From assembly GCA_903889655.1 (NCBI GenBank), contig CAISYL010000166.1, positions 1 through 36,627 on the forward strand: a stretch of 36,627 bases of DNA, written 5' to 3'. The stretch comes from an uncultured Alphaproteobacteria bacterium. GTDB lineage: Bacteria > Pseudomonadota > Alphaproteobacteria > Parvibaculales > Parvibaculaceae. The notes under the pieces were generated by a model. It was not told where the DNA came from. It saw nothing but the letters and a program-made list of their open reading frames with translations, and made no database searches. Shown piece after piece: positions 1 to 36,627 of this stretch. How positions within the stretch are numbered: position 1 is the stretch's first letter; every line of letters begins with the position of its first letter. The translations under genes and the position numbers were made by a program.

Positions 1-213
1 CATGATGGCGGCCGCGAAGGGACCGAGCATGCCGTAGAGAAAGATGTTGAGCGCGATCGCGACGGAGATCGTCGCGCGCGACCAGCCGAATTCCATTTCG
101 AGCGGCACGATGAGAATGCTCGGCGCCGAGCGGGTGCCCGCACCGACCAGCAGCGTCACGAAGACGATGGCGGCGACGATCCAGGCGTAATGCAGGCGGG
201 GGCGTGCGCTCAT
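1..213 (-). CDS. MFS transporter, N-terminal part (cut by window edge)
   Basis: The complementary strand reads inward from an ATG at 213 and is open to the window edge (71 codons seen). The start MSARPRLHYAWIVAAIVF is a short basic leader followed by a long hydrophobic helix, then the motif FGWSRATISVAIALN and a second hydrophobic helix ending at LGPFAAAIM. The pattern 'HYAWIV...EFGWSRA' is typical of oxalate/formate-antiporter-like members of the major facilitator superfamily. These are 12-helix inner-membrane carriers of roughly 400 residues, so most of the gene lies outside the window. The substrate cannot be inferred. It shares direction with the small exported protein downstream of 338, 124 bases away. 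No clear Shine-Dalgarno is visible. Confidence 0.8.
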   Translation of the reverse strand, partial: MSARPRLHYAWIVAAIVFVTLLVGAGTRSAPSILIVPLEMEFGWSRATISVAIALNIFLYGMLGPFAAAIM

Positions 214-337
214 GGGATTATCCGGGACGAGAATGCGGGTCCGGCGGATGTGGAACTTCGGCCGGCGGAAGTCAATCGGCGGAATCGGACAAGCCGCAAG
301 CAGGAAGCGCCAGACAAAAGCCCGTTTCGCAGAAGGC

Positions 338-751
338 CTATTTGGCGGCGGGCTTTTCCGCCGGCGCAGGCGGCGTGTAGGGCGTGAAGTCGCCGAGGGA
401 GCAGATGCTGCCCTGATCGAGGACGCGGATCGTCTGCATGTTCGAGCAGATGGTGCCGCCCTGGACTTCGTAGGCGAAGCCGCCCTGCATCTTCAGGCCG
501 AAGCATTTGGAGGCGAGCGTGTTCTTCCACACCTTGCCGCCCTTCATGTGGAAGAGAATGGTGCTGTCGTCGACGATCTGGGTGTGGTCGATGAAAGCGG
601 GGTCGAGGCAGATGGGCGTCGGCTTGACCTCGGCGCCGGCGGCGTCCGCTTCGGCGGTGAGCCCGGGGACCGGTTCAGCGGCATGGGCAAGACCCGCCAT
701 TGCAACCAGGAACGGCAGCAAGGCGGCGGAAGCGAGGACGGCGCGTTTCAT
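338..751 (-). CDS. small exported protein, DUF6491-like
   Basis: A 137-residue protein starting at the ATG at 751. GGAG lies six bases upstream, which decides this start over the ATG at 763. Residues 1-24 form a classical Sec signal peptide ending AHA-AE, so the product is probably periplasmic. The mature part has three paired-looking cysteines and the pattern 'PICLD...VVDD-like...CFGLKMQ...ICSNMQTIRV...ICSLGDF'. This matches the general layout of DUF6491-type proteins (C-D...I.DD.T..F...C.GL...ICS), a family without known function. The C-terminal tail is rich in Pro, Ala and Lys. The family call rests on recalled pattern only. It lies just upstream of the MFS gene and downstream of the penicillin-binding protein, all on the same strand, so a shared transcript is possible. 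Confidence 0.6.
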   Translation of the reverse strand: MKRAVLASAALLPFLVAMAGLAHAAEPVPGLTAEADAAGAEVKPTPICLDPAFIDHTQIVDDSTILFHMKGGKVWKNTLASKCFGLKMQGGFAYEVQGGTICSNMQTIRVLDQGSICSLGDFTPYTPPAPAEKPAAK

Positions 752-790
752 GACGGGCTCCATATGTGAGAACGTCAGTATATCAGGAAT

Positions 791-2866
791 TCAGCGCGGT
801 TTGCCTCCGCCGGGTTGCAGCGTCTCTCCGCCGCGGCGGAAGCCGGAGCCCCAGCCGGTGCTGCCTTGCTCCACATGCGCCGGTTCGGCGCGGGGCGCGA
901 CGGCGAAGAGGTCGGCAAGCTGCGACAGAAAGCCCTTGGCGGCCGAACCGCCGCCGCCATTTTCGGCCACCGGAATGTCGCCCTCGGCGCCCGGCAGCGG
1001 GGCAGGCGGAACGCCGGCCTGCGAGGCCATCATGTAATTGTGCCAGGCCAGTGCCGCGAAATTGCCGCCGGAGACGTTCTTCATCGGCGTGTTGTCGTCG
1101 TTGCCGAACCAGACGCCGGCGACCTCGTTGCCCGTATAGCCGATGAACCAGGCGTCGCGATTGTCCTGGCTGGTGCCGGTCTTGCCGGCGGCGAGGCGAT
1201 CGGGAAGGGCGGCGCGCAGCCCCGTGCCTTCCGTCACGACGTGGCGGAGCATATAGGTCATCTCGCGGGCATGGCCCTCGTCGATCGCCTGTGTCGGCGC
1301 GGACTGGTGCGTGTAGAGCGACTGTCCGTCCGACGAGGTGATCTCGACGATGCCGTAGGGCGCGAAATGGCGGCCGGCATTGCCGAAGGTCGAATAGGCC
1401 GAGGTCAATTCGAGGAGCGTCACTTCGGAGCTGCCGAGCGCGATCGAGAGATTGTCCTGGATATGCGAGGTAATGCCGAGCCGCTGGGCGGCATTCGCGA
1501 TGGCCGTTACGCCGACGCGTTCGCCGAGCTTCACGGCGACCGAGTTGATCGAACGGGCCAGCGCCTCCGTCAGCGTCACCGTGCCCGCATAGCGGCGGGT
1601 CGCGTTTTGCGGCGCCCATTCGCCGAGCGCGACGGGCGAGTCTTCAATCTCCGTGGACGGATTTAATCCCTGCTCGAGGGCGGCGAGATAAACGACCGGC
1701 TTGAAGGCCGAGCCAGGCTGGCGTTCGGCCTGCGTCGCCCGGTTGAACTGGCTCTGCAGATAGGACCGGCCGCCGACCAGCGCGAGGACGGCGCCGTCGG
1801 GCGCCAGAGCGATCATCGCGCCCTGGCCGATATCGCGTTTGGCGGCATCGCCCTTGAAGACGGCGCGCATCGCCTCTTCGGCGGCGGACTGGCGCTTGGT
1901 GTCGAGCGTGGTGCGGACCGTCAGGCGGCCATGCGCGTCTGGCAGCAGCGTCTGCACCTGGGAAACCACCCAATCGACGAAATATTGCGGGCCGTCGCGC
2001 TTGTCGCGTTCGGCCACCTGGGCCGGATGCGCGCGGGCGTCGGCGACCTCGGCCGGCGTCAGATCGCCATTGTCGACCAGGCGGTCGAGCACCTGATTGG
2101 CGCGAGCCTGGGCGAGGGCGAGATCGTTGGTCGGCGCGAAACGCGAGGGCGCCTTCGGCAAGCCGGCGAGCACCGCGGCCTCGGCGAGCGAAACGTCGCG
2201 CGCGCTCTTGCCGAAATAGTAATGCGCGGCGGCGTCGACACCGTAATTGCCGGCGCCCATATAGACGCGATTGAGATAGAGCGTCAGGATTTCGTCCTTC
2301 GTCATGTGGCTTTCGAGCCAGACGGCGATGAGGGCTTCCTGCGCCTTGCGCCAGAGTGTGCGGTCGGAATCGAGATAGAGGTTCTTCGCAAGCTGCTGGG
2401 TGATGGTCGAGCCGCCTTCGACAAGGCCACCGGAGCGCAGGTTCACCCAGGCCGCGCGGGCGATGCCGCGCAGGTCGATGCCCCAATGGGAATAGAAGCG
2501 GCGGTCCTCGGTGGCGACGAAGGCCTTGACGAGATAGGGCGGCAGTTCGGCCAGCGGCACGACCGGCGCGGTGGAGCCGCCGCGGCTGCCGATCTCCTCG
2601 CCATCGGCATTAAGCACGGTGACGGCAAGCGCCGAGGTGGGGCCCATGTCCATCTCGCGCTGGATCTTGGGGATGGTGACGAAAACGAGGAGCGCGACGA
2701 AGACGATGCCGGCCGTCAGCGCGAAGGAACCGGCGCGGACCGCGAGACGCCAGCGGCGGCGATTGCGGATGCGGCGACGCTCGGCGGCGGCGTCCGCTTC
2801 CGGATCGGGCGCGGCGCCTTCCGGCTCGCCCGCTTCGCCGTATGGATCGTCGTTCTGGTCTGACAC
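791..2866 (-). CDS. bifunctional penicillin-binding protein 1A (class A PBP)
   Basis: A 691-residue peptidoglycan synthase that polymerises lipid II and cross-links stem peptides in the periplasm. The GTG start at 2866 is chosen because GGGGGAAACAA precedes it; an open frame continues upstream without such a site. After an acidic cytoplasmic tail and a basic stretch there is one TM helix (about 44-64). The family-51 glycosyltransferase domain follows, with the catalytic Glu120 in VATEDRRFYSHWGID and the EGGSTITQQLAKN motif at 150-162. The transpeptidase domain has SxxK at Ser386-Lys389 (GSAFKP), SxN at 439-441 and KTGT at 562-565. All catalytic motifs are intact. The length is shorter than E. 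coli PBP1a, consistent with lack of the large inserted domain. The Gly/Pro-rich C-terminal tail is low-complexity. Confidence 0.95.
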   Translation of the reverse strand: MSDQNDDPYGEAGEPEGAAPDPEADAAAERRRIRNRRRWRLAVRAGSFALTAGIVFVALLVFVTIPKIQREMDMGPTSALAVTVLNADGEEIGSRGGSTAPVVPLAELPPYLVKAFVATEDRRFYSHWGIDLRGIARAAWVNLRSGGLVEGGSTITQQLAKNLYLDSDRTLWRKAQEALIAVWLESHMTKDEILTLYLNRVYMGAGNYGVDAAAHYYFGKSARDVSLAEAAVLAGLPKAPSRFAPTNDLALAQARANQVLDRLVDNGDLTPAEVADARAHPAQVAERDKRDGPQYFVDWVVSQVQTLLPDAHGRLTVRTTLDTKRQSAAEEAMRAVFKGDAAKRDIGQGAMIALAPDGAVLALVGGRSYLQSQFNRATQAERQPGSAFKPVVYLAALEQGLNPSTEIEDSPVALGEWAPQNATRRYAGTVTLTEALARSINSVAVKLGERVGVTAIANAAQRLGITSHIQDNLSIALGSSEVTLLELTSAYSTFGNAGRHFAPYGIVEITSSDGQSLYTHQSAPTQAIDEGHAREMTYMLRHVVTEGTGLRAALPDRLAAGKTGTSQDNRDAWFIGYTGNEVAGVWFGNDDNTPMKNVSGGNFAALAWHNYMMASQAGVPPAPLPGAEGDIPVAENGGGGSAAKGFLSQLADLFAVAPRAEPAHVEQGSTGWGSGFRRGGETLQPGGGKPR

Positions 2867-3005
2867 TTGTTTCCCCCAGCCTCGGGTTTCCGAGGCAAGC
2901 TCCGTGCCGCCCCGGATTGCGGCTCTTTCACAAGGATTCCGCGTCTTTGCGCCGGGATTAGGGCGGGATTGGGCCGGTGGACGCCGCAATTGTGTTTCAA
3001 TCGGG

Positions 3006-3052
3006 GACGTCCTTCGAGACGGGCGCCGCCGCACCCTCCTCAGGATGAGGAT
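3006..3052. repeat. family C intergenic palindrome, one arm
   Basis: The sequence 'CCTTCGAGACGGGCGCC' followed by 'CTCCTCAGGATGAGGAT' matches one arm of the two-armed element at 9530-9643 and the arm at 26405-26442. It lies in the divergent intergenic region between the PBP and UPF0260 genes. Confidence 0.7.
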
Positions 3053-3087
3053 TGACCAAATCCCCGGTCGGGGGCATGTGTCTGCCC

Positions 3088-3555
3088 ATGAAATCGAAAA
3101 ACGAGCCCGAACCCTTCTGGAAGCGCAAGACGCTGGAAGAGATGACCCGCAAGGAGTGGGAGTCGCTCTGCGACGGCTGCGCGAAATGCTGCCTCGTCAA
3201 GCTCGAGGACGAGGACACGCTCGAAATCTCGTTTACCAATGCGATCTGCAAGCTGCTCGATTGCGAGAGCTGCCGTTGCACCGATTATCCGAACCGGGCC
3301 ACCCGCGTTCCCGATTGCGTGCCGCTGACGCCGGAGGTGATCCATGAGGTGAGCTGGATGCCGCCCTCCTGCGCCTACCGGCTGGTCGCGGAGGGCAAGG
3401 ACCTGCCGAACTGGCATCCGCTCGTCTCGGGCGAGACCGAAAGCGTCCATCGCGCCGGCATGTCGGTGCGCGGCAAGGTCGTCTCCGAGGACGAGATCGA
3501 TTTCGAGGACATCTGCGACCACATCGTGCAATGGCCGAAGCTGATCGCGGATTGA
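3088..3555 (+). CDS. UPF0260 / YcgN-like cysteine-cluster protein
   Basis: A 155-residue cytoplasmic protein with the Cys-rich N-terminal half of the UPF0260 (E. coli YcgN) family, which belongs to the YkgJ-type zinc/iron-chelating fold. Visible signatures are [18 protein letters not shown], then [17 protein letters not shown], then VPDC and [11 protein letters not shown], and the family-typical '[10 protein letters not shown]'. The molecular role is unproven; metal binding is inferred from the cysteines. The family begins near this methionine ([12 protein letters not shown]). Upstream in-frame starts at 3052 and 3076 exist, but GGGGG at 3068-3073 sits too close to 3076. The gene ends at the edge of the repeat-rich junction before the phage-like cluster. 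Confidence 0.85.
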
Positions 3556-3557
3556 GC

Positions 3558-3651
3558 GGGGATAAGTTTCCCCCCCGGAAATATTCGTCGGCGGATGAAA
3601 TTTCGATCCTTGACCAGCGTGACGCTGCTTCCCACTTGAACCGTTATATCC
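3558..3651. repeat. direct repeat R1 (about 95 bp), copy 1
   Basis: First copy of a two-copy element. The conserved blocks are GGGGATAAGT (3558-3567), ATTCGTCGGCGGATGA (3583-3598) and a perfect 44-bp block (3608-3651) containing the 13-bp palindrome CAGCGTGACGCTG at 3615-3627. It starts two bases after the UPF0260 stop codon. The spacing between blocks is kept in copy 2 to within one base. The function is unknown. Confidence 0.85.
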
Positions 3652-3677
3652 GGAAGTGTGTCTCCACTCCTTATGTC

Positions 3678-3759
3678 GTCATCCCGGCGAAGGCTGGGAT
3701 CCAGGAGCGACAAATGTCGAGCCAACGGCCCCTGGGTCCCGGGGCAAGCCCGGGATGAC
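3678..3759. repeat. family A REP-type palindrome pair
   Basis: Two inward-facing palindromic arms: GTCATCCCGG...GGATCCAGG, and CCTGGGTCCCGGGGCAAGC ending CCCGGGATGAC. This is the widespread alphaproteobacterial 'cgtcatcccgg' intergenic repeat type. Related copies occur at 7022-7105, 20562-20644 and 26472-26557. Confidence 0.8.
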
Positions 3760-3779
3760 ATTTTTTATGGGTTGGGGGC

Positions 3780-3872
3780 GGGGATAAGTCTGGCGCTAAA
3801 AAGATTCGTCGGCGGATGATAGTTTGCCCCTTGACCAGCGTGACGCTGCTTCCCACTTGAACCGTTATATCC
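3780..3872. repeat. direct repeat R2 (about 95 bp), copy 2
   Basis: Second copy of R1, 221 bases downstream. It has GGGGATAAGT (3780-3789), ATTCGTCGGCGGATGA (3804-3819) and the same 44-bp block at 3829-3872 with its palindrome at 3836-3848. It lies just upstream of an intrinsic terminator and the first gene of the phage-like cluster. Flanking sequence between the blocks has diverged while the blocks are identical. Confidence 0.85.
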
Positions 3873-3894
3873 AGTACTGCGTCAAACGATCCGC

Positions 3895-3918
3895 GGCTCC
3901 CTCGACGGGGGCTTTTTT
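3895..3918 (+). terminator. intrinsic terminator upstream of GTA-like cluster
   Basis: GGCTCCC (3895-3901) and GGGGGCT (3907-3913) can pair with two G-U pairs around the loop TCGAC, followed by a TTTTTT run. It would stop transcription coming from the UPF0260/R2 side before the first cluster gene. Its tail CTTTTTTATTGC is identical to that of the terminator at 9667-9692. Confidence 0.65.
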
Positions 3919-3922
3919 ATTG

Positions 3923-3957
3923 CGTCATTGCGAGGGGCGACGCGACGAAGCGATGAC
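3923..3957. repeat. REP-like half element (CGTCATTGCGAGG type)
   Basis: The sequence CGTCATTGCGAGGGGCGA followed by CGCGACGAAGCGATGAC resembles the common proteobacterial 'cgtcattgcgag...gaagcaatcc' intergenic repeat. It ends 13 bases before the proposed GTG start of the first cluster gene. Confidence 0.5.
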
Positions 3958-3970
3958 GGGAGGGGATTGC

Positions 3971-4486
3971 GTGGCGGTCAGGAAAAAACTGAAAGAGCCC
4001 GACTGGGTGGCGATCCGCGCGGCCTATGAAGATGTGGATGTGCCGCTCAACGAGACGGCGGAGAAGGCCGGCGTCAACCGGCAATCGCTGATCGCGCGGG
4101 CGACGCGGGAAGGCTGGCGGCCGCGGACGCCGCCGCCGAAGGCGCCGGCGCCTTCTGCGGAGTTGACGGGAGCGGCGATCAAGCCGTCGAGCCTTGCGAC
4201 GCGGCTGAAGCGGCTGATCGCCCGCGAGATCGAGACGATCGAGGGCGAAAGCGCGAAAAAGCGCGACGCGATGCAGAAGGAGCGCGATGCAAGGCGGCTG
4301 TCGTCGCTGGTGCGCTCGCTCGAAAAGCTGAACGACATCAAGGCGGCGGCGAAGGCAAAGCCCGGCAGGAAGAAAGAGGAGGATGGCGATGAGCTCAGAA
4401 CGGAGCTTCAGCGCCGCCTCGCTCGCCTCGTTGCCGGCGGCGACGAGGGCGGCGTTTCTGGCGAGCCTCGCGCCACGGGAAATTGA
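3971..4486 (+). CDS. GTA g1-like / small terminase-like DNA-binding protein
   Basis: 171 residues from the GTG at 3971, preceded by GGGAGGGG five to six bases upstream; an in-frame ATG at 3953 lies inside the repeat and is less likely. Residues 10-50 read as a helix-turn-helix (WVAIRAAYEDVDVPLNETA, then AEKAGVNRQSLIARATREGW), as in phage small terminase and MerR/resolvase-like recognition domains. The middle (about 75-130) is a charged helical region with Lys/Glu/Arg-rich heptads, likely for oligomerisation. Family knowledge: the first gene of alphaproteobacterial GTA clusters encodes a small DNA-packaging factor partnered with the large terminase. The 3' end overlaps the terminase gene by about 100 bases in another frame, consistent with translational coupling. 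Confidence 0.75.
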   Translation: MAVRKKLKEPDWVAIRAAYEDVDVPLNETAEKAGVNRQSLIARATREGWRPRTPPPKAPAPSAELTGAAIKPSSLATRLKRLIAREIETIEGESAKKRDAMQKERDARRLSSLVRSLEKLNDIKAAAKAKPGRKKEEDGDELRTELQRRLARLVAGGDEGGVSGEPRATGN

Positions 4487-5696
4487 ATGGCTGATGGATC
4501 ACTGGCCCTTCTGGGCGCGGGACGACCAGCGCGCGCCGGACGGCGAATGGACGACATGGCTGGTGCTGGGCGGACGCGGGGCGGGCAAAACCCGCAGCGG
4601 CGCCGAATGGGTGCGCGGCGAAGTGGAAGCTGGCCGGGCGGGCCGCATCGCGCTGGTCGGCGAGACCTTCGGCGATGTGCGCGAGGTGATGATCGACGGC
4701 GCGTCCGGGTTGCGGGCGCTGGGTGCGCGGGCCGCGCGGCCGCGCTACGAAGCCTCGCGGCGGCGGCTGCTCTGGCCCAATGGCGCGGTGGCGCAGGCCT
4801 TCTCGGCGTCGGAGCCGGATGCGCTGCGCGGCCCGCAATTCGACGCGGCCTGGGCCGACGAGCTGGCGAAATGGCGCTATGCCGAAGAAGCCTGGGACAT
4901 GCTGCAGTTCGGATTGCGGCTCGGGGAGCGGCCCCGGCAGGTGGTGACGACGACGCCGCGGCCGGTGCCGATTTTGAAGCGGCTGCTGAAAGAAGAGACC
5001 TGCATCGCGACGCGGGCCTCGACCCATGCCAATCGCGCCAATCTGGCCGAGGCTTTCTTCCGCGCGGTGATCGCGCGGTATGAAGGGACGCGACTCGGGC
5101 GGCAGGAACTCGACGCGGAGCTGATCGAGGACAATCCCGACGCGCTGTGGTTGCGCGGCACGATCGAGGGTACCCGCATCATGCGGGCGCCGGAGCTTAT
5201 GCGCGTCGTCGTCGCGGTCGATCCGCCGGCGACAAGCGGTCCGCAGGCGGATGAATGCGGCATCGTGGTGGCCGGTATCGACGAGGAGGGCCGGGCCTAT
5301 GTGCTCGACGACCGGTCGATGGGCGGGCTGACGCCGCTTGCCTGGGCGAACCGGGCGGGCAAGGCCTATCGCGACCATGAGGCGGACCGGATCGTCGCCG
5401 AGAGCAATCAAGGCGGCGAAATGGTCTCGACCATCATGCGGCAGGTGATGCCGACGGTGCCCTTGCGGCTCGTGCGGGCGACGCGGGGCAAGCGCGTGCG
5501 TGCGGAACCGGTGGCGGCCTTGTACGAACGCGGGCTCGTTTCGCATGTCGGGAGTTTCGCGCGGCTCGAAGACCAGATGTGCGATTTCGTGCCGGGCGCG
5601 GGGAAAAGCCCCGACCGGCTCGACGCGCTGGTCTGGGCGCTGACCGATCTGATGCTCGACCGCGAGGCAGGCAAGCCGAAGGTGCGAAGGTTGTGA
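4389..5696 (+). CDS. phage/GTA terminase large subunit (g2)
   Basis: A 435-residue DNA-packaging ATPase-nuclease. AGGAGG at 4377-4382 lies six bases before the ATG at 4389, so this start is preferred over the ATG at 4383. The ATPase half has Walker A GGRGAGKT (61-68) and Walker B with DE at 157-158 (AAWADELAKW). The nuclease half has an RNase H-like acidic triad: Asp278 (VVVAVDPPATSG), Glu338 (IVAESNQGG) and Asp412 (RLDALVWALTDLM). All motifs are intact, so the protein should be able to translocate and cut DNA. Residues 10-45 match the N-terminal segment usual in GTA-type terminases (LAPREIEWLMDHWPFWAR). The gene is overlapped at its start by the small-subunit-like gene and followed by a REP element before the portal gene. 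Confidence 0.95.
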   Translation: MSSERSFSAASLASLPAATRAAFLASLAPREIEWLMDHWPFWARDDQRAPDGEWTTWLVLGGRGAGKTRSGAEWVRGEVEAGRAGRIALVGETFGDVREVMIDGASGLRALGARAARPRYEASRRRLLWPNGAVAQAFSASEPDALRGPQFDAAWADELAKWRYAEEAWDMLQFGLRLGERPRQVVTTTPRPVPILKRLLKEETCIATRASTHANRANLAEAFFRAVIARYEGTRLGRQELDAELIEDNPDALWLRGTIEGTRIMRAPELMRVVVAVDPPATSGPQADECGIVVAGIDEEGRAYVLDDRSMGGLTPLAWANRAGKAYRDHEADRIVAESNQGGEMVSTIMRQVMPTVPLRLVRATRGKRVRAEPVAALYERGLVSHVGSFARLEDQMCDFVPGAGKSPDRLDALVWALTDLMLDREAGKPKVRRL

Positions 5697-5700
5697 GGGC

Positions 5701-5781
5701 GCGACCCGGCCATCCACGTCTTGCCGACCGCGTCTTTCGAAGAAAGGCGTGGATACGCGGGTCAAGCCCGCGCATGACGAC
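5701..5781. repeat. family B REP-type element
   Basis: CCCGGCCATCCACGTCTT, a short spacer, then GTGGATACGCGGGTCAAGCC and CGCGCATGACGA. Fuller copies sit at 19033-19120, 28764-28854 and 31113-31206, with a half copy at 26309-26343. It separates terminase and portal genes inside the cluster. Confidence 0.8.
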
Positions 5782-5805
5782 CATAGAGAATGGAAAGGAA
5801 CGAAC

Positions 5806-7002
5806 ATGCCATCCGACGTGATCGCGGGACCGTGGGCGAGGCTGGCGGCGCGGATGCGCGGGCGGCCCGACGTCGAGGAGAAGGCGAGCCGGGCGGGGCC
5901 GCTCATCGCGCTGACGCTGGCCGGCCGCGCGGTCTGGACGCCGCGCGATTATGCGTCGCTGGCGCGCGAAAGCTTCGAGCGGAACGCGGTTGCCTATCGC
6001 TGCGTGCGCATGATCGCGGAAGCGGCGGCGGGCGTGCCCTGGCTTCTCTACGAGGGGGCGCGCGAGCTCGACGACCATCCGCTGCTCCGGCTTCTCGAAA
6101 CGCCGAACCCGATGGAGAGCGGGGCGGACCTCTTCGAGAGCTGGTACGGATTTCTGGAGGTCGCCGGCAACAGCTATATGGAGCTGGTCGAGCTTGGCGG
6201 AAGCCCACGCGAGCTTTATGCGCTCCGGCCCGACCGGATGAAGGTGGTGCCGGGGCGGGCTGGCTGGCCGGAAGGATACGAATATTCCGTCGACGGACGG
6301 GTCATGACGTTTCCGAGCGATCCGGCGCGGGGCGTCGCGCCGATCCTGCACATGAAGCTCTTTCATCCGACCGACGATCATTACGGCATGAGCCCGGTCG
6401 AGGCGGCGGCTTTCGCGGTCGACATCCACAATGCGGCGGGCATCTGGAACAAGGCGCTGCTCGACAACGCGGCGCGGCCTTCGGGCGCGCTGGTCTACAA
6501 GGGGGGCGAGGGCGCGCGCAATCTGAGCGAGGAGCAGTTCGAGCGGCTGAAGCTCGAACTCGCCGAGAATTATCAAGGCGCCGCCAATGCCGGGCGGCCG
6601 CTGCTCCTCGAAGGCGGGCTCGACTGGACGGCGATGGGATTGAGCCCGAAGGACATGGATTTCATCGAGGCCAAACGCGCGGCGGCGCGCGAGATCGCGC
6701 TCGCCTTCGGCGTGCCGCCGATGCTGATCGGCATTCCGGGCGACAACACGTTTTCGAATTATCAGGAAGCGAACCGGACCTTCTGGCGCCAGACCGTGCT
6801 GCCGCTCGTCGGCCGCACCGCGCGGGCGCTGACGCGGTGGCTGGCGCCGAAGTTCGGAGAGGGCCTGCGTCTCGGCTACGACACCGACCAGGTGGAGGCC
6901 CTGAGCGCCGAACGCGAGGCGCTGTGGGCGCGGGTGGGCGCGGCGGATTTCCTGACCGAGGATGAGAAGCGCGCGGCGGTGGGGTATGGGAAGGCGGGGT
7001 GA
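5806..7002 (+). CDS. HK97-type phage/GTA portal protein (g3)
   Basis: 398 residues, forming the dodecameric ring at the capsid vertex through which DNA passes and to which the terminase docks. The start at 5806 follows AAAGGA with good spacing; upstream in-frame codons fall in the repeat. Characteristic portal features are the N-terminal NAVAYRCVRMIAEAAAGVPW motif, PLLRLLETPNPMESG, the central ALRPDRMKVVPGR, PILHMKLFHPTDDHYGMSP, and the conserved C-terminal block AREIALAFGVPPMLIGIPGD followed by NTFSNYQEANRTFWRQ. The length is normal for the family and no frame break is seen. It is followed by a family A repeat and then the small g3.5-like gene. Confidence 0.95.
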   Translation: MPSDVIAGPWARLAARMRGRPDVEEKASRAGPLIALTLAGRAVWTPRDYASLARESFERNAVAYRCVRMIAEAAAGVPWLLYEGARELDDHPLLRLLETPNPMESGADLFESWYGFLEVAGNSYMELVELGGSPRELYALRPDRMKVVPGRAGWPEGYEYSVDGRVMTFPSDPARGVAPILHMKLFHPTDDHYGMSPVEAAAFAVDIHNAAGIWNKALLDNAARPSGALVYKGGEGARNLSEEQFERLKLELAENYQGAANAGRPLLLEGGLDWTAMGLSPKDMDFIEAKRAAAREIALAFGVPPMLIGIPGDNTFSNYQEANRTFWRQTVLPLVGRTARALTRWLAPKFGEGLRLGYDTDQVEALSAEREALWARVGAADFLTEDEKRAAVGYGKAG

Positions 7003-7021
7003 GGCGCAGCACCGAAAGGTC

Positions 7022-7105
7022 GGCGGCGGATCCCGGACTTGATCCGGGATCCGCCTTGGCCGCGTGTCGCGAAGCAAGATGGATCCCGGCCTCCGCCGGG
7101 ATGAC
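7022..7105. repeat. family A REP-type element
   Basis: GGATCCCGGACTTGATCCGG, then a spacer, then GATGGATCCCGGCCTCCGCC and GGGATGAC. It is the same family as 3678-3759. It sits in the 135-base gap between the portal and g3.5-like genes. Confidence 0.75.
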
Positions 7106-7137
7106 GGATGACGATGTGGGACAGGCCGGAGGCGACC

Positions 7138-7398
7138 ATGAAACTCGGCGAGAATGCGGGCTGGAAGCTCGACCGGCATATTCCCGTGGCGCTGGTCGTC
7201 GCCATCGCGCTGCAGACCGGCGCGGCGCTGATGTGGTCCGGCGCGGCGGCCGAACGGCTTTCGGCGCTCGAAACGCGGTCGGGGCGTACGGACGAAGTGG
7301 TCGAGCGCACGGCGCGGCTCGAGGAACAGTCGCAGGCGATGCGGGCGAGCCTCGCGCGGATCGAGGAGAAGCTCGACCGGGTTGTGGCGGGGCGGTAG
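7138..7398 (+). CDS. g3.5-like small membrane protein with coiled coil
   Basis: 86 residues from the ATG at 7138, preceded by GGAGG with suitable spacing. One hydrophobic helix at about 15-35 (VALVVAIALQTGAALMW) is followed by a heptad-rich coiled coil (about 40-80: ERLSALETRSGRTDEVVER and RTARLEEQSQAMRASLARIE). Small proteins of this design occupy the portal-protease gap (orfg3.5 position) in alphaproteobacterial GTA clusters; their role is not known to me. Topology suggests a membrane-anchored coiled coil. The last 43 bases are duplicated almost exactly at 7776-7818, bracketing the gene at 7399-7719. Confidence 0.75.
   Translation: MKLGENAGWKLDRHIPVALVVAIALQTGAALMWSGAAAERLSALETRSGRTDEVVERTARLEEQSQAMRASLARIEEKLDRVVAGR
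7356..7398. repeat. 43-bp direct repeat, copy 1 (3' end of g3.5-like gene)
   Basis: Encodes the C-terminal end RIEEKLDRVVAGR and stop codon of the g3.5-like gene. It is 41/43 identical to 7776-7818, exactly 420 bases downstream. Confidence 0.9.
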
Positions 7399-7719
7399 CT
7401 ATTCTCCGCCGGACGGGAGGATGATCGCCTTCTGGATCAGATGGGCGACACGGCAGTTCGATTTGAGGATCGCGATTTCGACTGCGCCAGCGGCGAGATC
7501 GCCCGCAGCCTGAGCGCGGTCCGGTTGGCGGTTGCCGGTGATGAGCCAACGGTCTTCCGCGTCGGCGACGTGAAGAGGCTTCTGAATTTCGAAATCGGCG
7601 TCGCCATAGACGCGGCGAAAGATCGATTCCGCCATGACCAGGGCGAGCTCGCGGTCCGCGAGGACGGTTCCCGCGAAGCCATGGAGCAACATGGAGGGGT
7701 CTTCGTCGCTGGGCGTCAT
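7399..7719 (-). CDS. NTF2-fold immunity-like protein (YbbC/YhhH type)
   Basis: 106 residues on the minus strand, inside the plus-strand cluster. Its pattern ALVMAESIFRRVYGDADFE, then QKPLHVADAEDRWLITGNR, then a Gly/Ala-rich turn, VEIAILKSNCRVAHLIQK, matches the layout of the short YhhH/NTF2-fold immunity family (A..IA..I....YG....Q.P......D..W.V.G...GG...I.I.K..G.V). In other bacteria such proteins sit beside polymorphic (Rhs/CDI-type) toxins and are thought to neutralise them. No toxin gene is visible here. The stop codon abuts the end of the g3.5-like gene and the gene is enclosed by a 43-bp duplication of that gene's end, suggesting it arrived as an insertion. No strong ribosome-binding site is visible. 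Confidence 0.6.
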   Translation of the reverse strand: MTPSDEDPSMLLHGFAGTVLADRELALVMAESIFRRVYGDADFEIQKPLHVADAEDRWLITGNRQPDRAQAAGDLAAGAVEIAILKSNCRVAHLIQKAIILPSGGE

Positions 7720-7775
7720 GATGCTTTGTCCGATATTCGGTTGTCTATCGAGAGCAGCCTATCGAATTGTGCAAA

Positions 7776-7818
7776 GCGGATCGAGAAGAAGCCCGACCGG
7801 GTTGTGGCGGGGCGGTAG
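7776..7818. repeat. 43-bp direct repeat, copy 2 (remnant of g3.5-like 3' end)
   Basis: Second copy of 7356-7398 with two mismatches, including the stop codon. Weaker coding similarity extends a few codons further upstream (reading SNCAKRIEKKPDRVVAGR against ASLARIEEKLDRVVAGR), so this looks like the tail of a second g3.5-like allele left after insertion or recombination. Confidence 0.85.
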
Positions 7819-7877
7819 ACGGAGGAATTGAAAGGACGGTAGCCTGAACCAGAATTATCCGAACGGGGGGAAGCGCG

Positions 7878-8756
7878 ATGAGGGCGATCAGTGAGAAGAG
7901 GCCGTGGTTTGTGGGGCTGGTGTTTATCCTGCTCGGGCCTTTTTTCGGCATGTTGTTTCTTGGCCGGTGGCGCTGGGCGGCCGTCTATCTTGCCGGGATG
8001 GTGGCGCTTTCTTTTGCGATAGAATCCATCCTTCACATGAATTCCTATGCCTTGCCGGGGATTCTTCTCCTCGGCTCCATCGGATTGATCGGGCTGGTTC
8101 ACGGCGTCGTCATTGCGCGGCGGATGGATCGCGCGGAGCCGTTGAAGCCGGGGGCGGGCTACGCCGTGCTCGTGGTGGGTTTCGGTCTGGTGGTCGCTGC
8201 CGTCGGCGTGCGTCTGTTTCTCTACCGGTCTTTCGACATTCCTTCGTCGTCCATGGTTCCGACGCTCAACCAGGGCGATACTTTCTTCGTCGACCTGCGG
8301 GCCTATGCGTCGGGCAAACCAAAGTTCGGCGATCTCGTCGTTTTCTGGTCGCCGGTGAAGCACAGCTACTTCGTGAAACGCATCGCAGGTGTTCCGGGCG
8401 ACAGGGTTCAGATGAAGGATAGCGTACTTTATGTGAATGGCGTCGCGGCGCCGAGGCAGGAGGTCGAACCCTTCGAACGACAGGGGCGCAAGTTCCGGCA
8501 GTTTGCCGAGAAGCGACCCGACGGAGGAAAATATCTGACGCTCGATATGATTGAGAACGCTCCGGGCGACAACACGGACGAATATACGGTGCCCGACCAT
8601 CACTACTTCATGATGGGCGACAATCGAGACAATTCGAACGATAGCCGGTTTCAGGGCGGCATGGGTTACGTGGACGAGGACGATATTCTGGGCCGCATCG
8701 CATTTCTCTATTGGGACGGGACGGCGAAGCGGGCGGTGTTCCGTCGCGTGGAGTAG
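7878..8756 (+). CDS. lepB: signal peptidase I (S26 family), extra copy within phage-like cluster
   Basis: 292 residues, start supported by GGGGGGAAGCGCG. It cleaves signal peptides from exported proteins at the outer face of the inner membrane. The catalytic motifs are complete: Ser125 in IPSSSMVPTLNQGD, Lys167 in VKRIAGVPGDRV, and the box D/E region MMGDNRDNSNDSRFQG (245-260). Unusually, the N-terminal part carries about three hydrophobic helices (10-28, 33-52, 58-80) before the usual one (94-116), giving a longer membrane anchor than typical LepB. It sits between the g3.5-like and protease genes, where no such gene is normally found in GTA clusters, and is followed 10 bases later by an unknown exported protein that may be its partner or substrate (inference). 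It is probably not the housekeeping copy. Confidence 0.9.
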   Translation: MRAISEKRPWFVGLVFILLGPFFGMLFLGRWRWAAVYLAGMVALSFAIESILHMNSYALPGILLLGSIGLIGLVHGVVIARRMDRAEPLKPGAGYAVLVVGFGLVVAAVGVRLFLYRSFDIPSSSMVPTLNQGDTFFVDLRAYASGKPKFGDLVVFWSPVKHSYFVKRIAGVPGDRVQMKDSVLYVNGVAAPRQEVEPFERQGRKFRQFAEKRPDGGKYLTLDMIENAPGDNTDEYTVPDHHYFMMGDNRDNSNDSRFQGGMGYVDEDDILGRIAFLYWDGTAKRAVFRRVE

Positions 8757-8766
8757 GAGAGGCGGA

Positions 8767-9513
8767 ATGCGCAGGTTCGGCGTGGTGCCGATGATCGCGG
8801 CTCTGTTCTTTCTCTCCGCGCCGGCGATTGCGGAGGAGAAGCCGAGTTGCCATAGCTACGATGCGGCCGATCCGAACCCGAAGGTACAGCGGGAGTTCGG
8901 GGCGCTGTTTCGCAAGGGGTATGAGGTTGCGACGATTTGCGGTGCTGTCGTGGGACCGCTCGAGTACTTCATTGGCTACCGACCGGTAAAAGGACCGACC
9001 GGTGTATGCCTGTACCGGCAGAGAGCTCTAGATCGCGAGTTGGCGCTCGATCAACGGCTGAACGATGACTACGATCACGCTGAAATGTCCTATCGCTGGT
9101 TTGGTGACGGACCCTGTCCGCCTCCGGCGGATGCACGCTACTACCTCGCCGACGGAGTGCCGGATGAGGCATTTACGGCGATGATGGATTTCTGGAATCT
9201 TGCGCGGAAACGAGACGATTTTGCCAGGCTCTTTTCCCGCATTCCCGGGGGGGCGGAGAAGATCAAGTTTCTGAATTTTCTGCGCGAAGCGGTGGATAGC
9301 GGAAAGGTCAAGCTGGAAGATGTGCATCTGGATAACCAAAGACACATCGGCATCGCCGGCGCTTCGGACCGCCAAGATATATTCTATAGCGTCACGATAA
9401 GCTATTACGGCTATTCCTATCCGATCACCTCACCCTCCATGGGTTGGAGCATTCAGGGAAAAGTGAAGAACGGTGAATTCGTGCCGGTTGCTGTGGGTGA
9501 GATTCAATACTAG
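8767..9513 (+). CDS. exported protein of unknown function, cotranscribed with signal peptidase
   Basis: 248 residues beginning with a Sec signal peptide (MRRFGVVPMIAALFFLSAPA, cleavage likely after AIA). I recognise no family. The mature protein has cysteines at CHSYDA, TICGAVVG, GVCLYR and GPCPPP, which could form disulfides, a central helical region (about 150-185, rich in charged residues and Phe) and a C-terminal beta-looking stretch with many tyrosines (YSVTISYYGYSYPITSPSMG). It starts 10 bases after the signal peptidase stop, within one transcription unit (GGAGAGGCGGA precedes the ATG). Codon use looks less GC-biased than in neighbouring structural genes, in keeping with acquired cargo. 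A periplasmic or secreted location is inferred from the signal peptide. Confidence 0.75.
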   Translation: MRRFGVVPMIAALFFLSAPAIAEEKPSCHSYDAADPNPKVQREFGALFRKGYEVATICGAVVGPLEYFIGYRPVKGPTGVCLYRQRALDRELALDQRLNDDYDHAEMSYRWFGDGPCPPPADARYYLADGVPDEAFTAMMDFWNLARKRDDFARLFSRIPGGAEKIKFLNFLREAVDSGKVKLEDVHLDNQRHIGIAGASDRQDIFYSVTISYYGYSYPITSPSMGWSIQGKVKNGEFVPVAVGEIQY

Positions 9514-9529
9514 GCGACAGGCGGCCTCG

Positions 9530-9643
9530 CCCTTCGAGACGGCTGCTTCGCAGCCTCCTCAGGGTGAGGATCGAACAAGTGGGGATGGAATACGGAACGT
9601 GTTCCTCGTCCTGAGGAGCGGGCGGAGCCCGCGTCTCGAAGGA
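9530..9643. repeat. family C palindromic repeat, two-armed
   Basis: Arm 1 reads CCTTCGAGACGGCTGCTTCG then CAGCCTCCTCAGGGTGAGGA; arm 2 is its near inverse, TCCTCGTCCTGAGGAGCGGG then CGGAGCCCGCGTCTCGAAGG. The pair could fold into a long cruciform or RNA hairpin downstream of the unknown exported protein. Single arms occur at 3006-3052 and 26405-26442. Confidence 0.8.
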
Positions 9644-9666
9644 TGAAGGCCGGGAGAGAAAGACGC

Positions 9667-9692
9667 AAAGGCGCCCAGGGGGCGCCTTTTTT
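9667..9692 (+). terminator. intrinsic terminator just upstream of protease gene
   Basis: A perfect 9-bp stem AAAGGCGCC (9667-9675) / GGCGCCTTT (9681-9689) with loop CAGGG, running into TTTTTTA. It would end the signal-peptidase transcript. It also lies only 17 bases before the protease start, so protease and capsid need either readthrough, antitermination or an unseen promoter. Confidence 0.8.
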
Positions 9693-9708
9693 ATTGCCAG
9701 GAGGTCAG

Positions 9709-10377
9709 GTGGAACAGCAGCGGTCGGAGCAGAAGGCGACGCGGTTCGATGTCAAGGGATTGCGCGAAGATGGGAGTTTCGAGGGGTATGCGTCGCTCTT
9801 CGGCGCGGAGGATCTCGGGCGCGACGTGGTGATGCCGGGGGCGTTCCGGGCGTCGCTCGGCAAGCGGGGCCCTCGCGGGATCAAGATGCTTTATCAGCAC
9901 GACCCCAACGAAGTGATCGGCGTCTGGATGAAGCTCAGCGAAGACATGCGCGGGCTTCGCGTCGAGGGGAAGCTGCTCCCCGATGTGGGGCGCTCGCGCG
10001 AGGTGCTGAGCCTGATGCGCGCCGGCGCGATCGACGGGCTCTCCATCGGCTATCACGTCGTCAAGGCGACGAAGGACGCCAAGAGCGGCTTGCGCAAGCT
10101 GATCGAGGTCGACCTCTGGGAAATTTCGGTCGTGACCTTTCCGATGCTGCCGGAGGCGCGGATCAGCGCCGTCAAATCGGCGGCGCGGCCGACGGAACGG
10201 GAATTCGAACGCTGGCTGACGCGGGATGCGGGGTTCAGCCGTTCGGATGCGCGCCGGATCATTTCGGCGGGCTACAAGGCGCTGGCGGTTTCGCGGGACG
10301 CGAAAGGCGGCGACGAGATTTCGGCGGTGGCGCGGACGATCCGCGCGACGGCCGAACGAGCTTTCAAGCACAACTGA
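9709..10377 (+). CDS. HK97-family prohead protease (g4)
   Basis: 222 residues from a GTG at 9709 preceded by AGGAGGT. The upstream in-frame ATG at 9643 is rejected because the intrinsic terminator lies between. It matures the capsid by cleaving the scaffold-like N-terminal domain of the major capsid protein. Family S78 motifs are visible: FEGYASLFG (25-32), DVVMPGAF (39-46), catalytic His64 in MLYQHDPNEVIGVW, and Ser112 in GAIDGLSIGY, followed by the L.EISVVTFPMLPEA block. The C-terminal extension (about 160-222, with FERWLTRDAGFSRSDARRII) is commonly seen in GTA and related proteases. It is followed 15 bases later by the capsid gene with its own strong Shine-Dalgarno. Confidence 0.92.
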   Translation: MEQQRSEQKATRFDVKGLREDGSFEGYASLFGAEDLGRDVVMPGAFRASLGKRGPRGIKMLYQHDPNEVIGVWMKLSEDMRGLRVEGKLLPDVGRSREVLSLMRAGAIDGLSIGYHVVKATKDAKSGLRKLIEVDLWEISVVTFPMLPEARISAVKSAARPTEREFERWLTRDAGFSRSDARRIISAGYKALAVSRDAKGGDEISAVARTIRATAERAFKHN

Positions 10378-10392
10378 ACGAGGAGAGCACGA

Positions 10393-11691
10393 ATGAGTGC
10401 ATTCATGACCGGCGTCCCGCGCATCGGGGCGTCGTTGAAGGGCCATGCGCGCGCGCCCGAAACGAAGAGCGCGGCGTCGCACGAGGTGCGGGACGCGATG
10501 GACGAGTTTCTCGGCGCCTTCGAGGAATTCAAGCAGGCGAATGACGAGCGGCTCGACGAGATCGAGAAGAGGCTCACCGCCGACGTGTTGACGGAAGAGA
10601 AGGTCGACCGCATCAACCGCGCGCTCGACCGGCAGAAGAAGACGGTGGACGAGTTGGCGCTGACGCTGGCGCGGCCCGAAATCGGAGGCGAGACGCGGAC
10701 GCGGCTCGATCCGGCGCGGCGCGAGCACAAGCGCGCCTTCGATCTCTATGTGAGGAAGGGCGAGGCGCAGGATCTGCGCGCGCTCGAAGCCAAGGCGCTG
10801 TCGGCGCAGTCCGATCCCGATGGCGGCTATCTGGTTCCGGCGGAGACGGAGCGGATGATCGACCGCATCGTCTCCGATGCCTCGCCCATCCGCGCCATCG
10901 CCGGCGTCCGCCAGATCGGGGCGGCGAGCTACAAGAAGCCCTTCACCGTGTCGGGCCCGGCGAGCGGATGGGTCGGCGAGACCGAGACGCGGAGCGAGAC
11001 GACCGCCTCGTCGCTTTCGGAACTCGAATTCCCGGCGATGGAGCTCTACGCGATGCCGGCGGCGACCTCGACGCTGCTCGACGACGCGGCGATCAATATC
11101 GATCAGTGGCTCGCCGAGGAAGTGCAGACGGCCTTCGCCGAACAGGAGGGCTCGGCCTTCGTCACCGGCGACGGCGTCAGGCGTCCGCGTGGCTTTCTCT
11201 CCTATGCGAAGGTCGCGAACGCGTCGTGGTCCTGGGGCAAGCTCGGCTATCTCGCGACCGGCGTTGCGGGCGGATTTCAGACGTCCAATCCGTCGGACAC
11301 GCTGATCGACCTCATCTATGCGGTGAAGGCGGGCTATCGTTCCAACGCGCGCTTCGTGATGAACCGCGCGACGCAGTCGGTGATCCGCAAATTCAAGGAT
11401 GCGGAGGGCAACTATCTCTGGCAGCCGGGCCTTGCCGCCGGCGCGCCGCCGACGCTGCTCAACTATCCGGTGACGGAGGCCGAGGACATGCCTTCCATCG
11501 CCACCGACGCGACGGCGATCGCCTTCGGCGATTTCAAGCGCGGCTATCTGATCGTCGACAGGCTCGGCGTGCGGGTGCTGCGCGATCCCTACAGCGCCAA
11601 ACCCTACGTGCTCTTCTATACGACGAAGCGCGTGGGCGGCGGCGTGCAGAATTTCGAGGCGCTGAAGCTTCTGAAATTCGGAACGGCGTGA
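10393..11691 (+). CDS. HK97-fold major capsid protein (g5)
   Basis: 432 residues, start supported by GAGGAGAGCACGA. Residues about 35-110 form a charged coiled-coil delta/scaffold domain (DEFLGAFEEFKQANDERLDE, then KRLTADVLTEEKVDRINRAL) that the protease is expected to remove near the junction before SAQSDPDGGYLVPAE. The mature HK97 fold follows with typical blocks: GGYLVPAETERMIDRIV, SPIRAIAGVRQ, WVGETETRSET, ATSTLLDDAAINIDQWLAEE, FVTGDGVRRPRGFLSY, FVMNRATQSVIRKFKDAEG and the C-terminal GFGDFKRGYLIVDR-like segment. No truncation is seen. This is the building block of the particle head. Confidence 0.95.
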   Translation: MSAFMTGVPRIGASLKGHARAPETKSAASHEVRDAMDEFLGAFEEFKQANDERLDEIEKRLTADVLTEEKVDRINRALDRQKKTVDELALTLARPEIGGETRTRLDPARREHKRAFDLYVRKGEAQDLRALEAKALSAQSDPDGGYLVPAETERMIDRIVSDASPIRAIAGVRQIGAASYKKPFTVSGPASGWVGETETRSETTASSLSELEFPAMELYAMPAATSTLLDDAAINIDQWLAEEVQTAFAEQEGSAFVTGDGVRRPRGFLSYAKVANASWSWGKLGYLATGVAGGFQTSNPSDTLIDLIYAVKAGYRSNARFVMNRATQSVIRKFKDAEGNYLWQPGLAAGAPPTLLNYPVTEAEDMPSIATDATAIAFGDFKRGYLIVDRLGVRVLRDPYSAKPYVLFYTTKRVGGGVQNFEALKLLKFGTA

Positions 11692-11702
11692 AGGAGAGAG
11701 AC

Positions 11703-12134
11703 ATGCGCGACTTTCATCGCAACATCAAGACCGTGCAGGCGCTCGATCCGGCCGTCACCACGGCGGCGCGGACCGGCGCGCCGATCGACGGCCAGGGCTT
11801 CCAGGCGGTCGAGCACATCGTGCTCTTCGGCGCTTCGGGCGACACGCTGTCGCCGACGCTCAAGACGGATGTGAAGCTCGAAGCGTCGGAGGACGGCAGC
11901 GTCTGGTCGCCGGTCGTCGACGCGAAAGCGGTTTCGGGCGGGCCGGTATCGGCGGCGGGCGTCTTCGCTACGGTCGATGCCGCCGCGAAGGCGCAGGCCG
12001 CCTACCGCATCGGCTATCTCGGCAATGCGCGCTACAGCCGCATCAGCCTAGCGCTGACCGGCACGCATACGAACGGCACGCCGGTGGCGGCGATCGCGGT
12101 TCTGTCGAAAGCGAATGTGAAGCCGGTCGTCTGA
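11703..12134 (+). CDS. capsid-proximal structural protein, possible decoration protein
   Basis: 143 residues starting 11 bases after the capsid stop with AAGGAGAGAG upstream, so it is cotranslated with capsid. The sequence is beta-rich with few charges: EHIVLFGASGDTLSPTLKTD, VKLEASEDGSVWSPVVDA, GYLGNARYSRISLALTGTHT and NGTPVAAIAVLSK. The 'GDTLS...E.S.DG..W.PV...GY.G..RY.R....GTH.NGTP' layout recurs in proteins encoded directly after the major capsid gene in small tailed phages, where a head-surface role is assumed. I do not recall it as part of the classical Rhodobacter GTA cluster. No signal peptide or helix-rich region. An intrinsic terminator follows at 12148-12191, placing it at the end of the capsid transcript segment. 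Confidence 0.65.
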   Translation: MRDFHRNIKTVQALDPAVTTAARTGAPIDGQGFQAVEHIVLFGASGDTLSPTLKTDVKLEASEDGSVWSPVVDAKAVSGGPVSAAGVFATVDAAAKAQAAYRIGYLGNARYSRISLALTGTHTNGTPVAAIAVLSKANVKPVV

Positions 12135-12147
12135 TCGGCTTTGCGGG

Positions 12148-12191
12148 CGTCCCGGCTCTCTGCTCCTCCCCGGAGAGCCGGGACGTCTTTT
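12148..12191 (+). terminator. intrinsic terminator after capsid-proximal gene
   Basis: A perfect 13-bp stem CGTCCCGGCTCTC (12148-12160) / GAGAGCCGGGACG (12173-12185) with a 12-base loop, followed by TCTTTTC. It would cut most transcripts after protease, capsid and the capsid-proximal gene, so that head protein is made in excess over connectors and tail. Confidence 0.85.
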
Positions 12192-12244
12192 CTCGTCTCT
12201 TCCAAAAAAGGGGAGACCATTGCGGCATTTTCGAAAGACACATC

Positions 12245-12817
12245 ATGACACTCATCCTGACGGCGGGGCCGGCCGAGGAGCCGGTGACGCTTGGCGAGGC
12301 GCGGGCGTTTCTCCGGCTCGACGACACGAGCGAGGACGGGCTCGTCACGGCGCTCATCACGGCGGCGCGGGCGACGCTGGAAGCCGAGACGCGGCGCGCC
12401 TTCGTGACCCAGGGCTGGCGGATGCTGCTCGACCGCTTTCCCGAAGGGGCCATCGTGATGCCGCTCGCGCCGGTGAACGGGATCGCGGCCATCACGCTGC
12501 TGGCGCGCGAGGGCGCGGGCGAAACGCTCGACGCCGGCCTCTACGATCCGGAACTCGGCGCCGAGCCGCCGCGCATTCATCTTGCCGCGGCCGGCGCCTG
12601 GCCGAAGCCGAAGAAACGCGCGGCCGGAATCGCGGTCGATTTCACCGCCGGCTATGGCGGTCCGGCGGCTGTGCCGCAGGCGCTGCGCCAAGCGGTGCTG
12701 TTGCTCGTCGCGCACTGGTTCGAGACGCGGCTGCCGGTCGCCTTCGACGCCACCGCGTCGGAGATCCCGTTCACGGTGGCGGCGCTGATCGCGCCCTATC
12801 GGAGGTTCAGATTATGA
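12245..12817 (+). CDS. head-tail connector / adaptor (g6, gp6-like)
   Basis: 190 residues. The N-terminal part matches phage head-tail connector proteins (EPVTLGEARAFLRLDDTSED, then LITAARATLEAETRRAFVTQ and GWRMLLDRFPEG), and the C-terminal part carries the usual AVDFTAGYGGPAAVPQALRQ and AVLLLVAHWFETR. The protein forms a ring that joins portal to tail. The start at 12245 has only a weak Shine-Dalgarno. Its stop overlaps the next ATG (ATGA), so the connector genes are coupled. It is the first gene after the strong terminator at 12148-12191. Confidence 0.9.
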   Translation: MTLILTAGPAEEPVTLGEARAFLRLDDTSEDGLVTALITAARATLEAETRRAFVTQGWRMLLDRFPEGAIVMPLAPVNGIAAITLLAREGAGETLDAGLYDPELGAEPPRIHLAAAGAWPKPKKRAAGIAVDFTAGYGGPAAVPQALRQAVLLLVAHWFETRLPVAFDATASEIPFTVAALIAPYRRFRL

Positions 12818-13140
12818 GCGCGCGCGATCCGGGCCGCCTGCGCGAGCGCGTCACCATCGAGATGCAGGTGCGGACGGCGGACGGCGCGGGCGGCGCTTCC
12901 ATCGGCTGGACGGCGCTGGCGACCGTCGCGGCCGAGGTCATCTCGTTCAAGGGCGCGTCGCTCGTTGCGGGTGAACGCGACGAGGCGCGCGAGCCCTTCC
13001 GCGTCGTCATCCGCTATCGCGGCGATGTGACGACCGAAATGCGCATCGCCTGGCGCGGGCGCCTGCTCGACATTCTGAGCCGCCACGACCCGGACGGCGG
13101 GCGGCGATGGCTCGCCCTCGATTGCGAGGAAAGAACATGA
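12814..13140 (+). CDS. head closure / head-tail stopper protein (g7)
   Basis: 108 residues, starting in an ATGA overlap with the preceding gene, preceded by GGAGG. It is a short all-beta SPP1 gp16-like head closure protein: RLRERVTIEMQVRTADGAGG, then IGWTALATVAAEVISFKGAS, then FRVVIRYRGDVTTEMRIAWR and the terminal LDILSRHDPDGGRRWLALDC. The DPG start and 'R...W.GR.LDI' pattern are typical. It plugs the portal and prevents DNA loss until tail joining. It overlaps the next gene by four bases. Confidence 0.88.
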   Translation: MSARDPGRLRERVTIEMQVRTADGAGGASIGWTALATVAAEVISFKGASLVAGERDEAREPFRVVIRYRGDVTTEMRIAWRGRLLDILSRHDPDGGRRWLALDCEERT

Positions 13141-13550
13141 GCGCCTATGACGCCGACCTCGCCTTGCAGAAGGCGATCCATGCGCGGCTCGTTACCGACG
13201 AGACGCTGACCGCGCTGATCGGGACGCGGCTCCATGACAATGTGCCGGGCGATGCGGCGTTCCCCTACGCGACGCTCGGCGAAGCGCAGGTCGCGGACTG
13301 GAGCACCGGCGACAGCGAGGGCGCGGAGCATCGGCTTTCGTTCCATGTCTATTCGCGCGGCGGCGGGCGCGCCGAGACGAAGACGATCCTCGGCGCGATC
13401 AATGCGGCGCTGCATGAGGCGGCGCTGATGCTCGGTGGCGCGCGGCTCGTGAGCTTGCGCTTTCTCGATGCGGAGACGCGGCGCGAGCCGGACGGCACGA
13501 CCTGGCGCGGGACGATCCGTTTCCACGCCCTCACCGAAATCACGGAGTGA
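13137..13550 (+). CDS. tail terminator / DUF3168 protein (g8)
   Basis: 137 residues, starting in an ATGA overlap. The sequence has the DUF3168 pattern: LALQKAIHARLVTDETLTAL, LIGTRLHDNVPGDAAFPYAT, LGEAQVADWSTGDSEGAEHR, LSFHVYSRGGGRAETKTILG and the C-terminal VSLRFLDAETRREPDGTTWR. DUF3168 proteins cap the tail tube at the end that joins the head. It sits in the compact connector-tail block; the next gene begins four bases after its stop. Confidence 0.9.
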   Translation: MSAYDADLALQKAIHARLVTDETLTALIGTRLHDNVPGDAAFPYATLGEAQVADWSTGDSEGAEHRLSFHVYSRGGGRAETKTILGAINAALHEAALMLGGARLVSLRFLDAETRREPDGTTWRGTIRFHALTEITE

Positions 13551-13554
13551 CATC

Positions 13555-13968
13555 ATGGCGGCCCAGAAAGGCAAGGACCTGCTCGTCAAGCTCGACGCGG
13601 GCGGGACGGGAACATTCTCGACGGTGGCGGGCTTGCGCACGCGCGCGCTCGCCTTCAACGCGCGCAGCGTCGACGTGACGAATGCCGATTCCGCCGGGCG
13701 GTGGCGCGAATTGCTGGAAGGCGCGGGCGTGCGCTCGGCCTCGATCACGGGGCGCGGCATTTTCCGCGACGAAGCATCGGATGCGGCGATCCGGCAAATC
13801 TTCTTCGACGGTGCGATCCGGAACTGGCAGATCGTCATTCCCGATTTCGGCACGGTCGCCGGGGCGTTCCAGATCACGGCGCTCGAATTTTCCGGCGAGC
13901 ATGACGGCGAGGTGAGCTTCGACATGGCGCTGGAGAGCGCGGGCGCACTTGGTTTTACCGCGATGTGA
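13555..13968 (+). CDS. major tail tube protein (g9)
   Basis: 137 residues. The start MAAQKGKDLLVKLDAG is at the typical position and the family pattern continues with TVAGLRTRALAFNARSVDVT, SAGRWRELLEGAGVRSASIT, GRGIFRDEASDAAIRQIFFD, and IVIPDFGTVAGAFQITALEF. This corresponds to the TP901-1-like major tail protein of GTA clusters, which stacks as rings to build the short non-contractile tail tube. The length is normal and the frame is clean. Confidence 0.92.
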   Translation: MAAQKGKDLLVKLDAGGTGTFSTVAGLRTRALAFNARSVDVTNADSAGRWRELLEGAGVRSASITGRGIFRDEASDAAIRQIFFDGAIRNWQIVIPDFGTVAGAFQITALEFSGEHDGEVSFDMALESAGALGFTAM

Positions 13969-13978
13969 GGTCGGCGAC

Positions 13979-14299
13979 ATGGCGAACAGACACAGGGGCG
14001 AGATCGAGGTGGTATTGGGGGGCGAGCGGCGCGTGCTGGTGCTGACGCTCGGCGCGCTGGCCGAACTCGAGGACGCATTCGGCGGCGAGGACATGCTGGC
14101 GCTGGCGTCGCGTTTCGAGACGGGGTGCATTTCGGCGCGGGATGCGATCCGCATCATCGGCGCGGGATTGCGTGGTGCGGGTAATGAGGTGAGCGACGAG
14201 GACGTGGCGCGGATGAGCGCCGAAGGCGGCGCGAGCGGCTATATCGCGATCGTCGCGGATCTCTTCATTGCAACTTTCGGGGGAGAGACGGTTGCATGA
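13979..14299 (+). CDS. tail assembly chaperone-like GTA protein (g10)
   Basis: 106 residues from the ATG at 13979. It has the GTA g10 pattern: RGEIEVVLGGERRVLVLTLG, ALAELEDAFGGEDMLALASR, CISARDAIRIIGAGLRGAGN and the terminal ADLFIATFGGE. The family acts with the following short protein as tail assembly chaperones that bind the tape measure protein (established for related phages, inferred here). It overlaps the next gene by four bases. Confidence 0.88.
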   Translation: MANRHRGEIEVVLGGERRVLVLTLGALAELEDAFGGEDMLALASRFETGCISARDAIRIIGAGLRGAGNEVSDEDVARMSAEGGASGYIAIVADLFIATFGGETVA

Positions 14300-14487
14300 A
14301 ATCGTTTCCCTGGGCGCGCGTCATGGACATCGGCTTCGGGCATCTCAAGCTTGCGCCGGATCAGTTCTGGCGCATGACGCTGCCGGAGCTGGCGGCGGCG
14401 ACGCGCATGACTTCCCCGATGCAGGATGGCGATATGAAGGCCGAGCATCTGCAAGGTCTGATGAGACGGTTCCCGGACGGCATCTGA
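14296..14487 (+). CDS. tail assembly chaperone (g10.1, rcc01693/DUF2376 type)
   Basis: 63 residues, starting in an ATGA overlap. The pattern FPWARVMDIGFGHLKLAPDQ, then FWRMTLPELAAATRM and the C-terminal GLMRRFPDGI, is the standard short phage tail assembly chaperone of alphaproteobacterial GTAs. In the canonical order the tape measure gene follows immediately; here about 3.3 kb of other genes separate them. Confidence 0.9.
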   Translation: MKSFPWARVMDIGFGHLKLAPDQFWRMTLPELAAATRMTSPMQDGDMKAEHLQGLMRRFPDGI

Positions 14488-14585
14488 TGGCGGCGAAATG
14501 ATTGTGTCAGAGGAGCAGCCTCGTAGCCGGGACGCCGGTCCTGGGAAAGGTGAAGGTCGCGACACGGACGTTCGGCCCGAAGTAA

Positions 14586-14623
14586 CGTGCAGTCAGAGCG
14601 TACGGAGACGCTCCGACTGCACG
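14586..14623 (-). terminator. hairpin straddling the stop of the lipoprotein gene
   Basis: CGTGCAGTC-A-GAGCGT pairs with ACGCTC-C-GACTGCACG around a six-base loop, interrupted by one mismatch. It overlaps the last codons of the minus-strand lipoprotein gene. The tail TTACTT is weak, so it may act as a poor terminator or as a 3'-end stabiliser. Confidence 0.55.
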
Positions 14624-15507
14624 TCGACTTTCGGCATGACGACGGCGCCCGTCTTTTCGTCCTCGATCCAGACCGTGTAGACGAACCACTTGTTCGTTCC
14701 GTTGCGCTTGAGGCCGCGCTCGAACTTGACGACATAGGCTGCGCCCGGTTTCGCCTCGAAGAGGATCGGATAGAGGCCGGGAAAGGGTCCGGCGCCAAGG
14801 CCAATGGAAAGGGCGTGGAGGCCGGGGGTCAGCATCACCTGGGCTTCATAATCATAATAGTCGTCGCCACCGAGCGCGTCCGACTTCTGCTCGCGAACGA
14901 ACCGGCCATCGACGGCGCGGACGTAGACCGCGTCGACATCGAGAATGTCGGGGCGCACCGCGGTGCCACGGATCGGGACAGCCGCATCGGCGGGCGGCTG
15001 GTAGCGATCCGGAACTGCGGAAAGCAGGTCCGCCATTTTGGGAGTGACGATCTCGCCGGTCTTCTCGTCGGCGATGTAAAGATAGTTGGGCGTGAAGCCG
15101 CTCAGCACGGTCTTGATAGTCTTTTCGCCATCTTCCTCCTTGATGACGTAGGAGGCACCCGGCTTTGCATCCAGCCGCACGGGAACCGAGCCGCGCTTCT
15201 CGCCGATCCAGTAGGCGATCGTCAGGGAATGGAGGCCGGGCGAAAGCGGCATCGACGTGTTGAGGTGCTTGGCCAGGAATCCGGTGTGTCCGTCTAGGCC
15301 GAGAACAAAGGTTTCGCGCACCAGAGTACCGCTCAGGAGGCCGCCTTTCTCCTCCGTATACGTGCCCTTGATGAAGGCGGGATTGGAAAGCGTCGACGCA
15401 TCCACCGTGTAGGCGCTGAAGTTTGCGGGCTGCAGGTTTTCAAGCTTCGCACAGCCGGTGAGGGCCATCGCGACGAGCGACAGAGCGAGTATGCGAATGA
15501 AAGTCAC
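14593..15507 (-). CDS. lipoprotein with two copies of a ~110-residue domain, antisense within the cluster
   Basis: 304 residues from a GTG at 15507 with GGGGGATATTG upstream. A lipoprotein signal peptide ends in the lipobox LTGC. The mature part contains two tandem related domains. Each ends with the same sequence of elements: 'L.PGLH.L.I...', '..KPGA.YV.K', and 'DEKTG.IV.PK' (around residues 90-156 and 225-290). The same domain occurs twice in the minus-strand protein at 16841-17686, so the two are paralogues. The beta-rich pattern suggests an immunoglobulin-like or PEGA-like periplasmic domain; no enzyme motif is present. I do not recognise a named family. It lies opposite to the structural genes, between tail chaperone and tape measure, and so is more likely cargo than particle component. 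Confidence 0.75.
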   Translation of the reverse strand: MTFIRILALSLVAMALTGCAKLENLQPANFSAYTVDASTLSNPAFIKGTYTEEKGGLLSGTLVRETFVLGLDGHTGFLAKHLNTSMPLSPGLHSLTIAYWIGEKRGSVPVRLDAKPGASYVIKEEDGEKTIKTVLSGFTPNYLYIADEKTGEIVTPKMADLLSAVPDRYQPPADAAVPIRGTAVRPDILDVDAVYVRAVDGRFVREQKSDALGGDDYYDYEAQVMLTPGLHALSIGLGAGPFPGLYPILFEAKPGAAYVVKFERGLKRNGTNKWFVYTVWIEDEKTGAVVMPKVDVQSERLRTL

Positions 15508-15643
15508 CAATATCCCCCGGTCGCCGGCACATGCGCGCGATTGATCCCACGAGCAGCTTAGCCACGGAGGAGATGAAGGAAAACCGATATTTCAGCCGGT
15601 TGCAGTCAGTGCCGAAAGCGAGCGGTATACAGCGGACGGAAAA

Positions 15644-16006
15644 TCAGTCTCCGACCTCGCGCCGGAATTCGGCGGTCACTTCGATCTCGCCGACAATCGC
15701 CGCGTTGAAGGCCGGAGGGTCTTCGGCCGGAATCCAGTATTCGCGATGGGTGCGGCCGCCGGCTTCCTCGATCCTGGAGCGGGCGAGGAAATCGCTGCGG
15801 ACATTAAAGCGCGTGACGAAGCCCGCGCCGCTCGCGGGCACGTTCCAGTCGCGAGCGATCTTGATCGCATAGTCTTCGGTGACGACGGGATAGAAGATCG
15901 GCTGCTCCGGCAGGCGCGGCGGGAAAGCGCGCATGCCGGATTGCCGGATGAGCTCCAGCTCCTTCGGCCCGACGGGACGCCACAGGGTTACGGTTTCGGG
16001 GTTCAT
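15644..16006 (-). CDS. small protein of the 'ADP-ribosylation/crystallin J1' annotated family
   Basis: 120 residues. The pattern TLWRPVGPKELELIRQSGMR, AFPPRLPEQPIFYPVVTEDY, AIKIARDWNVPASGAGFVTR and HREYWIPAEDPPAFNAAIVG is a compact family often labelled 'ADP-ribosylation/crystallin J1' in bacterial genomes. The label is probably inherited rather than tested; no ADP-ribosylglycohydrolase metal-binding motifs are visible in a protein this short. A cytoplasmic location is inferred from the lack of a signal or membrane segment. It shares direction with the lipoprotein gene 136 bases downstream and is divergent from the holin-like gene at 16105, with about 100 bases for both promoters. Confidence 0.65.
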   Translation of the reverse strand: MNPETVTLWRPVGPKELELIRQSGMRAFPPRLPEQPIFYPVVTEDYAIKIARDWNVPASGAGFVTRFNVRSDFLARSRIEEAGGRTHREYWIPAEDPPAFNAAIVGEIEVTAEFRREVGD

Positions 16007-16104
16007 TTCCGGACGCTTTCTCGATCTCGACGGGACCGATCATACCGGCGAAGCGCGCCGCCGCAAACCGCGCGCGACCACACTCTTATATATGGACCAT
16101 CAGC

Positions 16105-16479
16105 ATGCACATGATCGATGTGGCGGCGTTGCAGCCGCTTGTGAACGACCTTGTCCTGGGGCTTCTGACGGCGCTCGCCTCCATCGTGGCGGCCAGGCTT
16201 TGCGCGCTCGTCAAGGCAAAGCGCGACGGGGAGCTGGGTCAGATCCTCGACAAGACGCTGGGCATGGGGATCAGCTTCGCCATGTCGAGGCTGAAGGTGC
16301 TGGAAGACGGGCACGCGACCGTGCCGGTGAAGAGCGAACTCGTGGCCGAGGCCGCGAATTACGCAGTGCTGCATGTGCCGGAAACGGTGAAGGCGCTGGG
16401 GCTCGACGGCGAGCATCTGGCGCGGATGATCGAGGCGCGGCTCGGCACGTCGGTATCCGCGGGCGGAGTGGGGGCATGA
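16105..16479 (+). CDS. holin-like phage membrane protein
   Basis: 124 residues with one N-terminal hydrophobic helix (about 8-30: LQPLVNDLVLGLLTALASIV), then a cationic stretch and a long amphipathic helix ending in 'VLHVPETVKALGLDGEHLAR, MIEARLGT'. This plan resembles the phage holin LLH-type superfamily: one membrane helix plus a helical tail with a terminal 'PE..K.LG......L..LIEA'. Its position directly before two spanin-like genes supports a role in lysis, making the inner membrane permeable to lytic enzymes. The holin call is inference; another small phage membrane protein is possible. Its stop overlaps the next ATG. Confidence 0.5.
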   Translation: MHMIDVAALQPLVNDLVLGLLTALASIVAARLCALVKAKRDGELGQILDKTLGMGISFAMSRLKVLEDGHATVPVKSELVAEAANYAVLHVPETVKALGLDGEHLARMIEARLGTSVSAGGVGA

Positions 16480-16679
16480 TCGATCTCGTCGCGAAGATCA
16501 TCGGATTTCTGAGCGAGTTCGGCACGGCGCTCCTTGCCTATCTGCTGGCGAGGGAAAGCGGCGCGGCGAAGGTGCTTCAAAAAGAAGTGGAGACGCAGGA
16601 TGCGATCAACGATGCGCTGGCGAAGGCTCCTCGCGATCAGTCCGATGCTGCTGGGCGGCTGCGTGACGGGAGTTTCTGA
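16476..16679 (+). CDS. inner-membrane spanin-like (Rz-like) protein
   Basis: 67 residues, starting in an ATGA overlap with the holin-like gene. It has one N-terminal TM helix (about 4-26, IIGFLSEFGTALLAYLLA), then a coiled-coil-prone region (AAKVLQKEVETQDAINDALA) and the terminal motif RLRDGSF. Small alphaproteobacterial phage proteins with this TM-coil-'ERLR.G.F' plan precede a lipoprotein gene and are regarded as i-spanin-like. The last 68 bases of the gene overlap the downstream lipoprotein gene in another frame, as in classical nested Rz/Rz1 pairs. Confidence 0.6.
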   Translation: MIDLVAKIIGFLSEFGTALLAYLLARESGAAKVLQKEVETQDAINDALAKAPRDQSDAAGRLRDGSF

Positions 16680-16830
16680 AACGGACTGCCTGCACCTGCG
16701 GGATTATTCGGCGGCGGAACAGGCGGCCGCCGCCGACGAGCTCGACCGGCTCGGACCCGGCTCCATGACAGGGCGCTTCATGGCCGACTACGGAAGCCTT
16801 CGCGATCAGGCGCGGGCGGCGTGCAGGTGA
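16612..16830 (+). CDS. outer-membrane spanin-like lipoprotein (Rz1-like), start nested in the previous gene
   Basis: 72 residues from the ATG at 16612, in a frame different from the upstream gene. MRWRRLLAISPMLLGGC is a short lipoprotein signal with lipobox LLGGC; it would place the protein in the outer membrane. The mature part has 'DCLHLRDYSAAEQAAAADEL' and ends with 'DYGSLRDQARAACR'. The pattern C..L..YS...Q...A.EL...PPGS...DYG.LRDQ.RAC is recurrent in lipoproteins of alphaproteobacterial phage lysis cassettes. Together with the inner partner it would fuse the two membranes as the final lysis step. Function is inferred from architecture and context. Confidence 0.6.
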   Translation: MRWRRLLAISPMLLGGCVTGVSETDCLHLRDYSAAEQAAAADELDRLGPGSMTGRFMADYGSLRDQARAACR

Positions 16831-16840
16831 ACGCGCGCCG

Positions 16841-17686
16841 CTAATGCTTGCCGACGGGCGGCGGCGTCGTGTCGACGCTGAACTTGATACGCTTCAGCGG
16901 CACGATCTGTTGCGGCAGGACGCGCTCATGCGTCGTCTCGTCGTCGATCCAGACCGTCAGATGCGGCGGCGCGATGTCGGCGATGGCGCCGACGACCCGC
17001 GTCGCAAAGCCGATGGCGTAGGCGTGGTCGGGCTTCAGGTCGAGCAAGACCGGATATTCGGCGCCGAACAATTCGCTGTCATAGGCGAGCAGCAAAGCGC
17101 GCGGGCCGGGCGCGACGGCAAGCGATTTCGTGCGGGCGGCCTCGGCGGCGGTGTAGGCGCCGTCGATGGCTGCGAGATAGACGGCGGTGGGGCCGCGTTT
17201 TTCCTCGCCCGTTGCGCCGGCGATCGTCGCCGATGCACCGGCGGGCGCCGCATAGGGCGCGCTACGGTCGCTGGGCCAGATCTGGCGTTTCGGCATCGCG
17301 ATGTCGTGGCTCCGTTCGTCCTCGATCCAGACGAAGGTCGGCGGGGTGACGCCGGGCTTTGCCTCCGTCTGCTGCCAGCGGATGACATAGGCGGCGCCGG
17401 GTTTTGCTTCGAAGCGCACTGGCAGCGTCGCGAATTTATTGGCGTTGAAAGCGACGAGCAGGGAATGCGTGCCCGGCGCGATGGCGACCGGCTGTTCGTA
17501 AAGGCCTGGCGAGGGGCGGATCATCTTGCCGTCGATGCCGGAGACATAGGTGCCGGTGCTGACGACGAGGAGCTTGTCGCGGTCGCCGCGAATGGTGGCG
17601 CCGGCGGGATCGGCGACGGCCTGGAAAGCACAGGCGCATGTCGCGGCGGCGGCGATGCCGAGGATGGCGGCAAGATGAAGCTTCAC
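16841..17686 (-). CDS. exported protein, paralogue of the lipoprotein at 14593-15507
   Basis: 281 residues from a GTG at 17686, which is preceded by GGGGGAAATCC; the open frame continues upstream but would run into the opposite tape measure gene. The N-terminal hydrophobic segment (VKLHLAAILGIAAAATCACA) is a signal peptide; it contains cysteines, but no clean lipobox. Two tandem domains follow, each with 'IDG', 'V.PG...LL.A', 'KPGAAYVI' or 'KPDHAYAI', and 'WIEDERSHDIAMPK' or 'WIDDETTHERVLPQ'. With the paralogue this makes four copies of one domain in the window. Function is unknown; a periplasmic or outer-membrane location is likely. It is divergent from the tape measure gene with 64 bases between starts. 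Confidence 0.75.
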   Translation of the reverse strand: MKLHLAAILGIAAAATCACAFQAVADPAGATIRGDRDKLLVVSTGTYVSGIDGKMIRPSPGLYEQPVAIAPGTHSLLVAFNANKFATLPVRFEAKPGAAYVIRWQQTEAKPGVTPPTFVWIEDERSHDIAMPKRQIWPSDRSAPYAAPAGASATIAGATGEEKRGPTAVYLAAIDGAYTAAEAARTKSLAVAPGPRALLLAYDSELFGAEYPVLLDLKPDHAYAIGFATRVVGAIADIAPPHLTVWIDDETTHERVLPQQIVPLKRIKFSVDTTPPPVGKH

Positions 17687-17750
17687 GGATTTCCCCCAAA
17701 AGGCTGACGCATAGGGCGGAAGCTTAGCAGCGAAGGAAGCCAAAAAACAG

Positions 17751-18380
17751 ATGACGGACAATACCGATCCGACCGCGCTGGCGGCGGCGCTCAACGAGGC
17801 GACGGCGGCGACGCGGAATTTCGGGGCCGAGACGGCGCGCACGCTCTCCTCGGTCAATGACAGCTATCGCCGGGCGTCGTCCGGCGGGCGCGATCTCGGC
17901 TCCTCGCTCACCAGCGCCTTCGACAATGTGGCGCTGAAGGGCAAGTCGCTGTCGGACACGCTGCGGAAGCTTGCGCTCGATCTCTCGCAGCTCGTTCTCA
18001 ACAGCGCGCTGAAATCGGTTCTGAGTTCGGGGAGCGGTTCGCTCGGCTCATCGATCGGGTCGCTCTTTGCCAGCGCCGACGGCAATGTGATCGCAGGCGG
18101 ACGGGTGAAGCCCTTCGCGAAAGGAGGCGTGCTGAACAGCCCGATGCTCTTTCCGCTGGAAAACGGCATGGGGCTCGCGGGCGAGGCGGGCGCCGAGGCG
18201 ATCATGCCGCTGCAACGGGGAGCGGACGGAAGGCTCGGCGTTGCGTCGCAAGGCGGACAGGCGCCGGTCACCATTCATTTCAACGTGACGGCGGCGGATG
18301 CGTCGAGCTTCCGCCGCTCCGAAACGCAGATCGCGGCGATGCTCAATCGCATGACGAGCCGGGGCACAAGGAACCTCTGA
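17751..18380 (+). CDS. short tail tape measure protein (g11)
   Basis: 209 residues, much shorter than tape measure proteins of long-tailed phages but normal for GTA g11, which sets a very short tail. Visible features: an N-terminal Ala/Thr-rich helix (ALAAALNEATAATRNFGAET), the conserved ALKGKSLSDTLRKLALDLSQ and LVLNSALKSVLSSGSGSLGS, the Gly-rich hydrophobic hinge and the family hallmark FAKGGVLNSPMLFPLENGMG, LAGEAGAEAIMPLQRGADGR. The start is preceded by GAAGGAAG about 12 bases upstream. In the canonical order it directly follows the tail chaperones; here it restarts the structural genes after the insertion block. Confidence 0.9.
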   Translation: MTDNTDPTALAAALNEATAATRNFGAETARTLSSVNDSYRRASSGGRDLGSSLTSAFDNVALKGKSLSDTLRKLALDLSQLVLNSALKSVLSSGSGSLGSSIGSLFASADGNVIAGGRVKPFAKGGVLNSPMLFPLENGMGLAGEAGAEAIMPLQRGADGRLGVASQGGQAPVTIHFNVTAADASSFRRSETQIAAMLNRMTSRGTRNL

Positions 18381-18381
18381 C

Positions 18382-19011
18382 ATGGCCTTTCATGAAATTC
18401 GCTTTCCCACCGACATCGCCTTCGGCGCGACGGGCGGGCCGGAGCGGCGCACGGAAATCGTGACGCTCGGCTCGGGCGCGGAGGAGCGCAACGCGCCCTG
18501 GGCGCATTCGCGGCGGCGCTACAATGCCGGGCTCGGATTGCGCTCGCTCGACGATATACATGCATTGATCGCCTTCTTCGAGGCGCGGCATGGGCGGTTA
18601 TATGGCTTCCGCTGGAAGGATCGCGCGGATTTCAAATCCTGCGCGCCGGGCGCCGAAATTTCGCCGACGGATCAGGCGATCGGCACGGGCGACGGGACGG
18701 TGCGGACGTTCCAGCTCGCGAAGAGCTATGCGTCGGACGGCTTCTCCTATGTGCGGACGATCGGAAAGCCCGTCGCCGGAACGGTGCGGGTCGCGGTCGG
18801 CGGTGTCGAGAAGACGGGTGCGGATTTCGCGGTCGATGCGACGACGGGCGCGGTGAGTTTCGTCGCCGCGCCGGCTTCGGGCGCCGATGTCACGGCGGGC
18901 TTCGCGTTCGACGTGCCGGTGCGGTTCGACACGGATTTTCTCGAAATCAATCTGGCGGCGTTCGAGGCGGGATCGGTACCGAGCGTGCCGGTGATCGAGG
19001 TGAGGATTTAG
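18382..19011 (+). CDS. distal tail protein, DUF2460 family (g12)
   Basis: 209 residues starting two bases after the tape measure stop. DUF2460 pattern is clear: FHEIRFPTDIAFGATGGPER, RTEIVTLGSGAEERNAPWAH, RRRYNAGLGLRSLDDIHALI, FFEARHGRLYGFRWKDRADF, and the C-terminal DVPVRFDTDFLEINLAAFEA. In GTA particles it forms the ring below the tail tube to which the hub attaches. The middle (about 100-160) is a beta-rich insertion typical of the family. Confidence 0.93.
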   Translation: MAFHEIRFPTDIAFGATGGPERRTEIVTLGSGAEERNAPWAHSRRRYNAGLGLRSLDDIHALIAFFEARHGRLYGFRWKDRADFKSCAPGAEISPTDQAIGTGDGTVRTFQLAKSYASDGFSYVRTIGKPVAGTVRVAVGGVEKTGADFAVDATTGAVSFVAAPASGADVTAGFAFDVPVRFDTDFLEINLAAFEAGSVPSVPVIEVRI

Positions 19012-19032
19012 GATCAACACAAAGAGCCGTCT

Positions 19033-19120
19033 TGGCCGGGCTTGGCCCGGCCATCCACGTCTTTACTTTTAGACGACACCGGAAAGTCGTGGATACGCGG
19101 GTCAAGCCCGCGCATGACGA
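19033..19120. repeat. family B REP-type element
   Basis: GGCCGGGCTTGGCCCGGCC then ATCCACGTCTTTA, a spacer with AGTCGTGGATACGCGGGTC, and AAGCCCGCGCATGACGA. Closely similar to 5701-5781, 28764-28854 and 31113-31206. It lies between g12 and g13. Confidence 0.85.
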
Positions 19121-19140
19121 TTACAGAAAAGCTGGAAATC

Positions 19141-20028
19141 ATGAAAACCATTTCTCCGGAACTTGCCGCGCATCTTGCGGGCGGGGCGACGACGCTGTGC
19201 AACTGCTGGAAGCTGACGCGTGGCGACGGGCGCGTCATGGGGTTCACCGATCACGACTGCGATCTCGTCTTCGACGGGGTGAGTTTCGAGGCGGCGGCGG
19301 GGTTCACGGCGAGCGCGATCGAAAGTTCGGCGGGGCTTGCGGTCGACAATCTCGATCTCGCCGGAGGGCTCAATTCGGAGCGGCTCGACGAAGGCGATCT
19401 TGCCGCGGGGCTTTACGACGATGCGACGGTCGAGATATGGCGCGTCAACTGGGAGGCGCCGGAGCAGCGGCTGCTTCTGCGCAAGGGCAATCTCGGCGAG
19501 GTGAGCCGGGGCGCGACGGGCTTCACGGCGGAGCTGCGCGGGCTGGCGCACAGGCTCAACCAGCCGGTCGGACGGCTCCTGCAATATGGCTGCGACGCCG
19601 ATCTCGGCGACGGGCGTTGCTGCGTCGACCTGGCGGCGGGTGGGATGCGCGGCGCGGGCACCGTGGCGGCGGTCGAGGACAATCGCGTCGTGACGGCATC
19701 GGGGCTTGGCGATTTCGCCGAGGGCTGGTTCGAGCGCGGATGGCTTCTCTTCACAAGCGGTGCGAATGACGGCGCGGGTTGCGAGGTGAAGCTCCACACG
19801 CCGACGCCCGCGGGTGCGGTCATCGAACTTTGGCAGGCGATGGCGCGCGGGATTGCCGTGGGCGATGCCTTCACGGTGACGGTGGGCTGCGACAAGCAGT
19901 TCACGACCTGCCGCTCGAAATTCGGAAACGGCGCAAATTTCCGGGGCTTCCCGCATATGCCGGGCAACGATTTCGTCATTTCCTATGCAAGCTCGGGAGG
20001 CGTCAATGATGGGGGAAGCCGGAACTGA
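19141..20028 (+). CDS. tail hub protein, DUF2163 family (g13)
   Basis: 295 residues from the ATG at 19141; earlier in-frame starts lie in the repeat. Family pattern: LCNCWKLTRGDGRVMGFTDH, DCDLVFDGVSFEAAAGFTAS, AIESSAGLAVDNLDLAGGLN, and the cysteine-bearing parts LLQYGCDADLGDGRCCVDL and VTVGCDKQFTTCRSKFGNG, ending in NFRGFPHMPGND. In the Rhodobacter GTA the hub is known to hold an iron-sulfur cluster; the cysteines here (in GCD, RCC, GCDKQ, TTC) fit that, which is inference. It overlaps the next gene by about 20 bases. Confidence 0.92.
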   Translation: MKTISPELAAHLAGGATTLCNCWKLTRGDGRVMGFTDHDCDLVFDGVSFEAAAGFTASAIESSAGLAVDNLDLAGGLNSERLDEGDLAAGLYDDATVEIWRVNWEAPEQRLLLRKGNLGEVSRGATGFTAELRGLAHRLNQPVGRLLQYGCDADLGDGRCCVDLAAGGMRGAGTVAAVEDNRVVTASGLGDFAEGWFERGWLLFTSGANDGAGCEVKLHTPTPAGAVIELWQAMARGIAVGDAFTVTVGCDKQFTTCRSKFGNGANFRGFPHMPGNDFVISYASSGGVNDGGSRN

Positions 20029-20473
20029 GGTGATGCGGGCATCGGTGGTCGCTGTGGCGCGCGGCTGGCTCGGCACGCCCTATCGGCATCAGGCGAGTTG
20101 CAAGGGCGCGGGCGCGGATTGCCTGGGCCTCGTGCGCGGTGTGTGGCGGGAGCTTTATGGCGACGAGCCGGAAACGCCGCCGGCCTATACGGCGGACTGG
20201 GCGGAAGCTCTGGATGCGGATGGAAGCGTCTCCGAGACGATGGCGGAGGCGGCGCGGCGGCATCTCGTCGAGATCGCGCCGGGCGAAGCGGGCGAGGGCG
20301 ATGTGGTGCTCTTCCGCATGAGGCCGAGGGGGCCGGCGAAACATGTGGGCCTGCTCTCGGGTGGCGACCGGATGATCCATGCCTGGTCGGGGCGCGCGGT
20401 GGTCGAGACCTCGCTCGGGCGCTGGTGGCGGGCGCGGATGGCTTATGCGTTCCGGTTTCCGGGGGTTGGGTAG
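20006..20473 (+). CDS. NlpC/P60 cell-wall peptidase (g14)
   Basis: 155 residues; GGGAGG at 19995-20000 lies five bases before the ATG at 20006, so the ATG at 19985 is rejected. The NlpC/P60 cysteine peptidase residues are visible: Cys39 in GAGADCLGLVRGVWREL, His113 in AKHVGLLSGG, and His125 in MIHAWSG as the likely third member. Residues WLGTPYRHQASCKG before the cysteine are typical of the GTA/phage type. The enzyme is expected at the tail tip, cutting peptidoglycan during DNA entry. Its start lies within the end of the hub gene. A REP element and the frameshifted g15 follow. Confidence 0.93.
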   Translation: MMGEAGTEVMRASVVAVARGWLGTPYRHQASCKGAGADCLGLVRGVWRELYGDEPETPPAYTADWAEALDADGSVSETMAEAARRHLVEIAPGEAGEGDVVLFRMRPRGPAKHVGLLSGGDRMIHAWSGRAVVETSLGRWWRARMAYAFRFPGVG

Positions 20474-20561
20474 AAGCGCCCCCACCCGAATATTTCGAGA
20501 CGAAGTTTTCGACCTCATCCCCGAGGGGGTAAAGGCAATTCACGTCCTTCCATCCCAACTT

Positions 20562-20644
20562 GTCATCCCGGGCTCGTCCCGGGATCCAGGGGCGGCTGAC
20601 TCCGAGCGAGTGGCCCCTGGGCCCCGGCACAAGGCCGGGGTGAC
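20562..20644. repeat. family A REP-type palindrome pair
   Basis: GTCATCCCGGGCTCGTCCC then GGGATCCAGGGG, a spacer, then CCCCTGGGCCCCGGCACAAG and GCCGGGGTGAC. It lies immediately upstream of the g15 start, separating it from g14. Confidence 0.85.
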
Positions 20645-20665
20645 AGAAATATTCTGGTGCATCAC

Positions 20666-23600
20666 ATGGCGACACTTCTTCTTTCGACGGCGGGATCGGC
20701 GCTCGGGAGCGCGTTGCTGCCGAGCGGGCTGAGTTTTCTCGGGGCGACGGTGAGCGGGGCGGCGCTGGGGAGCGCGATCGGCGCGGGCTCGGGGCCTATG
20801 TCGACCAGAAACTCTTCGGGCCGACGGTCGCGAATGCGGAAGGTCCGCGGCTTTCCGATCTGCAGGTTCTGTCCTCGACCGAAGGCGCGCCGCTGCCGCG
20901 CATCTATGGCCGCGCGCGGCTCGGCGGGCAGGTGATCTGGGCGACCCATTACAAGGAACATCAATCGACGGAGAGCAGCGGCGGCAAGGGCGGCGGCGGC
21001 GCGAGCGTGACGAATTATGCCTATAGCGTTTCCTTCGCCGTCGCGCTGTGCGAGGGGCCGGTGACGCGCATCGGCCGCGTCTGGGCGGATGGGACCGCGA
21101 TGTCGCTCGAGAACGTCACATGGCGGCTGCACAAGGGTGAGGCGACGCAGGCGCCCGATCCGGCGATCGAGGCGGTGGAGGGCGCGGGGAACGCGCCCGC
21201 CTATCGCGGCGTCGCCTACGTCGTCTTCGAGGATCTGCCGCTCGCCGATTACGGCAACCGGATTCCGCAATTGTCGTTCGAGGTGTTCCGCTCGTTGAGC
21301 GACGTCGAGGCGGCCATCCGCGCCGTCACGATCATTCCGGGCGCGGGCGAGTTCGTCTACGACACGGTGGCGACGCGCGAAATCCTCAGCGAGAGTTCGA
21401 GCCGCGCGATCAACACGCATTCGAGCGAGGGAAAGAGCGACTGGTCGGCCGCGCTCGACCAGTTGCAGGCGACCTGTCCCAATGTGGCGAGCGCGTCGCT
21501 GGTCGTCTCGTGGTTCGGCGACGATCTCAGATGCGGCACCTGCAAGGTGAAGCCGAAGACCGAGATCGGCTGGAAGATCACGACGCCGGAAACATGGAGC
21601 GCGGGCGGGCTCGCGCGAGCCGAGGCCGACGTCGTGAGCCTTGTCGACGGCAAGCCGGCCTTCGGCGGCACGCCGTCCGACGCGTCGGTGATGCGCGCGA
21701 TCGGCGACATGAAGGCGCGGGGCCTGCGCAGCGTCTTCTATCCGTTCGTGATGATGGACATTCCGGCCGGGAACGCGCTCACCGATCCGTGGACGGGCGC
21801 GGCGTCGCAGCCGGCCTATCCCTGGCGCGGGCGCATCACCGCATCGCCGGCGGCGGGACGCCCCGGCACGGCGGACAAGACGAGCGCGGCGGCGACGCAG
21901 GTCGCGGCCTTTTTCGGCGCGGCGGGGCCGGGCGATTTTCACGTCGCGGGCGGGACGGTGCACTACACCGGACCCGAGGAGTGGTCCTATCGGCGGATGA
22001 TCCTTCATTATGCGCATCTCTGCGTCGCGGCGGGCGGCGTCGATGCGTTCCTGATCGGCTCGGAGCTTCGGGGCCTCACGCAAATCCGCAGCGGGGCCGC
22101 GACCTATCCGGCGGTGGCGGCGCTGAAGACGCTGGCCGCCGATGTCGCGAGCGTGCTTGGGCCCGCGACAAAGATTTCCTATGCGGCGGACTGGTCGGAA
22201 TATGCGGGCCATGATCCGGCGGACGGAACGGGCGACCGCTTCTTTCATCTCGATCCGCTCTGGGCGGACGCGAACATCCATTTCGTCGGCATCGATCTCT
22301 ATGCGCCGCTCAGCGACTGGCGCAAGACGGGCGACCATCTCGACCGGGCGCTGGCGGCATCCATCTACGACATCGACTATCTGAAATCGCGGATCGCGGG
22401 CGGCGAGGATTACGACTGGTATTATGCGAGCGAAGCGGATCGCGCCGCGCAGATCCGCACGCCGATCGCGGATGGCGCCTATGGCAAGCCGTGGGTCTTC
22501 CGCGCCAAGGACATTCTGTCGTGGTGGGCCAATGCGCATCGCGACAGGCCGGGCGGCATCGAGAGCGTGAGCGCGACGTCATGGGTGCCGCAAGGCAAGC
22601 CCGTCTGGTTCACCGAACTCGGCTGTCCGGCCATCGACAAGGGCACGAACGAGCCCAATCTCTTCACCGATCCGAAATCGTCGGAGAGCGCCGTCCCTCA
22701 TTTTTCGAGCGGCACGCGCGACGATTATATCCAGCGCTGCTTCATCGAGGCCGAGACGGACTACTGGTCGGCGGAAGGCGCGCATAATCCGGTGTCGGCG
22801 ATCTATGGCGGGCGGATGCTCGATCCGGCCGACATGTTTTTCTGGACATGGGATGCGCGGCCCTTTCCGGCCTTTCCCGACCGCAGCGACATCTGGGCCG
22901 ATGGCGAGAACTGGCAGCGCGGGCACTGGCTCAACGGGCGGCTCGGCGCGGTGCCGCTCGGCGAACTCGCCGCGGGCATCATGGGCGATGTCGGCTTCGC
23001 GGATTTCGACACGAGCGCGCTCGCGGGCGTCGTCGAGGGCTTCGTCATCGACCGCATCATGAGCCCGCGACAGGCGCTGGAGCCGCTGATGCTGGCGCGC
23101 TTCTTCGACGCGGCGGAGACGGAAGGCGTCATCCGCTTCCGGCACTATGGAGCCGCGCCGGTGCTGACGCTGACGCCGGAGGCGCTTGCCGTCGAGGACG
23201 ACAGCGCGGCGGCGGGCTATCTGCTGACGCGGGCGCAGGAGACGGAGCTGCCGCTATCGGCGAAGCTCAGCTTCATCGATGCGGGCATGGAATACCGGCA
23301 GGCGGCGGTGGAGGCGCGCCGGCTCGGCGTCGCGACGCAGCGTGTCGCCTCGGCGGCGCTGCCGATGGTGATGAACGCGGACGATGCACAAGGCGTCGCC
23401 GATATCTGGCTGCAGAAAAGCTGGAGCGAGCGCGAGGCGGCGGCCCTGAAGCTGCCGCCATCGCTGGCCGCACTCGATCCGGGCGACGTGGTGGAACTCG
23501 CGCTGCCGTCGCGAAGGGCGCGTTACCGGCTGACGGCGCTCACCGACGGGCTTTATCGCGACGCGAAGGCTCTCGGCAGCGAGGCGAGCCTTTACGGACG

Positions 23601-24588
23601 CCTTGCAAGTCCGCGTCGCGCGCGGGCGGCGGCGATGGCGGCGAGCTATGGCGTGCCGCTGGCGGTGTTTCTCGACCTGCCGCTGCTCAGCGGCGCGGAG
23701 ACGCCTTATGCGCCGCGCATCGCGGTGGCGGCCGATCCTTGGCCGGGCGGCGTCGCGCTGTGGAAGAGCGCGGGCGCAGGCTTCGCGCTCGACCGCGTGG
23801 TGGCGCGGCAGGCGACCATCGGACGGACGGCGAGCGATTTCGGCGCGGGCGTCGCGTCGCGCTGGGACGAGGCGCAGGTGTTGACGGTGATGCTCGCCTC
23901 GGGCGCCTTGTCCTCGGCGACGGAGGCCGCCGTGCTGGCGGGCGCCAATGTCGCGGCGCTCGAAACGCCGGAGGGCGACTGGGAGGTGATCCAGTTCCGC
24001 GAGGCGCTGCTCGTCGCGCCCGGTACCTACGAGCTTCGCGGATTGCTGCGCGGGCAGGCGGGAACGGAGGCGGCGATGCGAAGGCCGCTGGCGGCCGGCG
24101 CGCGCTTCGTGCTGATCGACGGGGCGGTGAGCGAGATCGGCCTCGGCGACGCAGAGCGGGGATTGCCGCGCATCTGGGCCTATGGGCCGCAATCGAAACC
24201 CATCGACGACGAGAGTTATGCGCGGGAGACGCGGGTTTTTCAGGGCGTCGGCCTGCGGCCTTTGTCGCCGGTGCATCCGCGCGGGCTTCGGGGAGCGGGC
24301 GGCGACATTCAGCTCAGCTGGGTCCGGCGGACGCGGATCGGCGGCGACGGCTGGGAGGGAACGGATGTGCCGCTCGGCGAAGAGGAGGAACGCTATGCGC
24401 TCGACATTCTGAGCGGCGGCGTCGCGGTGCGCTCGTTCGACGTGACCGCGCCGGCCGCGAGCTATACGGCGGCGATGCAGACCGCCGATTTCGGATCTGC
24501 TTCATTTGCGACGCTCGACATCCGCGTCGCGCAGGTGAGCCGCGCATTCGGGCGCGGCACGGCAAGAGAGGCGACACTTCATGTCTGA
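20666..24588 (+). CDS. GTA TIM-barrel tail protein (g15 megatron), split by a -1 frameshift
   Basis: Large tail-tip/host-contact protein, about 1,307 residues if read through. The reading frame opens at ATG 20666 with the expected N-terminus (ATLLLSTAGSALGSALLPSG, then LSFLGATVSGAALGSAIGAG). At the GGGG run 20791-20794 the homologous frame moves by -1: AYVDQKLFGPTVANAEGPRL, then SDLQVLSSTEGAPLPRIYGR, leading into IWATHYKEHQS, which otherwise begins at GTG 20932. The rest is intact: a GTA TIM-barrel domain (about 230-570 of the second part, with FHLDPLWADANIHFVGIDLY, LSWWANAHRDRPGG and PVWFTELGCPAIDKGTNEPN), then the phage-tail domain and a C-terminal barrel. Without repair or recoding the product lacks its first ~88 residues. 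No strong Shine-Dalgarno precedes 20666. Confidence 0.88.
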
Positions 24589-25291
24589 GACTTTGCATCT
24601 GAAACTTCCCTATCTCGAAGCGGCGCAGGCGCAGAAGCATGTGACGGTGAACGAGGCATTCTCCGCGCTCGATGCGCTGGTGCAGCTTTCGGTGAAGAGC
24701 CGCGCGCTCGCCGCGCCGCCCGCGACGCCGGGCGACGGCGACCGCTACATCGTCGCGGCCTCGCCGACGGGCGCATGGGCGGGGGCGGGGGGAGAGGTTG
24801 CCGCCTTCGCCGACGGCGCGTGGTGCTTCTTCGCGCCTGAGACGGGCTGGCGCGCCTACGACGAAGGCGCCGGTGAATTCGTCGCCTATGCGGGCGGCGC
24901 ATGGGCGAAGGAACCTTCGGGCGCCAGCGTTTCGAGCCCGCATGGCGCGGCGACGACGCTCGCGATCCTCGAAGGCGACCACACGATCGCGGCGGGGAGT
25001 TACAACGACACGAGCTTCGCGATCCCCGACCGCGCCATCGTGCTCGGCGTGACGGGCCGTGTGCTGACCGCGATCACGGGCGCGACCTCGTGGAACCTCG
25101 GCGTCGCGGCGGATGCGGCGCGGTACGGCAACGGGATCGGCGTCGCGGCGGACTCGACCGTGATCGGGCCGTCGGGCACGCCCGTCACCTATTGGGGCGC
25201 GACGGCGCTCAGGGTTTCATCCGTGGGGGGAAGTTTCACCGGCGGGAAGGTGAGGTTGGCGGTGCATTATCTGGTGTTGGCGGGGGTGTGA
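24581..25291 (+). CDS. DUF2793 tail fibre-like protein
   Basis: 236 residues, start overlapping the end of g15 by eight bases. The N-terminal DUF2793 domain is clear: LHLKLPYLEAAQAQKHVTVN, EAFSALDALVQLSVKSR, then GDGDRYIVAASPTGAWAGAG and AFADGAWCFFAPETGWRAYD. The C-terminal half (about 110-236) is Gly/Thr/Ser-rich and beta-looking (GDHTIAAGSYNDTSFAIPDR, GATSWNLGVAADAARYGNG), as in fibre tips. The family is found directly after g15 in many alphaproteobacterial GTA clusters and is presumed to contact the recipient surface. Its stop is two bases from the stop of the convergent small gene, marking the end of the structural cluster. Confidence 0.88.
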   Translation: MSETLHLKLPYLEAAQAQKHVTVNEAFSALDALVQLSVKSRALAAPPATPGDGDRYIVAASPTGAWAGAGGEVAAFADGAWCFFAPETGWRAYDEGAGEFVAYAGGAWAKEPSGASVSSPHGAATTLAILEGDHTIAAGSYNDTSFAIPDRAIVLGVTGRVLTAITGATSWNLGVAADAARYGNGIGVAADSTVIGPSGTPVTYWGATALRVSSVGGSFTGGKVRLAVHYLVLAGV

Positions 25292-25293
25292 GG

Positions 25294-25611
25294 TCAGCTT
25301 GCGGCACCGAATCTCTGATGGAAGATCGAGGAGATCACGACCACAACCAACCCGCATAGAAGCGCCAGTTGAAATGACCGGATCGAATCGAAATAACGTT
25401 TTTTATGAATGCGGCACGCACCGGGTACTTCGCTAACGTAAAGTGCGAAGGGGCTGATATGCAACAAGAGGGGCATCCTTTTGCCGGTCGTCTTCTGCCA
25501 TGCATCCTTCAACCGCGCCAGATGTATCATGACGAAAATGAAGCACCAAAGAGCTCGCAAAAAGAGTAAAACAAAAATCCCGTATGCGAATTTTTCCATG
25601 ATCAACGACAT
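25294..25611 (-). CDS. small two-helix membrane protein, unknown
   Basis: 105 residues; GGAGAC precedes the ATG at 25611. Two hydrophobic helices are visible, at about 8-31 (YGIFVLLFLRALWCFIFVMI) and 78-96 (FQLALLCGLVVVVISSIF), with a basic/His-containing segment between. I recognise no family. The base composition is clearly less GC-rich than the neighbouring structural genes, suggesting later acquisition. It converges on the DUF2793 gene with only two bases between stops. Confidence 0.6.
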   Translation of the reverse strand: MSLIMEKFAYGIFVLLFLRALWCFIFVMIHLARLKDAWQKTTGKRMPLLLHISPFALYVSEVPGACRIHKKRYFDSIRSFQLALLCGLVVVVISSIFHQRFGAAS

Positions 25612-25728
25612 GCCAGTGTCTCCGCTTAACCGGAAGATAGCGGAGGCGGGAAAGACAATCTCCTGGAGGAAGATGAGGACGGCTGGTCGCAGGTCTCGTC
25701 GCGAAGTTGCTGCGTCTATGGCGCGTCT

Positions 25729-26268
25729 TTATCTATCGAAATGGATGGGCAGATTATGAGCGCGGACGATGCGTTCGATTTCGATGCCGTTCCAGCCGAG
25801 CGAGTTGAGGCCCGAGGGCGGCTTCTCGTCCGAGAGTCCTGCGCAGCCGCATTCGAAGCAGACCGAGGCGCCGCCGAGATACTGCCCCTTCCTGTCGTAG
25901 AAGAAAAATGCATGGCGCGGGATGCAGCACCCGGCGACAACTGGTGGCGGTGGTTCGTAGTAGAAGGCGTGCTTGACGATCTCGATCTCGGCAGGCGTGA
26001 GTTCGACACCGCCTTTCGGGAATGAGTCCGCAGGCACATCCCCGTCAGCCCCGGCGAAGATGTGCGACCTGTTCGCATAGAGAATGACCTTCGTCGCCTG
26101 CGGATAGAGATTGGCATCGACCTTCCGCCGCTGCACGTCCTGCTCCCACTGATCCCCGGAGCTCTGTGGAGACGGCGGCTGTGCCGCCGGTTGCGGTGCT
26201 TTCGGCGTCTCGCAGTCCGCGAGCGATAGAAGGCATGGGAGGATCAGCAGGGCGAGACGAAGGTTCAT
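25729..26268 (-). CDS. probable lipoprotein with Cys-rich motif, unknown
   Basis: 179 residues from the ATG at 26268 (GGAAG upstream). Signal peptide MNLRLALLILPCLLSLADC; the cysteine could be lipid-modified although Asp at -1 is unusual. A Pro/Gln-rich linker (PKAPQPAAQPPSPQSSGDQW) follows. The folded part has the motif CCIPRHAFFFYDRKGQYLGG then ASVCFECGCAGL, a 'C..PRHAF.FYD..G......VCF.C' pattern found in uncharacterised secreted proteobacterial proteins. The cysteines may bind metal or form disulfides; no catalytic function can be assigned. It has the same orientation as the small membrane gene downstream (25294-25611). It belongs to the cargo-like minus-strand genes at the cluster end. 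Confidence 0.65.
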   Translation of the reverse strand: MNLRLALLILPCLLSLADCETPKAPQPAAQPPSPQSSGDQWEQDVQRRKVDANLYPQATKVILYANRSHIFAGADGDVPADSFPKGGVELTPAEIEIVKHAFYYEPPPPVVAGCCIPRHAFFFYDRKGQYLGGASVCFECGCAGLSDEKPPSGLNSLGWNGIEIERIVRAHNLPIHFDR

Positions 26269-26308
26269 GTCTTCCACGGGTTGTAAGTGGACGGACAATC
26301 ATTAGAGA

Positions 26309-26343
26309 AGACGTGGATGCGCGGATCAAGTCCGCGCATGACG
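26309..26343. repeat. family B REP-type half element
   Basis: GACGTGGATGCGCGGATCAA then GTCCGCGCATGACGGG: the right half of the family B element. With the next two repeats it fills the 403-base gene-free gap (26269-26671), whose only other content is the promoter at 26612-26640. Confidence 0.75.
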
Positions 26344-26404
26344 GGTGGGGTGAGGGCGGTGGCTTCGCCCCCTCGGGTCCAGCTTTGGCTGGCCCAAGGG
26401 CACG

Positions 26405-26442
26405 CTTCGAGACGCGGGCTTTGCCCGCTCCTCAGGGTGAGG
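26405..26442. repeat. family C palindrome, one arm
   Basis: CTTCGAGACGCGGGCTTTGC then CCGCTCCTCAGGGTGAGG, matching one arm of 9530-9643. Confidence 0.8.
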
Positions 26443-26471
26443 GGTGGGAGAAGGGTGTCATCTCCCCCAAT

Positions 26472-26557
26472 GTCGTCCCGGCACTTGTTGCCGGGACCCA
26501 TGGGCGCCGATGTGCCGGTCGAGGGCGCTGGGCCCCGGGAATAAATCCCGGGGCGAC
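26472..26557. repeat. family A REP-type palindrome pair
   Basis: GTCGTCCCGGCACTTGTTGC then CGGGACCCATGGG, a spacer, then GCTGGGCCCCGGGAATAAAT and CCCGGGGCGAC. A diverged member of family A, about 55 bases upstream of the cell-wall hydrolase promoter. Confidence 0.75.
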
Positions 26558-26611
26558 AATTCATTTCATCGCGGCTTGTCATTAGCGCTTGTCGGCGGAA
26601 TCCTATTCTGC

Positions 26612-26640
26612 TTGACATGTTCCTGTTATGTTCCTATTCT
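26612..26640 (+). promoter_or_regulatory. near-consensus sigma70 promoter with LexA box in its spacer
   Basis: TTGACA (26612-26617), exactly 17 bases, then TATTCT (26635-26640). Within the spacer is GTTC-CTGTTAT-GTTC (26619-26633), the GTTC-N7-GTTC operator of alphaproteobacterial LexA. A second dyad, TTCCTA-TTC-TAGGAA (26631-26645), overlaps the -10. LexA binding here would block RNA polymerase directly, so the hydrolase gene 32 bases downstream should be released by DNA damage. The promoter and box are read directly; LexA control is inference from the established motif. Confidence 0.75.
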
Positions 26641-26671
26641 AGGAATATAGTCATAAACACCGGAAATCATC

Positions 26672-27172
26672 ATGACCGAGTTGAAGAACCGCGTTGCGCG
26701 GGCGGGAGGGCTTTGTCCGGTTTCAGCGGTGCCGGATCTCGCCGCCGTGGTGAGCGTCGCGCTGGCGGTGGCCGCGCGGGCGGGGCGGGAGAGCCGCGAG
26801 GCGCAGGTGGCCGTCGCGGCGGCGATCCTCAACTGCATGAAAATGCGGCATCGGCATTGTCCGGCGCTGGACAGCGGCGCGGGATGCACGCGGGCCGTGT
26901 GGCGCGATGCGGAGGAGGCGTCGGCGCGCGCCGATTTCGGCGACCGGGATTTCGTGCGCGCGCTCGCCATCGTCTGCGAGCTCATCGCCGGCGAGATCGA
27001 CGATCCGACGGACGGCGCGACGCATTGGCATGCGCATACGGAGGCGCCCGGCTGGGCGCGGCATGCGCGGCCGAGCGCGCTGATCGGACCGAATTTCTAC
27101 TACCGGTTCGGCAATCAAGGGACGGCGGGAGAAGAAGGGACGGTATGGGGAGAAGAACAAGGCCGCGCGTGA
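26672..27172 (+). CDS. SleB-type cell-wall hydrolase, probable SOS-controlled endolysin
   Basis: 166 residues. The catalytic domain matches the cell wall hydrolase SleB/Hydrolase_2 family: AGRESREAQVAVAAAILNCM, then CPALDSGAGCTRAVWRDAEE, DFGDRDFVRALAIVCELIAG, EIDDPTDGATHWHAHTEAPG and PSALIGPNFYYRF. The family glutamate (RESREAQ), the DPT.GATHWH motif and the C-terminal 'IG...FYR' are all present. There is no signal peptide, as expected for an endolysin released through a holin. It is followed after 24 bases by a phage-type membrane protein. GGAA precedes the ATG at a fair distance. Weak ribosome binding plus LexA control would keep basal levels low. Confidence 0.8.
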   Translation: MTELKNRVARAGGLCPVSAVPDLAAVVSVALAVAARAGRESREAQVAVAAAILNCMKMRHRHCPALDSGAGCTRAVWRDAEEASARADFGDRDFVRALAIVCELIAGEIDDPTDGATHWHAHTEAPGWARHARPSALIGPNFYYRFGNQGTAGEEGTVWGEEQGRA

Positions 27173-27196
27173 GGCGCGGAGGAAAGGGAGAAACAG

Positions 27197-27478
27197 ATGT
27201 TCGAGTTGACGGCGACGGCAAGCCTTGCCGCAAAAGGCATCACGCCCGCGGATTTTATGGAATGGCTCAGGCTGGCGCTGAGCCTTGTCGGCGCCGCATC
27301 GGCGATTGCGGCGCTGACGCCCACGCCGAGGGATGACGGGCTCGCCGGCAGGCTCTATAAGTTGATCGATGTCCTCGCGCTCAATATCGGCTTTGCGAAG
27401 GACAGGGCCTGCCGCGCGCCGCGCGGAACCGTCCGCGAACTGCCACGACCGCGCTCGCCGCACGAGCGCTCCGATTGA
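27197..27478 (+). CDS. small phage-type membrane protein cotranscribed with the hydrolase
   Basis: 93 residues with GGAG six bases before the ATG. One hydrophobic helix at about 22-42 (WLRLALSLVGAASAIAALTP) is followed by TPRDDGLAGRLYKLIDVLAL and NIGFAKDR, a 'LTPTP.DD.....LYKLIDLLALN.GKAK' pattern common in small phage proteins next to lysis genes. The C-terminal tail is basic and proline-rich. It may help release the hydrolase (holin- or pinholin-like), but that is inference; the position downstream of the SOS-type promoter makes it part of the same response. Confidence 0.65.
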   Translation: MFELTATASLAAKGITPADFMEWLRLALSLVGAASAIAALTPTPRDDGLAGRLYKLIDVLALNIGFAKDRACRAPRGTVRELPRPRSPHERSD

Positions 27479-27496
27479 GTTTCGTCGAGGATAGCG

Positions 27497-27531
27497 GGCC
27501 GGCGACACCCTTGCGGGGTCGTCCGCCGGCC
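27497..27531 (+). terminator. strong hairpin after the hydrolase operon
   Basis: GGCCGGCG (27497-27504) pairs perfectly with CGCCGGCC (27524-27531); an inner helix GAC.CCC/GGGGTC caps it with loop TTGC. There is no T-run, so it may be Rho-assisted or a 3'-end stabiliser. Confidence 0.55.
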
Positions 27532-27577
27532 GTGCCTTGCACGAAGATTGTCCAACCGCTGCCGAAAGGGGGATCGC

Positions 27578-27790
27578 TTGGCTCGTGGCCGCATGTTCTC
27601 GTCGCGCCGCATGTTCTCCTCGCGCAAGACGGTCTTCACGCCGGGCAAGCCGCAGCGCTCGCTCGGCCGGCTTCTCGGTCTGATGCTCGCCGTCGCGATC
27701 GTCTTCGCGGCGGGCGTTTATACCGGCCGCAACTTCCCGCAGCTTTTCAGCTCGCCTCTGCCCGCGCCGGTTACCGCAGCGGAATTCTGA
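27578..27790 (+). CDS. small single-helix membrane protein
   Basis: 70 residues from a TTG at 27578 preceded by AAAGGGGG; ATG codons at 27593 and 27611 are alternative starts. A basic N-terminal region with the duplicated hexapeptide RMFSSR-RMFSSR is followed by one TM helix (about 34-51, LLGLMLAVAIVFAAGVYTGR) and a short Pro-rich tail. The duplication is an 18-bp tandem repeat (27589-27624) that also doubles the start codon. No family recognised. The start codon is uncertain. Confidence 0.5.
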   Translation: MARGRMFSSRRMFSSRKTVFTPGKPQRSLGRLLGLMLAVAIVFAAGVYTGRNFPQLFSSPLPAPVTAAEF

Positions 27791-27927
27791 CGTTCGTCTT
27801 TTCTGCAGATGCGCTGTGCTCATTTGAGCGCTTGCCGCTTGCGCCCGTTCACGCCAAATATGCTGGGCGCCGTGACAGAACCGCGACATGCGGCGGAGGC
27901 GCGAGGGACGGCAGGACGGGAAACGGC

Positions 27928-28731
27928 ATGGATATTCAGCTCGCAGGCAAGACGGCGCTCGTCACCGGATCGCACCGGGGCACGGGGCGCGTCATCGCGG
28001 AACAGCTGGCGGCCGAAGGCGCGCGCGTCGTCGTGCATGGCTTTGCCGAGGGCGAGGCGGCGGCCACCGTGTCCGACATCGTGAATGCGGGCGGCGACGC
28101 CGTCGGCGTCGCGGGCGACATCACCACGGATGAAGGCGCGAAGGCGGCCTACGATGCGGCGGTCTCGGGCGCCGGGCCGATCGACATTCTCGTCAACAAT
28201 TACGGCGTAGCGGAAGCGGGCTCCTGGTCGCGTTCGGAGACGGACGACTGGATCGACGCCTATGAGAAGAACGTGCTGTCGGCCGTGCGCATGACGCGGC
28301 TCTGCGTCGGCGCGATGAAGGCGAAGCACTGGGGCCGCGTCATCATGCTCGGCACGATCGGCTCGACGGAGCCCGCCGCGCGCATGCCGCATTACTACGC
28401 GGCGAAGGGCGCGCTCGCGACCATGACGGTGAGCCTCGCGAAGGAGCTCGCGGGAACGGGCATCACGGTCAATATCGTCAGTCCCGGTCTCATCCGCACG
28501 AAGGAAGTGGAAGAACGCTTCCTCGCGCAGGGTTACGAGAAGGGCTGGGGCACGACATGGGACGAGATCGAGCCGCATGTGCTGAAGACCTTCATGAACA
28601 ATCTGACGGGCCGCGTGACGCTGCCGGCGGAGGTCGCCGATCTGGTCGCCTTCGTCGCCTCCCCCCGCGCGGGCGCGCTGATGGCGCTCAATCTCAGGAT
28701 CGACGGCGGCACGACGGCGCTGGTGGTGTGA
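27928..28731 (+). CDS. short-chain dehydrogenase/reductase (SDR)
   Basis: 267 residues from the ATG at 27928; the preceding in-frame sequence lacks coding character. It is a Rossmann-fold NAD(P)-dependent oxidoreductase of the FabG-like classical SDR type. The cofactor loop is TGSHRGTG (13-20), the structural motif NNYG (90-93) replaces the usual NNAG, and the catalytic Ser146, Tyr156 and Lys160 are present (GTIGS...HYYAAKGAL). The C-terminal part has the SPGLIRTKEVEERF loop typical of substrate entry. The substrate is unknown; the acyl-CoA dehydrogenase pair downstream suggests, but does not prove, a role in lipid or acyl-CoA metabolism. A family B repeat separates it from that pair. Confidence 0.88.
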   Translation: MDIQLAGKTALVTGSHRGTGRVIAEQLAAEGARVVVHGFAEGEAAATVSDIVNAGGDAVGVAGDITTDEGAKAAYDAAVSGAGPIDILVNNYGVAEAGSWSRSETDDWIDAYEKNVLSAVRMTRLCVGAMKAKHWGRVIMLGTIGSTEPAARMPHYYAAKGALATMTVSLAKELAGTGITVNIVSPGLIRTKEVEERFLAQGYEKGWGTTWDEIEPHVLKTFMNNLTGRVTLPAEVADLVAFVASPRAGALMALNLRIDGGTTALVV

Positions 28732-28763
28732 TGTATGGCCGTGGCTTGCGCTGAAAAAAGATC

Positions 28764-28854
28764 GTCATGGCCGGGCTTGACCCGGCCACCCACGTCTTCC
28801 TTGCCCGCTCTCGACAGGAAAGACGTGGATACGCGGGACAAGCCCGCGCATGAC
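28764..28854. repeat. family B REP-type element
   Basis: GTCATGGCCGGGCTTGACCC then GGCCACCCACGTCTTCC, a spacer, AGACGTGGATACGCGGGAC and AAGCCCGCGCATGAC. It sits between the SDR and the first acyl-CoA dehydrogenase gene. Confidence 0.85.
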
Positions 28855-28903
28855 GGATTGGGGATGTGGCTCTTCGGTCGCGTTTTCTAGAAAGAAAAAC
28901 AAA

Positions 28904-30046
28904 ATGCAGACCTTCCGTTTCGATCTCTGCGAGCTGCCGGAGGAGACAAAAGGGCTTCGCGCGGAGGTGCGGGCGTTTCTCGCCGAGGAGTTGCGCCATG
29001 TGCCGCTGGTCACGCGGGCGCAGACATGGTCGGGCTCCGATCCCGAGTTCAGCCGCAAGATGGGCGCGAAGGGCTGGATCGGCATGCGCTGGCCAAAGCA
29101 ATATGGCGGGCATGAGCGTTCGGCCTTCGACCGTTACGTGGTGCTCGAGGAAATGCTGGCCGCCGGTGCGCCTGTGGGCGCGCACTGGATCGGCGACCGG
29201 CAATCCGGACCGCTGCTGCTGAACTTCGGAACGGAAGAACAGCGCCAGCTCATCCTGCCGAAGGTCGCGCGCGGCGAATGCTATTTCTGCATCGGCATGT
29301 CGGAGCCGGATTCGGGCTCCGATCTCGCGGCGACGCGGACGAAGGCCGAGAAGGTCGAGGGCGGCTACAGGGTCAACGGCACCAAGCTCTGGACCTCGGG
29401 CGCGCAGCACGCGCATTACATGATCGGGCTTTTCCGCACGAGCGCGGACAAGCATACCGGGCTGACGCAGTTTCTGGTCGATCTCAAAAATACGGACGGG
29501 ATCACGATCCGGCCGATCCGGGATCTCGCCGGCAATTCGCATTTCAACGAGGTGGCGTTTCAGGACGCCTTCGTGCCGGACAACATGCTCGTGGGGTCGG
29601 AAGGTTCGGGCTGGGCGCAGGTGGGCGCGGAGCTTGCCTTCGAACGCTCGGGGCCGGAACGCTATCTATCAAGCTTCCTGCTGATGGTCGAGATGATCCG
29701 TGAGCTGCAGAAGCGCGGCGGCGCGGAAGGCGCGCGGGAGGTGGGGCGTCTGGTCGCGCATCTGGTGACGCTGAGACAGATGTCGCTCTCGGTCGCGGGG
29801 ATGCTCGACAAGGGCGAGAACCCGGCGCTGGAAGCGTCGGTGGTGAAAGACCTCGGCGCCGTCTTCGAGCAGGACATGCCGGTGAAGGCGCACGAGTTGC
29901 TTGGGATCGCGCCGACGATCGGTGGCGGAAGCGATTACGAAGAGGTGCTCGGCTATCTGACGCAGACGGTGCCGTCCTTCTCGCTGCGCGGGGGCACGCG
30001 CGAAATCCTGCGCGGCATCATCGCCCGCGGGCTCGGATTGCGGTGA
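28904..30046 (+). CDS. acyl-CoA dehydrogenase, first subunit of a pair
   Basis: 380 residues from the ATG at 28904; the upstream in-frame part falls in the repeat. It is an FAD flavoenzyme oxidising an acyl-CoA thioester at the alpha-beta position. Motifs: WPKQYGGHERSAFDRYVVLE, the CIGMSEPDSGSDLAATRTKA FAD-contact segment, GYRVNGTKLWTSGAQHAHYM, RDLAGNSHFNEVAFQDAFVP and the C-terminal SFSLRGGTREILRGIIARGL. It starts a two-gene operon, 10 bases before the next start. Paired, dissimilar dehydrogenases of this type often form heterotetramers for bulky or steroid-like acyl-CoAs in other bacteria; that is inference here. Substrate unknown. Confidence 0.92.
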   Translation: MQTFRFDLCELPEETKGLRAEVRAFLAEELRHVPLVTRAQTWSGSDPEFSRKMGAKGWIGMRWPKQYGGHERSAFDRYVVLEEMLAAGAPVGAHWIGDRQSGPLLLNFGTEEQRQLILPKVARGECYFCIGMSEPDSGSDLAATRTKAEKVEGGYRVNGTKLWTSGAQHAHYMIGLFRTSADKHTGLTQFLVDLKNTDGITIRPIRDLAGNSHFNEVAFQDAFVPDNMLVGSEGSGWAQVGAELAFERSGPERYLSSFLLMVEMIRELQKRGGAEGAREVGRLVAHLVTLRQMSLSVAGMLDKGENPALEASVVKDLGAVFEQDMPVKAHELLGIAPTIGGGSDYEEVLGYLTQTVPSFSLRGGTREILRGIIARGLGLR

Positions 30047-30056
30047 GGAGAAGGCC

Positions 30057-31094
30057 ATGAACGAAATGCAGACGCTCCTCAACGACAGCATCACGAAGCT
30101 GCTTGATGATCTCGTCACCGCGGACACGATCCGGCAGGCGGAGGATGGCACCTGGCCGGCCGCGCTGTGGGAGGCGCTGATCGAGAACGGCATGACGCGC
30201 ATCCTCGTGCCGGACGCGCAGGAAGGCGCGGGCGCGACATGGGAAGACGCCTATGTCGTGCTGAAGGCGTCAGGCGCCGCCTCCGCGCCGGTGCCGCTCG
30301 CCGAGGCGATCCTGGCAGGCTTCATGTTGGGCCGCGCGGGGATCGCGATCCCCGACGGCGTCGTCACGGCGATGGAAGGCGACTTCACGCTCGAGAACGG
30401 GCGGCTTTCCGGCGTCGCGCGGGCGGTTCCCTGGGGACGCAATGCGACCCATGCGGTGACGCTCGTCGAAAGCGGCTGGGGCGTCGAGACGGTGCTGGCG
30501 CCGCTGCATTATGCGCGGATCGAAAAGGACATGAACGTCGCCCGCGAGCCGCGCGACACGCTCAGCTTCGATCATGTGGTGGTCGATACGGGCTGGGCCG
30601 GCTTGCCGGGCAATGCGGTGAGGCTTTACGGCGCGCTGACGCGGTCGGTACAGATGGCAGGCGCGCTCGACTATCTCATCCGACAGTCGGTGCACTATGC
30701 GAACGAGCGGACGCAGTTCGGCAAGCCCATCGGCAAGTTCCAGGCGATCCAGCAGCAGCTCGCCGTGCTGTCGACGCAGGCCGCAGCCGTCGGCATCGCG
30801 GCGGCGCATGGCTGCGCGCGGGCCGACAAGGTGACGTCGGGCGATGCGGCGGCGTTCGAGATCGCGGTGGCGAAAGTGCGCGCCGACGATGCGTCGAGCA
30901 TCGCGACCTCGATCGCGCATCAGGTGCATGGCGCGATCGGCTTCACCTATGAGCACGGGCTTCACTTCGCGACGCGGCGGCTCTGGTCGTGGCGGGCGGA
31001 GTTCGGCTCGGGCGCGGAATGGGCCGACTGGCTCGGCCGCGAGACGCTGGCGCGGGGCGCGGATGAGCTGTGGCCTTACGTGACGGCGCGGTGA
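30057..31094 (+). CDS. acyl-CoA dehydrogenase family protein, second subunit
   Basis: 345 residues, with GAGGAGAAGG directly upstream. It has the fold of the shorter partner in dual-subunit acyl-CoA dehydrogenases: EDGTWPAALWEALIENGMTR, AGATWEDAYVVLKASGAASA, PVPLAEAILAGFMLGRAG, then QMAGALDYLIRQSVHYANER, TQFGKPIGKFQAIQQQLAVL and AIGFTYEHGLHFATRRLWSW. The family-typical R..FG.P...FQ.. stretch is present. It lacks the strong EPDSGSD flavin segment of its partner, consistent with a partner role. Terminated by a family B repeat region. Confidence 0.9.
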   Translation: MNEMQTLLNDSITKLLDDLVTADTIRQAEDGTWPAALWEALIENGMTRILVPDAQEGAGATWEDAYVVLKASGAASAPVPLAEAILAGFMLGRAGIAIPDGVVTAMEGDFTLENGRLSGVARAVPWGRNATHAVTLVESGWGVETVLAPLHYARIEKDMNVAREPRDTLSFDHVVVDTGWAGLPGNAVRLYGALTRSVQMAGALDYLIRQSVHYANERTQFGKPIGKFQAIQQQLAVLSTQAAAVGIAAAHGCARADKVTSGDAAAFEIAVAKVRADDASSIATSIAHQVHGAIGFTYEHGLHFATRRLWSWRAEFGSGAEWADWLGRETLARGADELWPYVTAR

Positions 31095-31112
31095 GCCATT
31101 AGTCAAATTAGC

Positions 31113-31206
31113 CGTCATGGCCGGGCTTGGCCCGGCCATACACGTCTTTCCTGGATTGCGAACAAGCAAGGAAGTCGTGGATACGCGGGTCAAGCCCGCG
31201 CATGAC
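31113..31206. repeat. family B REP-type element
   Basis: GTCATGGCCGGGCTTGGCCC then GGCCATACACGTCTTTCC, a spacer, AGTCGTGGATACGCGGGTC and AAGCCCGCGCATGACGAGA. Nearly identical to the copy at 19033-19120. Confidence 0.9.
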
Positions 31207-31243
31207 GAGATGAGAGATACGGAAAATAGCTGGAGGTAAAGCC

Positions 31244-31915
31244 GTGAATGTAACCGAAGCCCTGAAGACGCGGATTTCGTGCCGGGCGTTTCTCGACACG
31301 CCGGTGCCGGAGGCGACGGTCAGGGCCATTCTCGACGGGGCGAAGTGGTCGCCGTCGGGCGGCAATCTTCAGCCCTGGCATGTCTATGCGCTCGCCAACG
31401 AGCGGCTGAAGACATTCCTCGATCTCATCGCCGAGAGGCAGAAGGCGACGCCTTTCGGAGAGGGTTCGGAATATGACATCTATCCGAAGGGGCTGAAGGA
31501 GCCCTACAAATCGCGGCGTTTCAAATGCGGCGAGGACATGTATGCGACGATTGGCGTGGCGCGCGAGGACAAGGCGGGACGGCTGATGCAGTTCGCGCGG
31601 AATTTCCGGGCCTTCGATGCGCCGGTCGCGCTCTTCTTCGCCATCGACCGCCAGATGGGCATCGACCAATGGGCCGATCTCGGCATGTTCACGCAGTCCG
31701 TCATGCTGATGGCCCGCGAGCACGGGCTTCACACCTGCGCCCAGGAGGCCTGGGCGATCTGGCCGAAGACGATTGCGGAGTTTCTCAACATGCCGCCGGA
31801 GCTTATGCTCTTCTGCGGGATGGGGCTTGGCTACATGGACGAGACGGCGCCGATCAACCGGCTCCGGACCGACCGGGCTCCGATGGAGGAATGGGCGAGC
31901 TTCTCCGGCTTTTGA
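31244..31915 (+). CDS. nitroreductase-family FMN oxidoreductase
   Basis: 223 residues from a GTG at 31244 with GGAGG seven to eight bases upstream. NAD(P)H- and FMN-dependent reductase of the nitroreductase superfamily. FMN-contact motifs: ALKTRISCRAFLDTPVP, then AKWSPSGGNLQPWHVYAL, the DLGMFTQSVMLMAREHGLHT helix and FCGMGLGYMDE near the C-terminus. The length and motifs match PnbA/NfnB-like nitrobenzoate reductases, but the substrate is not determinable from sequence. Single gene between a repeat and the PepSY gene. Confidence 0.9.
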   Translation: MNVTEALKTRISCRAFLDTPVPEATVRAILDGAKWSPSGGNLQPWHVYALANERLKTFLDLIAERQKATPFGEGSEYDIYPKGLKEPYKSRRFKCGEDMYATIGVAREDKAGRLMQFARNFRAFDAPVALFFAIDRQMGIDQWADLGMFTQSVMLMAREHGLHTCAQEAWAIWPKTIAEFLNMPPELMLFCGMGLGYMDETAPINRLRTDRAPMEEWASFSGF

Positions 31916-31963
31916 GAGGTCCCATTCATCGCAGGTTCAGTCTGAAAGGCCTAGAACCGGGGT

Positions 31964-32347
31964 ATGAACAGGACGCTCACATCGCTGGCGCTTGCCGTTG
32001 CTCTCCTCGTTCCGGGCCTGGCCTCGGACGGGGCGGGAACGGCGTCGGCTGCCGGGTGGGACCATGACCGGCCGGGGACGGGCTGGCCGGTGATGCGCGC
32101 GGGCGTGCGGTCCGACCAGAACGATGCGCAACTGGGCGTCGAGGCCGGGCGCATCAAGCCGCTCGGCAAGGTGCTCCGGGGCGTCCATGCCCGCTATCCA
32201 GGCCAGCTTCTCGACGCGCAGCTTGTGGACGTGGGCGGCCGTCCGGTCTATCTCATCAAGCTGATGACGCCGGACGGCAATGTCGGAATCGTTTCGGCGG
32301 ATGCCGCGACCGGCGACATACTCGACTATCGCCAGGGAGGGCGCTGA
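31964..32347 (+). CDS. exported PepSY-domain protein
   Basis: 127 residues. Signal peptide at 1-30 (NRTLTSLALAVALLVPGLAS, cleavage likely near SAA-GW). The mature part has one PepSY-like domain: LGKVLRGVHARYPGQLLDAQ, LVDVGGRPVYLIKLMTPDGN, and VGIVSADAATGDILDYRQGG. PepSY proteins are periplasmic and can modulate sensors or proteases. It lies three bases before the response regulator and so is likely in one operon with the two-component system, suggesting it tunes the kinase (inference). Confidence 0.85.
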   Translation: MNRTLTSLALAVALLVPGLASDGAGTASAAGWDHDRPGTGWPVMRAGVRSDQNDAQLGVEAGRIKPLGKVLRGVHARYPGQLLDAQLVDVGGRPVYLIKLMTPDGNVGIVSADAATGDILDYRQGGR

Positions 32348-32350
32348 GGC

Positions 32351-33022
32351 ATGCGGCTGCTCGTCGTCGAGGACGATCCCGATCTCAACAAGCAACTCGT
32401 GAATGCGCTGACCGAAGCAGGCTATGTCGTCGACACGGCGGCCGACGGCGAGGAAGGGCATTTCCTCGGCGAGACGGAGCCCTATGACGCGGTGGTGCTC
32501 GATCTCGGGCTTCCCACCATGGACGGCGTGACGATCCTGGAGAAGTGGCGCCGGGCGGGACGCAACATGCCGGTGCTGATCCTCACGGCGCGCGACCGCT
32601 GGTCGGACAAGGTGGCGGGTTTCGACGCCGGCGCCGACGATTACGTGGCCAAGCCCTTCTTCATGGAGGAGGTGCTGGCGCGGTTGCGGGCGCTGCTCAG
32701 GCGGTCCACAGGACATGCGACGAGCGAGATCGAATGCGGGCCCTTGCGCGTCGACACGCGGACATCGCGCGTCACGGTCAACGGGACGGCGGTCAAGCTC
32801 ACCTCGCTCGAATATCGCCTCGTCGAATATCTCATCCATCATCAGGGCCGGATCATTTCGCGGACCGAACTCGTCGAGCATCTCTACGATCAGGATTTCG
32901 ACCGGGATTCGAACACGATCGAGGTCTTTGTCGGGCGGCTCAGGCGCAAGCTCGGCAAGGACATGATCGAGACGGTGAGGGGCCTCGGCTACCGCCTCGC
33001 GGCGCCGGAAGATGCAGCTTAA
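32351..33022 (+). CDS. OmpR/PhoP-family response regulator
   Basis: 223 residues. Receiver domain 1-118: the acidic pair in VVEDDPDL (7-9), phospho-acceptor Asp51 in AVVLDLGLPTMDG, Thr79 in LILTARD, and Lys101 in ADDYVAKPFF. A winged-helix DNA-binding domain follows (about 125-220) with the trans-activation loop and recognition helix RTELVEHLYDQDFDRDSNTI, EVFVGRLRRKLGKD and the terminal TVRGLGYRL. Closest in design to PhoP. Its stop overlaps the kinase start by 11 bases, indicating coupled translation. Confidence 0.93.
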   Translation: MRLLVVEDDPDLNKQLVNALTEAGYVVDTAADGEEGHFLGETEPYDAVVLDLGLPTMDGVTILEKWRRAGRNMPVLILTARDRWSDKVAGFDAGADDYVAKPFFMEEVLARLRALLRRSTGHATSEIECGPLRVDTRTSRVTVNGTAVKLTSLEYRLVEYLIHHQGRIISRTELVEHLYDQDFDRDSNTIEVFVGRLRRKLGKDMIETVRGLGYRLAAPEDAA

Positions 33023-34403
33023 GGGCTGGCGCATCAGGGACAGCCTGGCGCTGCGCCTGATCGCGGGCGCGGCGCTCTGGAGCGTCATCGCGCTGGTCGC
33101 CGGCGGCATCATTCTCTCGTCGATCTTCCGGCATTCGGTCGAAAGCTCTTTCGACGCGCGGCTCGAAGTGCTGCTCGGCAGTCTCATCGCGACAACCGAT
33201 GTCGACGATAAGCGCCATCTGGTACAGACGCGCGATCTCAACGAGACGCGGTTCGATTTCGCCTATTCGGGCTGGTACTGGCAGATCTCGCCGATCGCGC
33301 AACGCATTGCGCTCCGGTCGCGGTCGCTCTTCGACCAGACGCTCGACCTGTCGAAATCGACCAATGCGCAGCGCGACGTTTCGGGCGCGAGCTTCTTCGA
33401 TACGACGGGCCCGGAAGACCAGCAGTTGCGCGTCATCGAACGGCGGCTGATGCTGCCGGGCTACGACGTGCCGGTCTCTTTCGCGGTCGCCGCCGACAAG
33501 GCGGAGATGGAAGGCGACATCAAGAGCTTCAACGGCACGGTCTTCACCGCCATGGCGGGGCTGGGGCTCGGCATTCTCGTCGCGCTGCTCATTCAGGTGC
33601 GCTTCGGCCTGCAGCCGCTCGACCGCGTGCGTCGCGCGCTCGCCGATATCCGGTCGGGCCGGGCGACGCGGCTCGACGTCAAGTTTCCGGCCGAGATCGA
33701 GCCGCTGGCGGTCGAGATCAATTCGCTTCTCGAAAGCAATCGCGAGGTACTCGAACGCGCGCGCACCCATGTGGGCAATCTCGCCCACGCATTGAAGACG
33801 CCGCTCTCGGTTCTGACCAACGAGGCGCGGACGCATCCGGACGCTTTCGGCGAGCAGGTCGGGCGGATCGCGGCGACGATGCGCGAGCAGATCGACCACC
33901 ACCTTGCCCGCGCGCGGATGGCGGCCTCCGCCAATGTCTTCGGCGCGCATACGCCGGTGGCGCCGGTGCTGGTGCGGCTCGGCCGCGCGCTCGAACGCAT
34001 CTATACCGAGCGCGGCATCGAAGTCGTTGTCGACTGCACGCATGGACTCGGCTTTCGCGGCGAGGCCCAGGACCTCGAGGAGATGGCCGGCAATCTTCTC
34101 GACAATGCCTGCAAATGGGCGACGTCCCGCGTGGAGCTGAGGGCGACGGCCCTGCCGGGCCTGCGCAAGGGGCGGCCGGCCTTTCTGCTGACTGTCGAGG
34201 ATGACGGACCGGGTGTACCGGAAGAGAGCCGCAAGACGGCGCTAAGGCGCGGCGGGCGCCTCGACGAGACGAAACCGGGATCCGGTCTCGGGCTCTCGAT
34301 CGTGACCGAGATCGCGGAGCTTTACGGCGGCGAACTGCGGCTCGCGACATCGACGCTGGGCGGCCTGCGCGCGGAAGTGTTTCTGCCGGCTTCGAGCGAG
34401 TAG
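33012..34403 (+). CDS. PhoQ-like sensor histidine kinase
   Basis: 463 residues with two TM helices (about 14-38 and 176-196) around a ~135-residue periplasmic sensor domain. A HAMP-like linker follows, then the dimerisation/phospho-acceptor helix with His259 in HVGNLAHALKTPLSVLTN. ATP-binding boxes: N box in EEMAGNLLDNACKWA, G1 in VEDDGPGVPE, G2 in TKPGSGLGLSIV. The 'HVGNLAHALKTPLSVL' form is that of the PhoQ/ActS-like class. Together with the response regulator and the PepSY protein it forms an envelope-sensing system; the signal is unknown, divalent cations or peptides being the family precedent. Confidence 0.92.
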   Translation: MQLKGWRIRDSLALRLIAGAALWSVIALVAGGIILSSIFRHSVESSFDARLEVLLGSLIATTDVDDKRHLVQTRDLNETRFDFAYSGWYWQISPIAQRIALRSRSLFDQTLDLSKSTNAQRDVSGASFFDTTGPEDQQLRVIERRLMLPGYDVPVSFAVAADKAEMEGDIKSFNGTVFTAMAGLGLGILVALLIQVRFGLQPLDRVRRALADIRSGRATRLDVKFPAEIEPLAVEINSLLESNREVLERARTHVGNLAHALKTPLSVLTNEARTHPDAFGEQVGRIAATMREQIDHHLARARMAASANVFGAHTPVAPVLVRLGRALERIYTERGIEVVVDCTHGLGFRGEAQDLEEMAGNLLDNACKWATSRVELRATALPGLRKGRPAFLLTVEDDGPGVPEESRKTALRRGGRLDETKPGSGLGLSIVTEIAELYGGELRLATSTLGGLRAEVFLPASSE

Positions 34404-34462
34404 CCGGGACGACACATCGATTCAACCGACATAAATCATTCGTTTAGAGAGCATCCGGACGT

Positions 34463-34499
34463 GAAAAGGCCGCCGCGCTCCCGAGGGAGTGCGGCGGCC
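34463..34499 (-). terminator. intrinsic terminator read from the minus strand
   Basis: GGCCGCCGC (34468-34476) / GCGGCGGCC (34491-34499) with an inner CTCCC-GA-GGGAG helix. On the minus strand the hairpin is followed by TTTT (34467-34464); on plus it is followed by AAGAAAA. It therefore best fits a minus-strand transcript arriving from the small ORF at 34619-34729, about 120 bases upstream of it. It may also help end the histidine kinase transcript. Apart from this hairpin and the small ORF, the 34404-34941 gap shows nothing else I can name. Confidence 0.7.
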
Positions 34500-34618
34500 A
34501 AGAAAACGGCTGCGACGCGATCCGTTATTGACGCTGTGCCGGATCGCTCCGTTTGACGCTCTTTTGCACTCGTCGTGTCACCGGGGCGATACCCCTTGGT
34601 GAGAAAGGTTGTGTGAGT

Positions 34619-34729
34619 TCAGGCGATCGGGTCCACAGGAGTGTCCGTCCTCACCTGCCTCGCCACACGACCCTCTGTCGCGATCGAAATGCTGGCAATG
34701 GCAAACGGTGTCATCAAACCGTTAGACAT
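34619..34729 (-). CDS. probable 36-codon ORF with perfect Shine-Dalgarno
   Basis: The minus strand reads GAAAGGAGGTGATCC then an ATG at 34729, and stays open for 36 codons to a TGA at 34619. The 15-base leader is fully complementary to the 3' end of 16S rRNA, a stronger ribosome site than any other in the window. The peptide begins MSNGLMTPFAIASISIATEG, mildly hydrophobic and without a TM helix or signal peptide, then turns basic/polar and ends DPIA. A TTGACG box on the minus strand at 34797-34792 could be a -35. A terminator lies at 34499-34463. Whether the product is a peptide, a leader or a small RNA is unknown; the plus strand carries an anti-Shine-Dalgarno motif here, so a plus-strand regulatory RNA is an alternative. 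Confidence 0.45.
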   Translation of the reverse strand: MSNGLMTPFAIASISIATEGRVARQVRTDTPVDPIA

Positions 34730-34941
34730 CGGATCACCTCCTTTCAAATGTTGAACTCAGGGAACTTCAGCGTGAAGTGCGTCGCGACTCTCGTCAAGAA
34801 AATGTGTGTGACTTTCTCGCGGCCACATCATTGAGTGCGGCGATTGGCCGATTTCCGGCGCGCCAACAATTGCGGGGAACGCGGTTCCGACGCGCGACAA
34901 AGGCGGCTGGCGCGCCGGCGCCGCGCATTGGCGACGCCGAA

Positions 34942-36351
34942 TCAAATCTTAACGATGATTTTTTTCCCGGCGGCGGGATCCGACGCTTCCGGTACAGAGT
35001 CACGCGGGGTCGTTTCGCCCGGTGCCGGTTCGCTCGCCATCAGATCGGCGATCGTCGTTCCGTCGAGCACGCGCGTTTCGGCCTCGGCGAGGCGGTCGAA
35101 GAAGCCGTCGACGCGGGGCTCGCGGGCCAGCGCCATGTCGTCGATGGTGCCGCGCTCCGTCCTGAGCCGTACGGCGGCCAGCACATCGGCGACCTTGACG
35201 AGCGCGGCGGGCTTGCCCGGCAGCAGGCGGCTCGGGCTTTCCGCCGAATGCGTAACCAGACCTGCATCCTCCAGCGCGCTCTCGATCGCGTGAACCGCCT
35301 CCATCGGCAAATGAAGGCGGGCGGCGAGCGCGTCGTCTGTCCAGCAGGGCTGGCCCTTGCCGAAGGCGTCATGGACCAGGATCAGCACCTGCACCGCCAT
35401 GCGGCGGAGCTGGCGCCCGTTGAGAATGCCGAGGCCGGCGACGGGCGAGAGATGGTGGCGGTTCTGGAAATAGAAAGCGATGGCACAGCCGACGAGCAGG
35501 ATCAGCCAGGCCGTGTAGAGCCAGATCATGAAGACGACGAGGCTGGCGAAGGCCGAATAGATCGCCACATATTGCGCCGATTTGACGACGAAGGTGGCGA
35601 AGGCCCAGCCGGTCGCGCCCCAGGCGACGCCGGCGACTGTCGCGCCGACAAGGGCGGCCGTCGGGCGCACGCGGGTGTTGGGGATCATCAGATAGAGGAA
35701 GGCGAAAGTGCCGATCAGCACGATATAGGGCACGACGCGGTTCATCTGGGCAATGACGAAGCGCACCGGCGCGATGTCGGCAAAGCTGCCGACGAAAGAA
35801 TGGGAGAGCGTGCCGGCCATGATGCCGAGGACCGTCAGCACGATGACCGGGCCGAGCACGCCCATGCTGACGACTTCGGTGAACTGACGTGCGAGCGACC
35901 GGCTCGACACGACATGCCAGATGTTGTTGAAGGCCTCCTCGATCTTCCCGATCATCGAGACGACCGTATAGAGCAGGAAGGCAAAGCCGACCGTGCCAAG
36001 GACGTTGGCGTTCACCCGGTTCACGAATTCCATCATCCGGCTGGTGATTTCGCTGCCCTGGTCGCCGAGGGGGCCGAGGAATTCGGCCAGCATGCTCTCG
36101 ACATAGGTGTCGTAGCCGAAGGCGCGGAAGACCGCGAAGGCGATGGCGAGGGCCGGCACGATGGAGAGCAGCGTCGTATAGACGAGGCTCATGGCGCGGA
36201 GGTTGAGGCGGCCGTCGATGAGGTCGCGGGCGATGACCCAGGCGATCCGCCCCGCCTCGACGAGTTGCACATGCCACCACGGCGCGCCGTCGAGCGAGGT
36301 TTCCCAGATGAGGCCGCGCAGGCGGCGATAGAGCGGGATCGAGTTCAGCAT
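34942..36351 (-). CDS. YihY/BrkB (UPF0761) family membrane protein with C-terminal extension
   Basis: 469 residues. The N-terminal ~290 residues hold about six TM helices with the family pattern RLRGLIWETSLDGAPWWHVQ, NLRAMSLVYTTLLSIVPALA, SRMMEFVNRVNANVLGTVGF, EEAFNNIWHVVSSRSLARQF and YLMIPNTRVRPTAALVGATV, AGVAWGATGWAF. A cytoplasmic C-terminal part (about 310-440) resembles a winged-helix-like MarR/Rrf2-type module (DAFGKGQPCWTDDALAARLH, LPMEAVHAIESALEDAGLV), which is common in the longer YihY proteins. Despite the old label 'ribonuclease BN', the family has no proven nuclease activity. The start at 36351 is the first in frame; its Shine-Dalgarno is weak. Confidence 0.9.
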   Translation of the reverse strand: MLNSIPLYRRLRGLIWETSLDGAPWWHVQLVEAGRIAWVIARDLIDGRLNLRAMSLVYTTLLSIVPALAIAFAVFRAFGYDTYVESMLAEFLGPLGDQGSEITSRMMEFVNRVNANVLGTVGFAFLLYTVVSMIGKIEEAFNNIWHVVSSRSLARQFTEVVSMGVLGPVIVLTVLGIMAGTLSHSFVGSFADIAPVRFVIAQMNRVVPYIVLIGTFAFLYLMIPNTRVRPTAALVGATVAGVAWGATGWAFATFVVKSAQYVAIYSAFASLVVFMIWLYTAWLILLVGCAIAFYFQNRHHLSPVAGLGILNGRQLRRMAVQVLILVHDAFGKGQPCWTDDALAARLHLPMEAVHAIESALEDAGLVTHSAESPSRLLPGKPAALVKVADVLAAVRLRTERGTIDDMALAREPRVDGFFDRLAEAETRVLDGTTIADLMASEPAPGETTPRDSVPEASDPAAGKKIIVKI

Positions 36352-36426
36352 GACGATGATGCTAGTTGGCGCGGCTCAAAATACCAGCCGCCCGGGCAAA
36401 ATGCCCCAAATCCAATCCGGGAATCC

Positions 36427-36466
36427 AAAAAGGCCCTCCGCTGCCGGAGGGCCTTGATCTTTTTCG
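36427..36466 (-). terminator. bidirectional intrinsic terminator
   Basis: An 11-bp perfect stem AAGGCCCTCCG (36430-36440) / CGGAGGGCCTT (36445-36455) with loop CTGC. On the minus strand it runs into TTTTTGG and would end the cold-shock gene; on the plus strand a TCTTTTTC tract follows a few bases later. Confidence 0.85.
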
Positions 36467-36495
36467 GGGGGCGGGATCCCAGGGGATCCGATCTG

Positions 36496-36627
36496 TCAGC
36501 TCAAGACCAGATTTTCCGCGGAGAACCGGCCGTTGCGTCCTTCGACCAGCTCGTATTGAATCTTCTGACCTTCCTTGAGGGCCTTTTGTCCGGCCCGCTC
36601 GACGGCCGAGATATGGACGAAGACGTC
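36496..36627 (-). CDS. cold-shock (CspA-family) protein, 3' part
   Basis: 43 codons are visible from the window edge to the TGA at 36496-36498. The sequence starts with DVFVHISAVERAGQKALKEG, containing the RNP-2-type motif DVFVHISAVE, and ends in QYELVEGRNGRFSAENLVLS, where family members usually carry 'G.K..A.NV..L'. The product binds single-stranded nucleic acid and acts as an RNA chaperone. The N-terminal RNP-1 half is outside the window. The intrinsic terminator at 36427-36466 closes the transcript. Confidence 0.88.
   Translation of the reverse strand, partial: DVFVHISAVERAGQKALKEGQKIQYELVEGRNGRFSAENLVLS

Follow-up and report, generated by a model that had tools for sequence, protein, structure and literature searches.

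The closest described systems are the gene transfer agents (GTAs, domesticated viruses that carry host DNA from cell to cell) of Rhodobacter capsulatus (RcGTA), Caulobacter crescentus (CcGTA) and Dinoroseobacter shibae (DsGTA). According to the parts of these reports that were available, RcGTA depends on LexA, whose effect seems to run through CckA (PMC9638019), the R. capsulatus endolysin is activated by GafA with CtrA (PMC6363796), and mitomycin C raised gafA only about two-fold (PMC9143464). Caulobacter is described as having no holin-endolysin homologue and as lysing through LypABC (PMC13236601, available text); its GTAs are reported to promote survival and DNA repair, and RogA is reported to bind a region at gafYZ with two inverted repeats GGAA-N4-TTCC (PMC9632790, available text). 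In D. shibae, a LexA site has been predicted in silico at the GTA cluster, at Dshi_2167/2168 (PMC6473078, available text). In the open-licence GTA literature, as far as its text was available, we did not find a LexA box described for gafA/gafYZ or for any GTA lysis gene. In SOS-inducible prophages and phage-tail bacteriocins, DNA damage triggers both the particle genes and lysis.

The locus described here lies in a window of 36,627 nt (the whole stretch of DNA analysed) from a Parvibaculum-like genome. An RcGTA-type structural cluster with unrelated genes interspersed occupies positions 4383–25291 of the plus strand; Pfam profiles identified the terminase, portal, prohead protease, capsid, gp13-like hub and DUF2793 genes, while NlpC/P60-like, gp14/gp15-like and short tape-measure-like genes were assigned by eye from the ORFs. 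Inside the cluster, the segment 16105–16830 encodes two small proteins, one of 124 aa whose N-terminus is hydrophobic (phrog_17576) and one of 98 aa in which a lipobox-like segment was recognized by eye (phrog_26778); these are possible alternative holin or spanin genes. The last gene of the cluster encodes the DUF2793 protein (24581–25291), and other ORFs lie between it and a promoter made up of the -35 hexamer TTGACA (26612–26617) and the -10 hexamer TATTCT (26635–26640), both on the plus strand. The 17-nt spacer of this promoter holds the LexA box GTTCCTGTTATGTTC (GTTC-N7-GTTC, 26619–26633, plus strand), and a gap of 38 nt separates the box from the start of a gene for a 166-aa SleB-fold (Hydrolase_2-like) protein (26672–27172, plus strand), which has no N-terminal signal by eye. 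A second gene (27197–27478, plus strand) encodes a protein of 93 aa in which a single hydrophobic segment was recognized by eye and whose best match is phrog_9685, a family of unknown function. The coordinates of both ORFs were confirmed. A sequence-only reading of this DNA had placed GTTC-N7-GTTC in the spacer of what it took for the best promoter in the window.

That ranking of the promoter was borne out by a scan of the whole window (-35 with at most one mismatch, spacing of 16–18), in which 26612–26640 was the sole TTGACA/TATAAT pair with no more than 2 of 12 mismatches. Taken alone, the promoter pattern was not above chance between 17000 and 36627 (one found, 2.2 expected in shuffles), and neither was the bare GTTC-N7-GTTC pattern in the whole window (two matches, 1.04 expected). 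The other match (27426–27440, minus strand) was rejected as a regulatory site and is probably due to chance, given that it lies inside the 93-aa ORF and scores only 6.6. A short repeat, TCCTATTCT, is present twice, 31 nt apart, at 26601–26609 (5' of the -35 hexamer) and at 26632–26640 (over the -10 hexamer).

The genome encodes LexA itself (TIGR00498, 170.3 bits against a cut-off of 110.95). The sequence-only reading had called for a genome-wide comparison of the pattern with known SOS genes, and this comparison came out in its favour: GTTC-N7-GTTC adjoins recA, lexA and yifB, identified with NCBIfam/Pfam profiles above the family cut-offs, as well as a uvrA fragment, an ImuA-like gene and a Pol IV/ImuB-like gene, which fall below the whole-length family cut-offs. 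A PWM was built from these six SOS-type boxes of the same genome, whose leave-one-out scores range from 12.0 (recA, the lowest) to 23.9. On this scale, the window box (23.6) and the box at gafYZ described below (22.4) score like the SOS-gene boxes of the same genome. The next-best site in the window reaches 11.0, which is only just under the weakest SOS box, since recA itself scores 12.0. Over the whole genome, GTTC-N7-GTTC has 114 matches, compared with 62 for the reversed pattern, and the stricter GTTC-N5-WT-GTTC has 20, compared with 4. We inspected the neighbouring genes in 24 stretches around GTTC-N7-GTTC matches; many of these matches are intragenic or near genes with no obvious connection to the SOS response, and the pattern therefore does not always mark a LexA site. 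A strong box (score 25.0; L031:1219–1233) was also seen directly 5' of a PA0069-family radical SAM gene, which is not known as a classical SOS gene. The operator in the window overlaps its promoter, as in the LexA/SOS regulon of Alphaproteobacteria, and we consider it likely, judging from the sequence, that 26612–26640 is a LexA-repressed sigma-70 promoter and one node of a two-node SOS circuit acting on the Parvibaculum GTA.

The SleB-fold protein has a match in 34 of the 61 genomes searched, its own included. Conservation of the box was assessed in 24 GTA-linked loci, comprising 18 from the same genus, two from genus g4 and four from the sister genus g3. Not shown to be GTA-linked and therefore left out were L024, L027, L028, L029 and L030, the second matches of G001, G003, G005 and G035 and the matches of G023, G040, G047 and G055; L007 of G005 was left out because its contig ends before the promoter. 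By tblastn, DUF2793 or gp15 lies upstream of the gene in 23 of the 24 loci, the exception being L026. The box proved to be conserved upstream of orthologues, as the sequence-only reading required, within the genus and in g4 but not in g3. An exact box precedes 16 of the 18 same-genus orthologues with readable upstream sequence (300 dinucleotide shuffles gave 0.21 on average and never more than 2; related genomes in these counts are not independent events) and both loci of g4, while in g3 the gene is kept in 4/4 loci and the box was found in 0/4. When half-site spacings from 3 to 12 were compared, only 7 was enriched, with 16/18 loci against 0–4 for the other nine spacings. The seven central bases vary between loci, the half-sites being constant by the selection of exact matches. 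The box is in reverse orientation in L002. The other 15 same-genus loci were aligned in direct orientation, and all of them have TTGAC two or three bases 5' of the box; it was not found just before the box in the two loci of g4.

One of the two same-genus exceptions, G009, carries TTGACG-AT-GTTC-N7-GTTC directly behind DUF2793 (L064:6005), with 2.2 kb inserted before the gene. In this genome, approximately 2.2 kb (L064:6005–8214) separates the LexA promoter from the SleB-fold gene, part of the second element described below is repeated at the far end, and the stretch is a natural disruption of the promoter. In the other exception, G018, a short gene starts directly behind DUF2793, and there is no box. 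In G006, G017 and G027, a search behind the cluster did not find the SleB-fold gene, and no box is present there. G006 (L138) is the closest relative by terminase (86% identity); both the SleB-fold gene and the 93-aa gene went undetected behind its cluster, and its gafYZ box is kept. Among 18 IMG/VR loci, three have the box 98–299 nt 5' of the match, and five others have a match elsewhere; contigs with such GTA ends and a box before the SleB-fold gene (L142, L154 and L155) are listed as viral in IMG/VR. A GC-centred GTTC-N7-GTTC (GTTCATC-N2-GGGTTC) also recurs approximately 4.6–5.2 kb downstream, presumably within coding sequence, in 12/12 named loci (those labelled Parvibaculum, Rhodobiaceae or Alphaproteobacteria), and recurrence by itself is therefore not proof of a LexA site.

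A protein of the GTA activator family DUF6456 (PF20057) is encoded elsewhere in the window's genome (C48:51324–51737); the same profile search also gives matches in Caulobacter, used as a control. The gene adjoining it upstream encodes a DnaA-HTH protein (PF08299), which gives the gafY–gafZ arrangement seen in Caulobacter. A LexA box, GTTCTCGTAATGTTC (score 22.4), lies between gafYZ and a divergent XRE-type gene and ends 37 nt before the gafY start. It was detected in 13 of the 23 same-genus loci with readable upstream sequence (shuffles: mean 0.26, maximum 2) and was missing in the remaining 10; this count excludes G005, which gave no match, and G008, G015 and G023, whose loci are truncated at contig ends. 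Both loci of g4 have the box. No gafYZ box was found in four loci of g3, nor a leader box in three loci of genera g2 and g5 (L196–L198, of which L197 is cut and L196 has a match downstream). Outside the window's family, 2 of the 26 gafZ-type loci examined, which are a sample, have a leader box, both in one genus of another family; the match in L219 lies further downstream and not in the leader. The two inputs are distributed unevenly across the genus: nine genomes have both boxes (G000, G001, G003, G004, G007, G011, G013, G014, with boxes at L006 and L164, and G022), five in which both places are readable have only the box at the lysis-like gene (G010, G012, G016, G024 and G025), and four have only that at gafYZ (G006, G018, G019 and G020). 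G009 combines its displaced box at the lysis-like gene with none at gafYZ, and G002, G017, G021 and G026, the last two fragmented, have no box at either place and no detected GTA-linked SleB-fold gene.

The gafYZ leaders show further recurring features. Two that have no LexA box (L165 and L189) carry AGAGGAATTTATTCCTCT, a GGAA-N4-TTCC sequence, as if one operator had replaced the other. Leaders among L160–L204 share TTATCCCC, which we take to be DnaA-box-like, and between gafYZ and the divergent XRE gene there is a recurring palindrome, TTACG-N5-CGTAA; the two could be sites for GafY and the XRE protein.

LexA control of the structural leader was also considered and rejected. A terminase homologue is present in 44 of the 61 genomes searched, including the window's own, where no exact LexA box lies within 1.5 kb upstream of the terminase. 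Among the 30 terminase loci listed, three of which are cut to 281–793 nt of upstream sequence by contig ends, there were only three matches, GC-centred and with low scores of 6.0 and 9.6; one lies 3' of the terminase (L074), and two lie at the same site approximately 110 nt 5' of the match in genus g3 (L095 and L096).

The LexA box is followed directly, on its 3' side, by another conserved element of the approximate form GGAAT-WAA-WTCC(T). The window has a degenerate copy, GGAA-TATA-GTCA (26642–26653, plus strand), and in many relatives the element is near GGAA-N4-TTCC. With at most one mismatch, GGAA-N4-TTCC was found in the 420-nt promoter region of 18/24 loci, compared with 1–4/24 for eight control motifs or spacings; in the window (L001) and L013 the listed match lies elsewhere, and in g3 the motif shows two mismatches in three of four loci. 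Genus g3 thus retains a related element although it has no LexA box, and the idea that the element forms part of the LexA site was dropped on account of this persistence in box-less orthologues. Its assignment as a GafA or GafY site was not kept either, no GafA or GafY consensus having been found for comparison in the literature text available. Its likeness to the Caulobacter RogA repeat suggests, by analogy, RogA-type control, and the XRE gene divergent from gafYZ is a natural candidate for its binder. RogA combines an XRE-type HTH with an S24-like C-terminal domain and acts on the gafYZ promoter; of these features, the divergent XRE-type protein shows the HTH, and a profile comparison of its family with this genome's LexA gave no significant match. 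The palindrome that recurs in many gafYZ leaders, TTACG-N5-CGTAA, is a different one. In five same-genus genomes, a GGAATAAATTCC-type element, often with a second copy, stands before a gene for a secreted SNase-like nuclease, recognized by eye (L130, L114, L137, L118 and L124, around position 1501), hinting from sequence likeness that the nuclease and the GTA lysis-like gene may be under a shared regulator.

The SleB assignment is structural. An AlphaFold model of the 166-aa protein (mean pLDDT 76, pTM 0.70) had SleB catalytic domains as its top three Foldseek matches (4f55 and 4fet chains B and A; probability 1.00, E values of 0.006–0.017, none below 0.001), the next match having an E value of 1.7. 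The PF07486 profile gave 23.7 bits, under its gathering cut-off of 27, and a PDB profile search from a first, partial alignment gave only a weak unrelated match. In canonical SleB members, the catalytic Glu is presumably the first E of the EARGE motif; the corresponding residue is Arg36 in the window protein. Among the 17 other GTA-linked rows of alignment A2, only L002 has Glu, and the remaining 16 carry a non-acidic residue (A, L, V, I, M, F, Y or W). In alignment A1, L004 has Glu and L003 may have it, by eye, and the canonical SleB proteins L024 and L027 keep it in A2. A C-terminal motif with His and Trp residues, DPTxGATxFHxHTExPxWA, is strongly kept, which suggests that selection acts on the gene. 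The 93-aa protein is a candidate holin-like protein; a homologue adjoins the SleB-fold gene in 17 GTA-linked loci out of 24 and was not found in the other seven. The earlier description of a signal-less SleB-type wall hydrolase thus holds for the predicted fold and the missing signal, while the sub-threshold Pfam score and Arg36 count against an active hydrolase; "endolysin" is a hypothetical name, and hydrolase activity is putative.

Given that the canonical catalytic Glu is absent in most orthologues, a release function is itself doubtful. The SleB-fold protein could be a catalytically dead protein that binds the wall or is associated with the particle, in which case the LexA box would be real and its product not a lysis enzyme. 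The Arg in the window and the non-acidic residues of the other GTA-linked rows speak for this, and we regard it as a serious possibility, although we lean towards a retained wall function. This is suggested by the kept fold, by the tight regulation and by the small membrane protein with which the gene is often paired; a different acidic residue, E40 or E43, could also serve in catalysis. It is also conceivable that the box controls nothing beyond the SleB-fold gene and its small partner, as a stand-alone SOS cell-death unit or the lysis unit of a prophage relic that has the GTA as a neighbour by chance. The pair does have its own promoter, the terminase loci lack a good box, and five genomes have the box at the lysis-like gene without one at gafYZ; yet the gene stands behind DUF2793 or gp15 in all but one of the GTA-linked loci, and gafYZ itself carries a box in more than half of the same-genus loci, which makes such a unit unlikely.

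It is highly improbable that an AT-rich promoter contains this degenerate 8-base pattern by accident. The bare pattern is not rare in the window, and its reversed form gives more than half as many genomic matches as the real one, but chance is contradicted by the sequence comparison: conservation in nearly all same-genus loci where about 0.2 would be expected, the specificity for one spacing, the PWM score and the second box at gafYZ.

Since boxes are found at both the activator and the lysis-like gene and the terminase loci have no good box, the SOS input appears to enter at these two points and not at the structural operon. SOS would thus probably be wired, on the evidence of these operators, to the GTA activator and the lysis-like gene together, and neither to lysis alone nor to the structural operon. 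In an undamaged cell, LexA would cover the -35/-10 spacer of the lysis-like gene promoter and the gafYZ leader, with a RogA-type repressor probably acting as a second lock. On DNA damage, RecA-driven cleavage of LexA would relieve both operators. GafYZ would in turn activate the structural cluster, itself without a good LexA box, and the SleB-fold protein and the small membrane protein would be made directly and may help particle release. As LexA appears to act on the activator and a probable release gene, gene transfer by this GTA would be damage-inducible. We somewhat favour a broader reading in which rewiring has turned a domesticated GTA into a public service induced by DNA damage, with LexA on gafYZ and on the release gene and a RogA-type operator beside the latter, so that damage would lead a subpopulation to package and release genomic DNA for use in repair by its neighbours; the two inputs would have been gained and lost independently across the genus.

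The sequence-only reading had proposed that cell lysis for this cluster is a direct SOS output, in contrast to the control of lysis in the Rhodobacter GTA. A conserved LexA-type operator does lie in a promoter at the end of the GTA cluster, but the proposal is too narrow, because the gafYZ operon carries a box too. The contrast with Rhodobacter is fair for the wiring; LexA involvement in GTAs is not new.

Like RcGTA, the present system combines a structural cluster of the same type with a gafA/gafYZ-type activator and a dedicated, here putative, lysis gene. It differs in having LexA boxes on gafYZ and on a linked lysis-like gene, whereas in RcGTA LexA appears to act through CckA. For DsGTA, the LexA site is predicted only, at the cluster, and the available text names none at gafA or at the endolysin and holin genes. 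With CcGTA it shares gafYZ as two genes; a divergent XRE-type gene lies beside gafYZ here, and the GGAA-N4-TTCC-like elements recall those described for RogA. Unlike CcGTA, for which lysis through LypABC is reported, it has a linked SleB-fold lysis-like gene, and a LexA box at gafYZ is not mentioned in the available text for Caulobacter. With a direct LexA operator at both gafYZ and the lysis-like gene, it would be possible to test directly whether damage triggers GTA release. In contrast to SOS-inducible prophages and bacteriocins, the system is a domesticated GTA in which the LexA box is placed on the activator and not on the structural operon.
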